Below, one piece after another: positions 1 to 64,000 of a stretch of DNA of 64,000 bases (the first letter of the stretch is position 1; every line of letters begins with the position of its first letter). The stretch is from a virus, in the IMG/VR virus record IMGVR_UViG_3300017917_001524, positions 182,543 to 246,542 of that record. One strand, written 5' to 3'. The position numbers and the translations under genes are program-made. The notes under the pieces are model-generated. The model saw only the letters and a list, made by a program, of their open reading frames with translations, had not been told where the DNA came from and ran no database searches.

Positions 1-281
1 TTAAACAACGTAAACAATCTGTTGAAGAATTTACAGGTGGTAATCGTTTGGATTTAGTTGAAAAAGAACAAAGTGAAATCGAAGTACTTGAAAGATATAT
101 GCCTAAACAAATGACTGAACAAGAAATTGAAACAGTCATTAAAGAAATATTGAGTGGTTTTGACGTGGGAACTAACAAACAAAGATTAGTCGGTCAAACA
201 ATTGGAACATTTAATAAAAAGTATATTGGGAGGGCAGATAACTCTTTGGTTAAACAAATAGTTGAAAGATTAACAATGTAA
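1..281 (+). CDS. yqeY: YqeY/GatB-like domain protein (5' end cut by window)
   Basis: The reading frame is open from base 3 to the stop at 279-281, so this is the C-terminal part of a gene that starts left of the window. The segment VLERYMPKQMTEQEIE and the later IGTFNKKYIGRAD match the C-terminal helical YqeY domain, which is related to the tail domain of the tRNA amidotransferase subunit GatB. In bacteria YqeY is a small protein (about 150 residues) of unclear role, thought to bind tRNA. A TTG at 48 is in frame, but the homology continues upstream of it, so I do not take it as the start. A hairpin terminator follows directly. Confidence 0.8.
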   Translation, partial: KQRKQSVEEFTGGNRLDLVEKEQSEIEVLERYMPKQMTEQEIETVIKEILSGFDVGTNKQRLVGQTIGTFNKKYIGRADNSLVKQIVERLTM

Positions 282-286
282 ATGAA

Positions 287-316
287 AAACCATTACATAA
301 TTGTAATGGTTTATTT
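287..316 (+). terminator. Intrinsic terminator after yqeY
   Basis: A 10-bp perfect hairpin (AACCATTACA / TGTAATGGTT, 4-base loop) is followed by a T-rich run. It lies just after the stop of the yqeY-like gene and before the next start at 356. Confidence 0.75.
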
Positions 317-355
317 TATATATTGGGAGGTAAAACCAACAAAAAAAATTATAAA

Positions 356-919
356 ATGGAAAAAAATATTAGTACGTTAATTATACACCCACATGATCCA
401 TCAACGTTGTTTTTAAAAACAATATATGAATCCATACCAAATAAAACATTAGTTGATGGTTTTGTAACCAAAGATGAATTATGGTCAATGGTTGATTCGC
501 ATGATAGAGTTATGATGATGGGTCATGGTTCACCACTTGGTTTGTTTTCAGTTGGACAGTTTTATGGTGTTCATCCGAGTGGTTATATTATTGATCATAC
601 ATTTGTAGAATTATTAAGAAAAAAAACTAATAATGTGTTCATTTGGTGTAATGCAGATATCTTTGTGGAAAGATATGAATTAGAGGGGTTTTACACTGGA
701 ATGTTTATTTCGGAAGTAGATGAAGCCACATATTGTGGTGTTTTTGGTACTGATCAAGAATTGATTGATGAGTCTAATAATGGTTTTTGTAATATTATTG
801 CAAAATACATTAATGAGGATAAAACAATAATTCATGAAAATGTTGTTAAAGAATATGGTGAAATTGCTAATCAAAATCCAGTTGCATATTACAATAATTT
901 AAGACTTTATAAATCATAA
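356..919 (+). CDS. Caspase-like fold candidate (His-Gly / Cys dyad), 187 aa
   Basis: I chose the ATG at 356 because the upstream in-frame TTG overlaps a GGGAGG-like stretch and adds no recognisable protein. The protein has VMMMGHGSPLGLF (about residues 50-62) followed by a beta-strand-like NVFIWCNADIF (about residues 92-102). Caspase-fold proteases (clan CD, CHAT-like) have such a hydrophobic strand ending in His-Gly, then a second strand ending in a catalytic Cys. The later FYTGMFISEVDEA is distinctive. No signal peptide or membrane segment is visible. Function is inferred only from the His/Cys arrangement; it could be a non-peptidase protein of unknown role. Confidence 0.6.
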   Translation: MEKNISTLIIHPHDPSTLFLKTIYESIPNKTLVDGFVTKDELWSMVDSHDRVMMMGHGSPLGLFSVGQFYGVHPSGYIIDHTFVELLRKKTNNVFIWCNADIFVERYELEGFYTGMFISEVDEATYCGVFGTDQELIDESNNGFCNIIAKYINEDKTIIHENVVKEYGEIANQNPVAYYNNLRLYKS

Positions 920-923
920 AATA

Positions 924-1448
924 ATGACAACAAATTACGATAAACTAATAATGGAAGCAAAAATGATTTCTAATTTAGTACATAGAAATCAGGTATATGA
1001 TATGTTTCCATATGAAAAACATATTGAAGATGTTGTATCAATATTGAGGGATCATGGATACTTTGGTGATGATATTATTTCAGGTTATTTGCACGATTCA
1101 ATTGAAGATGGAGATCTTACCTATAATAAGATAAAAAAGGTTTTTGGATATAATGTTGCGGAAATTGTATTAGCATGTACAGATCCATCAGACGCTAGAA
1201 ACCGGAAAGAAAAAAAGGAACGTGTTATGGTTAAACTTATACAGTACCCAAAGGCAATCCCAACAAAATTGGCGGACAGGATAGCAAATTTAGAACATAG
1301 TATTAGGATGCAAAATACTGATAAATCTGAAATGTATTTAAATGAACACACAACATTTAAATCTAAATTATATGTACCAAATGAACACACAACATTATGG
1401 GAAAGACTTGAAAAATCTATTTATTTATTAAAAGATATTAGTTATTAA
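924..1448 (+). CDS. HD-domain hydrolase, SpoT/MESH1-like (ppGpp hydrolase candidate)
   Basis: The 174-residue protein carries the RelA/SpoT-type HD signatures in order: HRNQVYDMFPYEKHIEDV (about 20-37), LHDSIEDG (about 56-63, the HD pair), FGYNVAEIVLACTD, and KLADRIANLEHS (about 114-125). Small single-domain proteins of this shape hydrolyse the alarmone (p)ppGpp (SAH/MESH1 type). The synthetase domain is absent. It sits 4 bases after the preceding gene and 5 before the next. A phage could use it to blunt the stringent response; nucleotide hydrolysis of another kind is also possible. Confidence 0.75.
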   Translation: MTTNYDKLIMEAKMISNLVHRNQVYDMFPYEKHIEDVVSILRDHGYFGDDIISGYLHDSIEDGDLTYNKIKKVFGYNVAEIVLACTDPSDARNRKEKKERVMVKLIQYPKAIPTKLADRIANLEHSIRMQNTDKSEMYLNEHTTFKSKLYVPNEHTTLWERLEKSIYLLKDISY

Positions 1449-1453
1449 TTTTT

Positions 1454-1747
1454 ATGACACAAGAAACATTTACAAGAAAAGAAGTGGTGAAAATCATCGA
1501 TGAACTATTACAAAGACCTGACATTCTATTAGAAGCAGGTTATATCTTTTGTAAAAGACATAACTTAAATTATGATACATTTATTGATGAAGTTTTTATG
1601 ACTGAAGAATTTCATTGTGAAGAAGAAAGTGAATTCAATAGAATATGTTCAGATTTAAGATGTTATAAATATTTTGATTCATATAGGTTGATAGAAATCA
1701 CTGATGATGAGTACGAAATGTGTGTAGATAAGTTTGGTGAAAATTGA
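1454..1747 (+). CDS. Hypothetical acidic protein, 97 aa
   Basis: No family recognised. The product is acidic and probably alpha-helical, with several cysteines (FCKRHN, FHCEE, ICSDLRC) that do not form clear CxxC pairs. The stop is immediately followed by the first attC-like inverted repeat, so this may be the last fixed gene before the cassette array, or itself a cassette. Confidence 0.6.
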   Translation: MTQETFTRKEVVKIIDELLQRPDILLEAGYIFCKRHNLNYDTFIDEVFMTEEFHCEEESEFNRICSDLRCYKYFDSYRLIEITDDEYEMCVDKFGEN

Positions 1748-1748
1748 C

Positions 1749-1849
1749 TATAACGGTTGGGTATATGTGTTGTATGCCTGACCACAAACATTATAATTAA
1801 GTACAATACTTCATTGGCCTATAACATATATACCTTGTTATGTGCCGTT
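1749..1849 (+). repeat. attC-like site A
   Basis: Imperfect inverted repeat. The left arm starts TATAACGGTTGGGTATATG (1750 on) and the right arm ends ATATATACCTTGTTATGTGC (to about 1849). The outer ATAAC/GTTAT boxes and the inner GGTATAT boxes pair, separated by an unpaired stretch longer on the left arm. This is the R-box, spacer, L-box layout of an integron attC. It is the leftmost of the series. Confidence 0.6.
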
Positions 1850-1861
1850 AAATTTAACAAA

Positions 1862-2134
1862 ATGATACATAAACAAATTCCACAAGAGATGATGAAAGAA
1901 TATCAAAAATTAGATATTCCTTTTAATGAGTTCAACGACTTTTTTGACAAATATGTAAATGGAAAACGACAAGGGAATGGAATAGTTTCAAGATATTTGG
2001 GTTATGCAAATGATGTGACAATATTTTGGCTTACTGACGAAGAATATCCATTTGCTTATGTGTTCCCAAAATCTTTCGATAGTGAATTTAGATATGGATA
2101 TTTTTTCTATGTTCGCAATGCTAATGGTTCATAA
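1862..2134 (+). CDS. Cassette gene 1, hypothetical (90 aa)
   Basis: I start at the ATG at 1862 because the upstream in-frame codons run through attC-like site A and encode no plausible protein. The protein has QEMMKEYQKLDIPFNEFNDF and several aromatic residues; I recognise no family. Its TAA stop lies inside the R box of the next attC-like site, a classic cassette arrangement. It has no promoter of its own that I can see. Confidence 0.6.
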   Translation: MIHKQIPQEMMKEYQKLDIPFNEFNDFFDKYVNGKRQGNGIVSRYLGYANDVTIFWLTDEEYPFAYVFPKSFDSEFRYGYFFYVRNANGS

Positions 2135-2183
2135 CGATTGCAAATAAAACATCGTTTTAATGTGTTTTATTTGTTGTTATGTT
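2131..2183 (+). repeat. attC-like site B (short)
   Basis: Left arm CATAACGATTGCAAATAAAACA and right arm TGTTTTATTTGTTGTTATG pair over the outer CATAAC/GTTATG boxes and the inner CAAATAAAACA box, with a GATTG/AA spacer mismatch and an 11-base loop. It is about 53 bases long and shares its loop TCGTTTTAATG with site D. Confidence 0.75.
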
Positions 2184-2211
2184 CTTAGTTAAAATTAAAA
2201 AATACATTATT

Positions 2212-2451
2212 ATGAATAAAAGACCAAATCAAAAAGTTCGGTTTAGAGAACCAAGCAAAACTCTAATTGGAAAACTTTTTTCCTTTTTTGGAATAGAAGT
2301 AAATCGTAAATACAATGTTGGTTATTTTCACCAAACTGGATATTCTGGAAAGCAAAGAAATAACCAACATGATATAGTTATAATTGAAAAAGAAGATGGA
2401 TGTGTAGTAACAGTTCCAAAAAAGGAAAAATATTATAAACTCATTTTTTAA
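2212..2451 (+). CDS. Cassette gene 2, hypothetical basic protein (79 aa)
   Basis: The start at 2212 is preferred over an in-frame ATG at 2179 that lies within the attC-like right arm. The protein is Lys/Arg-rich at the N terminus (MNKRPNQKVRFREPS) with a short hydrophobic stretch GKLFSFFGI. No family recognised. It occupies one cassette between sites B and C. Confidence 0.6.
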   Translation: MNKRPNQKVRFREPSKTLIGKLFSFFGIEVNRKYNVGYFHQTGYSGKQRNNQHDIVIIEKEDGCVVTVPKKEKYYKLIF

Positions 2452-2461
2452 TTTTAATTGA

Positions 2462-2547
2462 ACATAACGTTTTGCGGCTTGTGGTTCGTTAGCGAAGCAA
2501 AGCCCTGTGTGGTCGGGCTAATGACCACAAACGGCTGTTATGTGCTG
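2462..2547 (+). repeat. attC-like site C (long)
   Basis: Left arm CATAACGTTTTGCGGCTTGTGG and right arm CCACAAACGGCTGTTATGTGC pair with a larger spacer on the left arm, and the GC-rich middle (GTTCGTTAGCG...GGTCGGGCTAATG) forms the variable terminal structure. Total about 86 bases. It is clearly more GC-rich than its surroundings, as cassette sites often are. Confidence 0.75.
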
Positions 2548-2582
2548 GGCGGTTTATCAGTAGGAACTTAAAAAGGAACAAA

Positions 2583-2945
2583 ATGAGTTTAGACGTTTAT
2601 TTAACACGAAAAAAATGGGTAAGCTACGATGAAGGTAAAACCCACACAGAAGAAAACGAAGAAGTTTATTGGGCAAACATTACCCATAACTTGAATAAAA
2701 TGGCAGGTGAAGCAGGAATTTATGAAGCACTTTGGAGACCAGAAGAAATCGGAAAAACAAAGGCGAGTGAAATCGTTGAATTACTTGAAAAGGGATTAGC
2801 TGATTTAAAAGCACGACCTGAACATTTCGAGAAATTTAACTCCCCGAATGGATGGGGAATGTATGAACATTTTGTTCCTTTTGTCGAGAATTATTTAGAA
2901 GCATGTAAGGAATATCCTGATTCTGTTATCGGAGTGTCAAGGTAG
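2583..2945 (+). CDS. Cassette gene 3, conserved hypothetical (120 aa)
   Basis: The protein begins MSLDVYLTRKKWVSYDEG, and contains WANITHNLNKMAGEAGIYEA and FVPFVENYLEACKEYPDS. This resembles a conserved small protein found in many bacteria and phages (SLDVYL... N-terminus, ITHNL... WRPEEIG middle). Function is unknown. G+C is slightly higher than in the phage-type genes around it, in line with an acquired cassette. Confidence 0.7.
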   Translation: MSLDVYLTRKKWVSYDEGKTHTEENEEVYWANITHNLNKMAGEAGIYEALWRPEEIGKTKASEIVELLEKGLADLKARPEHFEKFNSPNGWGMYEHFVPFVENYLEACKEYPDSVIGVSR

Positions 2946-2951
2946 CCTTGC

Positions 2952-3006
2952 AGGTAACGTCTGATGATAAACAATCGTTTTAATGTTGTTTATCATTTGT
3001 TAGGTT
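2952..3006 (+). repeat. attC-like site D (short)
   Basis: Left arm GGTAACGTCTGATGATAAACAA and right arm TTGTTTATCATTTGTTAGGTT. The right boundary GTTAGGT fits the integron GTTRRRY core. The loop TCGTTTTAATG is identical to that of site B, although the inner boxes differ. Confidence 0.75.
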
Positions 3007-3023
3007 TTGTCATTAATTTGTTT

Positions 3024-3031
3024 TACCTTTG
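3024..3031 (+). promoter_or_regulatory. -7 box TACCTTTG inside a cassette
   Basis: A good Bacteroidota -7 element (TAnnTTTG) lies 15 bases before the ATG at 3047. A well-spaced TTTG box is less clear. It would give this cassette its own promoter, so expression need not depend on read-through. Confidence 0.45.
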
Positions 3032-3046
3032 TAAAAAATATAGAAT

Positions 3047-3316
3047 ATGGATAATAATGAATTGTATGAAGAATATATTGTTTGGTTAAAGACCACACAT
3101 AATTTAACACCTGAAGACACTTTTGGTGGTGTAAATGCTATTTTAGAAGGTGTGGCTTTAAGAGATGAGTTTTTAGGTAGAAGGGGTGAAACTGAATGTG
3201 TGAAGATGATGAAAGAAGATGGTAGTTATGAAAGGATTAAAAAAGAAATGGAATCTTCAAATATGATGATTTTAACTTTTGAGGAATATAAACAATCAAA
3301 ACAAATTAATGATTGA
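3047..3316 (+). CDS. Cassette gene 4, hypothetical (89 aa)
   Basis: Acidic N-terminus MDNNELYEEYIVWLKTTHN and a C-terminal TFEEYKQSK. No family recognised. It follows its own -7 box and ends directly at the left arm of site E. Confidence 0.6.
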   Translation: MDNNELYEEYIVWLKTTHNLTPEDTFGGVNAILEGVALRDEFLGRRGETECVKMMKEDGSYERIKKEMESSNMMILTFEEYKQSKQIND

Positions 3317-3412
3317 ACCTAACGTTTTGCAGCTAACAGAAGTGGCTGCTTGTAAGAACTTCTGAATTAAAAACCAATGCTTGTAGCAGCCATTTTTGTT
3401 AGGTGCTGTTAT
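3317..3412 (+). repeat. attC-like site E
   Basis: Outer boxes ACCTAAC (RYYYAAC) and GTTAGGT (GTTRRRY) match the integron core consensus exactly. The inner boxes TGGCTGCT and AGCAGCCA pair. The left arm carries a long unpaired spacer (GTTTTGCAGCTAACAGAAG). Confidence 0.75.
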
Positions 3413-3433
3413 AAGCTGTAAAAATTACGACTT

Positions 3434-3580
3434 ATGAAGTGCGAACACGAAAAATGTACAAGAGAGGCAAAAATTAAAAACCAACTATACCACCCCGACA
3501 AGTGGCTATGCACGTTTCACGCAAATAAAGCGAAAGTTGATGGAAGGCGAAAACGTAAATATGGAAACCGAACTAAGTAA
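3434..3580 (+). CDS. Cassette gene 5, small Cys/His-rich protein (48 aa)
   Basis: MKCEHEKCTREAK at the N terminus and WLCTFHANKAK in the middle give a Cx4C...CxxH pattern typical of a small zinc-binding treble-clef or zinc ribbon, followed by a very basic tail (GRRKRKYGNRTK). It is the only gene between sites E and F, and is short enough to be missed by automatic calling. Confidence 0.6.
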   Translation: MKCEHEKCTREAKIKNQLYHPDKWLCTFHANKAKVDGRRKRKYGNRTK

Positions 3581-3589
3581 TTTTTATTG

Positions 3590-3686
3590 CTTATAACGGT
3601 TTGGTGTATGAGAAGGTTTGCTTAGATGAACTTTCAAATTAGCACTACTGTTGATAGCAAACTTTCTTATACACCTTGTTATATGC
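3590..3686 (+). repeat. attC-like site F
   Basis: Left arm TATAACGGTTTGGTGTATGAG continuing AAGGTTTGCT, and right arm AGCAAACTTTCTTATACACC continuing TTGTTATATGC. The arms pair over about 25 bases apart from a GGTTT/AA spacer. It is nearly identical to site G one cassette downstream. Confidence 0.8.
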
Positions 3687-3697
3687 TGTGCGAATTT

Positions 3698-3756
3698 AAC
3701 CCACAAACTTTGATACGAAGAACAGAATCTTTTTGGTTTAATTTTTTTTGTGGGTT
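3698..3756 (+). repeat. Inverted repeat in the leader of cassette 6
   Basis: AACCCACAAA (3698-3707) pairs with TTTGTGGGTT (3747-3756), 39 bases apart. It lies between site F and the gene at 3797. It may be an mRNA leader hairpin; it does not have attC boxes. Confidence 0.5.
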
Positions 3757-3796
3757 GAAAATTAAAATTTGAATATTTATATATAAAGTAAAAAGT

Positions 3797-4405
3797 ATGA
3801 GCGAAGATATGAAACTACGAAAATTTATAGCAACTACTATATGTGAATATTTGAATGAGCAAAAAACTATCAAGGACTACAATAAGTTTCCATTAAATTC
3901 ATTAGTTAAATTTGCAAAACATTTTGATGATTTTAAAGAGTTTTCAAGATGGTATTCCATTGAACTAAATCACGGATATTATTGGCACATAACAGATAAT
4001 AAGGATTTTAAAATAAGTGATAAAATATCACCAAGAGATATGTCTTCAATGGCTTATGGAACTAACAGCGAAAATTATGGTGATTTAATGGTAACTGGTG
4101 ATTTAGAATATTGGGATGATTACTATAACACGAATCCTATAACTTGGAAAAAAGAAATAAAAAGAAATTTTGTTGCTTTATTTGATGCAAGTGAATTAAA
4201 TCCAAAATCACTAAGACAAGTTTCAAGAGGATTTGGTAATGAAATTTATTTAGATAAATCAGAAGCAAATAAATTAAAATTAATTGGTGTTTATAATAGA
4301 GAATATGCGAGGAAATTAAATAATAAATTTCACAAAATGATTCCACAATCTGAAAATGAATTATTAAATTTGTGGAATTATGCACATAAAAATGTGGACG
4401 GGTAA
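3797..4405 (+). CDS. Cassette gene 6, conserved hypothetical (202 aa)
   Basis: The largest cassette product. N-terminal MKLRKFIATTICEYLNEQ (from the second Met) is followed by FPLNSLVKFAKHFDDFKEFSRWYS, then a region with YGDLMVTGDLEYWDDYY that resembles small bacterial proteins of unknown function often seen as hypothetical cassette or phage genes. No signal peptide. It is flanked by sites F and G, whose near identity suggests this unit moved or duplicated as a whole. Confidence 0.65.
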   Translation: MSEDMKLRKFIATTICEYLNEQKTIKDYNKFPLNSLVKFAKHFDDFKEFSRWYSIELNHGYYWHITDNKDFKISDKISPRDMSSMAYGTNSENYGDLMVTGDLEYWDDYYNTNPITWKKEIKRNFVALFDASELNPKSLRQVSRGFGNEIYLDKSEANKLKLIGVYNREYARKLNNKFHKMIPQSENELLNLWNYAHKNVDG

Positions 4406-4464
4406 AAAAATAAAACAAAAAGATTATAACCAAAAAACTTAATACGAAGAAATAGCGTAGCATT

Positions 4465-4562
4465 GCATATAACGGTTTGGTGTATGAGAAGGTTTGCTTG
4501 TATAAACTTTCAAATTACCGACACTGTTGATAGCAAACTTTCTTATACACCTTGTTATAACC
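4465..4562 (+). repeat. attC-like site G
   Basis: Same stems as site F (TATAACGGTTTGGTGTATGAG; ACTTTCTTATACACCTTG), differing mainly in the loop (TTGTATAAACTTTCAAATTACCG vs TTAGATGAACTTTCAAATTAGCA, partly shared). Confidence 0.8.
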
Positions 4563-4586
4563 AGTACAGATTAAATAAATGAAAAT

Positions 4587-4868
4587 ATGGAATTAGAAAA
4601 AAAATCAATGCTTGAATTATTAGAATTAAAAGAGTATTACAGAGAAAAGTATGGACTATACATTGAGAATGATATGGGTGAACGTGGTTCATTTAATCAT
4701 AAAACAAAACCTTATTGGGGATGCTCTTTTAAGAAAAGAATTAAACACCCAGAGAAAAAGGGAATGAAATACAATGCACACAGAGTATATCAAACTTTTG
4801 ACACGTATCGAGAAGCATTGATTTTTTGCTTGAATATAGCAGAACGTGTGAATAATGATATGGTGTAG
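4587..4868 (+). CDS. Cassette gene 7, hypothetical (93 aa)
   Basis: Starts MELEKKSMLELLELKEYYREK (first 20 residues likely coiled), with KPYWGCSFKKRIKHPEKKG in the middle and an EALIFCLNIAERV helix near the end. The middle resembles an AP2/DNA-binding-like beta segment (NAHRVYQTFDTYREA), but this is weak. Last cassette before the recombinase. Confidence 0.6.
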   Translation: MELEKKSMLELLELKEYYREKYGLYIENDMGERGSFNHKTKPYWGCSFKKRIKHPEKKGMKYNAHRVYQTFDTYREALIFCLNIAERVNNDMV

Positions 4869-4872
4869 TATT

Positions 4873-4929
4873 GGTTATAACTATATTATATAGGTAATAA
4901 AATATAACTAATTAACTTTTAACATGTTA
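4873..4929 (+). repeat. Degenerate attC-like or attI-like boundary H
   Basis: GGTTATAACTATATTATATAG at the left and AACATGTTATGTG at the right keep the outer TATAAC/GTTATG boxes, but the inner boxes do not pair convincingly. It abuts the recombinase start, where an attI-type site could be. Confidence 0.35.
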
Positions 4930-4933
4930 TGTG

Positions 4934-5737
4934 ATGAGAAACCAAAAAATTATAAAGATTTGTGAAGAAAAGTTTATATACCTAAATTATTCAATTAGGA
5001 CAAGAGATAATTATTTGTCACATATCATACCATTCTTAAAAAGTTTAGGGGATAAACAAATAATACATTGTAGTTCGTCTGATTTTCAATCTTATTTAGA
5101 TAATTACAAATTCACGTCAGTGTCACAACAAAACCAGGTGATTAATGCGATTCGTTTTCTGTATAAAGAAGTTTTAGGTAAAAAATATGATAAGGTTAGT
5201 TTTAAACGACCAAGAACCGAAAATAAATTACCCAAGGTTATCGACGGTGAACACATTAAAGAAAAATTAAGTAAAATTGAGAACATAAAACATAAGGCAA
5301 TACTAACATTAACTTACTCAGTTGGTCTAAGAGTATCGGAAATTGTCAATTTGAAAATAGAAGATATTGATTCAAAAAGAATGATAATACATGTCAAAAA
5401 CGCTAAAGGTAGAAAAGATAGGATTGTACCGTTGTCCCCAATTGTACTTAATCTTTTACGAGACTATTATAAAATTTACAGACCATCATATTATCTTTTT
5501 AATGGACAGTCTTCAATAAAATATTCAATAGGTAGTTGTCAAAAAATATTTAAAAAATATATAGATAACAATGGACACATACACACTTTGAGACATTCAT
5601 GTTTTACAAACTTACTTGAAAATGGTACTGATTTAAGAATAATACAGAAAATTGCAGGACATTCAAATGTAAAAACAACACAAATATATACACATGTTTC
5701 AAATCAACTTTTGAATAAAATACATTTACCAATCTGA
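4934..5737 (+). CDS. Tyrosine recombinase/integrase (267 aa)
   Basis: An N-terminal SAM-like core-binding domain (about 1-95) includes SQQNQVINAIRFLYKEVL. The catalytic domain has all expected residues: the first Arg in SVGLRVSEIVNL, Lys in KGRKDRIVPLS, His-x-x-Arg in HTLRHSCFT, His in AGHSNVKTTQ and Tyr in IYTHVS. It is XerC/D-sized and lacks the extra helix that classical integron integrases carry between the Lys and HxxR motifs. I prefer the ATG at 4934 to the GTG at 4931. Position directly after the cassette array suggests it may act on it. Confidence 0.9.
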   Translation: MRNQKIIKICEEKFIYLNYSIRTRDNYLSHIIPFLKSLGDKQIIHCSSSDFQSYLDNYKFTSVSQQNQVINAIRFLYKEVLGKKYDKVSFKRPRTENKLPKVIDGEHIKEKLSKIENIKHKAILTLTYSVGLRVSEIVNLKIEDIDSKRMIIHVKNAKGRKDRIVPLSPIVLNLLRDYYKIYRPSYYLFNGQSSIKYSIGSCQKIFKKYIDNNGHIHTLRHSCFTNLLENGTDLRIIQKIAGHSNVKTTQIYTHVSNQLLNKIHLPI

Positions 5738-5785
5738 TTTTTTATTGGAAATTGTGTTGTTACATATATAAATAAAAAAATAATT

Positions 5786-6481
5786 ATGAAAAAAATAGTG
5801 TTTTTAACCGGTGCGGGTATTGATAAAGAATCAGGTGTCAACACCTTTCGCGATAGTGGTGGATTATGGGAGGGACATAATGTAATGGACGTAGCATCAC
5901 CATTAGGATGGAGAAAAAATAAACAGTTGGTTCTTGATTTTTATAATGAAAGACGAAGACAACTAGATACCGTAGAACCAAATGATGCACATAAATTAAT
6001 TGCATCACTTGAGGAAAAATATAATGTATATGTTGTAACACAAAATGTGACAGATCTACATGAACGTGGTGGATCAACCAATGTTCTACATCTACATGGT
6101 GAATTAAGAAAGATGTGTTCATCATTAAATAAAACTAAAACATTACCATATATTGAAGATATTAAAGTAGGGGATAAACATGAGGACGGTAGTCAACTTA
6201 GACCATTCATTGTGTGGTTTAATGAAGATGTACCATTACTTGGGGACGCAGTTAATATTATATGTGATACGGATTATTTAGTTGTTATAGGGACATCTTT
6301 AAATGTATATCCAGCTGCTGGACTAACTCGTTATGTACCAAATGAATGTAAAATAATTTATATTGACCCTAATCCAAATATGGATTATCTTGATCATGTT
6401 GTAATAATTAAAAAAACCGCAGTAGAAGGTATGAAAGAACTGATTGATATTCTTGAAAAAGATGTAAATGAAGATTTTTAA
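5786..6481 (+). CDS. cobB: Sir2-family NAD-dependent deacylase
   Basis: Sirtuin motifs in order: FLTGAGIDKESGVNTFRDSG (NAD-binding GAG loop and the FR pair), VVTQNVTDLHERGGS (TQN motif), VLHLHGEL (catalytic His), FIVWFNEDVP, VIGTSLNVYPAAGL, and a C-terminal IIYIDPNPN. Length 231 fits bacterial CobB. The TQNVTD spacing is slightly unusual (normally TQNxDxL), and only one Cys (KMC) is seen where zinc ligands are expected, as in zinc-poor bacterial sirtuins. It could deacylate host proteins or consume NAD. Confidence 0.9.
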   Translation: MKKIVFLTGAGIDKESGVNTFRDSGGLWEGHNVMDVASPLGWRKNKQLVLDFYNERRRQLDTVEPNDAHKLIASLEEKYNVYVVTQNVTDLHERGGSTNVLHLHGELRKMCSSLNKTKTLPYIEDIKVGDKHEDGSQLRPFIVWFNEDVPLLGDAVNIICDTDYLVVIGTSLNVYPAAGLTRYVPNECKIIYIDPNPNMDYLDHVVIIKKTAVEGMKELIDILEKDVNEDF

Positions 6482-6487
6482 AAAAAA

Positions 6488-6519
6488 TTTGGTGGTTTGA
6501 AGAATACGAATTATTTTTG
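6488..6519 (+). promoter_or_regulatory. Phage-type promoter (TTTGGTGGTTT / TATTTTTG)
   Basis: TTTG at 6488-6491 within the extended box TTTGGTGGTTTGA, a 20-base gap, and TATTTTTG at 6512-6519, 18 bases before the next start. The extended -33 box recurs in front of other units in this window. Confidence 0.65.
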
Positions 6520-6537
6520 GGGTATAAAACATCAATT

Positions 6538-6771
6538 ATGGATGAATATCGTAAAAATATAGGTAAGAAGGTTTGTAAAAAACAAATCAACCCTAAAAGT
6601 AAACTATATACACCGAGACCATTTAAAAGTACATTACGGTACAATACTGTTAAGGATGTCATCATACATCCAATATTAAATGTTCCCGCATATACATTTG
6701 TTGAAGACGATTCATATGTTGAGTGTCGAAGATGTCAAATAATTGAAGAAAATATTTTGGTGAATCAATAG
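6538..6771 (+). CDS. Hypothetical basic protein (77 aa)
   Basis: The start is the ATG at 6538 just downstream of a strong promoter. MDEYRKNIGKKVCKKQINPKSK resembles the lead-in of phage proteins that begin 'GKKVCKKS..PFKS', and VECRRCQI near the end gives one CxxC. Function unknown. Confidence 0.65.
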   Translation: MDEYRKNIGKKVCKKQINPKSKLYTPRPFKSTLRYNTVKDVIIHPILNVPAYTFVEDDSYVECRRCQIIEENILVNQ

Positions 6772-6807
6772 TTTTACTATATTTTTGTTAATCAAATATT
6801 AAATAAA

Positions 6808-7029
6808 ATGAAACAAATATTTTTTGAAAAATTTTCAGATAATGAGATTAGAACGATTAGAATGTTACTTATTGAATCATATGATGTGATTAATGTGAAA
6901 TTACCTGAAGATATTAAGGTATTTCTTAATCGTGAAAACAATCAAATTGGAAATCTTTTTACTAGAATTAATCGTTGTCTTAGTCTGATTGATAGAGAAT
7001 GTGTACGTAGATTTTTAAATCAAAAATAA
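6808..7029 (+). CDS. Hypothetical (73 aa)
   Basis: Probably helical. A TATTTTTG -7 box lies at 6780-6787. The stop overlaps the next ATG by one base (TAATG), so the two are likely translationally coupled. No family recognised. Confidence 0.6.
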   Translation: MKQIFFEKFSDNEIRTIRMLLIESYDVINVKLPEDIKVFLNRENNQIGNLFTRINRCLSLIDRECVRRFLNQK

Positions 7030-8024
7030 TGAACAACTTTACATTCCCATATAAAAAAGTTTTAATACTTGAAAATGAATGGTGGGACGAAAATGATACT
7101 TCTGAATTCAATTATTTCTATAAATTTGTAAAAGAAGATAGTAGTATTGAATTCAAAATCATTGATCGTGCAGCTAGTAAAGATAAAAATGAAATAGTAC
7201 AAGCACTCTTATGGGTGGACGTATTAATGTTTGCGTCCACTTTCCTTTATGAATCAGACGTTAAAGGTCTTGGTGATCTTTTAATGAAGATACCTGTATC
7301 AAAACACGTAATTGGTTATCCGGTTTCAAATAAAAACCTTCAACAACATATTGAACAAATATGGGAAGTTGAAGAACTATCTAAAATGTCACATCACAAA
7401 GTTTTTGAATTGGTACAAACACTTCCAATTTTAATGGATGAATATCCACCATTACTTGAGATTGACATGGTTCAATATAAAAATGAATGGGAGAAACAAG
7501 AAGAAGAAAGAATATATAAAAATAAAAACATACCAAAAACCGGACGTAAAATACGGATAGGTAAACTAAATGCATTTGGTGAACAATGGTCTTTACTTAA
7601 AGAAGGTGATATTGTTGATGAACTTGATTGTTCTTCAATAGACCCGAATCCTTCAAGAGGTGCATGGGTTATGGGTAAAGATGAACCTGTTAAGTTATTG
7701 AATGATGATGGGTATGAAGAATATCAATACGAAGATTTAACTGCAAAAGCATTAACTTTGGAGTTTTTCTCAAGAGGATCATCAAAAAATAAAACAGATT
7801 TGATGGAAACACTTGAATTGTGGATATATAAATCTGTTGGTGGTAATCTTGATGATGCGGAACTTTGGGATTGGTGTGACAATATCTGTGATCTTGTTGG
7901 TGTTGAACGTAGAAATAATCGTTGTTATTTTGAAAAAAGATTGAAAGAATATCGGACTAAACACTTTTTCTTTAAAGAAAATAGTGGTGACCCAAGGACA
8001 AAAAAAATTTCAGCGTTTAAATAA
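7029..8024 (+). CDS. Hypothetical phage protein (331 aa)
   Basis: The N-terminal half looks like an alpha/beta fold (KKVLILENEWWDEND, VDVLMFASTF, HVIGYPVS), the middle is charged (residues 150-175), and a beta-rich segment RKIRIGKLNAFGEQWSLLKEGDIVDELD suggests a small barrel. No catalytic motif I can name. Reads from the promoter at 6488 as part of a three-gene unit. Confidence 0.65.
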   Translation: MNNFTFPYKKVLILENEWWDENDTSEFNYFYKFVKEDSSIEFKIIDRAASKDKNEIVQALLWVDVLMFASTFLYESDVKGLGDLLMKIPVSKHVIGYPVSNKNLQQHIEQIWEVEELSKMSHHKVFELVQTLPILMDEYPPLLEIDMVQYKNEWEKQEEERIYKNKNIPKTGRKIRIGKLNAFGEQWSLLKEGDIVDELDCSSIDPNPSRGAWVMGKDEPVKLLNDDGYEEYQYEDLTAKALTLEFFSRGSSKNKTDLMETLELWIYKSVGGNLDDAELWDWCDNICDLVGVERRNNRCYFEKRLKEYRTKHFFFKENSGDPRTKKISAFK

Positions 8025-8031
8025 AAAAAAT

Positions 8032-8137
8032 ATGTCACAAATTAGTATCAATGGTGTGAAATTCAGTGGACGTAACATTTCAATTAACAACAATTACGGG
8101 AAACGTTAAAACTGTGTCGGGTGACATCATAAAATAA
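8032..8137 (+). pseudogene. Short SGNVKTVSGD-type gene with frameshift
   Basis: One frame gives MSQISINGVKFSGRNISINN and stops at 8107-8109. Shifting by one base at the GGG run continues as GNVKTVSGDIIK and stops at 8135-8137. The joined product matches the N terminus and the repeat motif of a short protein family common in bacteria and phages (SINGVxFSGxNISI ... GNVKTVSGDV). It is therefore either a decayed fragment or an uncorrected indel. Confidence 0.5.
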
Positions 8138-8143
8138 TTTATT

Positions 8144-8548
8144 ATGGATATCTTGTTTGGATTGTTAATTTTTGTTGGTGTTGTTATCGTTTTCTTTTGG
8201 TTATTTGATAACGTTAAAACACGATATAATGAAAATGATGATTTAGAGTTCACATCATCATTCGCTCGTGGTGGTAATATGTTTTTTCCATCAAAACTTA
8301 TTTTTGGTGAACATAACATCACGTATGTTAAAAACCATGGGTTTTTTGAGTGGTTTTACACCTCTGTTACAACATATACAATACCATATCATAAAGTTAC
8401 GGGTATTGAAATTGAAAGAAATATTATAGGTTGTAACATTAAAATTATTGGGAATGGTGTCCAGAATATTTACGCAACCTCACATTCAGGTAAACAAGCG
8501 GATATGATTGAGGGGATTTACGAACTAATTCAAAAAGAATTTAAATGA
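8144..8548 (+). CDS. Membrane-anchored PH-like protein (134 aa)
   Basis: Residues 2-21 (DILFGLLIFVGVVIVFFWLF) are a clear transmembrane segment. The rest is beta-rich with YTIPYHKVTGIEIERN and a C-terminal helix (DMIEGIYELIQKEF), the layout of bacterial PH-domain (bPH) proteins. It overlaps the next gene by 4 bases (ATGA). Confidence 0.6.
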   Translation: MDILFGLLIFVGVVIVFFWLFDNVKTRYNENDDLEFTSSFARGGNMFFPSKLIFGEHNITYVKNHGFFEWFYTSVTTYTIPYHKVTGIEIERNIIGCNIKIIGNGVQNIYATSHSGKQADMIEGIYELIQKEFK

Positions 8549-8949
8549 TAAACGTAACTCAAAAGAACATTTTAAAAAGATTGTCTGAATATAATAAAGA
8601 ATTTTTCACCATACAAGAAATCCAAAAAGTTTTAATGGATGAACTATGTGAAACAAAATGTGAATTGGTTGAAAGTAATGGTGTTATTGTTAACCCTGAA
8701 ACACGATTAGTAACAATTAATGGTGTCGATCATAGATTACCAAAAAAATTATTCAATCTTCTATATTATTTAATTCAAAATAAAAACAAAACAATAACAC
8801 GATCAAAAATATTAAACGATATTTGGGGGACGGATATTATTGTGGAAGAACGAACCGTTGACACACACATAAGAAAATTGAGAAAAATTTTACCACAAAA
8901 TTTTATTAAAACAAACCAAAAAATTGGTTATCTTTGGGAAGATAAATAA
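8545..8949 (+). CDS. OmpR/PhoB-type winged-helix regulator without receiver domain (134 aa)
   Basis: Residues 45-132 match the transcriptional regulatory C-terminal domain: LPKKLFNLLYYLIQNKNKTI, KILNDIWG, ERTVDTHIRKLRKIL (recognition helix) and TNQKIGYLW (wing). The usual phosphoacceptor receiver domain is replaced by about 40 residues starting MINVTQKNILKRLSEY. It most likely binds DNA as a phage-encoded transcription regulator. Confidence 0.85.
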   Translation: MINVTQKNILKRLSEYNKEFFTIQEIQKVLMDELCETKCELVESNGVIVNPETRLVTINGVDHRLPKKLFNLLYYLIQNKNKTITRSKILNDIWGTDIIVEERTVDTHIRKLRKILPQNFIKTNQKIGYLWEDK

Positions 8950-8957
8950 CATTTACT

Positions 8958-9875
8958 ATGTCAAGAATCGAAACACTAAAAAAACAAAATCCATTACTGG
9001 ATGTATCAATTATTGATATCATCGCCAGTTTAGATCCAACAACCACTTATAAGTATACACCTTTTATGGTGAATATACTTAAAGGTGAACTATCGAATAG
9101 TCCCGATATTAAAAGAAAACTAGGTGAAACACTTTTTTCTGATGAAGCAATTTCACTTATTGAGAGATTCGAAAAACACTGTTCCGCACAACGAATTAAA
9201 CAAAATGACATTACTAAGTATAAATCTTTTACCGAAATACAAAAAGCAGTAAAAGAAGGTGATGAGATTTTAAAACAAAAAGAATCCGAGAAACAAATAA
9301 TTAAGCTTTATGATAAAGATGGTTATCTTGTTTTAATACCTTTAACATTTGAAGCATCTAAAATTTATGGTGCTAACACCAAATGGTGTATCACACAAGA
9401 AACATATTGGAAAAATTATCAGTGGAATTATCGTATCATTTATATTATCGATAAGAACAAAAATAAAAAATGGGCGATCTCAAGAAAGTATTCTGATAAC
9501 ACAGATGTTAAAGGATGGGATAGTGCAGATAAAGAAATAAGTCCAATGATTATGGATTTACCTGATGATGTATTGTTTATTGCATTAAAAAACATTAGAA
9601 AACCTAAATTTGAGGTTGAATTAAATGTTTTGGGTACAAATAAAAATTCAATATTTACCTCAGATGGTAGAATCGTATCGATAAACGATGCGTCTAAACA
9701 AGATGTGAACTGGTTTAATAACACGTTTAAACAACATTTAAATGAGATTTTAAAAAAACCTTCGGCTGATAATCAAAGTTTTGACCAATTAATTGAGGCC
9801 GCAAAAAAAATGAGTAGTGACGATATTATTAGAGAAAAATTGGACAATATTTTTAACACCTTTGATTTTAAATAA
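8958..9875 (+). CDS. Hypothetical phage protein with WCIT motif (305 aa)
   Basis: The central segment LIPLTFEASKIYGANTKWCI followed by T is a hallmark of a widespread, uncharacterised phage protein family (xxAxxYGxxTKWCxT). After it come IIYIIDKNKNKKWAIS and a C-terminal helical tail. Function unknown. Confidence 0.7.
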   Translation: MSRIETLKKQNPLLDVSIIDIIASLDPTTTYKYTPFMVNILKGELSNSPDIKRKLGETLFSDEAISLIERFEKHCSAQRIKQNDITKYKSFTEIQKAVKEGDEILKQKESEKQIIKLYDKDGYLVLIPLTFEASKIYGANTKWCITQETYWKNYQWNYRIIYIIDKNKNKKWAISRKYSDNTDVKGWDSADKEISPMIMDLPDDVLFIALKNIRKPKFEVELNVLGTNKNSIFTSDGRIVSINDASKQDVNWFNNTFKQHLNEILKKPSADNQSFDQLIEAAKKMSSDDIIREKLDNIFNTFDFK

Positions 9876-9876
9876 T

Positions 9877-10242
9877 ATGAATAGAGATCAAATTCATTTT
9901 GACGTTAATTTAATTTCACTTATAGTTTACAAGTGTGAAACAATTAATGATAACTATCGTTTTGTCGATAAAAAACCTATTAAAAAATTTTTTGGGTTTA
10001 TAAAAACAAAAAAATTTACAGATAGTTTTTTTTATACAGATTTTTTTTGTAAGTTTTCAAAAGATGATTTAATTAAAATGGGGTATAAGGTAAAAGATAA
10101 TAAAGTATATTCTAAATCACGATTAATTATTCATTTAACAACAGGGGACAAGTTTGTTGAAATATTTGATGATCCAAGTGATGCATTAGAAAGATTAGAT
10201 GAATTAAAAATGGTGTCAGGTAAAACATTTGAAGTTATATGA
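9877..10242 (+). CDS. Hypothetical (121 aa)
   Basis: Starts MNRDQIHFDVNLISLIVYK, at the ATG just after the preceding stop. The middle is Phe/Lys-rich (KKFFGFIKTKKF) and the C terminus is DPSDALERLDELKMVSG. No family recognised. Overlaps the next start by 4 bases. Confidence 0.6.
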   Translation: MNRDQIHFDVNLISLIVYKCETINDNYRFVDKKPIKKFFGFIKTKKFTDSFFYTDFFCKFSKDDLIKMGYKVKDNKVYSKSRLIIHLTTGDKFVEIFDDPSDALERLDELKMVSGKTFEVI

Positions 10243-10415
10243 AAATATTAAAAGAAAAGAAAAAACGATCAGAACCAATCAATGATATTAATGTACCTAT
10301 TCGAGAAATTCTTCTTAGTGGTATGACAACAACATATAGTGGATATACCTATACTCCACTAACAACTAAAGTTGAGAAAAATAAAAATGAAAAAATTAAA
10401 TTTTTAAATGAATAA
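10239..10415 (+). CDS. Small hypothetical (58 aa)
   Basis: Very basic N terminus MKILKEKKKRSEPIND, then TTTYSGYTYTPLTTK. It overlaps the previous gene by ATGA and the next by TAATG, so it is almost certainly translated, although short. Confidence 0.6.
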   Translation: MKILKEKKKRSEPINDINVPIREILLSGMTTTYSGYTYTPLTTKVEKNKNEKIKFLNE

Positions 10416-10711
10416 TGAAAAAATATTACGGGCATAACTCATTAAAATTAAATAGTAAATTAAATACTAAAAAAAGTGCGTTAATGAAAAATATAATGAC
10501 CATTGATGATGATAATTGTGATTTTTTTGGTTGGGACGAAAAAATCGGCGATTTTAATTGGGATGATTTTAATTGGAAAGAATTTATTTCTACTTATGTT
10601 GACACAAATACCCCATCCTCACCGGGTCATAATAAAAAAATAACACAGACAACAACCAACAATCAAAAAAATGATGATGTGAATGAAATTTCCTTTTTAC
10701 GGAAAGTATAA
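10415..10711 (+). CDS. Hypothetical (98 aa)
   Basis: Contains an acidic Trp-rich stretch (FFGWDEKIGDFNWDDFNWKE) between a basic N terminus and an Asn/Thr-rich linker. No family recognised; likely disordered outside the acidic centre. Confidence 0.6.
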   Translation: MKKYYGHNSLKLNSKLNTKKSALMKNIMTIDDDNCDFFGWDEKIGDFNWDDFNWKEFISTYVDTNTPSSPGHNKKITQTTTNNQKNDDVNEISFLRKV

Positions 10712-10782
10712 ATATGTGTTCACACAATAGATGAAACCACAATACATGTTTAGAGAATTGGTAACACAGTCATCAAAAAATC

Positions 10783-11505
10783 ATGAACAAACTTTACGGA
10801 GCAATTTTAGGTGATTTAGCTGGACAACCACATGAATTTCCAGCAAAAGGTGGATTACGTACAAATATTAATCTACACAATCCTGATAGTCATTTTACAG
10901 ATGATACAATCATGACATTAGCAACCGCGTCATATCTTTTAGGTGATTTTAACACCTTTGAAGATGCATATAAAACATTTGGGAATAAATATGTTGGTGA
11001 TTATTACGGTAAAAAATTTAATGAGTGGTTAAAAACACCACAAAACACAACATCAAATAGTTTTGGTAATGGTTGTTTAATGAGACTATCACCAATAATG
11101 TATCTTCAAGATAAAGAGAAGATATTACCAACAATAATGGATTCTGTTTTATGTTCACATCGTCATGAAATGTCGATTAAAAGCTCTGTATTATTATATG
11201 ATGAATATATGGGTAATGGATTACCATTTTGTGATAAAATAACACCATTTAAAAAATTCACATCTAACTCAGATATTACTGTGAAATTTTGTATTAATTT
11301 GGTGTGTCAAATACCGAGTACACAAGAAAGTATAATTAAAGCAATTGAACAAGGTGGTGATACTGACACAAATGCGTCTATTTGTGGTGAGTTATCAAAT
11401 TATCATAGAAACGATTTGACAAAACAAGATATTGAGTACGTGGAAAGTAAATTAGACACTTATCTTTTAACAATTTTAAAAAAGTTTAATGAAAAATTTT
11501 CTTAA
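10783..11505 (+). CDS. ADP-ribosylglycohydrolase (DraG/ARH-like)
   Basis: Signature motifs: GAILGDLAGQPHEF at the N terminus, FTDDTIMTLATASYLL (first metal-binding acidic pair), NSFGNGCLMRLSPI, and EQGGDTDTNASICGEL (second metal-binding GGDTDT). At 240 residues it is a compact member. The family removes ADP-ribose from Arg or other acceptors using a di-magnesium site. In a phage it could reverse host ADP-ribosylation-based defence or regulation. Confidence 0.92.
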   Translation: MNKLYGAILGDLAGQPHEFPAKGGLRTNINLHNPDSHFTDDTIMTLATASYLLGDFNTFEDAYKTFGNKYVGDYYGKKFNEWLKTPQNTTSNSFGNGCLMRLSPIMYLQDKEKILPTIMDSVLCSHRHEMSIKSSVLLYDEYMGNGLPFCDKITPFKKFTSNSDITVKFCINLVCQIPSTQESIIKAIEQGGDTDTNASICGELSNYHRNDLTKQDIEYVESKLDTYLLTILKKFNEKFS

Positions 11506-11818
11506 AAAAATCGGTGAAAAAATCTTTTTTATTATTAATCCATCTTTTTGGTTCATGAATTATGGATATTCAAAGGAATGGGATGTGACGTTAAATTTTT
11601 TGTTAGATAATTCAGAATTACTTTTTTATGATTTTTCATATGGTACAATTGATTTTAAATGGAAAGAAAAAACAATTTCTGTTTGGGTAAATAATTACCC
11701 ATATGCATATGGTACCCAATATAAAAAAGGTATAGATCGTAATTATAGACCTAGTAGACACACGATATTAAAATTATCAAGATTCGTAAAAAAAATGAAA
11801 GATGAAAGAAATCGGTAA
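11489..11818 (+). CDS. Hypothetical (109 aa)
   Basis: Starts inside the preceding gene's last codons. N-terminal MKNFLKKIGEKIFFIINPSF is amphipathic and may touch the membrane. C-terminal SRHTILKLSRFVKKMK is basic. No family recognised. Confidence 0.6.
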   Translation: MKNFLKKIGEKIFFIINPSFWFMNYGYSKEWDVTLNFLLDNSELLFYDFSYGTIDFKWKEKTISVWVNNYPYAYGTQYKKGIDRNYRPSRHTILKLSRFVKKMKDERNR

Positions 11819-11990
11819 CAATTATTATCATGTTCATGATTACTTGAGAGAAGTGTTATTATATGCTGAATATTATAATACACGTAATATTATTATTTAT
11901 GAGAATACTGATAATATGTCTAGATTCATGAATGAGATATTAGATCAAAAATCGGAAAAAGAAATAACATTATTAAAATCTAAGAAATGA
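11802..11990 (+). CDS. Small hypothetical (62 aa)
   Basis: Overlaps both neighbours, the next by ATGA. MKEIGNNYYHVHDYLREVLL start. No family recognised. Confidence 0.55.
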   Translation: MKEIGNNYYHVHDYLREVLLYAEYYNTRNIIIYENTDNMSRFMNEILDQKSEKEITLLKSKK

Positions 11991-12205
11991 AATTAATCTT
12001 TTTACTTTTGTTGTTTTCACTATTTTCATCATGTTATGACGACATAAATGTTAATAGTAAAAAAACCGATTTTATTATTAGTTACAAAGACCCCCCATTA
12101 CAAATTATTATTTTGGATTCATGTGAATATTTTTATTTAAACACCGCAACAACTAAACTATTAACACATAAAGGTAATTGTTCAAATTGTATAAAAAATA
12201 AATAA
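11987..12205 (+). CDS. Small lipoprotein (72 aa)
   Basis: Signal peptide type II: MKLIFLLLLFSLFSSC, with the lipobox Cys at residue 16. The mature part ends GNCSNCIKNK with a CxxC. Predicted to be a surface- or periplasm-anchored lipoprotein. One of six such small lipoproteins in the window. Confidence 0.75.
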   Translation: MKLIFLLLLFSLFSSCYDDINVNSKKTDFIISYKDPPLQIIILDSCEYFYLNTATTKLLTHKGNCSNCIKNK

Positions 12206-12405
12206 TGGAGAAATTGATTTACAAAGGTTTATACCCATCACCTAATTATGGTTTTGAAACATATGGTCAATATTATAACAGAATATGTGAGTTGAAAAAT
12301 AATCAAGGGTTTCAGTTAAGTGAATTAACATGGAAACATTGGGCAATTTATTCACTTGGGTCACCCGAAAATATTAACAATAAACAAAATGAACTAATAC
12401 CATAA
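12205..12405 (+). CDS. Hypothetical (66 aa)
   Basis: Starts on the last base of the previous stop. Tyr/Asn-rich (YPSPNYGFETYGQYYNRI). No family recognised. Confidence 0.55.
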   Translation: MEKLIYKGLYPSPNYGFETYGQYYNRICELKNNQGFQLSELTWKHWAIYSLGSPENINNKQNELIP

Positions 12406-12408
12406 AAT

Positions 12409-12687
12409 ATGTCATCAGTTCTTAAATATTGGTGTATAAGACGCACACCTGAAACATGTGATAAAATAAATGAATGGTTCACAAAAAAAACTAAACACCG
12501 TTTTACATCAAGAAATGATTATAACCCACCATTTATGAGTTATAAAGAATATTGGACATATTTACATTATCCACCAATAAATGGAAAATACTTGTTTAAA
12601 AGTAGAAAACGTGGATATACTGAAATAACATTTGACACTTTTATTGAAGAAATATATCACCCTCCGATAAGATTTTTAAAAAAATAA
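12409..12687 (+). CDS. Hypothetical (92 aa)
   Basis: Basic and aromatic: KYWCIRRTPETCDKINEWF, SYKEYWTYLHYPP. Last gene before a strong terminator, so it closes the unit that began near 8.1 kb. Confidence 0.55.
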   Translation: MSSVLKYWCIRRTPETCDKINEWFTKKTKHRFTSRNDYNPPFMSYKEYWTYLHYPPINGKYLFKSRKRGYTEITFDTFIEEIYHPPIRFLKK

Positions 12688-12695
12688 TTATGAAT

Positions 12696-12719
12696 CCCCC
12701 ATTTAGAGATGGGGGTTTT
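12696..12719 (+). terminator. Strong intrinsic terminator
   Basis: Perfect hairpin CCCCCAT / ATGGGGG with a 6-base loop, then TTTT. It separates the unit ending at 12687 from the promoter at 12762. Confidence 0.85.
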
Positions 12720-12761
12720 CATTGAATGATCTTATCTTTCATTTAAGAGAAAAAAATATTT

Positions 12762-12794
12762 TTTGGTTTAAATCGATTAAATTACATATCTTTG
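12762..12794 (+). promoter_or_regulatory. Phage-type promoter (TTTGGTTTAAA / TATCTTTG)
   Basis: TTTG at 12762-12765 in the extended box TTTGGTTTAAAT, then 21 bases, then TATCTTTG at 12787-12794, 25 bases before the next ATG. Directly follows the terminator. Confidence 0.75.
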
Positions 12795-12819
12795 TTGTAA
12801 CAAATAAAAAGAAATAAAA

Positions 12820-13248
12820 ATGAAGACAAAACCCCCTGTTGATATTGAATTAGAATTTTCAGAATTGTTAACAATTGCGGAAAAAAATAGTGTTTTGACT
12901 GCAATTGAACGGGCTTTAGATTTTTTACCAAATTGTCCTGAAAAACCAAAAAAACCAACCATTAACATTAAAGACGCTGATTCTGAAACTGTTTTAAAAT
13001 ACTCAGAAAAATTGAAAAAATGGGAAAGTGATATGTGTGTTTATCAAAATAAATTTAACGAATATAAAGATGTTCGTTCGATGGTTGATAACATGATAGT
13101 GAAATTAATTTCATATATGTCAGGTTTGAACAAAATACCTGAACAATACCAGGAAAAGGTCTATGCGATCGCATATAGTCATGGACATTCATATGGATAT
13201 TATGAAGTCTATTTAAAACTGTGTGAATTAGTTGAGATTTTTGAATAA
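12820..13248 (+). CDS. Hypothetical (142 aa)
   Basis: Pro/Lys segment CPEKPKKPTINIKD between helical halves, then MSGLNKIPEQYQEKVYAIAY and HGHSYGYYEVYLKLCELVEI. No family recognised. First gene of the unit that carries the radical SAM enzyme. Confidence 0.65.
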   Translation: MKTKPPVDIELEFSELLTIAEKNSVLTAIERALDFLPNCPEKPKKPTINIKDADSETVLKYSEKLKKWESDMCVYQNKFNEYKDVRSMVDNMIVKLISYMSGLNKIPEQYQEKVYAIAYSHGHSYGYYEVYLKLCELVEIFE

Positions 13249-13260
13249 AAAAACAATACA

Positions 13261-14115
13261 ATGAGAATCCGTCAACAAGGTAAATATAAATCATTTTTTA
13301 CCAATACATTTAAGACTATTCGGTTAACAGGTGGTATTCCAAATACACCTGAATTAACTGATGTCGCAATAAACGATAAATGTTTGGCTGCATGTCCATA
13401 TTGTTATACGAACGCATTAAAGTCGGGAAAGAATTTTGATAATATTGTACAAAAAGCAGAAGAAATTTGGGGTGGATTAAGTTTAAATGATCGTGAATTT
13501 CAAATTGCTATTGGTGGTGCTGGTGAACCAACACTACATCCTGATTTCATTCCATTTATTAAAAAAGTTCGTGAGTTAGAAATAATTCCAAACTACACAA
13601 CAAATGGTATGCATTTAACCGATGATATCTTACGTGCAACTGAAGAGTATTGTGGTGGTGTTGCATTAAGTTGGCATCCACATATAATGAAAGTATTTGA
13701 GAAAGCGGCAAATAATCTCAGAAACATTAAAACTAAGTTAAATTTTCATATCATTGTTGGAAGTGATGAAAGTTTAATACATTTGGAAACATTATATGAG
13801 ACATATAAAGATGATGTTGAATATTTTGTAATTTTACCATACCAAGCAGTTGGTAGAGGTGAAAATATTGACACACATAAAAATTGGATGAAGTGTTTTG
13901 AATGGATTTCACAAAAACCATTAGAAAGACAAAAACAATTTGCGTTTGGTGCGTTATTTTACGATTTTTTATTACAAAATAATGTACCTTTGGAGATGTC
14001 AATATATAACCCTGATGTTTATTCTGGTTATCGAATTTTAAACCATAATTATAAAAAAATTTATAAATCAAGTTATGACCTTACAGAAAAAAACACTATT
14101 CGCAATTTCAGTTGA
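13261..14115 (+). CDS. Radical SAM protein (284 aa)
   Basis: The [4Fe-4S]/SAM cluster motif CLAACPYC (CxxxCxxC) lies at about residues 41-48. It is followed by the GGAGEPTLHPDF glycine-rich SAM-binding motif (about 88-99) and YTTNGMHLTDDIL typical of the radical SAM TIM barrel. No second cluster-binding SPASM Cys set is seen. The substrate is unknown. The last 41 bases overlap the next gene, which carries the TNSSSE motif, so the pair may work together. Confidence 0.88.
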   Translation: MRIRQQGKYKSFFTNTFKTIRLTGGIPNTPELTDVAINDKCLAACPYCYTNALKSGKNFDNIVQKAEEIWGGLSLNDREFQIAIGGAGEPTLHPDFIPFIKKVRELEIIPNYTTNGMHLTDDILRATEEYCGGVALSWHPHIMKVFEKAANNLRNIKTKLNFHIIVGSDESLIHLETLYETYKDDVEYFVILPYQAVGRGENIDTHKNWMKCFEWISQKPLERQKQFAFGALFYDFLLQNNVPLEMSIYNPDVYSGYRILNHNYKKIYKSSYDLTEKNTIRNFS

Positions 14116-14638
14116 TAATGTTGTTGACGTTATCACGAATTCATCTTCAGAATTATTTGTTCTTAAAGGTGAAACAAAAGAAATTGCAACAGAAATGATT
14201 AGGGATATCTATCCTGATTTTGAATCAGAATATGAACCATTAAAACATATTTCTGAATTATCAAATGATGATTTAGATACACTATTAAATTATCATTGTT
14301 CAGCATATTGTTGGCCGGCAAGTAAATCAATGTTACCAATTTTAAATGGTTATACTTTCGATGAATTGTATGAACCTAAACGAAATTGGAAGACAGGTGA
14401 AATTGAACCGCCAGCATGGAATGGTGAAATACAATATGAGTTAAAAAACAATTTACCGATTGTATATGATGGAACATATCAACCAACATCATTTGTCACT
14501 GATGAGAATCGTGACAGAGTAGTTAAAGCAATTGAAGATACGATTGGTAACTATTTTTTATACTCTATCGATGAAAACCCTAATTGGGATCGTCAAGAAG
14601 AGTTAATGATGATCGCTAATAGATATCATCTTGGTTAA
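14075..14638 (+). CDS. TNSSSE-motif protein (187 aa)
   Basis: The N terminus has FAISVDNVVDVITNSSSELF, the D-x-x-TNSSSE motif seen in many phage and bacterial hypothetical proteins, often near radical SAM genes. Two Cys occur in NYHCSAYCWPASK. It starts within the end of the radical SAM gene. It may be that enzyme's substrate or partner; this is inference from overlap only. Confidence 0.65.
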   Translation: MTLQKKTLFAISVDNVVDVITNSSSELFVLKGETKEIATEMIRDIYPDFESEYEPLKHISELSNDDLDTLLNYHCSAYCWPASKSMLPILNGYTFDELYEPKRNWKTGEIEPPAWNGEIQYELKNNLPIVYDGTYQPTSFVTDENRDRVVKAIEDTIGNYFLYSIDENPNWDRQEELMMIANRYHLG

Positions 14639-14665
14639 TTTTGGGCAAACAAAAATCATTTTACA

Positions 14666-14959
14666 ATGGATAAAAATGAAATTAAAACCCTATTTCCAAT
14701 TAAGGTATCGATAACTGAAAATGTAATAAATTCGGGTAAAAATATTGGTACTGAACTATTAAAAAACATTTTTCCCGAAAAAGTACATGAGAATATTTTT
14801 TGGGGATTAAGTATTGGTAATGTTAATGGTGTGTTGATTAAAACTGAAAAGACAATACAACATGAAGGTAAACTTGTAACAGTACCATTATTTTTACAAA
14901 AAAGTGAACTTATTGATCAAACAGAAATAACATTTAAATTAAGACATGAACAAAAATGA
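14666..14959 (+). CDS. Hypothetical (97 aa)
   Basis: MDKNEIKTLFPIKVSITENV start, with a beta-rich middle (GLSIGNVNGVLIKTEKTI) and LFLQKSELIDQTEITFKLR at the end. No family recognised. Overlaps the next gene by 14 bases. Confidence 0.6.
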   Translation: MDKNEIKTLFPIKVSITENVINSGKNIGTELLKNIFPEKVHENIFWGLSIGNVNGVLIKTEKTIQHEGKLVTVPLFLQKSELIDQTEITFKLRHEQK

Positions 14960-15350
14960 ACAATTAGAATATAATCAACTTTGTGCCAAATTACTTGGTG
15001 CAACACCTGAACAATGGTATCCACCCAATAAAGATAATCGTATTAGTGGTGTTCATTGGTCATTTCCATTTGGAAATTGGTATCCAAATAATCAAAGATA
15101 TCATCCCGAAATTGGATTAAATTTTCATTCTGATTGGAATTGGATTATGGAAATAATCTCGAAGATTGAGAGTATTGAGAATTCAAGATATTATGTTTCA
15201 ATATTAGAACAAGAATGCAGTATTATTGATAAAGTCGCTGCATCAAATGAAGAGAATCCCTTCATGATTGAACCTGTTTCATTCAGTGACGATAAGACTA
15301 AAAAAGATGCAGTTGTAAAATGTATTTATCATTTTCTTAAAAACATGTAA
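14946..15350 (+). CDS. Phage ABA-sandwich-like protein, copy 1 (134 aa)
   Basis: Pattern: N-terminal NQLCAKLLGATPEQWYPPN, central GLNFHSDWNWIMEIISKIE, and C-terminal KKDAVVKCIYHFLKN. The same FHSDWxWLMExxxFIE core and closing KKxAVF...F appear in the genes at 25477 and 35540 and in the relic at 40056. It fits the phage ABA sandwich domain family; role unknown. Confidence 0.65.
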   Translation: MNKNEQLEYNQLCAKLLGATPEQWYPPNKDNRISGVHWSFPFGNWYPNNQRYHPEIGLNFHSDWNWIMEIISKIESIENSRYYVSILEQECSIIDKVAASNEENPFMIEPVSFSDDKTKKDAVVKCIYHFLKNM

Positions 15351-15353
15351 ATT

Positions 15354-15701
15354 ATGAATATTACTGAAGAACTATTACAGAAATTATATGATAGAGCAAA
15401 TCAATTCTCTATCGCTAAATATCGTAAATCCATTGATGCATTAGAGATAAATGATAATGGTAATTTAATCCTTGTTCATGAAGAATATTCTTGTGGATCA
15501 TACGAAAGAGAGCATACCGAAGTATCTATTGATAATTTGTCAGAAGATTTGGATAAATTAGTTGAAGAAAGAAAGAAAAAAGAAGAAGAAGAACGCATTA
15601 AAGCCGAAATTCAACGTAAAGAACAAAAAAGAATTGAAGAGGAACGAAAAAAAGAAAACCGTAGAAAATTGTATTTAGAGTTAAAACAAGAATTTGAATA
15701 A
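15354..15701 (+). CDS. Coiled-coil hypothetical (115 aa)
   Basis: Globular N-terminal 60 residues (IDALEINDNGNLILVHEEY, SCGSYEREHTEVSIDNLSED), then a strongly charged Lys/Glu/Arg helix from about 68 to 115 (KKKEEEERIKAEIQRKEQK). The stop overlaps the next ATG. Confidence 0.65.
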   Translation: MNITEELLQKLYDRANQFSIAKYRKSIDALEINDNGNLILVHEEYSCGSYEREHTEVSIDNLSEDLDKLVEERKKKEEEERIKAEIQRKEQKRIEEERKKENRRKLYLELKQEFE

Positions 15702-15847
15702 TGGCAACTAAAAAAGATTTATTACGTTGGTATAACATAAACATACAATTAACCAAACGAATAACAATCGAAAGTAGAAAAAAATTAAATCTTTTTTGGT
15801 TAGGTTGGGAAAAAAATAAATTATATATTAAACGATTAACAAAATGA
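15701..15847 (+). CDS. Small basic hypothetical (48 aa)
   Basis: MATKKDLLRWYNINIQLTKR start, with IESRKKLNLFWLGWEKNK in the middle. It overlaps both neighbours by a shared A and ATGA, which supports real translation despite its size. Confidence 0.55.
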   Translation: MATKKDLLRWYNINIQLTKRITIESRKKLNLFWLGWEKNKLYIKRLTK

Positions 15848-16122
15848 AAAAACTCGTATTCCTTTTTGTATTGTCACTAACAATACTTTTATTTAGTTGT
15901 TCGGAACAAGAAACAATCACAATTGATAAAAAAGATACCCTTAATGTTAAATATCCAAAACGATTCAAATTATATTTTCGTAATGATCTTGGATTTAACA
16001 ATGATGGTATTGTTTTAGGTTCAGATGGACATGAATATCTTATAATAGATGCTCATCGTAATAGTCAAAGTGTTAGTCATTATATCGAATGTGAAAAATG
16101 TCTTCAAGCAAGAAACAAATAA
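15844..16122 (+). CDS. Small lipoprotein (92 aa)
   Basis: Type II signal peptide MKKLVFLFVLSLTILLFSC with the lipobox Cys at 19. The mature part is beta-rich and ends ECEKCLQARNK (CxxC), like the lipoprotein at 11987. Predicted envelope-anchored. Confidence 0.75.
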   Translation: MKKLVFLFVLSLTILLFSCSEQETITIDKKDTLNVKYPKRFKLYFRNDLGFNNDGIVLGSDGHEYLIIDAHRNSQSVSHYIECEKCLQARNK

Positions 16123-16134
16123 AAATTAGTTGAT

Positions 16135-16497
16135 ATGAAAAAAATATACAAATCAGTCCCAATTAATTATCCAATTCATTGGGTACATGGTGTTAAGATA
16201 AGTGAAATAAGAAAAGATTTGGATGAAATTGAAAAATTAGGTGCAACTCATGTTAATATTTTTGATTCATATGATGAAAATGGAAATTTTACTATTGAGA
16301 CTGTAGCACATCAACATAGATTAGAAACAGATGATGAGTATACTGCAAGAAAAGAGAAAGAAAAAATAGAAAAAGAACATTTTATAAAAAAAGAATTGGA
16401 ACTTTATGAAAAATTAAATGCGAAATATGGTGTTGAAAAAATTAAATTAAGTGAAAAATCTTTACGAATCCGAAATAAATTAATTAAACATAAATAA
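16135..16497 (+). CDS. Hypothetical (120 aa)
   Basis: N-terminal beta/alpha part (GVKISEIRKDLDEIEKLGAT, HVNIFDSYDENGNFTI) and a charged coiled C-terminal half (ARKEKEKIEKEHFIKKELEL). This layout, a 60-residue domain plus a charged tail, resembles the gene at 15354. Function unknown. Confidence 0.6.
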   Translation: MKKIYKSVPINYPIHWVHGVKISEIRKDLDEIEKLGATHVNIFDSYDENGNFTIETVAHQHRLETDDEYTARKEKEKIEKEHFIKKELELYEKLNAKYGVEKIKLSEKSLRIRNKLIKHK

Positions 16498-16498
16498 A

Positions 16499-16765
16499 AT
16501 GTATAAAACTTTAAAACACATCAACATTATTGTCTTATTTGTTATTTTGATTGTTGTACAATTTTCTTGTCGTGAAGATGAATATCCCGAAACAACAACA
16601 AAATTTATTGTACATAAAATCGTATTAAATAAGAAAAGGGGTATGGATATTTATTATGCTGTACCAATCGAAAGAAAAGACTTAAATTTAAATAGTACTT
16701 GGTTTGTAGATTCTGTAGACAAATTTAATGTTGGTGATACTTTATCATTTCATTTACATCATTAA
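16499..16765 (+). CDS. Small lipoprotein (88 aa)
   Basis: Residues 9-24 are hydrophobic (NIIVLFVILIVVQFSC) ending in a lipobox Cys at 24. The mature part is beta-like (FVDSVDKFNVGDTLSFHLHH). Predicted membrane-anchored lipoprotein. Confidence 0.7.
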   Translation: MYKTLKHINIIVLFVILIVVQFSCREDEYPETTTKFIVHKIVLNKKRGMDIYYAVPIERKDLNLNSTWFVDSVDKFNVGDTLSFHLHH

Positions 16766-16776
16766 CATTTAAAAAT

Positions 16777-17025
16777 ATGTTAAGAAGATTATTCGAAATA
16801 TTAAAATTAAGACAACCACGTCAGTTAATATCACAAAAAACCAAACTTAAATCTCGTTTTTCATCAGTTGAAGAGGCTGCAACATATATAGGTAAAAAAG
16901 TCGTACACAATCCTGTTGAAATGCCCAATAGGGTTGGTACATTACTGGCGGTTGAAGCAAATGGAATATTAGTTGTTGGTGATTGGACATATCGATGTTG
17001 GTATTGGCAATGTCAACCCGTATAA
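16777..17025 (+). CDS. Hypothetical (82 aa)
   Basis: Basic N terminus (LRRLFEILKLRQPRQ), then EEAATYIGKKVVHNPVEMPN and VGTLLAVEANGILVVGDWTY, an SH3-like or Tudor-like beta segment. No family recognised. Confidence 0.6.
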   Translation: MLRRLFEILKLRQPRQLISQKTKLKSRFSSVEEAATYIGKKVVHNPVEMPNRVGTLLAVEANGILVVGDWTYRCWYWQCQPV

Positions 17026-17094
17026 TGATGTGTTGTATTATATAAAAAATAAATAATTTTTAATAATTTATCTTTTTTTGTAAAAAAATTTTCA

Positions 17095-17102
17095 TACATT
17101 TG
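17095..17102 (+). promoter_or_regulatory. -7 box TACATTTG
   Basis: TACATTTG ends 8 bases before the ATG at 17111 in an 85-base AT-rich gap. A TTTG at 17077-17080 is closer than the usual spacing, so the promoter assignment is moderate. Confidence 0.5.
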
Positions 17103-17110
17103 TTTATAGA

Positions 17111-17728
17111 ATGAAAATCATTAGTAAATATAAAGATTATTATGACTATTTAAAAGGAGTTTATGGTGAAGACCCTAAACTTATTTTAGATAGAAGAACA
17201 AATATTAATCCGACATCATATCCAGGACATGATGGATTACACGTATTAGTTATATGTGGTAAGATATTGGAATATATTTGTTTGAATAACAAATTTTATT
17301 TTGGTGATGAGATTGCACAATTAAATGTTGGTGAACTTAAAAGTTCTTGGTATTTTAAAGTTAAAAATACACCTCCAACATATACTGTAAATACTGGTGT
17401 TAATTCTCGTAATGTTTGGAATTTTGACCAAATATATTATCCAAAACTATCTGAAGATGTTCACAACATTTATCCAGAAGTTAAGAAACTTTCAGAAAAG
17501 TGTCCAATATTTCTTCTTCATCATTTTTCAAAAACAATATGGATGGAATATCCTAAATTAGATGATTTAGGTGTTGCTAAAATGATTCCCGCACATGATA
17601 TTTGGAATGATCTTAGTAATTATTTAAGTCAAAAAGTATCTAAACAAGAACCACAAGTCCCTGTTGGTGATGACAAAACCAGATTAATATCCGCAGGATT
17701 TGATCCAAAAACAAGTTTTAGAAATTAA
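17111..17728 (+). CDS. Conserved hypothetical, SKYKDYYDYL family (205 aa)
   Basis: The N terminus MKIISKYKDYYDYLKGVYGE followed by DPKLILDRR, and the C terminus ISAGFDPKTSFRN, are hallmarks of a protein family frequent in phages and prophage-like regions. An internal cysteine pair (ICGKILEYIC) and WNFDQIYYP are also typical. No function is established. Confidence 0.75.
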   Translation: MKIISKYKDYYDYLKGVYGEDPKLILDRRTNINPTSYPGHDGLHVLVICGKILEYICLNNKFYFGDEIAQLNVGELKSSWYFKVKNTPPTYTVNTGVNSRNVWNFDQIYYPKLSEDVHNIYPEVKKLSEKCPIFLLHHFSKTIWMEYPKLDDLGVAKMIPAHDIWNDLSNYLSQKVSKQEPQVPVGDDKTRLISAGFDPKTSFRN

Positions 17729-17742
17729 AAATAACAACAATT

Positions 17743-17931
17743 ATGTCAGGTGAAATTGAAAAAGATAAATGTGATTTTTGTAAAGAAATTAAATCCGTTG
17801 AACGAACTTATTTAAGACCTAGTAAATATAACAAATCAAATGATTTGACAATTAATAATCATTTGTACAATCAAGGTAATTATTTTATTATCATAAGAAC
17901 ATGTAATGATTGTGGTACACCTAAAATATAA
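17743..17931 (+). CDS. Zinc-ribbon-like small protein (62 aa)
   Basis: CDFC near residue 10 and CNDC near residue 55 form two CxxC knuckles separated by about 42 residues, as in small treble-clef/zinc-ribbon proteins. Function unknown. Confidence 0.65.
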   Translation: MSGEIEKDKCDFCKEIKSVERTYLRPSKYNKSNDLTINNHLYNQGNYFIIIRTCNDCGTPKI

Positions 17932-17936
17932 ATAAC

Positions 17937-18347
17937 ATGGCAGTAATTGGTATTAATTACAGTGGTGGTAATCGTTACGATGATAACGATGTGTTAATCG
18001 AAGACGAACCTGTATATGAAAGTGTTTATCTCTATACTAACAAAGGTGAATTTATTTTCAATTCAGGTAACTTTATAAAGGATTGGTTTGACGCCAAAAA
18101 AAAATATGTTCAAGAGTTTTCCAAAAACGAATTCCTTTCAGCATCATCAACCTGTGATCATTTTATCATGGATGGTGCGAAGTTTGATTCTGCGTACCTT
18201 CACATGGATGGTGAAATACCCATACTGAAATATCTTGATAGAACACAACAATATCCGTTTATTTCTGATGTTACAACGGGAATCGAAATGTTTGTTCCCG
18301 AAGGGACACAACCAACTTGGGAGGAACTAAAAGAAATGTGCAAATAA
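17937..18347 (+). CDS. Hypothetical (136 aa)
   Basis: MAVIGINYSGGNRYDDND start, then ESVYLYTNKGEFIFNSGNF and SSTCDHFIMDGAKFDSAYL, and a C-terminal PEGTQPTWEELKEMCK. Base composition is a little more GC-rich than in neighbouring genes. No family recognised. Confidence 0.65.
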   Translation: MAVIGINYSGGNRYDDNDVLIEDEPVYESVYLYTNKGEFIFNSGNFIKDWFDAKKKYVQEFSKNEFLSASSTCDHFIMDGAKFDSAYLHMDGEIPILKYLDRTQQYPFISDVTTGIEMFVPEGTQPTWEELKEMCK

Positions 18348-18353
18348 ATAATA

Positions 18354-18698
18354 ATGGAAATGTTTAAATGGACAAAAGGAAGACAGGAAGGGTGTGATTA
18401 TAAAAAATTCACATTCATATATTTTAAACTATATAAATTCGGATTTGATGGGTATATTTTAAAATATGAAAAAGACCAAATTTTACCTGAACATGTAGAT
18501 CCAGTTAATGATGGTGATCATTATCGGTTAAATGTTGGTTACGGAAAATCAAAATTTACTTGTGAAAAAACGATTTTTACATTTAAAATTGGTAATATTA
18601 GTGTTTATTTATTTAGACCAGATTTATATAAACATTCATTAAGAACATATGAAAAAACAACAAAATTATCACTTGGGTTTGTAAAATACAAAAGATAA
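18354..18698 (+). CDS. Hypothetical (114 aa)
   Basis: Contains GYDGYILKYEKDQILPEHV-like text (FGFDGYILKYEKDQILPEHV) and DHYRLNVGY, a pattern reminiscent of small phage dioxygenase-like beta proteins (HVD...GxHYRLN). FRPDLYKHSL follows. A cupin-like fold is possible but unproven. Confidence 0.6.
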   Translation: MEMFKWTKGRQEGCDYKKFTFIYFKLYKFGFDGYILKYEKDQILPEHVDPVNDGDHYRLNVGYGKSKFTCEKTIFTFKIGNISVYLFRPDLYKHSLRTYEKTTKLSLGFVKYKR

Positions 18699-18883
18699 TG
18701 ATAAACGATTTTAATTGTCCTGATAATAAATGTTTTTTATCGTTAGTTCACCCAAATAGCGATGCATCATTGGCATGTGATTGTGATTGTTATTTTTCCA
18801 AAAATGGTGATGGTGATAAAAAACAATTAGAACATTATATCGAAAAATACCCCGAAAAGTGGGAAGAACTAAACACAAATTAG
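18698..18883 (+). CDS. Cys-rich hypothetical (61 aa)
   Basis: Starts on the last base of the preceding stop. Cys residues in NCPDNKCF and CDCDCYF suggest metal binding. No family recognised. Confidence 0.55.
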   Translation: MINDFNCPDNKCFLSLVHPNSDASLACDCDCYFSKNGDGDKKQLEHYIEKYPEKWEELNTN

Positions 18884-18917
18884 ATACACATATATAGTTT
18901 ACCACAAAAATAAAAAC

Positions 18918-19118
18918 ATGTTTTCAGAAGAATATTTGAATTGGGTTAAAAAAGAAAATATTAAAGACCTAACCCGTAATCAATCTAAAATGGCTGAGTT
19001 TCTATTATCTGAAGAAGGTGTGAAACACCTTAAAATGATTGGTTCATTCGATAACGTTTTTTCTAGCGTTAGAAAATACGTGCGAGAAAATCAAAAAGAA
19101 GAAAAAATACCTGAATAA
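18918..19118 (+). CDS. Hypothetical helical protein (66 aa)
   Basis: LNWVKKENIKDLTRNQSKMA and EFLLSEEGVKHLKMIG suggest an all-helical fold. Overlaps the next start by one base. Confidence 0.55.
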   Translation: MFSEEYLNWVKKENIKDLTRNQSKMAEFLLSEEGVKHLKMIGSFDNVFSSVRKYVRENQKEEKIPE

Positions 19119-19342
19119 TGAAAGATTTATTACCACTATTATTTTTTATCCTATTCATCATCGCAGCATTTACAATAGGATTATACTTCGAAAGTAAGAA
19201 AGACCCATACGAAGTCGGTTCACATTGGGATTATCGTATCGAATGTGAAAACGGTTTCGTTTACAAATATAAACGTGGAGCAACAATGCAAGTGTTTAAC
19301 TCTGATGGAACACCACTTAGATGTGGTCAAAAAATAAAATAA
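19118..19342 (+). CDS. Small membrane protein (74 aa)
   Basis: One N-terminal transmembrane segment (residues 4-25, LLPLLFFILFIIAAFTIGLY) and a soluble beta-rich tail (CENGFVYKYKRG, DGTPLRCGQKIK). Confidence 0.65.
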   Translation: MKDLLPLLFFILFIIAAFTIGLYFESKKDPYEVGSHWDYRIECENGFVYKYKRGATMQVFNSDGTPLRCGQKIK

Positions 19343-19349
19343 TTATTAA

Positions 19350-19466
19350 ATGGATGAACAAAATTTTATAAATAAACTCCAAAAAAAATTTCCACACGCA
19401 TATTCTTTTGTTCCTGATTATATGTGGATTTGGATTTTTCGTAACTTAATAAACAAACAATTATGA
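19350..19466 (+). CDS. Very small hypothetical (38 aa)
   Basis: MDEQNFINKLQKKFPHAYSF start; ends by ATGA overlap with the next gene. The tight packing supports translation, but nothing else does. Confidence 0.4.
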   Translation: MDEQNFINKLQKKFPHAYSFVPDYMWIWIFRNLINKQL

Positions 19467-19942
19467 ATAACATATGTCCTAAATGTGGTGAAACTGAAAA
19501 CCTTCATTATAATTTAGATTATTTGAAGGCTGAACGACCTGTAATTGACATTTTGTGCAATAAATGTGGTGAAACATTTTTGGAACCTCAAAAAATTTCA
19601 TATGGGAAAGTAACAACAGGTTTTGGAACATCTAAGCAAAGAGAAATTGATGTGGTATCTTTTTTACAGGCTGAGTTTAATGATCATCGTTTGGTATGTG
19701 TTTCACAATTAGAAGACGATTCTTTTGTAATATCTGTTGAAAACCCCGTTTCAACTGGTAGAAACCCACAATCAAATATTTGGTTATCCAGAGACAGTTT
19801 TATTGCAATGTTAACAACCGCAACGTTTTTCTTATCTAATAAAGATATTGATATTAACGAAGAGTTTTTAAAACTAATTAAACCAAATGATGAAATTCGT
19901 TATAGTTGTTCACGAGATATTACATTAAAAATTAAAAAATGA
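19463..19942 (+). CDS. Zinc-ribbon protein (159 aa)
   Basis: CPKC near residue 5 and CNKC near residue 32 form an N-terminal zinc ribbon. The rest (residues 50-159) is an unknown domain with SFLQAEFNDHRLVCVSQLED and NIWLSRDSFIAMLTTATFFL. Confidence 0.65.
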   Translation: MNNICPKCGETENLHYNLDYLKAERPVIDILCNKCGETFLEPQKISYGKVTTGFGTSKQREIDVVSFLQAEFNDHRLVCVSQLEDDSFVISVENPVSTGRNPQSNIWLSRDSFIAMLTTATFFLSNKDIDINEEFLKLIKPNDEIRYSCSRDITLKIKK

Positions 19943-20127
19943 TTAATTTAGATAATACCAATTTTATTGGTGAAGGTGAGTGGGTAAAAGATGCAGCATA
20001 TCAGGTATATGAAATGAATGATAAATATTATGCTGTAATTGTTGTGGGACATAGTAATAAAGAAATTCTTGATGATTCCATTATTGAAATTAAAAAAGAA
20101 CAAATACACGAATACATATCAAATTAA
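19939..20127 (+). CDS. Hypothetical (62 aa)
   Basis: ATGA overlap with the previous gene. WVKDAAYQVYEMNDKYYAVI suggests a small beta domain. No family recognised. Confidence 0.55.
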   Translation: MINLDNTNFIGEGEWVKDAAYQVYEMNDKYYAVIVVGHSNKEILDDSIIEIKKEQIHEYISN

Positions 20128-20148
20128 GTACAAACAAAAAAATATAAT

Positions 20149-20511
20149 ATGATCAAATTATTAGAAAAAATCAAAGAATCTTTTGATTTATTAAAACTTG
20201 AAGATGATTGGGATGATGACGGCGCACTAAAACCTAATTTAAAAGCATTTAACAATGTGATGATTTTTCTTCATCTATTAGGTTCTAAAATCGAAAATGT
20301 ATGTGTTCCGGATATTAACCCAACACGAAATGGTTCTATTGATATTAAATTTCGAAATGGTCATCATCGTTTATTAGTAAACATCGATTCAAATGGTACA
20401 TCTTGTTACGGTGATGATGGAAATAATAATGATGTTATAAAATCACCTGATGTCCTCTTTGATAACATATATGAATGGTGTAAAAAATATATGGTTAATA
20501 CCATCGATTAA
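20149..20511 (+). CDS. LxDDWDxxGA-type conserved hypothetical (120 aa)
   Basis: Carries LKLEDDWDDDGALKPNLKAF followed by VMIFLHLL, a motif set (D-D-W-D-x-x-G-A-x-x-P) shared by a bacterial hypothetical family, then DIKFRNGHHRLLVNI. Function unknown. A terminator follows at once. Confidence 0.65.
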   Translation: MIKLLEKIKESFDLLKLEDDWDDDGALKPNLKAFNNVMIFLHLLGSKIENVCVPDINPTRNGSIDIKFRNGHHRLLVNIDSNGTSCYGDDGNNNDVIKSPDVLFDNIYEWCKKYMVNTID

Positions 20512-20538
20512 AATGTTTGTTTACACAAACATTTTTTT
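20512..20538 (+). terminator. Intrinsic terminator
   Basis: 8-bp hairpin AATGTTTG / CAAACATT with a 6-base loop, then a run of T. Ends the unit that reads from 17.1 kb. Confidence 0.8.
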
Positions 20539-20582
20539 ATTTGATAATATTTCATTATTTTTGTGATAAACACATTTAAAAT

Positions 20583-21344
20583 ATGAAATATATCACTAAA
20601 TACTGTCCAATGCCGGATCGAATTAATCAAGAAGGAACAAATGTTATGTTCCGTATAAATGGTGAATGGACACCACCATGTAATTTCGATTCATATTTTG
20701 GTGATGAGATTCAACAAATTGCTGGTGGTGTTTTGTGTCTTTGGGATGGTAGTGATGGATTTATTGAACTTCAAAATCAACATCTTCAAGAAGATTTAGA
20801 ATATGATAGAAATCAATTTGATCTTAAATGGGTGAATTCTAAAGGTGAATCTTCGTTTAACAAAGAAGATGTGGATAGTGAAGATTATCCCGCAGAACTT
20901 AAAGCATTTGTTAAAATCACGAAATTTAAAATACCAAAAGAAATTGGTGAAAAAATGAAGCAACACTTAAAAGAAAAAAGTCAGGAAATAACTAAACGAT
21001 TCCCACCAAAAGAAGTTATGGATTGGATGAGACAAAAAACTGATGAGATTGATAAATTAAACGGTGGTACATTAGATAAATCCACATTTATGTTGGGAAT
21101 GCAAACTATGTGGTATCATATGAATAAGGAAAACAGGAAAAATGGAAATTTCATTAGTGTTGACAATAAAACGGTAATAAGTTCTTACGGACAATATTTT
21201 ACCGTGGGTGAAAAAGTTAAACATGAGGATGATACTGCAGGTGATGCAACGATATTGAGATTTGAACCAATTACAGAAAGAAATGAAATACGTGTTCATA
21301 CTGATAAAGGTTATGCACATATTGATTTTTTAGTTAAAATTTAA
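20583..21344 (+). CDS. Hypothetical (253 aa)
   Basis: N-terminal MKYITKYCPMPDRINQEGTN and WDGSDGFIELQNQHLQEDLE, a charged helical middle (KIPKEIGEKMKQHLKEK), and a C-terminal beta segment with TVGEKVKHEDDTAGDATILR that looks like a KOW/SH3-type module. No family recognised. Preceded by a TATTTTTG -7-like box. Confidence 0.65.
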   Translation: MKYITKYCPMPDRINQEGTNVMFRINGEWTPPCNFDSYFGDEIQQIAGGVLCLWDGSDGFIELQNQHLQEDLEYDRNQFDLKWVNSKGESSFNKEDVDSEDYPAELKAFVKITKFKIPKEIGEKMKQHLKEKSQEITKRFPPKEVMDWMRQKTDEIDKLNGGTLDKSTFMLGMQTMWYHMNKENRKNGNFISVDNKTVISSYGQYFTVGEKVKHEDDTAGDATILRFEPITERNEIRVHTDKGYAHIDFLVKI

Positions 21345-21354
21345 AATTCTTGAA

Positions 21355-21876
21355 ATGAAATTATTACAAAATGTAAAAACAAACCATTATCAAGAAATTG
21401 AGGTTGAATATTCCTTTTTATGGTTTAAATGGTCTGTTAAATATAGAAAAATTAATAATAAAATTTTTAAGTATAAACATGAAAATTATTATTATAATGT
21501 TTCTACAAATGAATACTTTGATCTAATTGGATTGTTTGATGTCACATTATCAAGTGAAACACATTCACAAACAGATAACAATCAAAACACTATGGAAAAG
21601 AATTTTGCAACATTATTATCAGAATCGTTGAATAATTTATCTGATGAAGACATAAAAAAATATTTTTCAACCGAAAATGAGAATGATTCAGATGAATGGA
21701 TATCAATTGAAGATAAATTACCAATGATGAGAGCCTCTGACATACTTAAAGGTTATACGATATATACTGTTAAAGATAAAGATGGTAATGAATCCATTAG
21801 TGCTGTGACTGATCACAATATTTGGTATTATAACGCGAAAGAACTTGGTATCACCCATTGGAAAAATAATAAATAA
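21355..21876 (+). CDS. Hypothetical (173 aa)
   Basis: The N-terminal half is basic and aromatic (EVEYSFLWFKWSVKYRKI). The C-terminal half contains DEWISIEDKLPMMRASDILK, close to the DUF551-type 'WISVEDRLP' phage motif. A fusion of a short unknown domain with a DUF551-like tail. Confidence 0.6.
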   Translation: MKLLQNVKTNHYQEIEVEYSFLWFKWSVKYRKINNKIFKYKHENYYYNVSTNEYFDLIGLFDVTLSSETHSQTDNNQNTMEKNFATLLSESLNNLSDEDIKKYFSTENENDSDEWISIEDKLPMMRASDILKGYTIYTVKDKDGNESISAVTDHNIWYYNAKELGITHWKNNK

Positions 21877-21885
21877 CTTTGTCTC

Positions 21886-22149
21886 ATGAAACACATGATA
21901 AAGAAACAAACGGTTTATAAAATAGTAAACCCAATAACAGAAAATACCAATACTGGACTTATTGTTAAATATGTTCATAATGGTATGAAATTTCCTGTCT
22001 CTAAAGTAGAAGGTTATTTCTTTACACCTGAAGAACTTAAACAACTATTATCTGATACTTTTGATGCTGGTTGGGATGGTAAAGGAGAATTTTGGTTAGA
22101 TAAAAAGAAGGAAGAATATATTGAAAACCTTTTAAATAAAGAAAAATGA
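21886..22149 (+). CDS. Hypothetical (87 aa)
   Basis: Contains FTPEELKQLLSDTFDAGWDG, matching the 'YTxExLxxxLxDAFxAG' pattern common in phage proteins that end with a tail helix. ATGA overlap with the next gene. Confidence 0.6.
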   Translation: MKHMIKKQTVYKIVNPITENTNTGLIVKYVHNGMKFPVSKVEGYFFTPEELKQLLSDTFDAGWDGKGEFWLDKKKEEYIENLLNKEK

Positions 22150-22424
22150 AAACAGCAGAAGAAATAGCATCTACAATATACCAACCTATAGGAATGAGTT
22201 GTAACGAGTTTGCTATAAAATTAGCTAAAAGTTATGCTAAAGAGGTTTTAGAAGAATACACTAATAGAATTGTTGAGAATGTTTCTCTATTAGAAGACGG
22301 TAAATCTATAAAAGGTACAAGATATTATATAGAAGTAGGTAATAATTATAATGAAACTGAAATTGATATAGACAAAGAATCAATCACAAATCAACTTCCT
22401 TTAATGTTAAAAGAAATATTATGA
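22146..22424 (+). CDS. Hypothetical (92 aa)
   Basis: MKTAEEIASTIYQPIGMSCNEF and AIKLAKSYAKEVLEEYTNRI form a helical N-terminal half of a type frequent in Flavobacterium-type phages. ATGA overlaps on both sides. Confidence 0.6.
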   Translation: MKTAEEIASTIYQPIGMSCNEFAIKLAKSYAKEVLEEYTNRIVENVSLLEDGKSIKGTRYYIEVGNNYNETEIDIDKESITNQLPLMLKEIL

Positions 22425-22561
22425 GCGCATTTACAAAATGGCTTGTAGATAAAGGTTATACTACAAGCGAAGATAAAGAAACAATAGAAAGTGAAATATC
22501 TGGACCAGAAGCAGATAAATTATATGAAATGTTCTTAGCTGAAGGTAATGAAGATAATTAA
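22421..22561 (+). CDS. Small acidic hypothetical (46 aa)
   Basis: MSAFTKWLVDKGYTTSEDKE then GPEADKLYEMFLAEG. ATGA overlap with the previous gene supports translation. Confidence 0.5.
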   Translation: MSAFTKWLVDKGYTTSEDKETIESEISGPEADKLYEMFLAEGNEDN

Positions 22562-22581
22562 TATTTAAAAGAATTAGGAAT

Positions 22582-22716
22582 ATGAAACCTGAAGTAAAAA
22601 AGAAAGAAATTAAGAAAGCTAAATACAAATATCCTTGGTATAAGTCTTTTATAAAATTACTCCGTAATCAAAAACAAAAAGATTACAGAAATGAGCAAAC
22701 AATACACTTATCATAA
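22582..22716 (+). CDS. Small basic hypothetical (44 aa)
   Basis: Lys-rich: MKPEVKKKEIKKAKYKYPWY, then KSFIKLLRNQKQKDYRNEQ. Could bind nucleic acid. Not similar to a family I know. Confidence 0.5.
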   Translation: MKPEVKKKEIKKAKYKYPWYKSFIKLLRNQKQKDYRNEQTIHLS

Positions 22717-22727
22717 AAAATTAGAAT

Positions 22728-23120
22728 ATGAAAAGAAATGAAATTAAACAAATAATGGTTGTTTATAATGACAATGATTTTGTAAGAGTTTGGGATTGGA
22801 TTGGTCAAATAACTTTATTAACCATTAAAAATGACACTAATATCTGTGGTGGAAAAGTATTAGAAGATTCTGAGGACATAGAAAAATTTATTCATTCATT
22901 ATTACCAACAGCTATTGAATTTATACAAGCAAAAGAAGATAAATACGCTGATTACGTAAGATATGTGAATATTGAAAAAGAAGAAGTCATAAGATTAACA
23001 GAGTGTTTTAAAAACATCAAGTTTAAATATAATTTTGAAGAAAATGATAATGATTGGATTTTTGGTGGTTCTGAAACTTTAATTATTGACATAGAAAAGA
23101 ATAAAAGTTACATACGATGA
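22728..23120 (+). CDS. Hypothetical (130 aa)
   Basis: Mixed alpha/beta, with DFVRVWDWIGQITLLTIKN and DKYADYVRYVNIEKEEVIRL. ATGA overlap with the next gene. No family recognised. Confidence 0.6.
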   Translation: MKRNEIKQIMVVYNDNDFVRVWDWIGQITLLTIKNDTNICGGKVLEDSEDIEKFIHSLLPTAIEFIQAKEDKYADYVRYVNIEKEEVIRLTECFKNIKFKYNFEENDNDWIFGGSETLIIDIEKNKSYIR

Positions 23121-23512
23121 AAGAAATAAATCTACCTTCTGGTAATTACTTGTTTGTTGAATGTCGATGGGAAAATTTTAGACTTTGGAATGATTATTCT
23201 ACTTTTAATGAGAATAAACCTACTCAATATTTAGTTTTTGATTTAGATAAAGAAAACAAATATATAAAATTAGACAAACCTAAAAGTTTTGAAATAATCT
23301 CCACAACAAAAGATATTACAGAAGAACAAGCTGAAAGTATTGTAGATAAAATTTTATATAGTAAAGGTTTGAGTAAAACAGAACACACAACTGAATATAA
23401 AAATTATCATGGGGGTAATAGTTATCTTTGGGCTTATGAATCATTACAATCACTAATTCAAGCTAATGGATTGGATGTAAATAAAAACTATTTAATACTC
23501 AAGAAATTATGA
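23117..23512 (+). CDS. Hypothetical (131 aa)
   Basis: The central STTKDITEEQAESIVDKI resembles the phage pattern 'xxxITEEQAxxIV', and NYHGGNSYLWAYESLQSLIQ is the 'AxESLxSLIxxxG' tail found in the same type of proteins. Reported only as hypothetical in phages. Interrupted downstream by a homing endonuclease. Confidence 0.65.
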   Translation: MKEINLPSGNYLFVECRWENFRLWNDYSTFNENKPTQYLVFDLDKENKYIKLDKPKSFEIISTTKDITEEQAESIVDKILYSKGLSKTEHTTEYKNYHGGNSYLWAYESLQSLIQANGLDVNKNYLILKKL

Positions 23513-24240
23513 AAAACATACATATAATCCCAACAGATAAACCAAGTAATGAAATTTGGAAAGTTGTAATTGGATATGAAGGATTGTATCAAGTTTCTAA
23601 TTTTGGAAATGTTAAAAGTTTAGGTAATGAATTCTCAAGAAAAGAAAGATTGTTAAAACCGTCACTACAAAGTAAAGGTTATTTTAATGTTGTTTTACAA
23701 AAAAATGGAAAAAGAAAAACGGTTCTTGTTCATAGATTAGTGGCCGAACACTTTATCCCAAACATTAAAAACAAACCGCAAGTAAATCATATAAATGGGA
23801 TAAAAACTGACAATAGAGCTGAAAATTTAGAATGGCTTTCTCACAGGGAAAATTTAGACCATGCTATTGAAAATAACTTAGTATTAAAAGGTGATAAAAA
23901 TCCGACATCAAAATTAAAAGAAAATGATGTTATTACAATACATAACTTTCTTTCTAAGGGTATTTGTATAGAAGTATTATCTAAAAAATACAATGTTTCT
24001 TTTGATACTATAAGTGGTATACGTTCAGGAAGATATTGGAAATATCTTAAATTACCTAAAATAAAAGGTAGAGCATCAAAAACATCTCTTGAAGATATTA
24101 TTATCATAGAAAAATTTTTATCAGAGAATAGAACAATTAATAATATTCATGAAGTAACAGGCTTTTCGGCTCATCTTATACAAAGAGTAAAAAACGGAGA
24201 TTACAAACAAATAAAAGCAATTTATGAAAAACTTATATAA
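23509..24240 (+). CDS. HNH homing endonuclease with NUMOD4 and HTH domains
   Basis: NUMOD4 (EIWKVVIGYEGLYQVSNFGN, about residues 12-31), HNH domain (VHRLVAEHFIPN, VNHINGIKTDNRAENLEWLS, residues 72-120), then two helix-turn-helix-like DNA-binding repeats (KYNVSFDTISGIRSGRYWKY; VTGFSAHLIQRVKNGDYKQI). Freestanding mobile endonuclease, inserted between two closely packed genes and overlapping both. Confidence 0.93.
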   Translation: MKNIHIIPTDKPSNEIWKVVIGYEGLYQVSNFGNVKSLGNEFSRKERLLKPSLQSKGYFNVVLQKNGKRKTVLVHRLVAEHFIPNIKNKPQVNHINGIKTDNRAENLEWLSHRENLDHAIENNLVLKGDKNPTSKLKENDVITIHNFLSKGICIEVLSKKYNVSFDTISGIRSGRYWKYLKLPKIKGRASKTSLEDIIIIEKFLSENRTINNIHEVTGFSAHLIQRVKNGDYKQIKAIYEKLI

Positions 24241-24964
24241 TATAAAAAATGAATTATACATCATTAGTAATAATGAAGATATAAATGAGAATAGTTATAT
24301 TATTACTCAAGATAGTAGATTAGTTAAAGTATCTTATTTACTATCTAAAGATATTCAACAAGGTGGGAATAAAGTGATACTTACCACTAATAAATTGTTA
24401 ATCAAAGATGGTGTACAACCAATTGAGGATTATTTCTTAGAGTGGTTGGTTAAGAATCCAAGTTGTGAGTCAGTGGAGGTAATTAAAGAACTCGTGCAAA
24501 TAGACCAAAGTAATCCTGTAACAAAAGGGTGTACGGCACTTGTGCAAATGTATAAAATCATCATTCCACGAGAAGAATATGGGTTTCAAGATTCTATTGA
24601 AAATTCATTAAATATAATGTCAATAGCCAGTTCTATGTTTGGTAAACCAGAAGAACCTAAACAAGAATATCAATCAGATTGTATATGTGAAAATATTTGT
24701 AGAGGTTTTATTAATGTTAAATGTAAACAGTTAAAGAAACAAGAAACAGTTGAAGAAGCCGCTGAAAATCATCATAACACCTTTACAAAAGATTTATCTT
24801 ATGCTGAAACAAGGAGAGAATCTTTTATTGAAGGTGCTAAATGGAAAGCTGAAAGGTGTTATACTGAACTACTTGAATGGTTAGCAAGTAAAGATTATTT
24901 ATCAGATAATGTTGATCATATTAAAAAAGAGTTTGAAGAATATAAAGGAAAAAATCATGAATAA
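24224..24964 (+). CDS. Phage family protein with FLEWLVKNPSCE motif (246 aa)
   Basis: The middle DYFLEWLVKNPSCESVEV and the C-terminal TRRESFIEGAKWKAERCYTE are signatures of a large family abundant in Flavobacteriia phages. The N-terminal LYIISNNEDINENSYIITQD is distantly related to the 'IVTSDEEIKEGD' start of the genes at 27104, 41568 and 42725. Function unknown. Confidence 0.7.
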   Translation: MKNLYNIKNELYIISNNEDINENSYIITQDSRLVKVSYLLSKDIQQGGNKVILTTNKLLIKDGVQPIEDYFLEWLVKNPSCESVEVIKELVQIDQSNPVTKGCTALVQMYKIIIPREEYGFQDSIENSLNIMSIASSMFGKPEEPKQEYQSDCICENICRGFINVKCKQLKKQETVEEAAENHHNTFTKDLSYAETRRESFIEGAKWKAERCYTELLEWLASKDYLSDNVDHIKKEFEEYKGKNHE

Positions 24965-25202
24965 ACTTGAATCATTATATAGAGAGGCTGCAAATAGATC
25001 TTGGGTACAACAAAAATATGAAGAACCATATTTATCTGAAGATTTATTTATTGATGAGGTCAAAGAAATAAACATAGATGTTGCAATTAAGTTTGCACAT
25101 TGGATGAAACATCAAGATACGATTGAAAGTGCTGAAAAATATTTCGGGTTTTCTGATTTGGATATGTTTAACGAATTTATAAATAATCATTATGAAAATT
25201 GA
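24957..25202 (+). CDS. INNHY-family hypothetical, copy 1 (81 aa)
   Basis: Start at 24957 by overlap with the preceding stop. INIDVAIKFAHWMKHQDTI and the ending EFINNHYEN are shared with the gene at 33955. Helical; role unknown. Confidence 0.6.
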   Translation: MNKLESLYREAANRSWVQQKYEEPYLSEDLFIDEVKEINIDVAIKFAHWMKHQDTIESAEKYFGFSDLDMFNEFINNHYEN

Positions 25203-25470
25203 AACAATTATACAGTTTAAACAATTGCTTGATAGTGATCCCCATTTGAGTAATGTAATAAAATTATCATTTAGTTCAAATTATGAACATGCATGTAACA
25301 ATTCTATAAACACAGCAAATGAAGTTGCTGCACAACATACTTACGATGATTTGATAAGTGATGCATTTACAGAAGATATTGAATATAACTTTAATGAAGA
25401 AGAATTTAAAGATTTTTTAGTGGAAAAATATGGGTTTACAATTGCGTTTGCACAAACAGGTTTAAATTAA
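25192..25470 (+). CDS. Hypothetical (92 aa)
   Basis: Overlaps its upstream neighbour. ETIIQFKQLLDSDPHLSNVI and acidic C-terminal part (EDIEYNFNEEEFKDFLVEK). No family recognised. Confidence 0.55.
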   Translation: MKIETIIQFKQLLDSDPHLSNVIKLSFSSNYEHACNNSINTANEVAAQHTYDDLISDAFTEDIEYNFNEEEFKDFLVEKYGFTIAFAQTGLN

Positions 25471-25476
25471 ATGATA

Positions 25477-25965
25477 ATGACACAACAGGAAAAATTAGAA
25501 CGTAATAAACAAATAGCGTTGATGTTAGGTTGGAAATATTATGAACCAAAGGTTGACATTGATCATTCAGAATGTGGTGGGTTATACAGAAGGTGCGAAG
25601 TTTGGTCAAAAATTCCAATAGAATTAGATAGGTTTGATGAAGATGATCAATATTATCCTAAAACTAATTGGTTTAAAAAAGCATATGAACACGGTGGATA
25701 TAAAACCAATTTGAATTACGATTCAGATTGGGAGTCACTTATGGAAGTGGTAGAATTTATTGAAACATTAAATTTTGAAAACACTATTATGGAATTTTTC
25801 TGGTTAAATGGAAAAAACGTATCTTTGTATCAAAAAAATAAACAAAATGGTAATGTTTTATGGGAAACACATGGGAGGTTTAAAAATGTTCAAACAAAAA
25901 AAGATGCTGTTTTTTTAATAGTTTCTGATTTCGCACAAAAATATAATAATTATGAAAAATTATAA
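25477..25965 (+). CDS. Phage ABA-sandwich-like protein, copy 2 (162 aa)
   Basis: I take the Met two codons into the frame, giving MTQQEKLERNKQIALMLGW, the same N terminus as the copy at 35540. The core LNYDSDWESLMEVVEFIETL and ending KKDAVFLIVSDFAQKYNN match too. The insert of about 30 residues before the core is unique to this copy. Confidence 0.7.
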   Translation: MTQQEKLERNKQIALMLGWKYYEPKVDIDHSECGGLYRRCEVWSKIPIELDRFDEDDQYYPKTNWFKKAYEHGGYKTNLNYDSDWESLMEVVEFIETLNFENTIMEFFWLNGKNVSLYQKNKQNGNVLWETHGRFKNVQTKKDAVFLIVSDFAQKYNNYEKL

Positions 25966-26233
25966 ACAAAATTTAAATATTATTTCATTTGTATGTTTAT
26001 CGTTTTTTACGGTATCATGTAATGAACGTCAAAAAGTAAAAGATCCAGAACCAGTTATAAATCGTAAATATTCTGTACGTTTATCGAATCATATTGGTTC
26101 TGATTGGTATGATTGTGATACTATTATACGTTTATCAGACACGAGAATTCAGTTAAAAAATTTTGAGGATTCAACATACTATGTTGATATAACAATACCA
26201 CAAAATGTTGTTCTACGCATTTACCCAAGATAA
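25952..26233 (+). CDS. Small lipoprotein (93 aa)
   Basis: Hydrophobic residues 10-22 ending FFTVSC (lipobox Cys at 23). The mature domain is beta-rich (KYSVRLSNHIGSDWYDCDTI). Predicted envelope lipoprotein. Confidence 0.7.
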   Translation: MKNYKQNLNIISFVCLSFFTVSCNERQKVKDPEPVINRKYSVRLSNHIGSDWYDCDTIIRLSDTRIQLKNFEDSTYYVDITIPQNVVLRIYPR

Positions 26234-26262
26234 AACATTTAACAAAAATTAATACATTTGAA

Positions 26263-26799
26263 ATGAAGAGAGTTACAAAAAACACAATATTAAAGTGTGG
26301 TCAAAAAACATTTGAACCAATACTAATTGATGGTGTTGTGCATTGGTATACAGAATATTTAGGTGAACATCGTAAAACAATATGTTTAGCAACTAAAGAT
26401 CCAAAAAAATATTGTAATGGTACATATCTATATTCAGATAAAGACCCTGGAACTGGTAAAGTTTTCGCAGTTGTTGCACAATCTTCATATGTACATGAAG
26501 GAATACCTGTAATTAGTATACATGGATATGTTGAAAAACTTGCATGGGAAGCGGTACATAATGGAAATATTAAAGATGAAAAACAACAAGTATGTGGTTT
26601 TACTGGATGGGTCGATGGATACTACTCAAGTCCATATAAATATACTATAGAAGATATTCAAAAAGCTTATCGTGCTGGACATGAAGATCGTGGATTGGGG
26701 TTTGGAAATAAAGGTAACTTTTTAAATAGGTTAGAAGAAATTGATACAATCAGACAAATAGATGTTGATGAAGATTGGAATATTATTAGGTTTTCTTAA
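26263..26799 (+). CDS. Hypothetical phage protein (178 aa)
   Basis: The C-terminal region KYTIEDIQKAYRAGHEDRGL matches a widespread phage pattern ('YTxEDxxKAxxAG') near the end of many small proteins. The central AVVAQSSYVHEGIPVISIHG is of unknown fold. Confidence 0.65.
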   Translation: MKRVTKNTILKCGQKTFEPILIDGVVHWYTEYLGEHRKTICLATKDPKKYCNGTYLYSDKDPGTGKVFAVVAQSSYVHEGIPVISIHGYVEKLAWEAVHNGNIKDEKQQVCGFTGWVDGYYSSPYKYTIEDIQKAYRAGHEDRGLGFGNKGNFLNRLEEIDTIRQIDVDEDWNIIRFS

Positions 26800-26809
26800 A
26801 AAATGAAAT

Positions 26810-27067
26810 ATGAATAATGATCAATTTGACAAACAACCAACAATATTATTAGGGTATGTGGTTATGAGAAATTCTCGAATTAATGTTGGTACACCAACAT
26901 TAAATGGTACTGTTTGGCAACAAATGGAATCAGGATTCAAACCTGATTTTGTAAAAAAAAGATTATATACATCTAAACCATGTGCAGATGATGCCGCTGT
27001 TCAAATGAAAAAGAATGACCCTGATGATGATTTTGAAGTACATCCAGTTTATTGGTATGGTAGATAA
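26810..27067 (+). CDS. Hypothetical (85 aa)
   Basis: GYVVMRNSRINVGTPTLNGT and DDAAVQMKKNDPDDDFEVHP. No family recognised. Confidence 0.55.
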   Translation: MNNDQFDKQPTILLGYVVMRNSRINVGTPTLNGTVWQQMESGFKPDFVKKRLYTSKPCADDAAVQMKKNDPDDDFEVHPVYWYGR

Positions 27068-27103
27068 TACAATAATTAAAATAAAGAAATAAAAATATTT
27101 AAA

Positions 27104-27751
27104 ATGTACACATTACATAAACTAAAAGAAGGATTTATTATTACTTCTGATGAAGAAATTAAAGTTGGCGATTTAGTTATTGATTCTTTGGGACTATTAA
27201 TTGTTAAAAGTCAACAAGGTGTAGATGCTATGCAAAATGCAAATCATATCAAAAAAGTAATCGCTCAACAAGACCAAATAGATTTCTCAGCATTATCAGA
27301 GGAAGAACAGAAAAAGATTGGATGGTTTGATTTAATTGATTACTCAGAAGAAATTAGCAATCTTTTATATAATAAAGAATCTTTTAATAATAATATATTT
27401 AAGAGTTTATTAAATATTGCGGTACAAGAAGGCTTTCAAAAAGCCCAAGAACTTCTATCTGATAGAAGATTTACTTTGGAGGATATTCAAAATGCTATCC
27501 AATTCGGAAAAGACATCCGCAGTGAAAAAAGTTTCTTAAATGAAAACTTTGGAAGTCCTTTTATAGATTATGAAGATTCTACAACTGAAACGATTAATTA
27601 TATTCAATCCCTTTCTCAACCTAAATCATGGAAAATTGAATTGGATATGATTGAAAGATATAATAGGTTAGATTTTGACGATGCTGATTTACCTACAAGT
27701 ATTGAACCTAAAATTACAGATGGTAAAATCAAAATAATTAAAATATTATGA
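27104..27751 (+). CDS. LPEGFIVTSDEEI family, copy 1 (215 aa)
   Basis: Starts MYTLHKLKEGFIITSDEEIK, then KKVIAQQDQIDFSALSEEEQ and KKIGWFDL, a helical section with FQKAQELLSDRRFTLEDIQN, and IQSLSQPKSWKIELD near the end. The genes at 41568 and 42725 share the same order of motifs, so this is an expanded family. It is common in Flavobacteriia phages; role unknown. Confidence 0.75.
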   Translation: MYTLHKLKEGFIITSDEEIKVGDLVIDSLGLLIVKSQQGVDAMQNANHIKKVIAQQDQIDFSALSEEEQKKIGWFDLIDYSEEISNLLYNKESFNNNIFKSLLNIAVQEGFQKAQELLSDRRFTLEDIQNAIQFGKDIRSEKSFLNENFGSPFIDYEDSTTETINYIQSLSQPKSWKIELDMIERYNRLDFDDADLPTSIEPKITDGKIKIIKIL

Positions 27752-27909
27752 AAGTAATTTTATTTATATTTTGTTTTTTTCTTTTTTCTTGTTCCCCAAG
27801 ATTATATGTTAATGGTACATTAATGCGTAAACAAAATATGTCACAAAACAAATATACACCTAAAACACCATATATTAAAAGTCAACAAAATAAAAAATTT
27901 GGTTATTAA
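27748..27909 (+). CDS. Small lipoprotein (53 aa)
   Basis: Type II signal: MKVILFIFCFFLFSC with the lipobox Cys at 15, and a short basic Asn/Gln-rich mature part. ATGA overlap with the preceding gene. Too short for many gene callers. Confidence 0.6.
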   Translation: MKVILFIFCFFLFSCSPRLYVNGTLMRKQNMSQNKYTPKTPYIKSQQNKKFGY

Positions 27910-27943
27910 CTAAACATAATTTATCTTTACAAAAAAAAATAAT

Positions 27944-28192
27944 ATGTGGTTAAAACAAAAATATGTAATGACAGAAAACAATGTAATTATTGTTTTTCCT
28001 GAATTATTACAACATTCTGACTTTAAACATTTCAACCCAATAAGTGCTGGTTTTATATCATTTGGTGTTAACAAAGATGGTAACCATAGTTGTAGTTGTT
28101 ATGGTGAAAGTATTAGTTTAGGGTTAAAATCAAGACCAAATGAGGACACAATTATCGCGAAACGACAATTAAATATGATGGATGAATATTAA
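27944..28192 (+). CDS. Hypothetical (82 aa)
   Basis: The segment ENNVIIVFPELLQHSDFKHF and GFISFGVNKDGNHSCSCYG then KSRPNEDTIIAKRQL resemble a known small phage family ('VFxxxxxHxxF ... GFVxxxxxxxCxGxSxSLxxxSRxxxDxxL'). Function unknown. Confidence 0.6.
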   Translation: MWLKQKYVMTENNVIIVFPELLQHSDFKHFNPISAGFISFGVNKDGNHSCSCYGESISLGLKSRPNEDTIIAKRQLNMMDEY

Positions 28193-28415
28193 TCAACAAT
28201 ATAGTGATTTAATTGAAAGTATTAAAAATGATTATGAGTTTGTTGGGGAATCATATGATAGACAAGGTAATTTTGTTGGTTATTATTATTTATACTCCAA
28301 AACGTTTCAAGCGTTCCCTGATCAAATACGTAACATCAAAAAAACATTTCCAAATTTTAACATAACACATTTATATCTGAATTGGTATATTATCGGATTT
28401 AATAAAACACAATAA
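28182..28415 (+). CDS. Hypothetical (77 aa)
   Basis: Overlaps the upstream gene by 11 bases. QYSDLIESIKNDYEFVGESY start. No family recognised. Confidence 0.55.
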   Translation: MNINQQYSDLIESIKNDYEFVGESYDRQGNFVGYYYLYSKTFQAFPDQIRNIKKTFPNFNITHLYLNWYIIGFNKTQ

Positions 28416-28419
28416 TATC

Positions 28420-28767
28420 ATGGTTATTACACTTAAACTTGGTGAAGAAATTAATGGTTTGAAACTTATTCAAATAGATAATGATTTTATCATTGTTGAT
28501 TGTAGTAAAGAGTGTGATATATTATTTTCAACTTCAAATTTGCACGGTGTTCGACTCATTGAAATAAAACCAAATACATTCACTGAACAACAGTTAATAG
28601 ATTCTTGTCTCATGTATGGTAAATGGTTAACAGGTGGTGTACCATCATTAAAAATCGCATTGTCGAAAGACGAATTTTTTAATTTCATGATTAAATCACT
28701 TAAAGAACCAAAAGTCGAAATCGAATTAAACAATAATTGTGAACCAATAAATGCAAAGTTATGTTAA
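28420..28767 (+). CDS. Hypothetical with LPEGF-family tail (115 aa)
   Basis: The C-terminal half (LMYGKWLTGGVPSLKIALSK then IKSLKEPKVEIEL) is clearly related to the tail of the protein at 41568 (MYAQWLIGGTPSLRVAQ ... IESLSQPKSLEIEIE). The N-terminal half is different, so tails are shuffled between family members. Confidence 0.65.
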   Translation: MVITLKLGEEINGLKLIQIDNDFIIVDCSKECDILFSTSNLHGVRLIEIKPNTFTEQQLIDSCLMYGKWLTGGVPSLKIALSKDEFFNFMIKSLKEPKVEIELNNNCEPINAKLC

Positions 28768-28949
28768 CACAAACAAGTAAAGAAATCATTGATGGTCTTG
28801 AAAAGTTAGGAATAAGTTTGACACCAGACGCAAAACAACTAATAATTGATAAAGTTTATGAATCAACATCTTTAGCATATTCTGAAGGTAAAGATGGTAA
28901 AAATTGTCATTGTGGACAAACTTTTTGTTATTTTTGTAATTGGTATTGA
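28761..28949 (+). CDS. Hypothetical (62 aa)
   Basis: Helical start MLTQTSKEIIDGLEKLGISL. The end NCHCGQTFCYFCNWY is Cys-rich and could bind zinc. Short overlap with the previous gene. Confidence 0.55.
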   Translation: MLTQTSKEIIDGLEKLGISLTPDAKQLIIDKVYESTSLAYSEGKDGKNCHCGQTFCYFCNWY

Positions 28950-29354
28950 ATGAATAATGAATTTGTTACGAATGCACAAGCACTCGAATTAAGAAAATTG
29001 GGATTTGATGAACCTTGTTATACTAGATCCCATGAATTATTTGGTTTAAGACTATCTTTTCAATTTGTTGGGGTCGATAAAAATGATATTGATAATGAGT
29101 GGATACCAACACCACTTAGACAACAAGTATTTGATTGGTTTGAAACCAAACATTCATTATTTGTTGAAAGAAAGATTCTCGTAAACATTAATGAAATTGT
29201 TGATATATCATATAATATTGTGTCATGGAAAATTAAACCAATACCAGTATATTTTGAAACACAATCCGATTCATTTGATAAATGTAATGCAGAACGAATA
29301 GTTATAAATAAATTAATTGACATCTTAAAAACGAATAAATATGAAAGAAGTTAA
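28950..29354 (+). CDS. LGFDEPCF family, copy 1 (134 aa)
   Basis: Opens NEFVTNAQALELRKLGFDEP then CYTRS, continues with PTPLRQQVFDWFETKHSLFV, and closes with ERIVINKLIDILKTNK. The same three motifs occur in the genes at 33676, 34229 and 40210. A common Flavobacteriia phage family of unknown role. Confidence 0.7.
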   Translation: MNNEFVTNAQALELRKLGFDEPCYTRSHELFGLRLSFQFVGVDKNDIDNEWIPTPLRQQVFDWFETKHSLFVERKILVNINEIVDISYNIVSWKIKPIPVYFETQSDSFDKCNAERIVINKLIDILKTNKYERS

Positions 29355-29769
29355 ATACATTGATCCAAAAAAAATAGATAAAATAATTGTTCAAGATAAA
29401 AAAATCGTACAAAAAATAAAACCATCAGACGCAAAACCTGCACGTTATTTTAAATTATTTAACTTAAAATTATTTAAGTTAAGTGATGAACTAAAAAGAG
29501 GTTATAATTGGGTGAACTATGATACACCATTGATAAGAGTATCATTTGATGAATATTTTGAAAAATTTAAAAATTCAATTGATGATTTTGATAAAAAATT
29601 CATTATTGAAGGTGATGATAATGAATTAATAAAATCAATTAAACCACGTGTTAACATTCATTATAATAATACTGTTTTTGATGATGTTTATTATTTTGAA
29701 ACATTTGATGATGCTGTCAAATTCTCTGAACAATTTAAATTAGGACATTTAATTAAATTTGTTTATTGA
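29341..29769 (+). CDS. Hypothetical (142 aa)
   Basis: Lys-rich N terminus (YIDPKKIDKIIVQDKKIVQK), then FNLKLFKLSDELKRGYNWVN and a FETFDDAVKFSEQF helix. No family recognised. Last gene of the long unit before the promoter at 29777. Confidence 0.6.
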   Translation: MKEVKYIDPKKIDKIIVQDKKIVQKIKPSDAKPARYFKLFNLKLFKLSDELKRGYNWVNYDTPLIRVSFDEYFEKFKNSIDDFDKKFIIEGDDNELIKSIKPRVNIHYNNTVFDDVYYFETFDDAVKFSEQFKLGHLIKFVY

Positions 29770-29776
29770 AAAAATA

Positions 29777-29807
29777 TTTGGTGGTTTAAATAGTTTATGT
29801 ATCTTTG
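29777..29807 (+). promoter_or_regulatory. Phage-type promoter (TTTGGTGGTTTAAATA / TATCTTTG)
   Basis: TTTG at 29777-29780 in TTTGGTGGTTTAAATA, a 19-base gap, TATCTTTG at 29800-29807. It gives the DUF262 gene its own transcript and a leader of about 40 bases. Confidence 0.8.
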
Positions 29808-29853
29808 TACCCACAACCCATAAGATACGTTGAAAATTTAAAAAGAATATTAA

Positions 29854-30414
29854 GTGAAAAAACAACTCACAATAAAAGACGTTAGACCCCAACTACCATT
29901 CAATATCAACTACGGAATGGCTGACCTATCAATTAAACATATCCTTGACCCTAATTGGGGTATTATTATAGATTGGGATGTTTATCTTCCAACAAAAGGA
30001 ATGAACTTACAAAGACCTTTTGTGTGGACACTACAACAAAAACAAGAACTTATCTATAGTGTCTTTAAAGGAATACAACTTCCACCCATATCCATCATAC
30101 AATATCGTGACAAAGATGGAAACATAACATATAAAATTATTGACGGTAAACAACGCTTATCCACACTCATAGCTTTCGTCAAAAACGAATTCCCTATCAT
30201 CTGGGATAACCAAGAATACTTCTTCGATGAACTTGACCATTCCATTAAAGGTGAGTTCTTATATCATGGACTCATACGCTCTAACATAGGATATGAATAC
30301 CCAGATAAACTCATTTCTGATGACGATAAAATAATGTGGTTCCAGATGATTAACTTCGCCGGAACACCACAAGATAAAGAACACCAAGAAAAACTTCTTA
30401 AAAATCTGAAATAA
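29854..30414 (+). CDS. DUF262 (GmrSD/ParB-like N-terminal) protein, single domain (186 aa)
   Basis: GTG start. Residues 45-115 carry the DUF262 core: MNLQRPFVWTLQQKQELIYS, VFKGIQLPPISIIQY and KIIDGKQRLSTLIAFVKNEF (the DGQQR-type active loop). Full GmrSD or SspE proteins are 500-700 residues and add an HNH (DUF1524) domain, absent here. So this is a stand-alone NTPase-type module. It could act as an antagonist of related host defence proteins, or independently. Base composition is richer in C than neighbours. Confidence 0.85.
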   Translation: MKKQLTIKDVRPQLPFNINYGMADLSIKHILDPNWGIIIDWDVYLPTKGMNLQRPFVWTLQQKQELIYSVFKGIQLPPISIIQYRDKDGNITYKIIDGKQRLSTLIAFVKNEFPIIWDNQEYFFDELDHSIKGEFLYHGLIRSNIGYEYPDKLISDDDKIMWFQMINFAGTPQDKEHQEKLLKNLK

Positions 30415-30415
30415 A

Positions 30416-30447
30416 TTTGGTGGTTTAAAATAACCTTCGTACATTTG
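30416..30447 (+). promoter_or_regulatory. Phage-type promoter of the giant RNA
   Basis: TTTGGTGGTTTAAAATA starting at 30416, then TACATTTG at 30440-30447 (20-base gap from TTTG). It is immediately downstream of the DUF262 stop and nearly identical to the promoter at 29777. Predicted start of transcription is near 30454. Confidence 0.8.
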
Positions 30448-30453
30448 TTTCAG

Positions 30454-31372
30454 AAAACAAAAAACAGTTCTTTGAGATAAAATATTAGGTTTGATATTTA
30501 CCTTTGTGGATTATTAGAGGCCCAAGGTTAAACCCTATGGTAAGCGGTAATAATTTACATAAAAAGTTGTAGTAATAGTTTTAAGGAGCTTGCTATTTAT
30601 AGTCAAAGTGAACTTATGTGAAAAATCTATTACTACAAATTGTGTTGTTTTTCCTTGAGAAAGAGAAATGTGTAATGAACTATGGAATAGGTACTTCCAC
30701 AACACAAATATCATTCTCATTATCTAATTGTTTTGTAATGTCTAATGAAGTTGTCAAAGTTGGGTTGAAGCAGAATTACTAATAAAAAGCGTGAGTAAGT
30801 AATGACAAATGGAACTTACAAATGTAGTAATTAGATTTACAAAACATTAGATAAATATTCTATACCAAAAGCATATAGTGTAGCGGATTAAGTTTCCAAG
30901 CACGTTGGTAGAAGGTATAAAGTCATTGTGAAAATACTACGAAAACCACACCGAAGTACAAGGGATAGGAAAAGTTAAACAAATGAAATAGTATATAACC
31001 TAAGTAACAATGATGGTGGCAGCATATCTAAAATAATTAACAGTTTGAGCCAGAGATATTAAGTTATCGAGACACTGGCTTGGTATGCCTCAACAGTCGT
31101 AAGATTGTTGTAGTAGTTGTTAATTAACCAACTGATACATTATCACAAGGGTGGCCGTATGCCATGAGAATGTTCCTCGAAAGAGTGCAAGAAGGTTTGT
31201 TTAACAACATTGTGCTGGTTAGTTATGGTGACTAGCTAATATAAAATCAATTAACCGCATAACCATATACAATGGGTGGTTCCGAAGTGTCTAAGTTAGA
31301 GGTACACTAACACAAATCACATTGACAACAGTTATCGGAGTGGAATTGGAAACCCACAATTGATTTTATTAT
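30454..31372 (+). ncRNA. Giant structured RNA, GOLLD/ROOL-like candidate (~920 nt)
   Basis: No coding frame spans this stretch. It contains many long helices: 30567-30578 with 30627-30638 (12 bp perfect), 30639-30648 with 30699-30708 (10 bp), 30720-30738 with 30837-30854 (18 bp, one bulge), 30774-30781 with 30825-30832, 30795-30800 with 30814-30819, 30861-30866 with 30915-30920, 30923-30929 with 31006-31012, 31034-31042 with 31118-31126, 31241-31252 with 31358-31369 (12 bp). Crossing pairs such as TTGTCA/TGACAA suggest pseudoknots, and CTC-GAAA-GAG near 31177 is a GNRA hairpin. Size, promoter, boxA and adjacent tRNA-like genes match the GOLLD and ROOL giant RNAs of phages. I cannot assign the exact class. 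Confidence 0.75.
30467..30475 (+). promoter_or_regulatory. boxA-like antitermination signal GTTCTTTGA
   Basis: GTTCTTTGA lies about 13 bases into the predicted transcript. Bacteroidota rRNA leaders carry the same kind of element (GTTCTTTGA plus AT-rich sequence), where it recruits Nus factors. The same string followed by CATATT precedes the CRISPR array at 48464. Confidence 0.55.
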
Positions 31373-31481
31373 AGTCAGGTGGCGAAATGGTAGACGCATG
31401 GGGCTGGTGAACCTCAAGTTTGAAAACACTAAACAATGAATCGTGTGAGGAACTGTACAAGTTCGAATCTTGTCCTGACTA
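31373..31481 (+). tRNA. tRNA-like gene 1, oversized central region
   Basis: Acceptor AGTCAGG (31373-31379) pairs with CCTGACT (31474-31480). D arm GCG..CGC carries the GG of a normal D loop (ATGGTAG). T arm is ACAAG-TTCGAAT-CTTGT. No encoded CCA. Between D and T arms lie 59 bases: TGGGG and CCTCA can pair around an 8-base loop CTGGTGAA, leaving a 40-base variable region with an ACAC/GTGT hairpin. Looks Leu/Ser-class, but the anticodon is not clear. It begins 3 bases after the last long helix of the giant RNA. Confidence 0.6.
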
Positions 31482-31494
31482 CAAAATAACTTTT

Positions 31495-31710
31495 ATGAAA
31501 GGTCCAATGAACTTAAAACATCGCAAAAATATTGTACGAAAAGCTAAGAAATTAATTATTATTGAAGTTAAAGATTATAGTTCAAAACCAGTTGGAGAAC
31601 AAGAATCAATACTGGATAACTATATTGAAAAGATATGTATTGAATTGGGTTGGGAATTAGTCCATTTTTACAATGAAGAAGGTAAAGTGTTGGAAAAAAT
31701 ATTAAGATAA
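31495..31710 (+). CDS. Hypothetical (71 aa) between tRNA-like genes
   Basis: I start at the ATG at 31495, since the longer frame runs backward through the tRNA-like gene. MKGPMNLKHRKNIVRKAKKL is strongly basic, then IIEVKDYSSKPVGEQESILD and a GWELVHFYNEEG beta hairpin. No family recognised; the basic N terminus would suit RNA binding. Confidence 0.55.
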   Translation: MKGPMNLKHRKNIVRKAKKLIIIEVKDYSSKPVGEQESILDNYIEKICIELGWELVHFYNEEGKVLEKILR

Positions 31711-31715
31711 TATAT

Positions 31716-31855
31716 AGTCAGGTGGCGGAATGGTAAACGTGCTGGTCGGTACCCGAAAGAGTGTAGAATGGGGGAAACTGGTGGACATACTACAGACACG
31801 AGTAGTAGGAGAATATATCTTTAAATCCTTGCAGGTTCGAGTCCTGTCCTGACTG
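31716..31855 (+). tRNA. tRNA-like gene 2, very large central insertion
   Basis: Acceptor AGTCAGG (31716-31722) pairs with CCTGACT (31848-31854), identical to tRNA-like gene 1. D arm GCG..CGT with ATGGTAA loop. T arm GCAGG-TTCGAGT-CCTGT. The 5' and 3' halves look like a Leu tRNA, but about 85 bases separate the D and T arms, including a 6-bp TACTAC/GTAGTA hairpin. An anticodon stem is not obvious. An intron, an RNA domain inserted in a tRNA, or a tRNA mimic are possible. Confidence 0.5.
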
Positions 31856-31883
31856 CAATTATTAACAATTTAAAACAAAAACA

Positions 31884-32567
31884 ATGAAGAAAACAAATGA
31901 AACTTCAAAACAAATTTATGTTACAGTTGTAACAAGTAGTTTATCAATGTTAGCTAATAGAATATCAACAACAATTCAACCAAATGAAGATATTTTTGAT
32001 GTTTGTAGTGAATTAGCTAATGAAGTAGCTAAGGAAAACGGATTAAATTGGAGTAATGTATTAGTACAATACTTTGATAATTATTCTGATGAAATAGCAG
32101 CAATACCTTTAAAAATACCTAATAAACCAAAAACAACTCGTGAATTAGCACTTGAATGGTGGAAGAATTTAAGAAGAATGACCATTTTAGAAGGAAATGG
32201 TGTAGGTGGTGTTAGACGTTCATGGGATTTAGTTAACAAATACTTTCCTGACCAAATACCTTCTGGTAAAGGTATGGCATTTTTAGAAGCATGGCAAATT
32301 GAAGAAATTTGGAGAAAAGAAAACACCATTGTTAAACATATTGGTAATAGTAATCTTGTAAATGAATCAGGAACTGTTATACATAAGTTGAATCAAAAAC
32401 AATTTAAAGAATTTAAGCCTCAGTTATTTTCTTCCTATATTTCAAAGTTTAATTTGAACGATAAATACCATGCAACTACTGTTGCTCTTTGTAATCTTAA
32501 TTTAAATTCTGATGAATTAGCAGCAATTTTAAATATTTTGTCTATTTCAAAAGAAAGAACAAGTTGA
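31884..32567 (+). CDS. Hypothetical (227 aa)
   Basis: The C-terminal region KPKTTRELALEWWKNLRRMT and GVGGVRRSWDLVNKYFPDQI and KGMAFLEAWQIEEIWRKEN are helical. The last 45 residues (LNDKYHATTVALCNLNLNSD) look like a separate small helical domain. Function unknown; read with the tRNA-like genes. Confidence 0.6.
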   Translation: MKKTNETSKQIYVTVVTSSLSMLANRISTTIQPNEDIFDVCSELANEVAKENGLNWSNVLVQYFDNYSDEIAAIPLKIPNKPKTTRELALEWWKNLRRMTILEGNGVGGVRRSWDLVNKYFPDQIPSGKGMAFLEAWQIEEIWRKENTIVKHIGNSNLVNESGTVIHKLNQKQFKEFKPQLFSSYISKFNLNDKYHATTVALCNLNLNSDELAAILNILSISKERTS

Positions 32568-32587
32568 TAAAGATTAAACTTCTATTT

Positions 32588-32776
32588 ATGACATTTGAAG
32601 AAGCTAAATTACTTGCAAGACAAGGAATAAAAATGACTCATGTATATTTTACACCAAATGAATATATGACTATGAAAGGTAATATCATAGTATTTGAAGA
32701 TGGTGCAGAAATACTTGTTGATGAATGGAGTAAAAATAAAGAATATCTAAAAGAAGGATGGTCTAAATTTGAATAA
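32588..32776 (+). CDS. Tad2-like (DUF2829-type) anti-defence candidate (62 aa)
   Basis: I start at the ATG at 32588 (MTFEEAKLLARQGIKMTHVY). The opening MTFEEAxxLxxxGxKxT, the central EYMTMKGNIIVFEDGAEILV and the closing DEWS..GWSKFE follow the layout of the short DUF2829/Tad2 family, where phage proteins bind and sequester cyclic ADP-ribose-type signals of the Thoeris system. Other small phage proteins of the same fold are not known anti-defence proteins. Family assignment is moderate, function is inference. Confidence 0.5.
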   Translation: MTFEEAKLLARQGIKMTHVYFTPNEYMTMKGNIIVFEDGAEILVDEWSKNKEYLKEGWSKFE

Positions 32777-32783
32777 AAACATT

Positions 32784-32923
32784 AAACACTCTACTACCTT
32801 AAATGGTAAGTTGTTGCCTCGGTGGTAAGCAAGACTGTTCGATTCAGAAACGCTGTAATATACTGGTGTGGTGGCAACCTATCATAATAGTTCGATTCTA
32901 TTACAACAACTTGTAGAGTGTTT
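32784..32923 (+). ncRNA. tRNA-like element 3 with nested helices
   Basis: An 11-bp outer helix AAACACTCTAC / GTAGAGTGTTT (32784-32794, 32913-32923) encloses a TACC/GGTA hairpin, a perfect 9-bp helix AAGTTGTTG / CAACAACTT (32808-32816, 32904-32912), a D-arm-like GCCTCGGTGGTAAGC, a CTG-TTCGATT-CAG hairpin and a T arm AATAG-TTCGATT-CTATT. A T-rich run follows. It shares the T-loop logic of the two upstream tRNA-like genes but has no normal cloverleaf register that I can find. Confidence 0.5.
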
Positions 32924-32956
32924 ATTTTTATCAAACAACATTTAAACTTAAATCCC

Positions 32957-33589
32957 ATGCATAAGTTATTTCAATATAACAAAATCAGGAAATTCTTCGA
33001 TATTCTATCCAAATTAGAAAGAAGTACAACCAAAATATATGTAAACCCAAATGTAAAGTCTCTTAGTGAACCGGATAAACCAATTTATTATTGTGCTAGA
33101 GAAGTGTTTGTAGAAAGAACTATTGGTAAATGGTTTAAAGGTAAATATTTAATCCTATTTAAAAATGGATATAAAAAATATTTGTATATTACAAATATCA
33201 AATATGCACTCACATATGGTGTTGATTTAAATATCACAATGATTGACTTTAGTCGTTTAGATAATATCGAGGAATACTTGTCGTGGAAAACATATAACTT
33301 TAATGACTTATATAATTTAGAAGGTCAATGGTGTCAAGATTCTTCACAACATAATAAATTGTTGGAATTACTTAAATTAAATTTACCTATCCAAAAATTT
33401 AAGTTTAAAGTCTTTAACACAGATCTACTTAACACAATAACCGATGAACAATTAAAATCATCAAATCCTTATGACCATATAACTGAATACATTGAAGTTG
33501 AAGCGATGACAGAAAATGAAGCGAATGATAAATTAAAGGTGTTGATTAAAGATAATCCACATTTAATAATGTCTCGTGACACATGTTAA
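32957..33589 (+). CDS. Hypothetical (210 aa)
   Basis: Start at the ATG at 32957; earlier in-frame codons overlap the RNA element. Contains FKGKYLILFKNGYKKYLYIT and a helical LLELLKLNLPIQKFKFKVFN. C-terminal EVEAMTENEANDKLKVLIKD resembles a small alpha/beta tail. No family recognised. Followed by a terminator. Confidence 0.6.
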   Translation: MHKLFQYNKIRKFFDILSKLERSTTKIYVNPNVKSLSEPDKPIYYCAREVFVERTIGKWFKGKYLILFKNGYKKYLYITNIKYALTYGVDLNITMIDFSRLDNIEEYLSWKTYNFNDLYNLEGQWCQDSSQHNKLLELLKLNLPIQKFKFKVFNTDLLNTITDEQLKSSNPYDHITEYIEVEAMTENEANDKLKVLIKDNPHLIMSRDTC

Positions 33590-33591
33590 AG

Positions 33592-33624
33592 GGGGTGATA
33601 TTAAGGTATTACCCCATTTTTTTT
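33592..33624 (+). terminator. Intrinsic terminator
   Basis: 9-bp hairpin GGGGTGATA / TATTACCCC (one GT pair), loop TTAAGG, then eight T. Ends the giant-RNA/tRNA unit. Confidence 0.8.
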
Positions 33625-33631
33625 ATAAAAA

Positions 33632-33662
33632 TTTGTGTTTTCAATAATTTTCCCTATTTTTG
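33632..33662 (+). promoter_or_regulatory. Bacteroidota-type promoter
   Basis: TTTG at 33632-33635, 19-base gap, TATTTTTG at 33655-33662, 14 bases before the ATG at 33676. Lacks the extended GGTGGTTT part of other promoters here. Confidence 0.7.
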
Positions 33663-33675
33663 TTGAAAATATACC

Positions 33676-33945
33676 ATGGAACATTTATTCTGTACCTATA
33701 AACAATCATTAGAACTTAAACACTTGGGGTTTAATGAACCTTGTTTTACTTGGTTTTGGGATGATATTGGTTTGTATAATGGTTTAGGATATGGAAAACA
33801 TAATCAATCAGAATACTATATCTCTGCACCACTTAAATCGCAATCAATTAATTGGATTAGGGAAAAATATGGTTATTTTTGTTCACCAACAGAATCAACA
33901 TGTATCGATATGCTCATTGAACTAATAAAAAACGAAAGGATTTAA
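33676..33945 (+). CDS. LGFDEPCF family, copy 2 (89 aa)
   Basis: CTYKQSLELKHLGFNEPCFT then APLKSQSINWIREKYGYFCS and CIDMLIELIKN. The shortest copy of this family. First gene after the promoter. Confidence 0.7.
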   Translation: MEHLFCTYKQSLELKHLGFNEPCFTWFWDDIGLYNGLGYGKHNQSEYYISAPLKSQSINWIREKYGYFCSPTESTCIDMLIELIKNERI

Positions 33946-33954
33946 AAAAATACA

Positions 33955-34239
33955 ATGAATAAATTTGAAGAAGAAATAGAAAAAAGATATGGTAGTTTTG
34001 AACTATCACATGATAAGAATAAACTTATTACAGATGATATTAAAAACTTCACTGCTGATGTTGCTGTTAAGTTTTCTGAATTTTGTCAATGTTTAGATAA
34101 TGGTACAACTTTTTACAACCCATTTACAAAAGAAGAAAAGGAGAGTATTGGTTTTAGTCCATTTGATTGTTTGTCAGACAATCTAAAAACAACAAAAGAA
34201 TTATTTCAAATCTTCATAAACAATCATTATGGAAAATAA
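33955..34239 (+). CDS. INNHY-family hypothetical, copy 2 (94 aa)
   Basis: NKFEEEIEKRYGSFELSHDK start, NFTADVAVKFSEFCQ helix and ELFQIFINNHYGK end, as in the gene at 24957. Overlaps the next gene. Confidence 0.6.
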   Translation: MNKFEEEIEKRYGSFELSHDKNKLITDDIKNFTADVAVKFSEFCQCLDNGTTFYNPFTKEEKESIGFSPFDCLSDNLKTTKELFQIFINNHYGK

Positions 34240-34732
34240 CTTACAAGATATATTTGTTCCTTATAAAGAAAGTTCGGAACTTAAAGAATTAGGATTTGAT
34301 GAACCTTGTTTTGCATACTATGATGAAGAAGCTGGCGAAACAGAACCTTATGAATATGCTAATTGTAGTAGAAATGTAACTGGTGATAAAGCTTGTTATA
34401 ATAATGATTTTTTATCAGTAAGTAATTCGCAACTTGATAAATACGGTGCTTTCTGTGCAAAAGATGAAGACGGAGAGGAATCTTATGAAAGATGGACTGC
34501 ACCTACTTGGGGACAAGCATTTAAATTTTTTAGGGATAAACATAAACTTTATTCAAATATAATTGGAGATGGATTTAATGGTGAACTAAAAGGTTTTTAT
34601 TATTCAATTACAGAAGATGGTTGGATTAATTATTATGAATCAATTGATGATGGAAAATGGTATGATACTTATGAAGAAGCAAGATTAGAATGTTTAAAAC
34701 AACTTATTAAAATAGTTAAAGATGAAAAATAA
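34229..34732 (+). CDS. LGFDEPCF family, copy 3, expanded (167 aa)
   Basis: Same frame motifs (SSELKELGFDEPCFAYYDEE, TWGQAFKFFRDKHKLYSNI, YEEARLECLKQLIKIVKDEK), but with about 45 extra residues between the first and second motif (ENATG-like AGETEPYEYANCSRN...SNSQLDKYGAFCAKDEDG). Longest copy. Overlaps the next gene by 11 bases. Confidence 0.7.
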   Translation: MENNLQDIFVPYKESSELKELGFDEPCFAYYDEEAGETEPYEYANCSRNVTGDKACYNNDFLSVSNSQLDKYGAFCAKDEDGEESYERWTAPTWGQAFKFFRDKHKLYSNIIGDGFNGELKGFYYSITEDGWINYYESIDDGKWYDTYEEARLECLKQLIKIVKDEK

Positions 34733-34988
34733 TATACCAACAATTCAAGAATTATTAATTGAAGAATCTAAAAAATTTTCTTCACCACTGACACCAGAAG
34801 GATTACAATTATTAGTTCAAAATGTAGCATATCAAACAGCTAAACTTCATGTAGAAGCTGCATTAAAAGCTGCTGCTAAAAACGCAAAAGTTTTTAATGG
34901 ACATCTTTCAGAAACAACAGCTAGAAATAGGACAACTGTTGACATAATGTCTATTTTAAATGCCTATCCACTTGATTTAATAAAATAA
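34722..34988 (+). CDS. AYPLDLIK family, copy 1 (88 aa)
   Basis: NNIPTIQELLIEESKKFSSP, then TAKLHVEAALKAAAKNAKVF, and the ending ILNAYPLDLIK. Copies at 38356 and 39144. First member of a block repeated at 39.1-41.1 kb. A small helical phage protein, role unknown. Confidence 0.7.
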   Translation: MKNNIPTIQELLIEESKKFSSPLTPEGLQLLVQNVAYQTAKLHVEAALKAAAKNAKVFNGHLSETTARNRTTVDIMSILNAYPLDLIK

Positions 34989-34990
34989 TT

Positions 34991-35389
34991 ATGATACAAC
35001 CAACATACGTAACTTTTGAACAAGCAAGATGGCTTAAAGAGAAAGGATTTAATGTAAAAGTCATTAGTTTTTTTGATAACGATATATTATCTGAACCAAA
35101 AGATAGAAAGGTTGATAAATTTACAATCTACAACCCTATAAATTGGAATGCAATTAGACCTCATTATTATTCAAGACCCGAACAATGGCAAGTAGTTGAA
35201 TGGTTAAGGGTTAATCATAATATTTGGATAGAAGTTCATGGTTGGACTAATCAACCTGTTGGTGATGAAGTTTGGAAAGAATGTTATCAGGCATTTATAA
35301 ATGGTGATGCAACAAATGTTTTTATTTTTAAAACACCACAAGAAGCCTATTCAGCAGCATTTGATTACGTTTTAAATAACTTGATATGA
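34991..35389 (+). CDS. ARWLKEKGF family, copy 1 (132 aa)
   Basis: Starts MIQPTYVTFEQARWLKEKGF, with RPEQWQVVEWLRVNHNIWIE in the middle and EAYSAAFDYVLNNLI at the end. A paralogue at 39416 shares all three. Found widely in Flavobacteriia phages. Confidence 0.72.
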   Translation: MIQPTYVTFEQARWLKEKGFNVKVISFFDNDILSEPKDRKVDKFTIYNPINWNAIRPHYYSRPEQWQVVEWLRVNHNIWIEVHGWTNQPVGDEVWKECYQAFINGDATNVFIFKTPQEAYSAAFDYVLNNLI

Positions 35390-35538
35390 AAAATATATTT
35401 TTAAAATATTATCCTTTTTGGTTAGGTTTATTCGTGTGTTTAATTCTAATAGGTAAATCTGCTCAATATGGATTATGGAGTTTTTCTGTATTAAGTGCTT
35501 ATGTTATAGGATATTATAGATTAACTAAATTTCACTAA
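35386..35538 (+). CDS. Small two-pass membrane protein (50 aa)
   Basis: Two hydrophobic segments: residues 9-24 (YPFWLGLFVCLILIGK) and 31-45 (WSFSVLSAYVIGYYR). ATGA overlap with the preceding gene. No counterpart in the second block. Missed by length-filtered gene calling. Confidence 0.6.
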   Translation: MKNIFLKYYPFWLGLFVCLILIGKSAQYGLWSFSVLSAYVIGYYRLTKFH

Positions 35539-35539
35539 T

Positions 35540-35863
35540 ATGACACAACAAGAAATACAAGAGAGAAATAAAGATATTGCTCTTATGCTAGGTTTACACC
35601 ATGATGAAGAATGTGTCATCTATGGAATGACAGCATACACATGGGATATGTTACGATTTCATTCAGATTGGAGATGGCTTATGGATGCAGTTGAGTTTAT
35701 TAAAAACTTAGACTTATCTGAATTTAATTATCATGTTGGAAAAATGACATTATTTAGAGTACATAAAAATGTAATTGAAAAAATGTCAATTACATCTAAA
35801 AAAGAAGCTGTCTTCATAGCTGTATCTGATTTTGCTAAACTATATAACAATAAACAATTATGA
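35540..35863 (+). CDS. Phage ABA-sandwich-like protein, copy 3 (107 aa)
   Basis: MTQQEIQERNKDIALMLGLH start, LRFHSDWRWLMDAVEFIKNL core, and KKEAVFIAVSDFAKLYNNKQ end. It is the closest intact relative of the broken copy at 40056. ATGA overlap with the next gene. Confidence 0.75.
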   Translation: MTQQEIQERNKDIALMLGLHHDEECVIYGMTAYTWDMLRFHSDWRWLMDAVEFIKNLDLSEFNYHVGKMTLFRVHKNVIEKMSITSKKEAVFIAVSDFAKLYNNKQL

Positions 35864-36132
35864 AAGGAATCTACTTAACCCAAGAAGGTAAACAAGAAAT
35901 TGAAGCTAAGATAGCTGAGCTTGAAAATTATACTTATGCTACCCAAGATATACGTCTTGAAGGTATTATTGAAGGACATCTTCATTGTTTAAAAGAAATC
36001 CTATCATCAGCAACAATATTACCTGTTGAAGAAAGTTGGGAAGATGTATTATCTAATACTGAAAGAGATGATTGTGTATATTCTTGTAAACACAATTTAG
36101 AAAAAGGAGTAATCATTCAACCTAAACAATAA
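35860..36132 (+). CDS. KGIYxTxEGKQEIEAKI family, copy 1 (90 aa)
   Basis: Starts MKGIYLTQEGKQEIEAKIAE, with LHCLKEILSSATILPVEESW in the middle and GVIIQPKQ at the end. Paralogue at 40569. The N terminus resembles the start of GreA-like coiled coils, but it is too short to be GreA. Confidence 0.7.
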   Translation: MKGIYLTQEGKQEIEAKIAELENYTYATQDIRLEGIIEGHLHCLKEILSSATILPVEESWEDVLSNTERDDCVYSCKHNLEKGVIIQPKQ

Positions 36133-36136
36133 AATT

Positions 36137-36346
36137 ATGAGTAAAAGTAAAGTTTGGCATAAAATAGAAATAGCAACAGAAGAACAAAATGTATCTGTTT
36201 GTCCTACTGAAGGATTTGATGGTATTATTGTAGAAACAAGAGAGTTAGATGATAAAACTTTAAACGGTAGATTATATCTTAATCAAGATGAAATGGAACT
36301 ACTGATTGCAAAAATGCAAGAAATGATGAAATATGTAAAACAATAA
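36137..36346 (+). CDS. Hypothetical (69 aa)
   Basis: Beta-rich start (KVWHKIEIATEEQNVSVCPT) and a helix at the end (DEMELLIAKMQEMMKYVKQ). No paralogue in the second block. Confidence 0.6.
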   Translation: MSKSKVWHKIEIATEEQNVSVCPTEGFDGIIVETRELDDKTLNGRLYLNQDEMELLIAKMQEMMKYVKQ

Positions 36347-36350
36347 AATT

Positions 36351-36653
36351 ATGGACTTAAATAAAGAAGCAGAAGAACATGCTAAAATGAGTGTAGAATC
36401 TAAAAAACATTTAGACTTGGACTTAGATACTGAAATATGGATTTCAGGTGCATCTTTTTGTTCTTTTCAAGAAGGTGCAAACTCAAAATATGTTCAAGCT
36501 AAAGTACTTCAAGCACAGATTGATGTATTGAAAGAAATAAGAAGTAAAATGTCATTTTTTGAAGTAGCTAATATGGATAATACTTTAGATAATTTATATT
36601 ACAAAGAACAAGAAATTGAACAACAACTAAAACAATTAAAAAATGAACAATAA
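36351..36653 (+). CDS. EGANSKYVQAK family, copy 1 (100 aa)
   Basis: MDLNKEAEEHAKMSVESKKH start, SFQEGANSKYVQAKVLQAQI then DVLKEIRSK. Helical throughout. Paralogue at 40858, closing both repeated blocks. Confidence 0.7.
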   Translation: MDLNKEAEEHAKMSVESKKHLDLDLDTEIWISGASFCSFQEGANSKYVQAKVLQAQIDVLKEIRSKMSFFEVANMDNTLDNLYYKEQEIEQQLKQLKNEQ

Positions 36654-37077
36654 ATACACAATTGAACTTGGTTATGATGAACTTTGTTTAATTGAAAGTG
36701 CATTAGAATTATATGGTCGTGTTGGTATGTTACAATTTGAATATTTAACATTATGTAAAAGTTTACAATCACTTATTTGGAAGAAAGATTGTTCTCAAGA
36801 ATTCAGAAATGGTGGTGATAAGTTAAAATCATTATTTGGTTATTTACCTAATGCAAATCCAGGAATTTTTAACAAAGAAATAGTTGGTGATGATTGTAGA
36901 ACAGCAATTCATATTTATCAACAATTAAGACACCAGAGATATTTAGATAGGATTAAAGAAAATACAGAAGAAACACATGAATATGGTGTTTACAAATATC
37001 CTGCAGATACATGCACAATTGCTGGAATGAATACACCAAATTTTAATATTATTAATAATGATACAATTAACCGATAA
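36643..37077 (+). CDS. Hypothetical (144 aa)
   Basis: Helical with ELCLIESALELYGRVGMLQF and IHIYQQLRHQRYLDRIKENT. The C-terminal 25 residues contain two Thr/Asn-rich stretches. No family recognised. Confidence 0.6.
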   Translation: MNNKYTIELGYDELCLIESALELYGRVGMLQFEYLTLCKSLQSLIWKKDCSQEFRNGGDKLKSLFGYLPNANPGIFNKEIVGDDCRTAIHIYQQLRHQRYLDRIKENTEETHEYGVYKYPADTCTIAGMNTPNFNIINNDTINR

Positions 37078-37411
37078 CCTAATTGCAATATTGGTACCAG
37101 ATAACGCATATGATTTTGAAATGCGAAGAAATAACCAAATAATATATCTAATAAGAGATGTTATAAACCCACTATCAGGTACAGAAAAATCAGAAATAAT
37201 TGATATCCCAAATACAAAATATGGTTTTCTAATTAGAGATTGGAAAATTATCGGAACAATCAATAGATCACAAATCTTTGATTTCAATTGTGATCAAAAG
37301 GAGTATCTCACCCTCTTACAATCAAAAGAAATTAACCTTGAAGAATTAAATAATCAAAAAATTTTAATAATAGAAAAATATGAAAAAATTAAAACAAATT
37401 TATCAGAGTAA
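37058..37411 (+). CDS. Hypothetical (117 aa)
   Basis: Starts MIQLTDNLIAILVPDNAYDF, continues with KYGFLIRDWKIIGTINRSQI, and ends in a helix. Related in pattern to small phage 'ISVxVPxxAxxF' proteins of unknown role. Overlaps both neighbours. Confidence 0.6.
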   Translation: MIQLTDNLIAILVPDNAYDFEMRRNNQIIYLIRDVINPLSGTEKSEIIDIPNTKYGFLIRDWKIIGTINRSQIFDFNCDQKEYLTLLQSKEINLEELNNQKILIIEKYEKIKTNLSE

Positions 37412-37799
37412 ATGGTTTCCAAGATTATTTTATGTTAAACCTGATGGTGGAAATGATAGTGGTGTAACCGCATACTTTTTAATCGAATGGAAAATATTAT
37501 TTTCAATCGGTATTTTACACTTTAAACGTGGTAGTAGAGAAGCGTATCATAACCACGCATTTAACGCACTAACTTGGTGGTTGAAAGGTAAAGTTACTGA
37601 AGAAAAAATCGACAAAACAACTAAAGATTTTAAACCTTCTTTCATCCCTAAATATACTTCAAGAGATAATTTCCATAAAGTTATCGCACATGAAGAAACA
37701 TATGCACTAACATTTAGATCTTGTTGGCGAGATGTTTGGTTGGAATATAAAAATAATAAATACATTGTTTTAACACACGGAAGAAAAATAATAAATTAA
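37380..37799 (+). CDS. Cupin-fold protein (139 aa)
   Basis: The motif SREAYHNHAFNALTWWLKGK (about residues 50-69) gives the two His (HxH) and Gly of cupin motif 1. A later DNFHKVIAHEETYALTFRSC fits cupin motif 2 with its His. The end is IVLTHGRKIIN. Similar small cupin-like proteins are frequent in phages; substrate unknown. 32-base overlap with the preceding gene. Confidence 0.72.
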   Translation: MKKLKQIYQSKWFPRLFYVKPDGGNDSGVTAYFLIEWKILFSIGILHFKRGSREAYHNHAFNALTWWLKGKVTEEKIDKTTKDFKPSFIPKYTSRDNFHKVIAHEETYALTFRSCWRDVWLEYKNNKYIVLTHGRKIIN

Positions 37800-37814
37800 T
37801 CTAATTTACATAAA

Positions 37815-38345
37815 ATGAGTAAAATAATTATTGTTGATGTCGAGGCTGATGGTCAAAGACCTGGTATAAATTCTATGGTTTGTTTTGGTGCAGTTTTAGT
37901 AGATAAACAAGGTAAACTAAATAAAACATTTTATGGACAAACCGCACCAATATCTAAAATATATGATCCTGAAGCACTAGCCGTTAGTGGCTTCACAAGA
38001 AAAGAACACGAAAACTTTCAAGATGCAGGTAAAACAATGGAAGAATTTAATAATTGGTTAAATCAATTAGGAAATGGTAATAAAATACTATATTCAGATA
38101 ATAACCAATTTGATGGAATGTATATGAATTATTATTTCCATACATTTATTGGAAAAAATCCATTTGGTTTTAGCAGTCACAGAATTGGAAATATTTTTCA
38201 AGGATTTTTTAATGATCCTTATTATAAATGGAAGAAACACAGAGATTCAGTGAATTATCCACATAATCATGACCCTCTATCAGACGCAAAAGGAAATGCT
38301 TCTGCTCTTTTATGGTTGTATAAACAAGGTTACAAACTTTTCTAA
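37815..38345 (+). CDS. DEDD-family 3'-5' exonuclease (176 aa)
   Basis: Exo I: IIIVDVEADGQRPG (DxE). Exo II: SDNNQFDGMYMNYYF. Exo III: HDPLSDAKGNASALLWLYK (HxxxxD, DEDDh type). Size and motif spacing fit the RNase T/DnaQ-like exonuclease superfamily. It may degrade DNA or RNA; the substrate cannot be told from sequence. Confidence 0.88.
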   Translation: MSKIIIVDVEADGQRPGINSMVCFGAVLVDKQGKLNKTFYGQTAPISKIYDPEALAVSGFTRKEHENFQDAGKTMEEFNNWLNQLGNGNKILYSDNNQFDGMYMNYYFHTFIGKNPFGFSSHRIGNIFQGFFNDPYYKWKKHRDSVNYPHNHDPLSDAKGNASALLWLYKQGYKLF

Positions 38346-38355
38346 ATTAAAAAAT

Positions 38356-38607
38356 ATGAATAATATACCAACAGCTGAAGAATTTATTACTTCTTGGAAA
38401 AATAATAGTAGTTGGATTGAACCATCACAGTTACCAAATTTATTAATTGAATTTGCTAAACTTCATGTTCAAGAGGCATTAAAAACCGCATCCGAAAATG
38501 TTAAAGTAGAAATACAAATAAGTGATGGATTATTTGAAACAAATGTAAAAAAGATAATTAAGAAAGATTCAATTATCAACGCATATCCTCTTAATAAAAT
38601 AAAATAA
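38356..38607 (+). CDS. AYPLDLIK family, copy 2 (83 aa)
   Basis: Start at the ATG at 38356: MNNIPTAEEFITSWKNNSSW, FAKLHVQEALKTASENVKVE helix, and DSIINAYPLNKIK end. Intermediate between the copies at 34722 and 39144. Confidence 0.7.
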   Translation: MNNIPTAEEFITSWKNNSSWIEPSQLPNLLIEFAKLHVQEALKTASENVKVEIQISDGLFETNVKKIIKKDSIINAYPLNKIK

Positions 38608-38609
38608 TC

Positions 38610-38849
38610 ATGACATATAACGAATTTTTCAATTATTGGCAAAATAATGTTTTACCAAATAAACATAAAGACGAAAGAAATGGTCAGTCCCTTATGAATT
38701 ATCTTGGTGATGTTTGGCCTAAAGAATATATTCGACTTACATCAGTTCATTATTATGATGAAACTGATATCGATTGTTACTATAATGATAAACTAATAGA
38801 TAATACATTAAATCATTTATCAAAAATATGGTATAATTTCCCAAATTAA
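38610..38849 (+). CDS. Hypothetical (79 aa)
   Basis: TYNEFFNYWQNNVLPNKHKD start, then SLMNYLGDVWPKEYIRLTS. A conserved-looking short protein of a 'FxxxWxxxxxxxxRxGQxxxNxL' type often seen in phages. Function unknown. Confidence 0.6.
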   Translation: MTYNEFFNYWQNNVLPNKHKDERNGQSLMNYLGDVWPKEYIRLTSVHYYDETDIDCYYNDKLIDNTLNHLSKIWYNFPN

Positions 38850-38921
38850 TTGGGGAATTACAATTAATTTACTTATTTTTGTGGAAATATCTGAACTCAA
38901 TTATATTTTAAATAATTTTGT
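38850..38921 (+). promoter_or_regulatory. Short intergenic region with hairpin and -7-like box
   Basis: A CAAATTAATTGGGG/ATTACAATTAATTTA region next to the stop can form a weak hairpin. A TATTTTTG-like box (TTATTTTTGTGG, near 38874) follows. It is the only gap between 33.7 and 41.5 kb that looks promoter-like. Confidence 0.35.
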
Positions 38922-39147
38922 ATGGTTAACACTATTTTAACATTAATCATCATTGGTGTCTATTTTTTATTTATTCGGTCAGTTCTTTCCATTAGAAAGA
39001 ATGCAATTAAAGATTGGGGGACATTAGATTATCTCAAAAAAAGAGTTTGTTGAAAAGGCAAACAAAATCAATAACGATCTTATTAGACCACATTTAGATA
39101 AAATTGATGGTTATTTAAGTGGATTATATAAACAATACGAAAAATGA
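38922..39147 (+). pseudogene. Small membrane protein, frame broken at an A7 run
   Basis: Frame 1 (38922-39053) encodes one transmembrane segment (ILTLIIIGVYFLFIRSVLSI) then DWGTLDYLKKRVC and stops. A +1 shift at the AAAAAAA run near 39035-39041 continues as EFVEKANKINNDLIRPHLDK and IDGYLSGLYKQYEK to a TGA at 39145-39147, overlapping the next ATG. The combined 80-odd residue product (membrane helix plus coiled tail) is a normal phage protein type. Either a mutation, a sequencing indel or programmed slippage. Confidence 0.5.
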
Positions 39148-39413
39148 ACAATCTACCAACAGCAAAAGAACTATTTGATAAAATGTTATCAAATAATAGT
39201 ATGACAACTTCAACAGAAATGATGATTAAATTTGCTAAACTTCATTGTGAGGCACAATTGCATGCAATTCTTGAAAATGTATCTTGTAAAAACAAACCTA
39301 AATTAGAATCAACAAGGGAAGAATTAGAATCTGGTTATGTATTTGATCAAATATTAATTCTACCTGATAAAGATTCAATCATTAATGCTTATCCACTTGA
39401 TTTAATAAAATAA
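39144..39413 (+). CDS. AYPLDLIK family, copy 3 (89 aa)
   Basis: MNNLPTAKELFDKMLSNNSM, MIKFAKLHCEAQLHAILENV, and DSIINAYPLDLIK. Opens the second repeated block. Confidence 0.7.
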   Translation: MNNLPTAKELFDKMLSNNSMTTSTEMMIKFAKLHCEAQLHAILENVSCKNKPKLESTREELESGYVFDQILILPDKDSIINAYPLDLIK

Positions 39414-39415
39414 CC

Positions 39416-39856
39416 ATGAACAATAACATAAAACCACATTATGTGGATTTCAATACAGCTAAACTACTTAAAGAAAAAGGATTTAAGTATTATTGTCCTA
39501 TAAGTTATTGGAATCAAGAACTTACATACAATACACCAGGTTACCCATTAGAAAATGGAGAAACATCCCAAGAAAACTACTATGATTTTGAAAGATACTA
39601 TGCACCCGAACAACACATCGTGGTGGAATGGTTAAGAATTAATTATGGTATTTGGATTTATACATACCCTGTCGCACCTTTTATTGTAGACGATGAAGAT
39701 TATCCTAAAATTGTATGGGTTTCAAAAATATGTTCTTTAAATCAAGTAAATTTTGAAAAGTTTATTGATGCTGATAATGGACTTGCAGTTAATCATCATT
39801 CACCTGAAAAAGCATACAACGCAGCATTTGATTACATTTTAAATAATTTAATATGA
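39416..39856 (+). CDS. ARWLKEKGF family, copy 2 (146 aa)
   Basis: KPHYVDFNTAKLLKEKGFKY, YAPEQHIVVEWLRINYGIWI and KAYNAAFDYILNNLI parallel the gene at 34991. About 14 residues longer in the middle. Confidence 0.72.
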   Translation: MNNNIKPHYVDFNTAKLLKEKGFKYYCPISYWNQELTYNTPGYPLENGETSQENYYDFERYYAPEQHIVVEWLRINYGIWIYTYPVAPFIVDDEDYPKIVWVSKICSLNQVNFEKFIDADNGLAVNHHSPEKAYNAAFDYILNNLI

Positions 39857-40059
39857 AAATATTTGAAAAAAGAGAATATACTGATGGAGGCACTAATGAC
39901 CGAGGTTATACAATAGGATATGTTAAAACAAATAAAACAAAAGAACAATTAAGAAAAGAAGTTGGTCATGGTTTTATTGATTTTATTGAAATATCAGAAA
40001 AGCAATTCTTAGAAAAGAAGGAAGAAGCTTTTAAAAAATATAAAATGTTTGATTTATGA
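39853..40059 (+). CDS. Hypothetical (68 aa)
   Basis: MKIFEKREYTDGGTNDRGYT start, then KEQLRKEVGHGFIDFIEISE. ATGA overlaps on both sides. No paralogue in the first block. Confidence 0.6.
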   Translation: MKIFEKREYTDGGTNDRGYTIGYVKTNKTKEQLRKEVGHGFIDFIEISEKQFLEKKEEAFKKYKMFDL

Positions 40060-40213
40060 CACAACAAGAAATACATGAAAGAAATAGAGACATAGCTTGT
40101 ATCTGTCTTAAATTTACCAAAATCTACTTTAAGTAGAAAGATTAAAAATAAACAAAAAGTAAATGGGTATACATACCAATTTTGCTAAAAACTATAATAA
40201 AGGAAAATTATGA
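40056..40213 (+). pseudogene. Broken ABA-sandwich gene with homing-endonuclease tail remnant
   Basis: The N terminus MTQQEIHERNRDIAC is that of the copy at 35540, and the C terminus FAKNYNKGKL (ending 40211-40213) is its ending. The core between is missing. In its place, frame 40099-40188 reads NLPKSTLSRKIKNKQKVNGY, then TYQFC and a stop, which looks like the DNA-binding NUMOD1-type tail of a homing endonuclease. This suggests insertion of an endonuclease gene followed by deletion. Confidence 0.6.
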
Positions 40214-40566
40214 ATAAAGAATTTGTATCATATGAACAGGCGTTAACACTTAAAGAGTTAGGATTTGATGAACAATGTTTCATGGTGTGGGATTCTCCAC
40301 GTACTATGATCCCAGATCACGAAGCAGGTTCAAACGCAACAAATGTAGACGCACCTCTTAAACAACAAGTACTTAGATGGTTTAGAGAAAAACATAAATT
40401 ACTTGCAATCATACACCAAAGTGGGGATGAAAATGATAAATACACTTTTCGAGTTTATGAAACACAATATCCTCACATGACAGTTGGAAGAGGTGATGAA
40501 TATAATTATGATGATGCTGAAGATGATTGTATAAATAAATTAATTGAAATTGTTAAATCTAAATGA
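40210..40566 (+). CDS. LGFDEPCF family, copy 4 (118 aa)
   Basis: MNKEFVSYEQALTLKELGFD then EQCFMVW, DAPLKQQVLRWFREKHKLLA, and DDCINKLIEIVKSK. Starts at the tail of the broken ABA gene (TTATGAA). Confidence 0.72.
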   Translation: MNKEFVSYEQALTLKELGFDEQCFMVWDSPRTMIPDHEAGSNATNVDAPLKQQVLRWFREKHKLLAIIHQSGDENDKYTFRVYETQYPHMTVGRGDEYNYDDAEDDCINKLIEIVKSK

Positions 40567-40568
40567 TT

Positions 40569-40853
40569 ATGAAAGGAATCTACATTACCAAAGAGGGTAA
40601 ACAAGAGATTGAAGCTAAGATAGCTGAACTTGAAAATGAAGAGGATATTAACTCTGAGTGTTGGGGTATATCAAGTTCTATTTATCAACAAATCCTAGCA
40701 TCCGCAACAATACTACCTGTTGAAACAGATTATAGTTATATTCAAGAGAAGTATTTTGACGAAATTAAAAAAGATGATTCTCCAGATACTAAATTGGTTG
40801 AAATACTACAAGAAAATTTTAAAAACGGCTTAATCATTCAACCTAAACAATAA
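40569..40853 (+). CDS. KGIYxTxEGKQEIEAKI family, copy 2 (94 aa)
   Basis: I use the second in-frame Met, giving MKGIYITKEGKQEIEAKIAE as in the copy at 35860. IYQQILASATILPVETDYSY and GLIIQPKQ follow. Confidence 0.7.
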   Translation: MKGIYITKEGKQEIEAKIAELENEEDINSECWGISSSIYQQILASATILPVETDYSYIQEKYFDEIKKDDSPDTKLVEILQENFKNGLIIQPKQ

Positions 40854-40857
40854 AATT

Positions 40858-41124
40858 ATGGACTTAAATAAAGAAGCCGAAGAATATGCATGGAAAAAGA
40901 AAAACCCTTTCTCAGTACAGTTATTGGCAAATGAATTAGTTTTAGCAACTAAAACTGATTTTATTGAAGGTGCAAATTCAAAATATGTTCAAGCTAAAAT
41001 ACTTCAGGCTCAAATTGATATGATCACTTCTTTTGAAAAAACAGATGATTTTGGTCAAGATCATAGAAACTATTTTAAAAAAATCAAACAAAATCTTCAA
41101 CAACAACTTGAAAATTTAATATAA
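40858..41124 (+). CDS. EGANSKYVQAK family, copy 2 (88 aa)
   Basis: MDLNKEAEEYAWKKKNPFSV and FIEGANSKYVQAKILQAQID mirror the gene at 36351. The stop overlaps the next ATG by one base. Confidence 0.7.
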   Translation: MDLNKEAEEYAWKKKNPFSVQLLANELVLATKTDFIEGANSKYVQAKILQAQIDMITSFEKTDDFGQDHRNYFKKIKQNLQQQLENLI

Positions 41125-41498
41125 TGGATAACGATAAACTTCCTTACAGTTTATACATTCTAATTTTTTTGTTTTTTGGTTACTTTATTTATAACCATAA
41201 AAAACAAATGGATGAAATCGACGCACGAATTGAATGGTACAATAACAAACACAAAAAACCATACACATTACCTGTCACAACCCAAAGGGTTATTGGCGTT
41301 GTTGAAAGCTCATACCCTGTTTCATTATCAAAATATTTAAGAAGATATCGGGTAAATCTTCAAAATGGAAGTTCTTTTTTAATTGGGGGTAATTTTAGTA
41401 TGCCCTATTTTCAACGAGGTGATAATGTTGTCGGTGTCTACGAAGATAATAATCTTGAATATATTATTGACTCAAGAGGTAATAAATATAACCCATAA
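41124..41498 (+). CDS. Membrane-anchored hypothetical (124 aa)
   Basis: Residues 8-22 (SLYILIFLFFGYFIY) form a transmembrane segment. The soluble part is beta-rich (TTQRVIGVVESSYPVSLSKY, LQNGSSFLIGGNFSMPYFQR). No family recognised. Confidence 0.6.
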   Translation: MDNDKLPYSLYILIFLFFGYFIYNHKKQMDEIDARIEWYNNKHKKPYTLPVTTQRVIGVVESSYPVSLSKYLRRYRVNLQNGSSFLIGGNFSMPYFQRGDNVVGVYEDNNLEYIIDSRGNKYNP

Positions 41499-41514
41499 TA
41501 TCCAAAATTATGTT

Positions 41515-41522
41515 TATATTTG
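41515..41522 (+). promoter_or_regulatory. -7 box TATATTTG
   Basis: TATATTTG in a 69-base gap before the gene at 41568. A second, imperfect copy (TACTATTTG) lies 13 bases downstream. No clean TTTG box at the usual distance. Confidence 0.4.
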
Positions 41523-41567
41523 TACTAATATTCGTACTATTTGTACCTCAATTTTAAATTAAATAAA

Positions 41568-42242
41568 ATGTATACTCTACACAAACTACCAGATGGATTT
41601 ATTGTTACTTCTGATGAGGAGATAATCCAAAATGATACCTGTTTAAATTGGTATAACAATCCTTTAACCTTGATGTATAATATTAATGTTGGAGGTAAAG
41701 ATTGGGAAGAAAATAAAAAAGGATTCTTAAAAGTAATTGCTCAACAAGACCAAATTGATTTTAGTTCTTTATCAGAAGAAGAACAGAAGAAGATTGGATG
41801 GTTTGATGTTGATAAGTTAGCTGAATTGGCTTGGTTAGAAAAAGCTGCAACGTCTACATCATTACAATGGCTTTCATCAAAAGCAACTTTTAAAGAAATA
41901 TTTAAAGACACTTTCCAAAAAGCACAAGAACTTCTATCTGATAGAAGGTTTACAGAAAAGGATTTAAAAGATGCTTCTATAATGTATGCACAATGGTTAA
42001 TAGGCGGTACACCTTCTCTAAGAGTTGCACAAAATCCAGAAGAGAGATTTAAACAAATTATTGAATCTCTATCTCAACCTAAATCATTGGAAATAGAAAT
42101 TGAGATGGAATATAAAGATGGTTTTGGATATTGGTACGACTACACCCCAATGATACAAGAATGCAATAAAGAACCATTTGCACTAAGACCAAAACTAACT
42201 AATGGTAAAATCAAAATAACCAAATTATGTACAGAAAATTAA
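41568..42242 (+). CDS. LPEGFIVTSDEEI family, copy 2 (224 aa)
   Basis: MYTLHKLPDGFIVTSDEEII start, LKVIAQQDQIDFSSLSEEEQ, FQKAQELLSDRRFTEKDLKD and IIESLSQPKSLEIEIEMEYK. MYAQWLIGGTPSLRVAQNPE inside the C-terminal half is shared with the gene at 28420. Confidence 0.75.
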   Translation: MYTLHKLPDGFIVTSDEEIIQNDTCLNWYNNPLTLMYNINVGGKDWEENKKGFLKVIAQQDQIDFSSLSEEEQKKIGWFDVDKLAELAWLEKAATSTSLQWLSSKATFKEIFKDTFQKAQELLSDRRFTEKDLKDASIMYAQWLIGGTPSLRVAQNPEERFKQIIESLSQPKSLEIEIEMEYKDGFGYWYDYTPMIQECNKEPFALRPKLTNGKIKITKLCTEN

Positions 42243-42547
42243 AACGAACTTGGTCAAACGGATATGCCAATCATATCCCCAATTTTAAAAAGGTTTTCCC
42301 CGAACTTTCAAAACTTAATAACGAAGAATTATGCGATAGACTTATTGAATTAAAACTCGACTTCTATTACGAAGAAAAAACTCCCGTCAATATCTGGATC
42401 AGATTTACACTACCATTCGCATTACTCATAATGTTCATTATGTTCATCCTATTACCAATAAATTTCTTCATCACAGGAAAATGGGGGTACTCCCTTAACG
42501 AAAAAAATCGACTCCTAAACTGGTTTAGATCCCTAAAACTACAATAA
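42227..42547 (+). CDS. Membrane protein (106 aa)
   Basis: One or two hydrophobic stretches (residues 61-83, FTLPFALLIMFIMFILLPIN) after a soluble N terminus with FKKVFPELSKLNNEELCDRL. From here on coding-strand composition becomes noticeably richer in C. Confidence 0.6.
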   Translation: MYRKLKRTWSNGYANHIPNFKKVFPELSKLNNEELCDRLIELKLDFYYEEKTPVNIWIRFTLPFALLIMFIMFILLPINFFITGKWGYSLNEKNRLLNWFRSLKLQ

Positions 42548-42549
42548 TA

Positions 42550-42720
42550 ATGAAAACATTAAAACTAACTAAAACACAACTTGACCTATTAAAAGGTCTA
42601 ATAAATAAAATCGCAACCAACGACAATGGTAACCGAGATTTAAACCACTTATATTACGAATTCACACCAAAAGCACCTGATGTCTTACACAATATAAATA
42701 AAAAATTAAAAGCATTATAA
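42550..42720 (+). CDS. Small hypothetical (56 aa)
   Basis: MKTLKLTKTQLDLLKGLINK start, then DLNHLYYEFTPKAPDVLHNI. Flanked by genes with 2-5 base gaps. No family recognised. Confidence 0.55.
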   Translation: MKTLKLTKTQLDLLKGLINKIATNDNGNRDLNHLYYEFTPKAPDVLHNINKKLKAL

Positions 42721-42724
42721 CCAT

Positions 42725-43276
42725 ATGTACACACTACACAAACTACCAGAAGGATTTATTGTTACTTCAAATGAAGATATAAAAGAAGGTGATGAAGTTA
42801 TACATATTGGGAATCCTTCATTTACTTTTAATGAGTCAATGAGAAACTTTCTTTGTAAAGATTGTAAAAAAGTAATAGCTCAACAAGACCAAATTGATTT
42901 CTCTGACGACATATCTGAAGAGAAATTGAAAGAGATCGGATGGTTTGATTTAGAAAAGTTGTCTTATGAAGAATATCCACAAACAAAGCACGATAATATG
43001 TACGACGAAGGTTTGAGAATTGGGTTTGAAACCGGTTTCCAAAAAGCACAACAACTTCTATCTGATAAAAAGTTTACTTTGGAGGATATGAGAAAAATGA
43101 TGGAAACGGGAATTGTTTATGGTAGACAATTTGAATGGGATGTTCTAAATGGTAATAAAAGAAAAGAGGAACATAATCAACTTTTTGATAAACTTATCCA
43201 ATCTCTATCTCAAAAATCATGGAATATTAACGGTAAATGGAATAATGACGTTTTTATTATCACAAATATAATCTAA
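42725..43276 (+). CDS. LPEGFIVTSDEEI family, copy 3 (183 aa)
   Basis: MYTLHKLPEGFIVTSNEDIK, KKVIAQQDQIDFSDDISEEK, FQKAQQLLSDKKFTLEDMRK and IQSLSQKSWNI. Shorter C terminus than the other two copies. Confidence 0.75.
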   Translation: MYTLHKLPEGFIVTSNEDIKEGDEVIHIGNPSFTFNESMRNFLCKDCKKVIAQQDQIDFSDDISEEKLKEIGWFDLEKLSYEEYPQTKHDNMYDEGLRIGFETGFQKAQQLLSDKKFTLEDMRKMMETGIVYGRQFEWDVLNGNKRKEEHNQLFDKLIQSLSQKSWNINGKWNNDVFIITNII

Positions 43277-43281
43277 ACACA

Positions 43282-43506
43282 ATGATCATCACAAACGATA
43301 AGGAATTCGAAGAATTTTTCCCCTACCCAAAAAAATATATCAAAAATTACCCAAAAGAATACCCTTGCATTTGTCGTCGCTCTCTCGAAGGAGGTGGTCT
43401 CACCGGCGAATACTACAACGTATATGTCACCTATTTCCCTAAAAACGTAACACCAAATGAAGCATTCTTAATCGGACTTAACCCACATTGGGAACTACTT
43501 CCGTAA
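43282..43506 (+). CDS. Hypothetical (74 aa)
   Basis: Pro/Tyr-rich (FFPYPKKYIKNYPKEYPCIC). RRSLEGGGLTGEYYNVYVTY and FLIGLNPHWELLP follow. Sits 15 bases before cas3. No family recognised; not similar to known Cas or anti-CRISPR proteins that I can tell. Confidence 0.55.
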   Translation: MIITNDKEFEEFFPYPKKYIKNYPKEYPCICRRSLEGGGLTGEYYNVYVTYFPKNVTPNEAFLIGLNPHWELLP

Positions 43507-43521
43507 TATTACACAACTTAT

Positions 43522-45798
43522 ATGGATATACTAGCAAAAAGTGATGGGACAACATTAATTGATCACTCAAATAATGTGTCACAAGTATCAATTATGATTT
43601 ATCGTGAATTAACGAAAAACATATCATTACAACAAAATCATTTATTGGTATTAGAGATCGCAGGTAAATTACACGATATCGGTAAGTGCACAAAAAATTT
43701 TCAAAATAAACTAAAAAAAAATCATCCAGAAGAAGATATTTTTGACGTGATATCTAGAATCCCTTATCGACATAATGAAGTTGGTTGGGCGTTTTTAAGC
43801 AAATATCTACAATTACCAAATGAAATTCTAACATTGGTGTTGGACTTGGTTTATTGGCATCATGGTATATCAAATAAACTTGGTGGTTATAATAATTTTG
43901 AATTATTAAGTAAAATCCCTAATACCGATATTGAAATAATGGTTGAATACCTAAAATCAGTTATTGATGAAGAATATATCAACCCCACACCAGAACTCGC
44001 AAACACAAGAAACGCACCCACATATTATTCAAATGACCCTGACACCTCCTCAGATAAAAATATGTATCTACTTACATTGAGGGCATCATTGAATTCCGCT
44101 GATAGACTTTGTTCAATGACAGGAAATAAACAATTATCTATTGATGATGTCAAATCAATGATCTTTAATGATGATTTTGACACAAATCTAATTGACATTA
44201 CAAAACATGAATATTTTGGTAATGAACGATTCCAATTACAACAATCAATATCAAATATAACAAAAGAAACAACAATAATAAAAGCACCCGCCGGTTTCGG
44301 TAAAACTTTACTGGGATTGTTATGGATGATATCACAAAAAAAGAAAATTCTATGGGTCTGTCCTAGAAATGTTGTCGCAATATCTGTCTTTAAAACTATC
44401 ACCCAAGAACTTAAAGCATTTGGTGCAAATAATGTTAGTGTTGAAGTATACGTAACCGGTGAAGTGTCCATGTCAACACATAACTCAAATGGGTTTGAAT
44501 CCGATATTATTATCACCAATATTGATAATTTTTTGGCTCCTAGCGTCGATAATAGACACGGAAATAGAATATGCGATATATTAAACTTCCCCGTTGTATT
44601 CGATGAATGGCATGAATTCGTCTCCGATACCGCAATGTTTTCCTGTTTTATTAATATTATGCGTGTTAGACATCGTTTAACAGGGTCCAAAACAATACTA
44701 TTGTCAGCAACACCAATACCAATTAATGGATTCTGGGATACAATTAAATCACAAACACTAATCTTACCAAATAAAGATTCCCACTATCCAGCACCACATA
44801 AAATCCCTTATAAATTAAATATTGTTGACGATTTATCCGCACCTGACAATTCATCAACATTGATCATTTATAACTCAATTCAAAATGTTCAATTAAATAA
44901 AACAAATTCATCTAATATCATTCACAGCGGATACGTCGACTCAGATAGAAACATAAAATTAAATGAAATATATCAACTCTATGGTAAACAATCAAAACGC
45001 ACCAATAACAAACCAAATCTATATAGCGGACCATTAATTAGAGCCAGCTTAGATATCTCATTTCAACATTTATATGAATCAATCGTATCCCCACAATATA
45101 CCCTACAAGCAATCGGACGTTGTAATCGATTTGGTGACTATAATGACCAATGCACGATAAACCTATCCAATCAGTTTGATTTAGGTGAAAATAACCTAAA
45201 AGATATATTATATTCAAGAAACTTTACAGGTACTTGGTTCGATTTCATTAAACAATATCATGGACATGATGTCACACTAGATGAACTTTATGTACTATAC
45301 AATAAATTCGAAAACACAAACCAAAATACCCTAATTGGTTATTATAAATCAAAACACCATAACAGTCTAACCAACTTGTCTAAAATCCACCCAATCAAAT
45401 ATTATAACAAAAAAGTTAAATCCGATGTCAAAACAATTGGATCAAATAAACTTCGCATCCTAAATGATGGTTTGTTCGTTATCGCAAAAAATAATAACCA
45501 AAAAACATATTGTGACCCATTCTCAGTTGAAATTTATGGGGGAATTTCCGAACAATTCAAAGAACGCGATTATGATGTAAACATCGGTAAAATAATTAGC
45601 GTCATGAAAGAACTTAGAAACACTAACGACACAAGATTCGATTATAATAACATTATCGACGATTCCTACCATACAATGGACGACATAAGAAAAGCAGCAA
45701 AAAAATCAAACACACCATATATCCGATTCGATGCCGTTTATGACCAAACATATGGACTAATAAAACATACCACCCTTTATAAAATTTTTCCCAAATAA
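43522..45798 (+). CDS. cas3: CRISPR-associated Cas3 (HD nuclease + helicase)
   Basis: N-terminal HD nuclease: LIDHSNN (about 12-18), GKLHDIGK (about 48-55), RHNEVGW, LVYWHHG and LNSADR. The SF2 helicase follows: Walker A KAPAGFGKTLLGLLW (about 254-268), motif II FDEWHEF (DExH form with Trp), motif III LLSATPIP, motif VI QAIGRCNRFGD, and a C-terminal region of about 190 residues. Length 758 is normal for Cas3. HD precedes helicase, and no Cas2 is fused, unlike type I-F Cas2-3. It would unwind and degrade DNA recruited by the Cascade encoded downstream. Confidence 0.95.
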   Translation: MDILAKSDGTTLIDHSNNVSQVSIMIYRELTKNISLQQNHLLVLEIAGKLHDIGKCTKNFQNKLKKNHPEEDIFDVISRIPYRHNEVGWAFLSKYLQLPNEILTLVLDLVYWHHGISNKLGGYNNFELLSKIPNTDIEIMVEYLKSVIDEEYINPTPELANTRNAPTYYSNDPDTSSDKNMYLLTLRASLNSADRLCSMTGNKQLSIDDVKSMIFNDDFDTNLIDITKHEYFGNERFQLQQSISNITKETTIIKAPAGFGKTLLGLLWMISQKKKILWVCPRNVVAISVFKTITQELKAFGANNVSVEVYVTGEVSMSTHNSNGFESDIIITNIDNFLAPSVDNRHGNRICDILNFPVVFDEWHEFVSDTAMFSCFINIMRVRHRLTGSKTILLSATPIPINGFWDTIKSQTLILPNKDSHYPAPHKIPYKLNIVDDLSAPDNSSTLIIYNSIQNVQLNKTNSSNIIHSGYVDSDRNIKLNEIYQLYGKQSKRTNNKPNLYSGPLIRASLDISFQHLYESIVSPQYTLQAIGRCNRFGDYNDQCTINLSNQFDLGENNLKDILYSRNFTGTWFDFIKQYHGHDVTLDELYVLYNKFENTNQNTLIGYYKSKHHNSLTNLSKIHPIKYYNKKVKSDVKTIGSNKLRILNDGLFVIAKNNNQKTYCDPFSVEIYGGISEQFKERDYDVNIGKIISVMKELRNTNDTRFDYNNIIDDSYHTMDDIRKAAKKSNTPYIRFDAVYDQTYGLIKHTTLYKIFPK

Positions 45799-45822
45799 AA
45801 CAAATAATTAAATTGTTTCACC

Positions 45823-45830
45823 TATATTTG
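45823..45830 (+). promoter_or_regulatory. -7 box TATATTTG before the Cascade genes
   Basis: TATATTTG lies 19 bases before the cas7-like ATG in the 51-base gap after cas3. The expected TTTG box is not well formed. It may allow separate expression of the Cascade genes and the array. Confidence 0.45.
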
Positions 45831-45849
45831 TATCACAAAATATTAACAC

Positions 45850-46923
45850 ATGAATAAAATAAAAAATGTCCTATTCAGGGCAAAACTAAAAGGTCGAGGA
45901 ATCGTTAATTTCGATAGTTCCGATCAAAAATTCGTTTATAATGGTTCAGACATGCACCATATGAAAACACTACATGATAACACCTCTTACGCAAAAAAGA
46001 AGTTTTATCGTGATGAAAACAACAATTTGAAATACAAAATTTCCATTTCATCTGATTGTTTAAGACATGATATCTTTAAAGATGAAATTCCCTTCCAATC
46101 ACCAAACATCATTAACGGTGATCACATTTTATATTCATTTATCGCCAGCCCAGCATCCCTAATTCGTGGATATCTATTTGCAGATACCTCTGAAACCCTT
46201 AAACGTGGTGGTGCGTTAACAATTACAGACGCAATTCAAACTTGTAACGCAGTCTCCACCATTGAAACATTCACCAAAAGCGGTAAAAAATTAACCGATT
46301 CCGATAAAACTGATAACACGTTCTTCCGTAAAGAAACCATCGGTGATGTTGAATATCAAACACAAGGAAATATCGATTTGATGACATTACAATTCGTCTC
46401 CTGTGATAAAGTTTTTGATCGATACGCGTTTAACCCAGATATGTTCAATATCTACAAACAATTCATGTCATTGAAATTCCCAACGTTTGATAGTGAATTA
46501 GGTTATTATCAAATTAAATCATCAGACATTGACATCCCTGAACATGGACTAATGTTATCCAATGAAAATGTTGTTCTTTTGGTAAAAGAAACATTAAAGA
46601 AACTCTTTGGTTTAAACATCACACGTAAAGGTTCATTCGCTAACGTTACCGAACTTCAATATAAACTCGTTCAAGACCCACTAACTGATACCTTTCACAA
46701 TGATGAAGGTTGGGTTACAATATCTTCAGTCAATGATATCAATACAATCAACTTCGAAGTCGAACAGTTTTATACACTAATCGATAAAAATGTTGCAACC
46801 GAAAAACGTCGCATGATTGAAGAAGATTACGAAAATCGTAAAAATAAAGACGCCGAAACAAAAGCCAAAAAGAAATCTGACGCAAAAAAAGCCAAAGACA
46901 AAAAAAATGAGGATTCTGAATAA
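45850..46923 (+). CDS. cas7: Cas7-like Cascade backbone protein (357 aa)
   Basis: Placement after cas3 and the pattern GRGIVNF near the N terminus, FIASPASLIRGYLFADTSET followed by LKRGGALTITDA, and QGNIDLMTLQFVSCDKVFDR are those of a Cas7/Csy3-like RAMP that binds the crRNA. The SLIRGYxF..LKR..LTI string recalls the Cas7 of the minimal I-F2 (I-Fv) systems, but I am not certain of the subtype. The last 50 residues are an extreme Lys/Glu-rich tail (KKKSDAKKAKDKKNEDSE), unusual for Cas7. Confidence 0.75.
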   Translation: MNKIKNVLFRAKLKGRGIVNFDSSDQKFVYNGSDMHHMKTLHDNTSYAKKKFYRDENNNLKYKISISSDCLRHDIFKDEIPFQSPNIINGDHILYSFIASPASLIRGYLFADTSETLKRGGALTITDAIQTCNAVSTIETFTKSGKKLTDSDKTDNTFFRKETIGDVEYQTQGNIDLMTLQFVSCDKVFDRYAFNPDMFNIYKQFMSLKFPTFDSELGYYQIKSSDIDIPEHGLMLSNENVVLLVKETLKKLFGLNITRKGSFANVTELQYKLVQDPLTDTFHNDEGWVTISSVNDINTINFEVEQFYTLIDKNVATEKRRMIEEDYENRKNKDAETKAKKKSDAKKAKDKKNEDSE

Positions 46924-47743
46924 ATATCTACACCTTGAATTTAGGGATGCTAAATTGTATCCACTAAAAGATGGTCGAGGCCGATTAACCAAGGATAAGA
47001 TATTTGATATCAATGGTAGACGTGATAGGGAATACGAATTCGTTGAACCTATCACGGTTCACCAAATCTCAAATATGCTACATGTTTTATTTGGTCAACG
47101 TCCTAAACCCACTCACCGAGAAACGGTATACCAAAGGTCTGAATATCTCTTCCAAAAAGCCATGGATTCATATCTAAAACTTAATACCGTCTTAGATAAT
47201 AAAGGTAACCTAATAAGAGAATCAACACAAACCAAAAAAGCAGTACATAATGCTTGGTCAACAACCGCATTCATAACATGGTCTCGTGTTAAAGACTACG
47301 CTGGTGACTATTTCCCACAAATCCAAGCTGAGTTGATTCGTGCTTTTGGTCAAGATATTTTATCCAAACCTTTTGCTGATCTTGTTCCAATGATTAAAAC
47401 TTCCACCGATACACAACTTATTAACTTCTTCGAGGGTTTAAAAGATATAAAACTGACAGCATTGCACACATACATATTTGATGAGCGTGGTAGAACACAC
47501 ATAAATGCGTCATCAAAAACAAGACTTACTGTTTTGTCAGGTTTGGATTCAATTGTTAAGTTTAGTGGTAACATTATTGTACCAGTAAACGATGATGACA
47601 TTGAAATCATCAGGTCAAACAAAGGGTGTGCAACCATATTAGATGGTGGTTTGGTAATGATTAAAACTTTAACACCCGATTATAACACCACCATCGATGG
47701 TTATATTAAAGTATCTGACATTTCACTTGAAATTAAACAATAA
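46907..47743 (+). CDS. cas5: Cas5-like Cascade protein with helical insertion (278 aa)
   Basis: The true start is the ATG at 46907, overlapping cas7 by 17 bases; a longer frame simply reads the cas7 tail. Residues 1-35 (NKYLHLEFRDAKLYPLKDGR) and 215-278 (TVLSGLDSIVKFSGNIIVPV; TTIDGYIKVSDISLE) are beta-rich as in Cas5. The stretch between (about 45-200) is largely helical (SEYLFQKAMDSYLKLNTVLD). In I-Fv systems such a helical insert in Cas5 replaces the missing large subunit; the same may hold here. Assignment rests on position and layout. Confidence 0.65.
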   Translation: MRILNKYLHLEFRDAKLYPLKDGRGRLTKDKIFDINGRRDREYEFVEPITVHQISNMLHVLFGQRPKPTHRETVYQRSEYLFQKAMDSYLKLNTVLDNKGNLIRESTQTKKAVHNAWSTTAFITWSRVKDYAGDYFPQIQAELIRAFGQDILSKPFADLVPMIKTSTDTQLINFFEGLKDIKLTALHTYIFDERGRTHINASSKTRLTVLSGLDSIVKFSGNIIVPVNDDDIEIIRSNKGCATILDGGLVMIKTLTPDYNTTIDGYIKVSDISLEIKQ

Positions 47744-47747
47744 ACAA

Positions 47748-48446
47748 ATGAGAATAAGAATAAATTTTTCACCTAGTAAAACACCACTTCCAATGCATAA
47801 TCAATCATTGGTTAACTCCTATATACATAAATGCTTGGGTCACAATAACCCTTATCATAACGCAAAAAATGACTATTGCATATCATCATTACGTGGAGGT
47901 AAAATGAATAACGATAATACCCTCGATTTTCCAAATGGTGGTTTCCTAACCGTAACCAGCAATAATGGTGTGTTTTTAAACACATTGTTGATTGGGTTAA
48001 TCAACAACAAAGAGTTTATCCATGGTATGGAATTCAGTGGTGTGACACACATCAACGAAAAGTTTTATGATGGGTGGAACCATTTTGCTACATTATCACC
48101 ATTTTTGGTTAAAGAGTATTGTGATAAAAAGCGTTATACTTATTTAACGTTGAAAGATAAGGATTTTTCATCCAAATTAAAATCATATCTAATTAAGAAA
48201 ATCACGGCAATTTCACCTGATTTGGACTTAACAGATTTTGATGTAAATATACCTGACAACCCAACCCATAAAGTAAAAACAATTCTCGTCAAAAATGTCG
48301 CAAATAAAGCCAACCAATGCCAAATAAACATACATTGCAATAAAAAAGTCGCCCAACTCCTATACACCATTGGAATCGGACAATCAACAGGCTGCGGGTT
48401 CGGTACTATCTATAAAACCGAAAACCATAAACTTTATACCACATAG
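47748..48446 (+). CDS. cas6: Cas6 crRNA-processing endoribonuclease (232 aa)
   Basis: Starts MRIRINFSPSKTPLPMHNQS (typical first strand of Cas6). HNNPYHNAKNDYCISSLRGG holds the His-rich region expected for catalysis, and the C-terminal glycine-rich loop GIGQSTGCGFGTIY (about 211-224) is the Cas6 family hallmark (GxGxxxxxGFG). This is the I-A/I-B/III type of Cas6, not the shorter Cas6f. It would cut the 36-base repeats of the adjacent array. Confidence 0.9.
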   Translation: MRIRINFSPSKTPLPMHNQSLVNSYIHKCLGHNNPYHNAKNDYCISSLRGGKMNNDNTLDFPNGGFLTVTSNNGVFLNTLLIGLINNKEFIHGMEFSGVTHINEKFYDGWNHFATLSPFLVKEYCDKKRYTYLTLKDKDFSSKLKSYLIKKITAISPDLDLTDFDVNIPDNPTHKVKTILVKNVANKANQCQINIHCNKKVAQLLYTIGIGQSTGCGFGTIYKTENHKLYTT

Positions 48447-48463
48447 AATTAAAAAAATGACAT

Positions 48464-48478
48464 GTTCTTTGACATATT
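48464..48478 (+). promoter_or_regulatory. boxA-like signal in the CRISPR leader
   Basis: GTTCTTTGACATATT, 18 bases after the cas6 stop and 76 bases before the first repeat. It matches the rRNA-leader boxA of Bacteroidota. BoxA-mediated antitermination protecting CRISPR arrays from Rho has been described in other bacteria, so a similar role is plausible here. Confidence 0.6.
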
Positions 48479-48518
48479 TGGGTCTTTTAATACCATTTTT
48501 TATTCAATCAATTCATAT

Positions 48519-48543
48519 AAAACGTAGATCCAGCCTACGTTTT
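48519..48543 (+). other. Perfect hairpin directly before the first repeat
   Basis: AAAACGTAG (48519-48527) and CTACGTTTT (48535-48543) form a 9-bp perfect stem with loop ATCCAGC, 10 bases before repeat 1. It could be a leader element or a terminator-like structure between cas6 and the array. Confidence 0.6.
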
Positions 48544-48553
48544 ATCAATAAGG

Positions 48554-49049
48554 GTTGTTACTTATATTAATTCGCAAGGAAATCACAACAATTCAATTTA
48601 TTCCACCCACCAATTTGAGTTGTTACTTATATTAATTCGCAAGGAAATCACAACATTAGTATCAACATTTGTTGGTTAGGTGGTGTTGTTACTTATATTA
48701 ATTCGCAAGGAAATCACAACCAATTGTGCAACATCCAAGCAATTCATATTGTTGTTACTTATATTAATTCGCAAGGAAATCACAACATTATCACTTGGTA
48801 ATGATAGGATTCAAGTGTTGTTACTTATATTAATTCGCAAGGAAATCACAACGGACAACTGAGTGTTCCCGTAAGGCTCGCAGTTCTTACTTATATCAAT
48901 TCGAAAGGAAATCACAACATACAGGTATACAAAAACAACAATTAATAGTTGTCACTTATATCAATTCGAAAGGAAATCACAACGAGGCTATACTACTCCT
49001 TTTGGCACTACTAATTGTTACTTATATTAAATCTATATGGGAAACTAAT
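48554..49049 (+). CRISPR. CRISPR array, 8 repeats and 7 spacers
   Basis: 36-base repeat beginning GTTGTTACTTATATTA and ending GGAAATCACAAC. Repeats start at 48554, 48619, 48685, 48751, 48817, 48883, 48948 and 49014; spacers are 29-30 bases. Repeats 1-5 are identical. Repeats 6 and 7 share ATATCAATTCGAAAGG and each has an extra change near the 5' end (GTTC, GTTGTC). Repeat 8 is degenerate after its first 17 bases. The leader end is therefore on the left, next to cas6. Most spacers are AT-rich; spacer 5 (48853-48882) is clearly richer in GC. Confidence 0.97.
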
Positions 49050-49080
49050 TCTAATATAAATTAATCACCCCATCTTTCAA

Positions 49081-49100
49081 GGTCTCCCGACAGGGAGACC
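49081..49100 (+). terminator. Terminator after the CRISPR array
   Basis: Perfect 8-bp GC-rich stem GGTCTCCC / GGGAGACC with loop GACA, followed within 6 bases by a T run. It closes the cas/array transcript at the strand switch and could also work from the other side. Confidence 0.8.
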
Positions 49101-49335
49101 GTAATCTTTTTACCCCCCTTTTTATCCTATTTTTAACCCATTTTATACTGTAATTTTGTCGTACCTACTTTTTCCCACCTGGAGATACTTGAATCGACAC
49201 TTTTTTTGATGGAATATATTGGATGGGAAAAAGTGGAGAAAAGTGGGATTTTGTGGGAATACCTGGGGGATTGTCCCTAGCATGAAATAAGGATAATTTT
49301 TTTTTAAAAATTGTAATACGGTGTCATACTTGGGT
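49101..49335. other. Strand-switch intergenic region with palindrome and iteron-like repeats
   Basis: No gene. ACTTTTTCCCA (49167-49177) pairs with TGGGAAAAAGT (49224-49234), and AAAAGTGG-type strings repeat at 49229-49257 (AAAAAGTGGAG, AAAAGTGGGAT, TTTTGTGGGAA). Left of this region the + strand is richer in C than G, right of it richer in G, so strand composition flips here. This is where a replication origin or terminus could lie, although the flanking genes converge. Confidence 0.45.
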
Positions 49336-49983
49336 TTAGTCGGTGAATTTGAGGTTAACCTTTAGTAGGTTATATTTGTTGATGATGATGGATTTGATTT
49401 GTTGTTGTAGGTCGAGTGGAGTGTCATCGGGGAAAGAGATTTGTGATTGGACATATACGGTGATGTTAGGGATGAGATCTGTTGGGTGTAGTACATAGAG
49501 GTAGTTGTACCGTATTACGGGGTTGATTAGGGTGTAAGGGGTGTCAAGGATGTTACCTTTTTTTGTTGCATAGATGATGCAGTTTGCGCGTTTATCGTAG
49601 ATGTCAAGTATTTGGTCGATATTATCGGGGAATTTTGGTAGGAAGTCGGGTTGTATCCAGATGTAGTTATTGGTATTTGAGATGGGTGTATTTTTTTTTA
49701 GTTCATTTCTGAGGGAAGCTCTGATGTGACCGAAGAGGTTAAATGAGATATATTTGTAGATGAATTTGGTGTAATGGAAAGAGATGTGTGATACATTGGG
49801 AAGGTTAAGGGAGAGGATATGGTTAGATATTTGGTTGAAGCATAGGTGAGGTAATACAGGGGATTTAAGAGTGATAGTTGGTTGTAGTAGTAGAGATTTG
49901 TTAAGGGATGGGGTTGCGATGAGATCGCAGTGGTTATTATCTGGTAGTGGGAAAGATAGTGATATATTTTTATTGTTTGTCAT
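49336..49983 (-). CDS. Hypothetical (215 aa)
   Basis: First gene of the - strand block (its 3' end faces the CRISPR locus). MTNNKNISLSFPLPDNNHCD start, with TPYTLINPVIRYNYLYVLHP and a C-terminal DTPLDLQQQIKSIIINKYNL. Pro/Leu/Asn-rich and unusually biased (coding strand rich in C). No family recognised. Confidence 0.6.
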   Translation of the reverse strand: MTNNKNISLSFPLPDNNHCDLIATPSLNKSLLLQPTITLKSPVLPHLCFNQISNHILSLNLPNVSHISFHYTKFIYKYISFNLFGHIRASLRNELKKNTPISNTNNYIWIQPDFLPKFPDNIDQILDIYDKRANCIIYATKKGNILDTPYTLINPVIRYNYLYVLHPTDLIPNITVYVQSQISFPDDTPLDLQQQIKSIIINKYNLLKVNLKFTD

Positions 49984-49997
49984 GGTAAGAGGTGGAA

Positions 49998-50026
49998 GAA
50001 AAAAGACCCATATTTTGGATGGGTCT
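49998..50026 (-). terminator. Intrinsic terminator (- strand)
   Basis: AGACCCAT / ATGGGTCT stem followed on the - strand by a T run. Ends the transcript of the 56-residue gene upstream. Confidence 0.8.
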
Positions 50027-50056
50027 TTAGTTGTGGTTGAGAGGTAAGGTTTTTAT

Positions 50057-50227
50057 TTACGCGTTGTTCAGGAGAGATTTTCTGAATGCGTAAGCTTGTT
50101 TTTTTGAGGTGAAGTTTTTGGAATATTTTTCACCGTTGATGCTTGCTCTTACTCTGTAGGAAGATCCATCGAAGTAGATGTGATGTGAAACTGGTGTGTA
50201 GTTTCGTTTGTTTTTTCTGTTATTCAT
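50057..50227 (-). CDS. Small AP2-like DNA-binding candidate (56 aa)
   Basis: Basic start MNNRKNKRNYTPVSHHIYFD then SSYRVRASINGEKYSKNFTS and KKQAYAFRKSLL. The three short strands (YRVR-SINGEKYSK-F) plus a helix (KKQAYAFR) match AP2-type or integrase N-terminal arm-binding domains. Has its own terminator. Could be a small transcription factor. Confidence 0.65.
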   Translation of the reverse strand: MNNRKNKRNYTPVSHHIYFDGSSYRVRASINGEKYSKNFTSKKQAYAFRKSLLNNA

Positions 50228-50296
50228 AATAAATTTGTTATATGACTAATATAGTGAAAATAGTTAATGGTACCAAATAAGTGGGGGAATTTTTTT

Positions 50297-50347
50297 TTGC
50301 CAAACAAATTTTTTGGGGGGTAGTTATGGGACAAATTTGTTTGGCAA
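50297..50347. repeat. TTGCCAAACAAATTT palindrome, pair 1
   Basis: TTGCCAAACAAATTT (50297-50311) and its exact reverse complement (50333-50347) form a perfect 15-bp stem with a 21-base loop. Part of a family of such sites scattered through the - strand block. Confidence 0.85.
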
Positions 50348-50361
50348 GATTTGTGTGTGTG

Positions 50362-50457
50362 TTATGGGTTGTTATTATTGGGAGGTTTTTTGGATAATAG
50401 GATGAAGAGGGTGGTTAATAAGATGGGTATAAGGAGGGATAGGATATTAGTTATCAT
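50362..50457 (-). CDS. Tiny membrane peptide (31 aa)
   Basis: One transmembrane segment (ITNILSLLIPILLTTLFILL) followed by SKKPPNNNNP. Starts within the last codons of the upstream gene (11-base overlap). Plausible small membrane protein. Confidence 0.45.
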   Translation of the reverse strand: MITNILSLLIPILLTTLFILLSKKPPNNNNP

Positions 50458-50713
50458 GTTTAACTGAGTTGCAATTTTTTGGGATGATGAATGCGTTGAT
50501 ATTGTACCCTAGACCATTTGTGGGTTGGTTATGAATACCATTGATGAGGGAGGAGTTGGAGATACCGATAACGATGGGGTTATTTCCGGTGATGTGTATT
50601 GTGGAGTTATCGTTTAGACCTTTAGTGGAGATATTTCCGCAGAGGCATGATCTGGAGATATTTGGTAGTGGTCTAACGATGTCTTGGCATTTTTTGCAGT
50701 AGACTATTTTCAT
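50447..50713 (-). CDS. Zinc-finger phage protein (88 aa)
   Basis: I start at MKIVYCKKCQDIVRPLPNIS because the longer frame overlaps the upstream gene. Cys at CKKC and SCLCGNIS form a four-Cys knuckle, followed by NDNSTIHITGNNPIVIGISN. This 'YCKxCxDIVxL...CxCG...G..x.N' layout is a recurring phage/prophage family of unknown function. Confidence 0.7.
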   Translation of the reverse strand: MKIVYCKKCQDIVRPLPNISRSCLCGNISTKGLNDNSTIHITGNNPIVIGISNSSLINGIHNQPTNGLGYNINAFIIPKNCNSVKHDN

Positions 50714-50717
50714 GGGG

Positions 50718-51227
50718 TTAAGGTAATTTGTTAAGAAAAATGGTTGCGTCTTCTTTGTTAGGGAAACAATAGAAACCATCGACACTATCTTTAAGATAAG
50801 GTACATCGTAGTCAAGTACATCAAAATCAGCGTCTCGGTAGTCTTGGATTTTAGGGATATGTATTCCGCAAACTTGGTTGTCATCATTAGTCATAGTAAC
50901 GATATTATTTACGGTAATGACACCATCTGATTTCCAATCGAACCACATTTTTGGGTCTTTAACGATAAAAAGTTCATTAATTGGTAATGAATTAAATACA
51001 TCGTTAAATGATAATTTGTTGGATATTTTTGGTAAGATATCCATATTGATTTTATTTCCGATATTTTCGTAATTGGTTACGATGATGTTGAAGCCTTTAT
51101 CTTCGGTGAAGATAGTTTTAAGTTCATTGTAAAGTTGTTTAGTTTTTTCGAAGTTGAGACCTAGTGATCTATCTGCAGTTGCGAAGTAGTGTAATCCGTT
51201 TTTAGAAACGTTAATTTCGTATCCCAT
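50718..51227 (-). CDS. Hypothetical (169 aa)
   Basis: Start chosen at MGYEINVSKNGLHYFATADR followed by S. TKQLYNELKTIFTEDKGFNI and a C-terminal DGFYCFPNKEDATIFLNKLP fit a phage protein with beta start (NVSxNGxHxFAT) and Phe-rich end. Function unknown. Confidence 0.65.
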   Translation of the reverse strand: MGYEINVSKNGLHYFATADRSLGLNFEKTKQLYNELKTIFTEDKGFNIIVTNYENIGNKINMDILPKISNKLSFNDVFNSLPINELFIVKDPKMWFDWKSDGVITVNNIVTMTNDDNQVCGIHIPKIQDYRDADFDVLDYDVPYLKDSVDGFYCFPNKEDATIFLNKLP

Positions 51228-51280
51228 GGTGTTAAATTTATGGTATAAAGGTAGGTAAAAATTTTTGGATATTACCAAAA

Positions 51281-52186
51281 TTATTTTAGGTTTTTAAAGA
51301 TATGTGATACAACGTCGATGGTCCACCCGTTACCGATACCTTTCCAACGTTGTAATAGTGTAACGCCTTTTACTTTGGTGTAATTTTTGGGTAGTGTTTG
51401 TAGTTTTTCGGCTTCTTCGATGGTTAGTTGTCTGATTGATCCATCATTAAGTTTAATCATGGAAGTATTACCTTTTTTTGTTGTAATACAGTTAGATTTG
51501 AAGTCATATCTCATTGTACCATTTTGTTCCCATAGGATAGACCCGTCAGGTTTTTTATTACCTTTATTAACCCCTCTGATTCCGTAACCACCGATTGCGT
51601 TAGGTATTACATCGGAGAGTCTAACATTTTTATTGATTGGTTGTGATACATTGGGGATATTTGTCCAGTAGTAACGTTCTCTATTTTGAGCTGTTAGATC
51701 GGAGGAGTTGATTAGTATGGGTTGGTAACCAAGTTCATTGGAGATGATATTTTTCCATTTGTCTGTCATACGCACGTTTTCAAGTAGGAAGTATTTTGGT
51801 TTAAGTTCGTGATACAGACGGATGAATTCCCAGAACAGGTGTGATTGGCCATTAAATTTGGTGCCTTTCTTTTTTAGTTTAAGGTATTGTTTGAGGGAAG
51901 TAATTTCTTGGTTATCGTTGGTGACCATACCTTTTCGAGAACCTGCAATGGAGAAGTCTTGGCATGGTGAACCTGCGGTGAGTAGCCATATTTGAGGTAA
52001 TTGGTTTGGGGTTATATTTGAAACGTCCCCTAGTTGTTTAGTTTTGGGGAAATTATGTTGTGTGATTGTGATTCCTGATTGGTCGATTTCGCTTGCGAAG
52101 TAGTTATCGATTTTGATGTTTGAATTTTTGAGGGCTAGTTGGCAACCGCTGATTCCGTCGAATAGAGAGAGGACGTTTTTTTTCAT
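51281..52186 (-). CDS. DNA C5-cytosine methyltransferase (301 aa)
   Basis: Motif I LSLFDGISGCQLAL, motif IV AGSPCQDFSIAGSRKG (catalytic PCQ), motif VI FLLENVRM, motif VIII QNRERYYWTNIP, and IX/X LTIEEAEKLQTLPKNYT and IGNGWTIDVV. Complete and the size of a single-domain enzyme with a short target recognition region (residues 190-250). No matching restriction nuclease is nearby, so an orphan protecting phage DNA is likely. Confidence 0.95.
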   Translation of the reverse strand: MKKNVLSLFDGISGCQLALKNSNIKIDNYFASEIDQSGITITQHNFPKTKQLGDVSNITPNQLPQIWLLTAGSPCQDFSIAGSRKGMVTNDNQEITSLKQYLKLKKKGTKFNGQSHLFWEFIRLYHELKPKYFLLENVRMTDKWKNIISNELGYQPILINSSDLTAQNRERYYWTNIPNVSQPINKNVRLSDVIPNAIGGYGIRGVNKGNKKPDGSILWEQNGTMRYDFKSNCITTKKGNTSMIKLNDGSIRQLTIEEAEKLQTLPKNYTKVKGVTLLQRWKGIGNGWTIDVVSHIFKNLK

Positions 52187-52651
52187 TTAATCTGTTTCAT
52201 TTAAGTTATTGATATTGTTTTGGATATGGGTATCCATGGCCGAAGTTAACAAGTTATTAGCAATATTCATGAAATTTTTATTGCCAAACAAATTTGGGAT
52301 ATTATCCCCGTATGTTTCCGTGTTACCGACGATGACTCTAATATCATTGGATGGAACATCATTTCTGAGGAAGGTGGTACGTGCGTAGATATAACCTCTA
52401 AGGATATTAAGTTTAATATCGGAGTGTTGCAGTCGATTTTTGGTGTTTATTTGTTGAATAATGGTTTCAAGAAGGGAAAGACGGAATAGATCACTGGATA
52501 TCTCTTGAGTGGTTGTGATGTATTGGTTTAGATATTTTTTGACTTTTTCATTTGAGATATGTTCGGTAATGAATTTGATATATTCAGGTTGGTCGAATTG
52601 TGGTATAACGTGAATGAATACCCCATTGGTTCGTTTATTTGTGCGTCCCAT
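52187..52651 (-). CDS. Hypothetical (154 aa)
   Basis: Starts MGRTNKRTNGVFIHVIPQFD, mostly helical (EYIKFITEHISNEKVKKYLN). NLFGNKNF is encoded by a TTGCCAAACAAATT string. Abuts the methyltransferase start directly. Confidence 0.6.
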   Translation of the reverse strand: MGRTNKRTNGVFIHVIPQFDQPEYIKFITEHISNEKVKKYLNQYITTTQEISSDLFRLSLLETIIQQINTKNRLQHSDIKLNILRGYIYARTTFLRNDVPSNDIRVIVGNTETYGDNIPNLFGNKNFMNIANNLLTSAMDTHIQNNINNLNETD

Positions 52652-52679
52652 ATGATGTTAATGATTGGTTAAAAGAAAA

Positions 52680-52709
52680 AATTATTGGAGTCGAGTGACT
52701 CCAATAATT
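52680..52709 (-). terminator. Strong terminator (- strand)
   Basis: Near-perfect 13-bp hairpin AATTATTGGAGTC / GACTCCAATAATT, then T run on the - strand. Confidence 0.85.
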
Positions 52710-52721
52710 GTGTTAGGTGTA

Positions 52722-52784
52722 CTATGGTAATTTAACCACGGTTACACGGATCTTTGGTTTTTTTGGTTTTTTGGTTTTTGCCAT
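52722..52784 (-). CDS. Tiny basic peptide (20 aa)
   Basis: MAKTKKPKKPKIRVTVVKLP, placed 14 bases after the upstream gene and 12 before a terminator. The position supports expression, but coding status is uncertain. Confidence 0.4.
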   Translation of the reverse strand: MAKTKKPKKPKIRVTVVKLP

Positions 52785-52798
52785 GTTGTATTTAATGT

Positions 52799-53032
52799 TT
52801 AAGTTGTTTCGTGTTTAACCCATTCAAAGTTATTAATCATTTGATTTAGGGTGAAATTAAATTCAAAATCGATATTTGGTCCTTCAACACATCTCATAAG
52901 ATATGATGACTCATCAATTTCGATTAGTCTCCATATTTCATTTTTATGTGATAGGATAGTACCTTCTTTTGTTTTTGGTGTGTTGAATTCTAAGATTCCT
53001 TTAACACATTTGAAGTGGATCCCATTTTTCAT
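52799..53032 (-). CDS. Hypothetical (77 aa)
   Basis: KEGTILSHKNEIWRLIEIDE and LRCVEGPNIDFEFNFTLNQM suggest a small beta barrel. ATGA overlap with the upstream gene. Confidence 0.6.
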   Translation of the reverse strand: MKNGIHFKCVKGILEFNTPKTKEGTILSHKNEIWRLIEIDESSYLMRCVEGPNIDFEFNFTLNQMINNFEWVKHETT

Positions 53033-53790
53033 TGTATTACAAATTTAAAGGTTTGAAGTAATTTGTTTTTTTCGGCTTTGAGTTTTTTATATTTCAACCC
53101 AACGATTACATTATTTGGGTCAAGGTATCTCATGTCATATTCGTCCCCATCAATAACCTTGAACCCCATGAATGTCTCTGGAACGTTTTTAAAGACCATT
53201 GCAACCCTTATTCCGTTGGATAACATCTTTATACAGGTATCCATATTAAACCCGCTGTAAGAGAACGTAATGTCGTAATTTGGGTATTTCTGTGTTAGTT
53301 CAACACGTTTGGGAACTTTGGTATAGTCATAGAATTGTACATTTGGGTACAATTGTAGGATATTGACAGATTTTCCATCCTTATTGATATAAAAGGATTC
53401 TGGTGAAATATCTGAAGTATTGTTTAATCGGATTGAGAAACGGTAACCAAGTTTTTCCGCTTTCTTTCTTACGGTTTCAATTTCTGCAATCAACCAGTTC
53501 ATAAAGAATTCACGGTGTTCGAAGAACAATTTGGTTTTTTTGATACGTGAATAATTAATATGATCTTCATGGATGACACTCATTCCACTACCATTTAAAC
53601 ATAGTTCGGTGCATTCATTGGAACGCATTGGGCACACCTCATAACCACTTAATTTGGCAGGTGCTAAATATAACCCATATACAAGTTCATTATATTGGTA
53701 CGCTTTAACATGTTTGGTTGTCATGTTAACAGACCCCAAATAATTTAAACCTGTTTCTTTTCGTGCTTGTGTTTTTGATTTAAATACCAT
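53029..53790 (-). CDS. GP88-like (DUF7227-type) phage protein (253 aa)
   Basis: The region YGLYLAPAKLSGYEVCPMRS followed by NECTELCLNGSG is the hallmark NLAPxxxSGxxVCPxAxxxCxxxCLxxxG of a phage family named after mycobacteriophage gp88. Downstream RFSIRLNNTSDI and NVQFYDYTKVPKRV, YDITFSYSG fit the same family. Conserved cysteines suggest metal or cluster binding; function unknown. Confidence 0.85.
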   Translation of the reverse strand: MVFKSKTQARKETGLNYLGSVNMTTKHVKAYQYNELVYGLYLAPAKLSGYEVCPMRSNECTELCLNGSGMSVIHEDHINYSRIKKTKLFFEHREFFMNWLIAEIETVRKKAEKLGYRFSIRLNNTSDISPESFYINKDGKSVNILQLYPNVQFYDYTKVPKRVELTQKYPNYDITFSYSGFNMDTCIKMLSNGIRVAMVFKNVPETFMGFKVIDGDEYDMRYLDPNNVIVGLKYKKLKAEKNKLLQTFKFVIQ

Positions 53791-53882
53791 ATGTGTTAAT
53801 TTGTATACAAATATACATTTTATAACATTAACACCAAAATATTTTTATTCTGAAGAAATGTTCCTGAAGGGTGGTAAAAAAT

Positions 53883-53928
53883 ATTGTTTGGCAATTTCCG
53901 AGTTGTGATATCCTTGCCAAACAAATTT
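53883..53928. repeat. TTGCCAAACAA palindrome, pair 2
   Basis: ATTGTTTGGCAATTT (53883-53897) and TTGCCAAACAAATTT (53914-53928), 11-bp perfect inverted pair separated by 16 bases, in the 258-base gap upstream of the GP88-like gene. Confidence 0.8.
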
Positions 53929-53994
53929 ATGGGTTATTGATCCGACGAGAGGATGGTAGTAATATAACATCGGATATGTGAAATTGATAAAAAG

Positions 53995-54030
53995 AAAAAC
54001 CCCCAACCAATGGGTGTGGGGGTTTTATCA
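53995..54030 (-). terminator. Intrinsic terminator (- strand)
   Basis: AAAACCCCCAC / GTGGGGGTTTT-type hairpin (AACCCCCAACCAATGGGTGT with GGGGGTTTT). Ends the gene at 54049. Confidence 0.8.
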
Positions 54031-54048
54031 CATCACAACAATCAAAAC

Positions 54049-54915
54049 TTAGATATGACAATCATAGATTGAAATTAGTGTGTCGTCAGGAAGGGAATCG
54101 ATCATGTCTTTAATTTGACCGTTCCATTCATTTTGGTCTTTTGGGTTTGACACAACTGCCCACCAACCCATCTCACCTTTTTCATACCACTCACCATCTT
54201 TAAGTACCGCAAATGTTGAAATTGCGTTGTTTCTTGCTTCATCAATGAATTCTTCTTTTGATAGATTATATTTTTCGGGGGATTGAATATAACCAAGAGT
54301 GGAAATGTTTTTATTCAACAACACAACACGTGGTTGTGCGTGGTATTGTGAACGAGCATCATCAATGGTTATCTCATTATTTTCAACACGTGAAAGGAAT
54401 GAACTCCATTCAATAACTTTTGGTGTATTACCGACAATGCACATAACAAGATCATATCTTTCACCAGCTTCTTTCGCAGCATCGTCCATCATACCCAGAA
54501 AGTCGATATCTTTTTTTAATGCGGAATCAACATATCCTTCATTTGCTGGGTTAGTCATAACACCAGGTTGACCAACTTGGCCAGTTGCTCCTTTTTTAAG
54601 TTTTAGGAAACCAGTCCATCGTCCACCGAGTGAGTACCAATCCCATTTTGATTTGGGGTTATATGTGGATATACGAACCCACACACCATCCCGTTTCTCC
54701 CACTCATTATTATTCCAATCTTTACCTTTGTTTTCATAGAGTTGATTGAATGTTGGATATTCAATACCACTTTTTTTGTAATAATCGATCATCCGTTGTT
54801 TATCTTCATCGGACATTTCACCATCAACATAAGGTGTCATATTAATACCTTCGTCATACGGGGCGAGTTGTTCTTCGGGATTATTACCGATTACCATAAC
54901 TGTGAAATGAGACAT
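54049..54915 (-). CDS. Conserved phage protein, MSHFTVxVIG family (288 aa)
   Basis: The opening MSHFTVMVIGNNPEEQLAPY then DEGI, and WDWYSLGGRWTGFLKLKKGA, are the signatures of a very widespread phage/plasmid family. Near the end ISTFAVLKDGEWYEKGEMGW and ADDTLISIYDCHI-type text (LPDDTLISIYDCHI) is also conserved. No function is established. Confidence 0.9.
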   Translation of the reverse strand: MSHFTVMVIGNNPEEQLAPYDEGINMTPYVDGEMSDEDKQRMIDYYKKSGIEYPTFNQLYENKGKDWNNNEWEKRDGVWVRISTYNPKSKWDWYSLGGRWTGFLKLKKGATGQVGQPGVMTNPANEGYVDSALKKDIDFLGMMDDAAKEAGERYDLVMCIVGNTPKVIEWSSFLSRVENNEITIDDARSQYHAQPRVVLLNKNISTLGYIQSPEKYNLSKEEFIDEARNNAISTFAVLKDGEWYEKGEMGWWAVVSNPKDQNEWNGQIKDMIDSLPDDTLISIYDCHI

Positions 54916-54947
54916 AACTGTTTGTTTTAACTGTTATAAATGTGATA

Positions 54948-54979
54948 CAAAGATAAAAGGGGAACATTGTTTTACCAAA
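54948..54979 (-). promoter_or_regulatory. Promoter embedded in a terminator loop (- strand)
   Basis: On the - strand TTTGG (54979-54975) and TATCTTTG (54955-54948) with a 19-base gap drive the gene at 54049. The -33 box falls in the loop of the upstream gene's terminator hairpin (GGGGAA / TTCCCC, about 54957-54988). Confidence 0.75.
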
Positions 54980-54996
54980 TATTCCCCTTTCATTAT

Positions 54997-55629
54997 TTAT
55001 TCATCATCTTCTTCTTCAATATACACTAGTTCTCCATTACCAATGGTGATGACATTATCATTAACGATAATTTTCCCGAAGTCAGTGCGTTCTTCACCAA
55101 ACCATTCGATTGTACCGTTAAGTAATACACCCCATTTGGTGAAGAAATGGTTGATGAGGTATTTTAACCAATCGATGTAATCGTAAAACTTCTCACCTTC
55201 ATCCCATTCCAACACCATCCCATTTTCATCACCAGTTACAATCCATTGACACCATAAACCAGGTTGACATTCACCGTTTTTAATTCTACGGTTATTTTCC
55301 TCCCAACAATCATTAAATTCACCACCATCATTATAACCAAGTTGGTTAGGTGGTGAGTTATAATCGAGTATCGATTTATCACTAGTTTGTCCATAAGAGC
55401 CCAAACCACCAACAAAGTATTCCCCTTGTTTACCATAAATTTCTTCGGGGGTGTTTTTTTCTTTTGATGTACCAGGAAAACCAAATTTCCCGTCATACAA
55501 TTCCATAAGAATAGAAACGTCACGTTTTATTCTACGGGTTTCAGAAAATTTGTTGATGTATTTGAACTGTTCTTCGGTTAATGGTTTACTCAATGTGAGG
55601 TGACCATTAAAGTCGGTTGTGTAACCCAT
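54997..55629 (-). CDS. Conserved phage protein, MGYTTDFxG family (210 aa)
   Basis: Starts MGYTTDFNGHLTLSKPLTEE with FSETRRIKRD, then GEYFVGGLGSYGQTSDKSIL, QPGLWCQWIVTGDENGMVLE and WDEGEKFYDYIDWLKYLINH. All are hallmarks of a widespread phage family of unknown function. Confidence 0.9.
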   Translation of the reverse strand: MGYTTDFNGHLTLSKPLTEEQFKYINKFSETRRIKRDVSILMELYDGKFGFPGTSKEKNTPEEIYGKQGEYFVGGLGSYGQTSDKSILDYNSPPNQLGYNDGGEFNDCWEENNRRIKNGECQPGLWCQWIVTGDENGMVLEWDEGEKFYDYIDWLKYLINHFFTKWGVLLNGTIEWFGEERTDFGKIIVNDNVITIGNGELVYIEEEDDE

Positions 55630-55663
55630 AAAATTGTGTTTTTAATTGTTATGAAATGTGATA

Positions 55664-55671
55664 CAAAATTA
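55664..55671 (-). promoter_or_regulatory. -7 box TAATTTTG (- strand)
   Basis: On the - strand TAATTTTG lies about 35 bases before the start at 55629, overlapping the last codons of the upstream gene at 55669. Spacing to a TTTG box is not clean. Confidence 0.4.
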
Positions 55672-55878
55672 TTGATCTGTTTCGATTAATACCGCGTTGG
55701 GGTATATCGATGAGACTTTTTTTTCCCACGTTAATGCAACTTTTTTGTTTTTCCAAATGGTTGCATTTTTAAACCTACGAACACGTTTGAAAATAAACAA
55801 TGGTTCACCATCATTTGATTCATCATTTGGGAAAATCCTCAAATACATTTTTGGTGTAACCCTATAACCGTAATACAT
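55669..55878 (-). CDS. Hypothetical (69 aa)
   Basis: MYYGYRVTPKMYLRIFPNDE start and KVALTWEKKVSSIYPNAVLI end. Basic. No family recognised. Confidence 0.6.
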   Translation of the reverse strand: MYYGYRVTPKMYLRIFPNDESNDGEPLFIFKRVRRFKNATIWKNKKVALTWEKKVSSIYPNAVLIETDQ

Positions 55879-55890
55879 AAGTAATTATTT

Positions 55891-56011
55891 TGTGTTACAA
55901 ATATACAAAAATTATTCTTATACAAAAAAATATTTTTTATTTGAAATGACTCTGGTTTTTGGATACAGTAGAATTTGTTTGGCATTGATATAAGGGGTAA
56001 AAGAAACCCCC
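55891..56011 (-). repeat. Intergenic module beta, copy 1
   Basis: About 120 bases nearly identical to 56701-56822. On the - strand it reads terminator edge, TTTTACCC, the CAATGCCAAACAAATT site (55972-55987), CCAGAGTCATTTCAAATAAA, then an AT-rich promoter ending TATATTTG before the start at 55878. Confidence 0.85.
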
Positions 56012-56027
56012 AACCGAAAGGTGGGGG
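56007..56027 (-). terminator. Intrinsic terminator (- strand)
   Basis: Hairpin with GGGGG and CCCCC arms and TTTC/GAAA loop, then TTTCTTTT on the - strand. Ends the gene at 56035. Confidence 0.75.
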
Positions 56028-56034
56028 TATTACA

Positions 56035-56688
56035 TTATGGGAAATAATTATCGTCTGGGTATGCTAATTTTTCACATTCCAAAAACGTTTCTTTATCTAG
56101 GTTTTTAATGTCGGATAATTTATATGTGATAAGATGTTTGATAGGGTAATATTCAGGATTATCCCCTAAATTTTTTTGTAATGGGTAAAACCGTTCGTTT
56201 GGTGTTAATGGTTTTTTAATGAATCCATGATATACTTCAAATGTCATTAAATCTAGATCAACAACGTAAGCCCATTCACAAAACAGACTATCAGCGGCAA
56301 ACTCATAACTATTCTTTAACATTATGAGTTCATGATAATATCTATCTGTGTCATAATCATGAACCATACCAATGATATCACCACCATGATCTCTAGATAA
56401 AAACGGATACTTTTCAAAGTATTTTTTTGCTTGTTCACCATTAAAGTAGTCACCTATTGCACCAATACTTTTTAAAAATTTATCATGTGCTTTCTGATAC
56501 AAAACAGATTCGTTGATAAATCTACAAAGTTTTAGTTTTTCTTTTAACGTATATACATCAAAATAGGGTGATTTTAACGTGTTTAATATAGTTAATCCTT
56601 GACCAGCAGGATATCCGTCCCATTGTCCGTATTGTGCAATTACTGGTCGATTGTCATTAACAACAATGGTTAAGTTTCTAGTACCCAT
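56035..56688 (-). CDS. Conserved phage protein, MGTRNLTxVV family (217 aa)
   Basis: The N terminus MGTRNLTIVVNDNRPVIAQY then GQWDGYPAGQGLTIL is that of a well-known phage protein family. Middle LSRDHGGDIIGMVHDYDTDR (conserved HxGxxIL-like) and YEFAADSLFCEWAYVVDLDL. Function not established. Confidence 0.9.
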   Translation of the reverse strand: MGTRNLTIVVNDNRPVIAQYGQWDGYPAGQGLTILNTLKSPYFDVYTLKEKLKLCRFINESVLYQKAHDKFLKSIGAIGDYFNGEQAKKYFEKYPFLSRDHGGDIIGMVHDYDTDRYYHELIMLKNSYEFAADSLFCEWAYVVDLDLMTFEVYHGFIKKPLTPNERFYPLQKNLGDNPEYYPIKHLITYKLSDIKNLDKETFLECEKLAYPDDNYFP

Positions 56689-56700
56689 GCGGAATTTTTT

Positions 56701-56822
56701 TGTAATACAAATATACAGAAAATATTCTTATACAAAAAAAATATTTTTTATTTGAAATGACTCTGGTTTTTGGATACTGTAAAATTTGTTTGGCATTGAT
56801 ATAAAGGGTAAAAGAAACCCCC
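56701..56822 (-). repeat. Intergenic module beta, copy 2
   Basis: Second copy of the module at 55891-56011, over 90 percent identical by eye, with the AATTTGTTTGGCA site at 56783-56795. Confidence 0.85.
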
Positions 56823-56838
56823 ACCTTTCGGTTGGGGG
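56818..56838 (-). terminator. Intrinsic terminator (- strand)
   Basis: CCCCC/GGGGG hairpin with an inner ACC/GGT pair, mirror orientation of the loop at 56007. Ends the gene at 56862. Confidence 0.75.
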
Positions 56839-56861
56839 ATCTTCACACAGGGGGATCGATA

Positions 56862-57200
56862 TTATTTGATGGTTACGGTTCCTTCATGGATACCGATGTA
56901 CACATCATATAAGTCCATAAAATCGCTGTTTGGGCGGCGGCGACCACCATTTTTCAATTCGTAGTAACCGAATCCATTTGCACCGTCATCGAAGTATTTG
57001 TATTCTTTATCACCCACGGTAACATTTGGGGTTTGTTCCAATAGGGTTGGGTAGTCGATATCCTTTGTTTTTTGGATACGGAGGTACACCATGTCATCGA
57101 GTTTTTCAACCACGACATTGTTGGTTTTACCATTTTTTGCTTCGTGCTGACGGATGGAACGATACGCTGCACTTGAAGAACGGAAGAGTGTAGATTTCAT
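56862..57200 (-). CDS. Hypothetical (112 aa)
   Basis: MKSTLFRSSSAAYRSIRQHE start, LDDMVYLRIQKTKDIDYPTL, and GFGYYELKNGGRRRPNSDFM. -7 box TATCTTTG on the - strand at 57227-57220. No family recognised. Confidence 0.65.
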   Translation of the reverse strand: MKSTLFRSSSAAYRSIRQHEAKNGKTNNVVVEKLDDMVYLRIQKTKDIDYPTLLEQTPNVTVGDKEYKYFDDGANGFGYYELKNGGRRRPNSDFMDLYDVYIGIHEGTVTIK

Positions 57201-57296
57201 AATGATTAATTTTAGGATTCAAAGATATGCTCATTTTAGATATTGACAATTTTTTTTTTGTTAAAAATGTGTTAACGCATATGCTCGCATGTATTG

Positions 57297-57310
57297 TGCC
57301 AAACAAATTT
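57297..57310. repeat. TGCCAAACAAATTT site (single)
   Basis: Single copy of the recurring site, in the 195-base gap between the ParB-like gene and the gene at 56862. Confidence 0.7.
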
Positions 57311-57349
57311 CTGGAACAACGACAGTACTGAGTTTCTCAAGGGTACAAA

Positions 57350-57375
57350 AAACCCCCACATTTCTGTGAGGGATT
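57350..57375 (-). terminator. Intrinsic terminator (- strand)
   Basis: CCCCACA-type / TGTGAGGG hairpin with a short loop, followed by TTTTTT on the - strand, just after the stop at 57396. Confidence 0.7.
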
Positions 57376-57395
57376 GTTGTCATACTTACAAACAC

Positions 57396-58142
57396 TTAGA
57401 ATCGGAGATTTACTTTATCACTTCTTCTGTAATTGTAAATATTTTCGATCATTTCGACATATTGTTCAACAGAACCACATAAATGGATCAAATTCGGTCT
57501 TAATTCCACTTTACGTAGGAATTGATCGAAGTCAAACACATCGGATTTGGTTGATAACAATTTGATAATTGATCTTACGAAGATGGATTTATTGTAACCC
57601 TTCTCAAAGTATGGTTTCAAAGACAAAACATTGTTTGCCCATTTTCTTGCAAGGTTGACATCCTTAACAACCCAACGACCTTCTTCAAAAGAATCCCGTT
57701 TAACAGATGAAAAGGAATTGTTCAGGAACATTGCACATTCTGTAATACGAAACATGGGAAATTCTTTAATGAATTTATCAAAGATGATATAATTCTCATT
57801 TCCACGTGCAACGAATTTGTGAATGTGATCGAATGGTGACCAGTTACGTTGACCTGTGTTCATTTCGGTGATTTCATCGATTCCAGCACCACGTTCAACA
57901 CGGAAACGGATTGGAACATTAGATTCCATTGCTGCCATCACACGATGTTGACCATCGATAACATCCCCATTACCGTTAATAACCACGGTTGAGGTCTTTA
58001 ACCACCCACGTTCTTTCATTTTCTTTGCGAGGTACTTAACATGGTTTGGTTTGATTTCTCGGTTATCCTTACGGAAACGAAAAATACTGTAGTCTTTTGT
58101 TTCGAGTACTTCTGCAACTCGTTTTCCATTAAATTTACTCAT
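57396..58142 (-). CDS. ParB/Srx-like nuclease-domain protein (248 aa)
   Basis: The start is set at MSKFNGKRVAEVL. Residues 25-90 are ParB-like: NREIKPNHVKYLAKKMKERG, STVVINGNGDVIDGQHRVMA, and AMESNVPIRFRVERG. The signature GDVIDGQHR is intact. The helical C-terminal half (FMFRITECAMFLNN-like) differs from plasmid ParB. Likely DNA-interacting; could act in modification, partition or regulation. Confidence 0.85.
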   Translation of the reverse strand: MSKFNGKRVAEVLETKDYSIFRFRKDNREIKPNHVKYLAKKMKERGWLKTSTVVINGNGDVIDGQHRVMAAMESNVPIRFRVERGAGIDEITEMNTGQRNWSPFDHIHKFVARGNENYIIFDKFIKEFPMFRITECAMFLNNSFSSVKRDSFEEGRWVVKDVNLARKWANNVLSLKPYFEKGYNKSIFVRSIIKLLSTKSDVFDFDQFLRKVELRPNLIHLCGSVEQYVEMIENIYNYRRSDKVNLRF

Positions 58143-58231
58143 AATTGTCAATTTGTGTTAGTAATTTATGACACACAAATATAAACAAAAAACATTAACA
58201 ACTGGAAAAAAAATGTTAAACTGTTGTTAAT

Positions 58232-58374
58232 GGAATTTTGAAGACAACACGATGGGACATCTTCAGACTCTGGAATATTGTTTGGCAATTATCAGTAACA
58301 CTGCCAAACAAATTTTACTTCAGGGGGAGACCGTCCCACTTTCTTGGAACAGTTTATGAAAATAAAAAACCCCC
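58232..58374 (-). repeat. Intergenic module alpha, copy 1
   Basis: About 143 bases repeated at 62132-62275. It contains GATGGGACATCTTCAGACTC, the inverted pair ATTGTTTGGCAATT / TGCCAAACAAATTTT (58277-58316), GGGGAGACCGTCCCACTTTC and TTGGAACAGTTTATGAAAAT. On the - strand it follows a terminator and leads into the promoter of the ParB-like gene. Confidence 0.85.
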
Positions 58375-58390
58375 GACTTTCGTCGAGGGT
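58368..58390 (-). terminator. Intrinsic terminator (- strand)
   Basis: CCCTCGAC / GTCGGGGG hairpin with GAAA loop then T run on the - strand, downstream of the lipoprotein gene. Confidence 0.75.
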
Positions 58391-58424
58391 GTACACCCGC
58401 TCATTACCCTTTCAGATAATATTT

Positions 58425-58976
58425 TTATTTCTCCAATTCAAGTGTGATTGTCGATTTCTTGATTCGTAGTGGCCGATCAGAAATGTGTAGATATGTACCA
58501 CCTGACGGATAATATTGTTGATAGTTACCCTGTGCGTCGAACCAGTATAGATAATTACCACTTTCACCATACGTACCACCATCATCTAATACTTCATCTG
58601 TAACATAGTTTGTTCCACCAATATTTACCCAATTCGAAACCCTTGAAGAAGTATTATATGAACTACCGATAACAGTTTTTGGTGTAAGGCGTTTATTTCC
58701 TGACGTTACCTTACCATCAACTGTGGAGTATTGTAGTACATCACCACTATATGCGGATACGATATAAAGGTGTTTAATACTACCGGGTTGGTTATCCCGT
58801 TCCAAACGTTTGCCGATGTTTCGTTGTTCTGTGGTTAAACCATCAACACCAGTTTTCACTTTAACAGTTGCTTTGGTTACCCCGCTGTCAGATTTTTGTT
58901 GTTCTGTTTCAATGTTACACGATTGGGTTAGAATCGAGAAAAGAACGAACCCGAAAAGAAAAAGTAAATTTCTCAT
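58425..58976 (-). CDS. Lipoprotein (183 aa)
   Basis: Type II signal MRNLLFLFGFVLFSILTQSC with lipobox Cys at 20. Mature protein: LTTEQRNIGKRLERDNQPGS, IKHLYIVSAYSGDVLQYSTV and YPSGGTYLHISDRPLRIKKS. The IGxRLExDNxPGxIKHLYxxSxxxGxxxxYSTVxGKVTSxxKRLxP layout is a conserved phage family. Predicted envelope-attached. Confidence 0.8.
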   Translation of the reverse strand: MRNLLFLFGFVLFSILTQSCNIETEQQKSDSGVTKATVKVKTGVDGLTTEQRNIGKRLERDNQPGSIKHLYIVSAYSGDVLQYSTVDGKVTSGNKRLTPKTVIGSSYNTSSRVSNWVNIGGTNYVTDEVLDDGGTYGESGNYLYWFDAQGNYQQYYPSGGTYLHISDRPLRIKKSTITLELEK

Positions 58977-58995
58977 TTGTTTTTTTTTTTTGAGA

Positions 58996-59418
58996 TTAAT
59001 GAATAGAGTTTATGTAAGGTTTATACTCACGTGGTAAAGGTACTAAATTCGTTTGAGGTAAATCACCTTGATTTGTGAAACGATAGTTAAATTTACTCAT
59101 AGCCGAATTGTATTGTGAACACAATGTGTTGTGAACCGAAATGATACCCATCAATTCAGATTTCCTTTGTTCCAAATAGAACTTATCTTCTTTGTCGGTT
59201 ACTTTGTAGTTTTTGATTTCTTCTACGTACATATCAATGTCTGCACGTTTTTTGTCGATTGATGACGAGAGATCTTTGAACTCTTCATATTTACGTAATA
59301 ACGCTGATGGTGCAAATTCTGTCTGTACGGTTTTAACACCATCATTAAACATATTACACGTAAAGACACAAACTGTCATAAATACGAACGCTAGTGTGAA
59401 GTAACCAAAGTATTTCAT
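58996..59418 (-). CDS. Membrane-anchored coiled-coil protein, LPREYKPY family (140 aa)
   Basis: N-terminal transmembrane segment (residues 4-21, FGYFTLAFVFMTVCVFTC). Coiled middle (KYEEFKDLSSSIDKKRADID) then QYNSAMSKFNYRFTNQGDLP and the ending LPREYKPYINSIH, shared by a common bacterial/phage hypothetical family. TQ gap shows no lipobox. Confidence 0.8.
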   Translation of the reverse strand: MKYFGYFTLAFVFMTVCVFTCNMFNDGVKTVQTEFAPSALLRKYEEFKDLSSSIDKKRADIDMYVEEIKNYKVTDKEDKFYLEQRKSELMGIISVHNTLCSQYNSAMSKFNYRFTNQGDLPQTNLVPLPREYKPYINSIH

Positions 59419-59504
59419 ATTGTTTAATTTAATACCCCAAAGATATATGAATCCAAACCATTAAACAAAAAAAAGATCTTAAAATAATGTTAAGGTGTTT
59501 TTAA

Positions 59505-59517
59505 TGCCAAACAAATT
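59505..59517. repeat. TGCCAAACAAATT site (single)
   Basis: Single copy of the recurring site upstream of the gene at 58996 and just after the terminator at 59564. Confidence 0.7.
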
Positions 59518-59563
59518 CTTTGTGCTGGATCCGACGGCAGATTCGTGATTGTTAGATAAAAAA

Positions 59564-59583
59564 AAGTGTCCATTTGGACACTT
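59564..59583 (-). terminator. Terminator overlapping a stop codon (- strand)
   Basis: Perfect 8-bp stem AAGTGTCC / GGACACTT with loop ATTT, followed by T8 on the - strand. The stop codon of the gene at 59582 lies inside the stem. Confidence 0.85.
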
Positions 59584-59818
59584 AAAGATTATCAGCAATT
59601 TCATAAAACCCATCTTGAATATCGTCAAAATGTTTTTTATATAATTTTAACAACTGTTTGTTTTGATTTTCCACAAAGTTTCGAACATCCGTTTCATTCT
59701 TACTTTTGAAAATAGGTTTATCGAAAGATAGAACTTCAACCCCATCATTAAGGATGAAATTTACTTTAACGTGGTTATCCGCCCACTCACGAAACGGAAT
59801 AATGTATTCTCCAATCAT
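59582..59818 (-). CDS. Hypothetical (78 aa)
   Basis: MIGEYIIPFREWADNHVKVN start, then KQLLKLYKKHFDDIQDGFYE. No family recognised. Confidence 0.6.
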   Translation of the reverse strand: MIGEYIIPFREWADNHVKVNFILNDGVEVLSFDKPIFKSKNETDVRNFVENQNKQLLKLYKKHFDDIQDGFYEIADNL

Positions 59819-59829
59819 TTTTATTTTTT

Positions 59830-60075
59830 TTAATGGTAAATCAATTCTTGAACAAAGTTAAAGTCAATCCTTGATAAGATATTGTTAATCTGTTTTGCTG
59901 TGAATTCATCTTCACTTAACACTTCTTCCAAGTCATCAATGACATCACACAATTCCGAAGTATCGGGTAAATCATCGATTGAAATACCACAAAAATTTTG
60001 AATGTGTTTGTCTACCAATTCACGAGCAACAACTCTTGCACCTTTTTCTTCAATCAGATTTTTTAAGACTTTCAT
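59830..60075 (-). CDS. Hypothetical (81 aa)
   Basis: Helical: MKVLKNLIEEKGARVVAREL and TSELCDVIDDLEEVLSEDEF. No family recognised. Confidence 0.6.
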   Translation of the reverse strand: MKVLKNLIEEKGARVVARELVDKHIQNFCGISIDDLPDTSELCDVIDDLEEVLSEDEFTAKQINNILSRIDFNFVQELIYH

Positions 60076-60096
60076 GTTTAGTTGGTTTACTTGTGA

Positions 60097-60666
60097 TTAA
60101 TATTCATCCTCATCATCCCAATAGTCGTCCTCATCCTCATAGAAATATCCTTGATCTGGACAAGATTCAGGATAGGGGATTGAATCCCATTCCTTAACAA
60201 TATCCTGTGGAAGATTCTCAACCAGTTTTGGCATCTTAAACCCAGCATCAACAAAATCTTGTGTATCGGCACTATCTGAAATAGACCAATATGACCATCC
60301 ATGTTTACGTACCAATTCGTTTGGTGTTGTAATACCTATACCGTCAATGTTAATGGATGATTGATAGTTATCAAAATCTTCACGATAGGTTAATTTTACC
60401 CCATCTTTTTCAACACCTTTATTCCAAATTTTGGTGAAAAAATTGTTACGTGTTTCTTCATCGTTGTCACACTTAAAACCATTTAATTCTGCTGCCAGCA
60501 CATAAAAATCTTTACCACCGAACACACCATAACCCTCATATTTGGTTTCGGTAAACACCCTACCATCTTCTGTTATCATATGTACCGGAAAGGTTGGATG
60601 TGTATTTTGGTACACATTAGGAATGCTTCTTTTTGTGTCGGATGTGATCCATGAAAAAAATCCCAT
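60097..60666 (-). CDS. Conserved phage protein, MGFFSWxTSDT family (189 aa)
   Basis: Starts MGFFSWITSDTKRSIPNVYQ, with YEGYGVFGGKDFYVLAAELN. These are hallmarks of a widely distributed phage family of unknown role. SCPDQGYFYEDEDDYWDDED makes an acidic tail with one Cys. Confidence 0.9.
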   Translation of the reverse strand: MGFFSWITSDTKRSIPNVYQNTHPTFPVHMITEDGRVFTETKYEGYGVFGGKDFYVLAAELNGFKCDNDEETRNNFFTKIWNKGVEKDGVKLTYREDFDNYQSSINIDGIGITTPNELVRKHGWSYWSISDSADTQDFVDAGFKMPKLVENLPQDIVKEWDSIPYPESCPDQGYFYEDEDDYWDDEDEY

Positions 60667-60685
60667 GATAATATGTTTTTATTGG

Positions 60686-60901
60686 TTATCGTAATAAGGT
60701 AACAAAACTACCAAAATACTTGTCAAAGGTTTGAACAAGATTTTCATAATCACCACTGGTCATTTCTTTCTGAATTTGTTCATTGTCCAACCCAAGTTGG
60801 TTTGCGTATTGTTCTGCGTACCCAAGTAGAACGTGTGCGTTTCCATCTGGTCCTGTCAGGTCGATTTCAATTCCTCTGTTGGATTTCTTTTTGATAGCCA
60901 T
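60686..60901 (-). CDS. Conserved phage protein, PDGNAHVLLGYA family (71 aa)
   Basis: EIDLTGPDGNAHVLLGYAEQ, then EMTSGDYENLVQTFDKYFGS. This short family (LxGPxGNAFxLMGxA ... MxSGDYExLxxxFxxyFGxxV) is common in phages. Function unknown. Confidence 0.8.
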   Translation of the reverse strand: MAIKKKSNRGIEIDLTGPDGNAHVLLGYAEQYANQLGLDNEQIQKEMTSGDYENLVQTFDKYFGSFVTLLR

Positions 60902-60913
60902 GACTTCTTATTT

Positions 60914-61141
60914 TTATTGAAAACTTTCACGAATTAAATCATGATATTCACCCTTGTCGATTTCTTTAATCCCTGTAACAAATTGTGAATGATGGTCATG
61001 GTGAAATTCCATGTTATCAATACAATGTTGTAATACCTCTTGTTCGGTCAAGGATTCTTTATCCGTTTCAATTAAGATAGGTAACGAATATTGTCCAAAC
61101 GATGGTGGATTACAATCAACCCGAAACATAAATTCATTCAT
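60914..61141 (-). CDS. Hypothetical (75 aa)
   Basis: MNEFMFRVDCNPPSFGQYSL, then CIDNMEFHHDHHSQFVTGIK with a His cluster. No family recognised. Confidence 0.6.
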   Translation of the reverse strand: MNEFMFRVDCNPPSFGQYSLPILIETDKESLTEQEVLQHCIDNMEFHHDHHSQFVTGIKEIDKGEYHDLIRESFQ

Positions 61142-61176
61142 GGTACAAAGGTATTACGTTATTTGTTAAGACGGTG

Positions 61177-61551
61177 TTAAACAAGAACAATTTTACAATT
61201 AATAAAAAGATCATCAAGGGGAATACGACCATTATTTGAACTGTAATACCCCTGACGTTCAAAGTTTTTCATCCACTTGTTAAACGCATTAACCGCGTCC
61301 ACATATGTTGGATAAGATTCACTATGGTGAATTGGAATATCATCTGGTGAGATAACCATTAATTTTGGGTCTTCGAGAGATAATTCCACGTTATCGCTAA
61401 AACGATTGAAATACATCGTTGCGGTTTTCATGTCCGATATCACTTCATCCCGATATTCAATCGCAACTTGATTCATGAACTCAATAAACTCTTGTTCTGT
61501 ATTTAATTGTTTGATTACAGAACGATCTGATTTGTCGATAATCGTGTACAT
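61177..61551 (-). CDS. Hypothetical (124 aa)
   Basis: I take MYTIIDKSDRSVIKQLNTEQ as the start, giving a 10-base gap like its neighbours; an upstream Met at 61575 (MKSVKPNNMYT) is possible. Middle EYRDEVISDMKTATMYFNRF. No family recognised. Confidence 0.55.
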   Translation of the reverse strand: MYTIIDKSDRSVIKQLNTEQEFIEFMNQVAIEYRDEVISDMKTATMYFNRFSDNVELSLEDPKLMVISPDDIPIHHSESYPTYVDAVNAFNKWMKNFERQGYYSSNNGRIPLDDLFINCKIVLV

Positions 61552-61561
61552 ATTGTTTGGT

Positions 61562-61816
61562 TTAACGGATTTCATTTTCGGGTAATACCGCATCTTCATC
61601 ATCTTCACTCAAATCTACGGTAAATTTTTCATTCGTTTCTTCATCCATCACATCATATGTCATGGTTTTTGCATCTTCATTCTCTAACAACCATTTACAC
61701 GCCTTTTTTGCTGCATCTAATGGATTATTTGCTCTCATGTCTGTAAAGGTAACCGAAACTGTCCAAGTTTTGAACTTTGTTTCTGTGTTATCACTATTGT
61801 GCTTACAACCTTCCAT
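61562..61816 (-). CDS. Hypothetical (84 aa)
   Basis: KFKTWTVSVTFTDMRANNPL and DAAKKACKWLLENEDAKTMT, then an acidic tail (LSEDDEDAVLPENE). Looks like a small beta-alpha-beta domain. No family recognised. Confidence 0.6.
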   Translation of the reverse strand: MEGCKHNSDNTETKFKTWTVSVTFTDMRANNPLDAAKKACKWLLENEDAKTMTYDVMDEETNEKFTVDLSEDDEDAVLPENEIR

Positions 61817-61827
61817 ATGATTATATT

Positions 61828-62070
61828 TTAATGAATGAAAAATTCTTGTTGTTGTGGGTCTGAAAGACGATTGACCAAATATTCATATTCTACTCGACCA
61901 TAGACACCAATTTTAATCACTTTCGTATGCACTTGATACAAAGTGAGTACAGGTTTTCCTTCTGGTGTTGATTCAATGTGAACATTATCACCAACGTTAA
62001 GATTAATTGGTTGTGGTGATTTGTGAATTTCCACCCCCGAATAGTCAAAAAATTTTGTAGATCCTTTCAT
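61828..62070 (-). CDS. Hypothetical (80 aa)
   Basis: MKGSTKFFDYSGVEIHKSPQ, NLNVGDNVHIESTPEGKPVL and KIGVYGRVEYEYLV. A small beta-barrel-like protein. -7-type box CAAATATC region just upstream. Confidence 0.6.
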   Translation of the reverse strand: MKGSTKFFDYSGVEIHKSPQPINLNVGDNVHIESTPEGKPVLTLYQVHTKVIKIGVYGRVEYEYLVNRLSDPQQQEFFIH

Positions 62071-62131
62071 AACACAAATATCTATTTTATATCTGTTAGC
62101 ACCAAATAATGTATGTTAATGTTTTCTAAAA

Positions 62132-62275
62132 GGAATTTTGATGACAACAACACGATGGGACATCTTCAGACTCTGGATTATTGTTTGGCAATTATCATAT
62201 ATTTTGCCAAACAAATTATATTTCAGGGGAGACCGTCCCACTTTCTTGGAACAGTTTATGAAAATTAAAAACCCC
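62132..62275 (-). repeat. Intergenic module alpha, copy 2
   Basis: Second copy of the 58232-58374 module. Inverted pair ATTGTTTGGCAATT (62180-62193) and TTGCCAAACAAATTAT (62204-62219). Most differences are in the short loop between the two half-sites. Confidence 0.85.
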
Positions 62276-62378
62276 ACACTTTCGTGTGAGGTTCTATGGT
62301 CAATACTTTGTTGTTATTCTAATAACCCAACCAGTTATTCGTTGAATAATGTGCTTAAAAATCCAATACCTCAATTTC
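62262..62378 (-). ncRNA. Candidate small RNA with own promoter and terminator
   Basis: On the - strand a full phage-type promoter (TTTGGTGGTTTCAAAA, -33 at 62416; TATCTTTG at 62392-62385) sits right after the gene at 62420. About 115 bases later a strong hairpin (CCTCACAC GAAA GTGTGGGG, TTTTT) ends transcription. The only frame is a 26-codon one whose ATG (62380) lies at or before the expected transcript start. So a short untranslated RNA is likelier than a peptide. Confidence 0.5.
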
Positions 62379-62384
62379 ATGTTA

Positions 62385-62416
62385 CAAAGATAAGACTATT
62401 TTTTGAAACCACCAAA
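62385..62416 (-). promoter_or_regulatory. Phage-type promoter (- strand)
   Basis: TTTGGTGGTTTCAAAAAATA then TATCTTTG. Same extended -33 box as the + strand promoters at 6488, 29777 and 30416. Confidence 0.75.
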
Positions 62417-62419
62417 TTT

Positions 62420-62932
62420 TTAGGGATAAACTTTTGCGTATAGTGATTGATAACCCCCTTGTACGTTGTTGGTATTCTTTATCTGTAGTTCCGATATTTT
62501 TTCGGTGATTAGTTGACGCTCTAACTTGGTCATACCACGTTCCATAAAGGTATCAAAGCTACCACTTACAGCGTATATATCACGCCAATTGTCGGCAATG
62601 TATTTACCAATGTTACGCATAGCACGTTTGCTGGTACGGCCAAAATAACAATCAAAAGACAAGCTACCAGTAAAAGGAGCAAATACCTCACCTAATGCCC
62701 TTGGATTCCAATATCTTTGAAAGTCATCGAGTGATTTAATTTTATCCTTGGGGAACTGTTCAGGTGGAAACACACCCTTGTTAGCCTTAAACGATTCGTA
62801 TTCAAATATCACATCATCTAGCGAATAGAAACGATATTTTTTGGGAACATTGTATTCGGCCAAAAGTTTATTATGCTTAGCGATATTTGCTTCGCTACGG
62901 TCTTTGAGATACACTACAGTAAAACCTCCCAT
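62420..62932 (-). CDS. Conserved phage protein, FDCYFGRTSKRAMRNIG family (170 aa)
   Basis: Contains SLSFDCYFGRTSKRAMRNIG then KYIADNWRDIYAVSGSFDTF MERGM, a highly conserved segment in Bacteroidota phages. LDDFQRYWNPRALGEVF precedes it. No function is established. Promoter at 62982-62951 on the - strand (TTTTGGTTGTTTTAGAAAAT, TATCTTTA). Confidence 0.75.
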   Translation of the reverse strand: MGGFTVVYLKDRSEANIAKHNKLLAEYNVPKKYRFYSLDDVIFEYESFKANKGVFPPEQFPKDKIKSLDDFQRYWNPRALGEVFAPFTGSLSFDCYFGRTSKRAMRNIGKYIADNWRDIYAVSGSFDTFMERGMTKLERQLITEKISELQIKNTNNVQGGYQSLYAKVYP

Positions 62933-62990
62933 GTCTTTTGATTTAGATTGTAAAGATAAGACTATTTTCTAAAACAACCAAAAAAAATTT

Positions 62991-63108
62991 GGGGTGCGAC
63001 AGTGAAGCTTGTCAATCCGAATGTACTTATCAGATTTAAGTCCCTATTCACATAGCATATTACGTAATTCCGCTATGCTTCATGATGGACGGCTCCACTG
63101 CGCACCCC
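62991..63108 (-). ncRNA. 118-nt structured element (3' UTR RNA or elaborate terminator)
   Basis: Outer 13-bp stem: GGGGTGCG-A-CAGTG (62991-63004) pairs with CACTGCGCACCCC (63096-63108), with one bulged base. Inside, AGCATA pairs with TATGCT around TTACGTAA. A T run follows the stem on the - strand. It begins 10 bases after the stop of the gene at 63119. Too large and branched for a plain terminator. GC content is higher than the surroundings. Confidence 0.6.
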
Positions 63109-63118
63109 TTTGATATGT

Positions 63119-63424
63119 TTACCAAAACATTGATTTGTACAATGTTACTTTGGTTTCAATCCATTTTTCGATTTGGTCAGCCCAATAGCTTGTGGTAAGG
63201 TCGCAAAGAAAGTCAGCCAATTCACGTTGAACATTGCTGCTATCAGCGTTGAATGTCTTACGGGTAAATTCCTTTGCATTGCTTTGGTCGCTGCTTTTAC
63301 GTGTACCCTTTGAATAGTCCCATTCTTTACCGATAACGGTAATTTCTTTGTTCTTTACTTCAACGGTGATAACGCCGCCTTGTGCTACTTCACCCAGCTT
63401 CCATGTTTTAGTTGCTTTTGCCAT
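63119..63424 (-). CDS. Conserved protein, KTWKLGEVxxGGVI family (101 aa)
   Basis: TWKLGEVAQGGVITVEVKNK, VIGKEWDYSKGTRKSSDQSN then AKEFTRKTF, and LADFLCDLTTSYWADQIEKW. These blocks mark a conserved bacterial/phage family of unknown role. Promoter at 63476-63445 (TTTGGTTGTTTTAGAAAATA, TATCTTTG). Confidence 0.8.
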   Translation of the reverse strand: MAKATKTWKLGEVAQGGVITVEVKNKEITVIGKEWDYSKGTRKSSDQSNAKEFTRKTFNADSSNVQRELADFLCDLTTSYWADQIEKWIETKVTLYKSMFW

Positions 63425-63444
63425 GATTGATTAAGTTTGTAACA

Positions 63445-63476
63445 CAAAGATAAAACTATTTTCTAAAACAACCAAA
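63445..63476 (-). promoter_or_regulatory. Phage-type promoter (- strand)
   Basis: TTTGGTTGTTTTAG at 63476 downward and TATCTTTG at 63452-63445. The 62951-62982 promoter is almost identical. Confidence 0.75.
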
Positions 63477-63477
63477 T

Positions 63478-63849
63478 TTATTTTTCTAAACCAATGATAA
63501 ATGTTTTGAATTCATCTGTCGGCTCAATACCTTCGGTTGCTTTGATAAGGCTTGCATCATAGGTGTTGCTACCCTCAATGTCTTCGGGCTTAAATGCTCG
63601 CTTATAGCCGCCAAGCCACGCAAAAATAACCTTGTTACCAGCTTGAAATACATCCACGTCGCCGAGGTCATCATTGCTCTTACGGACACGTTTCAGGGCT
63701 TCAACTGCTTCGGCTGAAAACTCTACCTTATCGGCTTCGGTTACAACGCCGAAGTTTCCATTACCTGGATGGGCTACAATACCCTCGCAGTCGGGACTAG
63801 CGTCAATACCAACGTAGCCCTCGTATGCAAATACATTTACTTTTGCCAT
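63478..63849 (-). CDS. Conserved hypothetical (123 aa)
   Basis: MAKVNVFAYEGYVGIDASPD then CEGIVAHPGNGNFGVVTEAD, and VFQAGNKVIFAWLGGYKRAF. Higher GC than most of the window, like the gene at 63119. Function unknown. Overlaps the end of the upstream partial gene. Confidence 0.7.
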   Translation of the reverse strand: MAKVNVFAYEGYVGIDASPDCEGIVAHPGNGNFGVVTEADKVEFSAEAVEALKRVRKSNDDLGDVDVFQAGNKVIFAWLGGYKRAFKPEDIEGSNTYDASLIKATEGIEPTDEFKTFIIGLEK

Positions 63850-64000
63850 GCTTCTTTTTTTTCAAGTTGATTAAAATTGCGATTCACGACACTTAACAAC
63901 ACTTCAAGTTTTTCAGCAAAGGTTAGTTTTACCTTTGGTTCTTCCTCTGACTTGAAGCTATTCATGAACCCCCAAAGGCGAAGTGTAAATTCATGTTTAA
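63837..64000 (-). CDS. Partial CDS, hypothetical (5' end outside window)
   Basis: The frame is open to the right edge: LRLWGFMNSFKSEEEPKVKL and TFAEKLEVLLSVVNRNFNQL, then EKKEAWQK and a TAA that overlaps the next start. Only about 54 residues are visible. No family recognised. Confidence 0.55.
   Translation of the reverse strand, partial: KHEFTLRLWGFMNSFKSEEEPKVKLTFAEKLEVLLSVVNRNFNQLEKKEAWQK

Follow-up and report, generated by a model that had tools for sequence, protein, structure and literature searches.

Within a 64,000-nt stretch of a phage record of 310,542 bases (IMG/VR record IMGVR_UViG_3300017917_001524, positions 182,543 to 246,542; hereafter the window, whose coordinates are used below) lies about a kilobase without coding frames, which raises the question of what this DNA encodes. 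The original prediction placed a giant ornate non-coding RNA at 30416-31372, beside tRNA-like genes, and suggested that it might be a new member of its kind. The analysis described here supports that proposal, and we put the probability that this is a real, structured and trans-acting class of RNA, new in the sense of not being in Rfam 15, at roughly 85%.

An ORF-free gap with homologues in other viral records

The absence of coding frames was borne out, as 30415-31419 contains no plus-strand ORF of at least 60 aa. At 1005 nt this is the longest such gap in the plus-strand block, where the next-longest is 480 nt, and it carries 20-31 stops in each of its three frames. The folding energy of the predicted interval is low relative to shuffled sequences (z = -2.8), equally so on both strands. 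Given that this signal is not strand-specific, energy alone is no evidence for an RNA, and the evidence is instead supplied by homologues.

The first homologue, detected by blastn among phage records, was a match of 39 nt (E 1e-5) to Leptolyngbya phage Lbo-JY46, where it falls in a non-coding gap; this named isolate carries the RNA in its short form. Further members were found by searching viral contigs with spaced DNA patterns derived from the shared motifs, and were checked by eye and by profile. Homologues are present in 14 other divergent viral records, giving 15 distinct records with the window (L002, L003, L031, L060, L061, L066, L067, L068, L069, L070, L072, L074, L075 and L088 being the others), where L060 and L064 hold the same RNA and are counted as one. 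Over the aligned 3' core, pairs of members are 43-69% identical (median 55%). A covariance model of the H3-H4 core described below (R1), built without L002 and L061, recovered both held-out members, one at 67.1 bits (E 1.5e-13) and the other at 55.7 bits (E 7.6e-11). By this model the seven viral records searched and Lbo-JY46 hold one copy each.

Several candidates were set aside as chance matches. These include two weak R1 matches (17.2 bits in Flavobacterium phage immuto, 14.6 bits in Microcystis phage Mel-JY01), the sole match in 84,980 bacterial genomes, which falls in a coding region within a Bordetella prophage (L073, a twin of L071), a single exact 16-mer in apparently coding DNA of L059, and most matches of one 18-mer and of one gapped pattern.

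Other features of these genomes were recorded in passing. Directly 5' of the RNA, 29854-30414 (plus strand) encodes a 186-aa protein with a GmrSD N-terminal domain (PF03235), short for its family. L060 and L064 are near-identical phages set apart by an indel of ~110 nt immediately downstream of the RNA (after 1222 and 11187, respectively). Elsewhere in the window is a compact phage-borne type I CRISPR-Cas locus (43522-48446, plus strand) encoding Cas3 (with Cas3fv as its best PADLOC match), a protein resembling Cas7fv/Cas7f, a 308-aa protein without assignment and Cas6. An array of 7-8 repeats, spaced 65-66 nt apart, comes next (48546-49050); no Cas8, Cas1 or Cas2 was seen among the scanned neighbours of this locus.

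Structure and extent of the RNA

All 15 records share a 3' domain of ~250-350 nt that contains six covarying helices, H1-H6, and the invariant strands GTGGCAGCATA, TATGCCT, TAGTAGTT and ACATTGTGC. In the window its features are as follows.

30864-30868 with 30905-30909, plus strand: H1, ACCAA with TTGGT, covarying as ACTAA/TTAGT, ACCTA/TAGGT and TTCCA/TGGAA
30923-30929 with 31007-31013, plus strand: H2, TCATTGT with ACAATGA, 100 of 105 cells paired, 21 pair types
30934-30939 with 30989-30994, plus strand: inner helix of H2, ATACTA with TAGTAT
31016-31026, plus strand: GTGGCAGCATA strand, invariant in all 15 members
31022-31028 with 31082-31088, plus strand: H3, GCATATC with GGTATGC, its loop highly variable in length and sequence
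31091-31110, plus strand: H4, CAACAGTC-GTAA-GATTGTTG with a conserved GNRA loop, then invariant TAGTAGTT
31116-31122 with 31202-31208, plus strand: H5, GTTGTTA with TAACAAC, then invariant ACATTGTGC
31218-31236, plus strand: H6, 3' terminal hairpin, GTTAGT/ACTAGC, with TGG or TGA in the loop

We tested H3, H4 and H5 on an alignment (A1) with the structure set by hand. Across these helices 96.7% of 329 cells are paired and 12 pairs show changes on both sides; none of 500 shuffles reached any of five measures, and sliding the partner strand by 1-3 columns reduced pairing to 27-56%. H4 is 98.3% paired, with both-side changes in six of its eight pairs, and its stem occurs as CAACAGTC/GATTGTTG, CAACAATA/TATTGTTG, CAAACATA/TATGTTTG, TAGATATA/TATGTCTG, CAATAGTA/TACTATTG and CACAATTA/TAATTGTG. 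The GNRA hairpin that had been predicted is this one: GTAA at 31099-31102 lies between CAACAGTC and GATTGTTG, and the loop is of GNRA type in all 15 members (GTAA, or GTGA in L075). H5 is 94.3% paired, with both-side changes in four pairs. Unguided RNAalifold returned the same helices together with H6, amounting to 35 pairs, of which 20 have both-side changes. The corresponding figures for H1, H2 and H6 (97%, 95% and 93% of cells paired, respectively, against less than 50% when slid) are biased, for H1 upwards, because the strands were picked by eye. Absence of covariation in homologues had been named as grounds for abandoning the original prediction; covariation is present and strong.

A 5' domain of ~400-600 nt is optional, being found in six of the 15 records (the window, L003, L031, L060, L068 and L075). 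These full-length members measure 706-900 nt from a conserved 5' block to the terminal hairpin. In most of the others the 3' domain is preceded by 5' sequence that is short or unrelated, and L061 retains D6 only. The helices of this domain in the window are listed here.

30567-30577 with 30628-30638, plus strand: D2, TTGTAGTAATA with TATTACTACAA, a single clear compensatory change, T-A to C-G (L075)
30640-30647 with 30700-30707, plus strand: D3, TTGTGTTG with CAACACAA, enclosing hairpin D4
30648-30668, plus strand: D4 hairpin, its stem varying as TTTTTC/GAGAAA, TTTAAC/GTTAAA and TTTAC/GTAAA
30723-30738 with 30837-30851, plus strand: D6, TCTAATTGTTTTGTAA with TTACAAAACATTAGA, sequence-invariant

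There is almost no sequence variation in the long helices D2, D3 and D6. As a result D3 and D6 offer no covariation to score, and their pairing is read from the sequence alone. The expectation of many long helices was right in substance, in that eleven can be listed and seven of these have both-side changes across homologues. Two further pairings were considered and are not part of the model. A terminal helix closing the 5' and 3' ends is unsupported (5.8 bp, against 5.3 bp with swapped partners), and AGGTT (30487-30491) with AACCT (30997-31001) is invariant, hence without covariation, and is located upstream of the probable start. The compact 3' domain of L069 spans ~270 nt, and L072 carries at ~9000-9260, at the start of the 3' domain, an ATACC...GGTAGAGAAG.ATAAAG module in apparently two tandem copies.

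Comparison of the homologues also refines the extent of the RNA.

30499-30506, plus strand: TACCTTTG, probable Bacteroidota-type -7 promoter box, inside block AGGTTTGATATTTACCTTTGTG
30512-31240, plus strand: structured RNA as conserved (~730 nt), ends inferred; full-length homologues in L003, L031, L060, L068 and L075
31241-31369, plus strand: window-specific 3' extension (~130 nt), closed by a perfect 12-bp helix, ATAAAATCAATT/AATTGATTTTAT

The 5' edge is marked by block AGGTTTGATATTTACCTTTGTG, whose sequence hardly varies among the six full-length members. TACCTTTG conforms to TAnnTTTG, the -7 promoter consensus of Bacteroidota, and this motif is enriched on the coding strand between genes of the window (21 occurrences against 7-8 in controls, and 14 against 3-5). 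If the box is a promoter, the RNA would start near 30512, with its conserved part ending near 31240. Thus the predicted large RNA stands while its limits of 30416-31372 do not, the conserved RNA including neither the first ~95 nt nor the last ~130 nt of that interval, and what had been called a phage promoter is better read as a box of host type. The terminase of the L031 phage also hints at a Bacteroidota host, being 58.7% identical to that of Flavobacterium phage immuto. The carriers are probably large lytic-type phages infecting Bacteroidota. The element at 31241-31369, which separates the conserved RNA from the first tRNA-like gene, was not seen in any homologue.

tRNA genes and tRNA mimics beside the RNA

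The tRNA-like genes expected at the 3' end are real, both being recognised by the Rfam tRNA model RF00005.

31373-31481, plus strand: tRNA-like gene 1, 44.6 bits, with a Leu-type D arm, a T arm, an odd anticodon region and a long insert
31716-31855, plus strand: tRNA-like gene 2, 34.2 bits, with the same acceptor and T arm as gene 1

In gene 2, ~90 nt of unconserved sequence replaces the anticodon arm, and neither gene is an ordinary decoding tRNA. Across the family, tRNA, tRNA-like or tmRNA genes lie within ~400 nt of the RNA in five of 15 records (the window, L003, L061, L074 and L075), and the other neighbours of the RNA differ among records.

This setting suggests the main alternative to a trans-acting product, namely that the region is a cis-acting leader or processing region of a tRNA and tRNA-like transcript. 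Such genes do lie ~10-140 nt downstream in the window, L003, L061 and L074. The idea is weakened by members without nearby tRNA genes, none having been found near the RNA in L002, L066, L067, L069, L070 or L088, and in L075 the tRNA-like genes are upstream. An elaborate 700-nt fold present once per genome also far exceeds what a leader needs, and we regard this explanation as improbable. That several 3'-domain records lack a nearby tRNA, and that the other neighbours differ, instead indicates a product that acts in trans.

Group I introns favour sites near tRNA genes, and a large, ornate RNA with a GNRA hairpin in such a place could be a ribozyme, either the remnant of a self-splicing intron or a self-cleaving RNA. 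At E ≤10 the region matches none of the group I, group II or ribozyme families of Rfam, it has no internal ORF, no interrupted host gene was recognised and the flanks differ between phages; a ribozyme is accordingly a still less probable account than a leader.

The two tRNA-like genes belong to a widespread class of phage tRNA mimics that have a normal acceptor stem, a Leu-type D arm and a normal T arm, and ~20-130 nt of hypervariable sequence where an anticodon arm would otherwise be. The acceptor stem is often AGTCAGG/CCTGACT, and other covarying stems also occur.

Window: 31373-31481 and 31716-31855, tRNA mimics
L031: 5278-5395 and 10602-10715, tRNA mimics
L060: 2564-2685, 3111-3208 and from 3322, tRNA mimics
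L068: tRNA mimic
L072: 10546-10686, tRNA mimic
L074: 2737-2812, tRNA mimic
L075: 10063-10151, tRNA mimic
L074: 3382-3775, 3292-3376 and 2736-2812, minus strand, array of tmRNA, tRNA-Leu and mimic (L099 also listed)

In the L074 phage the tmRNA (tag ADLYPSQKASAKVIKLTPVAEQELELAA), the tRNA-Leu, the RNA of the new family and the tRNA mimic stand in a row. An exact T-arm/acceptor pattern occurs in at least 120 stretches of viral contigs, with lengths mostly of 70-190 nt among the matches listed, and ARAGORN misses nearly all of these mimics. We found no description of them in the literature searched; they are possibly decoys of tRNA-binding enzymes. They are not a strict companion of the RNA, which is carried by none of the 25 other mimic-bearing records. 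A small WW...EIE.IW protein motif was likewise rejected as a shared neighbour, being encoded 0.2-1 kb downstream of the RNA at three of 15 loci, against five of 222 other loci.

Window: ~32156, plus strand, WW...EIE.IW motif
L031: ~6035, minus strand, WW...EIE.IW motif
L002: ~4892, plus strand, WW...EIE.IW motif

Relation to known giant RNAs and a possible function

Large ornate phage RNAs are long, free of ORFs, rich in covarying helices and often near tRNA genes, and the RNA described here shares each of these traits, being adjacent to such genes in the five records named above; a further hallmark of the kind is abundant expression during infection or lysis. We compared the gap with all 4227 families of Rfam release 15 using cmscan at E ≤10. 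Only the two tRNA-like genes were returned, with no GOLLD, ROOL, OLE or other large RNA, so that membership of GOLLD, ROOL or OLE, the kin first considered, is excluded as far as Rfam models reach.

The new RNA and GOLLD are alike as giant phage RNAs (many GOLLD exceed 800 nt) near tRNA genes, and also, in style only, in joining a conserved 3' domain to a variable 5' domain (six full-length and nine other records here); GOLLD is described as having a conserved 3' domain and a more variable 5' domain (PMC12286853). They differ in that no sequence or covariance-model match links them, and the new RNA has other landmark motifs, none in common with the GOLLD consensus, and another helix order. The GOLLD model (RF02032, gathering score 150 bits) does identify a true GOLLD in the same phage at 315.7 bits (G000:C1:290088-290486, minus strand, equivalent to L057 1501-1899, minus strand), which is the sole GOLLD of the genome and far from the RNA locus. 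A T-arm-like GGGTTCGAATCCC lies near the 3' end of this GOLLD. The L074 record has a GOLLD-like match at 76.7 bits (E 6.6e-22), below the family cut-off.

ROOL is likewise a phage or prophage RNA, of ~500-700 nt, with several helices and near tRNA genes. Its model (RF03087, gathering score 99.1 bits) gave no match in the four family genomes searched, this phage and three related ones, whereas the positive control, L. salivarius pMP118, scored 130.4 bits. The 5' and 3' parts of ROOL are described as intertwined (PMC12286853), unlike the new RNA, whose 3' domain occurs without the 5' domain in many phages. Conversely, R1 matched neither the GOLLD of this phage, nor the GOLLD-like locus of L074, nor the L. 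salivarius ROOL. A divergent GOLLD or ROOL unseen by the Rfam models would fit the size class, the phage and tRNA setting and the domain style; given the separate GOLLD in the same genome and the reciprocal failure of the models, this explanation is already largely refuted, and we consider it very unlikely.

OLE, which we take to be RF01071, resembles the new RNA as a large ornate non-coding RNA, yet it does not match at E ≤10 and is not a phage RNA. The lncRNAs of phage K lie near tRNA genes of a large phage and have been compared with GOLLD and ROOL on the basis of location and abundance (PMC9241854). They share length and setting with the new RNA, but blastn against a phage collection that included Staphylococcus phages gave only 26-nt chance-level matches, a comparison of sequence alone. 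No earlier description of the RNA was found in the literature searched, which lacked most subscription journals. Lastly, a chance structure in an AT-rich non-coding spacer, a reading that fits the equal folding energy of the two strands, is already refuted by the compensatory changes in divergent homologues.

Together, a fold that covaries, unpaired strands of invariant sequence, an accessory domain that is optional and the absence of any constant gene neighbour support a folded RNA that acts in trans, probably a new class of large ornate phage RNA serving as a scaffold. These data allow us to propose how it might work. The ~730-nt RNA would be transcribed from a host-type promoter next to tRNA and tRNA-like genes, and the folded RNA itself would be the product. 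Its invariant unpaired strands and GNRA hairpin may make tertiary or inter-molecular contacts, with the hypervariable loops predicted to point outward. By analogy, several copies could conceivably come together as a particle, of RNA only or of RNA and protein, that serves late in infection, although we hold this step only tentatively. The size, tRNA-gene setting and domain style shared with GOLLD and ROOL make homo-oligomeric assembly our leading guess, albeit a speculative one.

GOLLD and ROOL form RNA-only cages of 14 and 8 chains, respectively, of unknown function, and that work left it open whether large natural RNAs commonly form cages (PMC12286853). Giant ornate RNAs of bacteria or phages fall into few known classes, and two of the phage classes are such cages without a known purpose. 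The compact 3' domain of ~270 nt in L069 is small enough to probe and solve. An unrelated class that shares one genome, and possibly a second, with GOLLD offers an independent test of cage formation, and by the same analogy it may, though we lean against assuming so, be a further self-assembling giant phage RNA that works side by side with an unrelated GOLLD in one phage.
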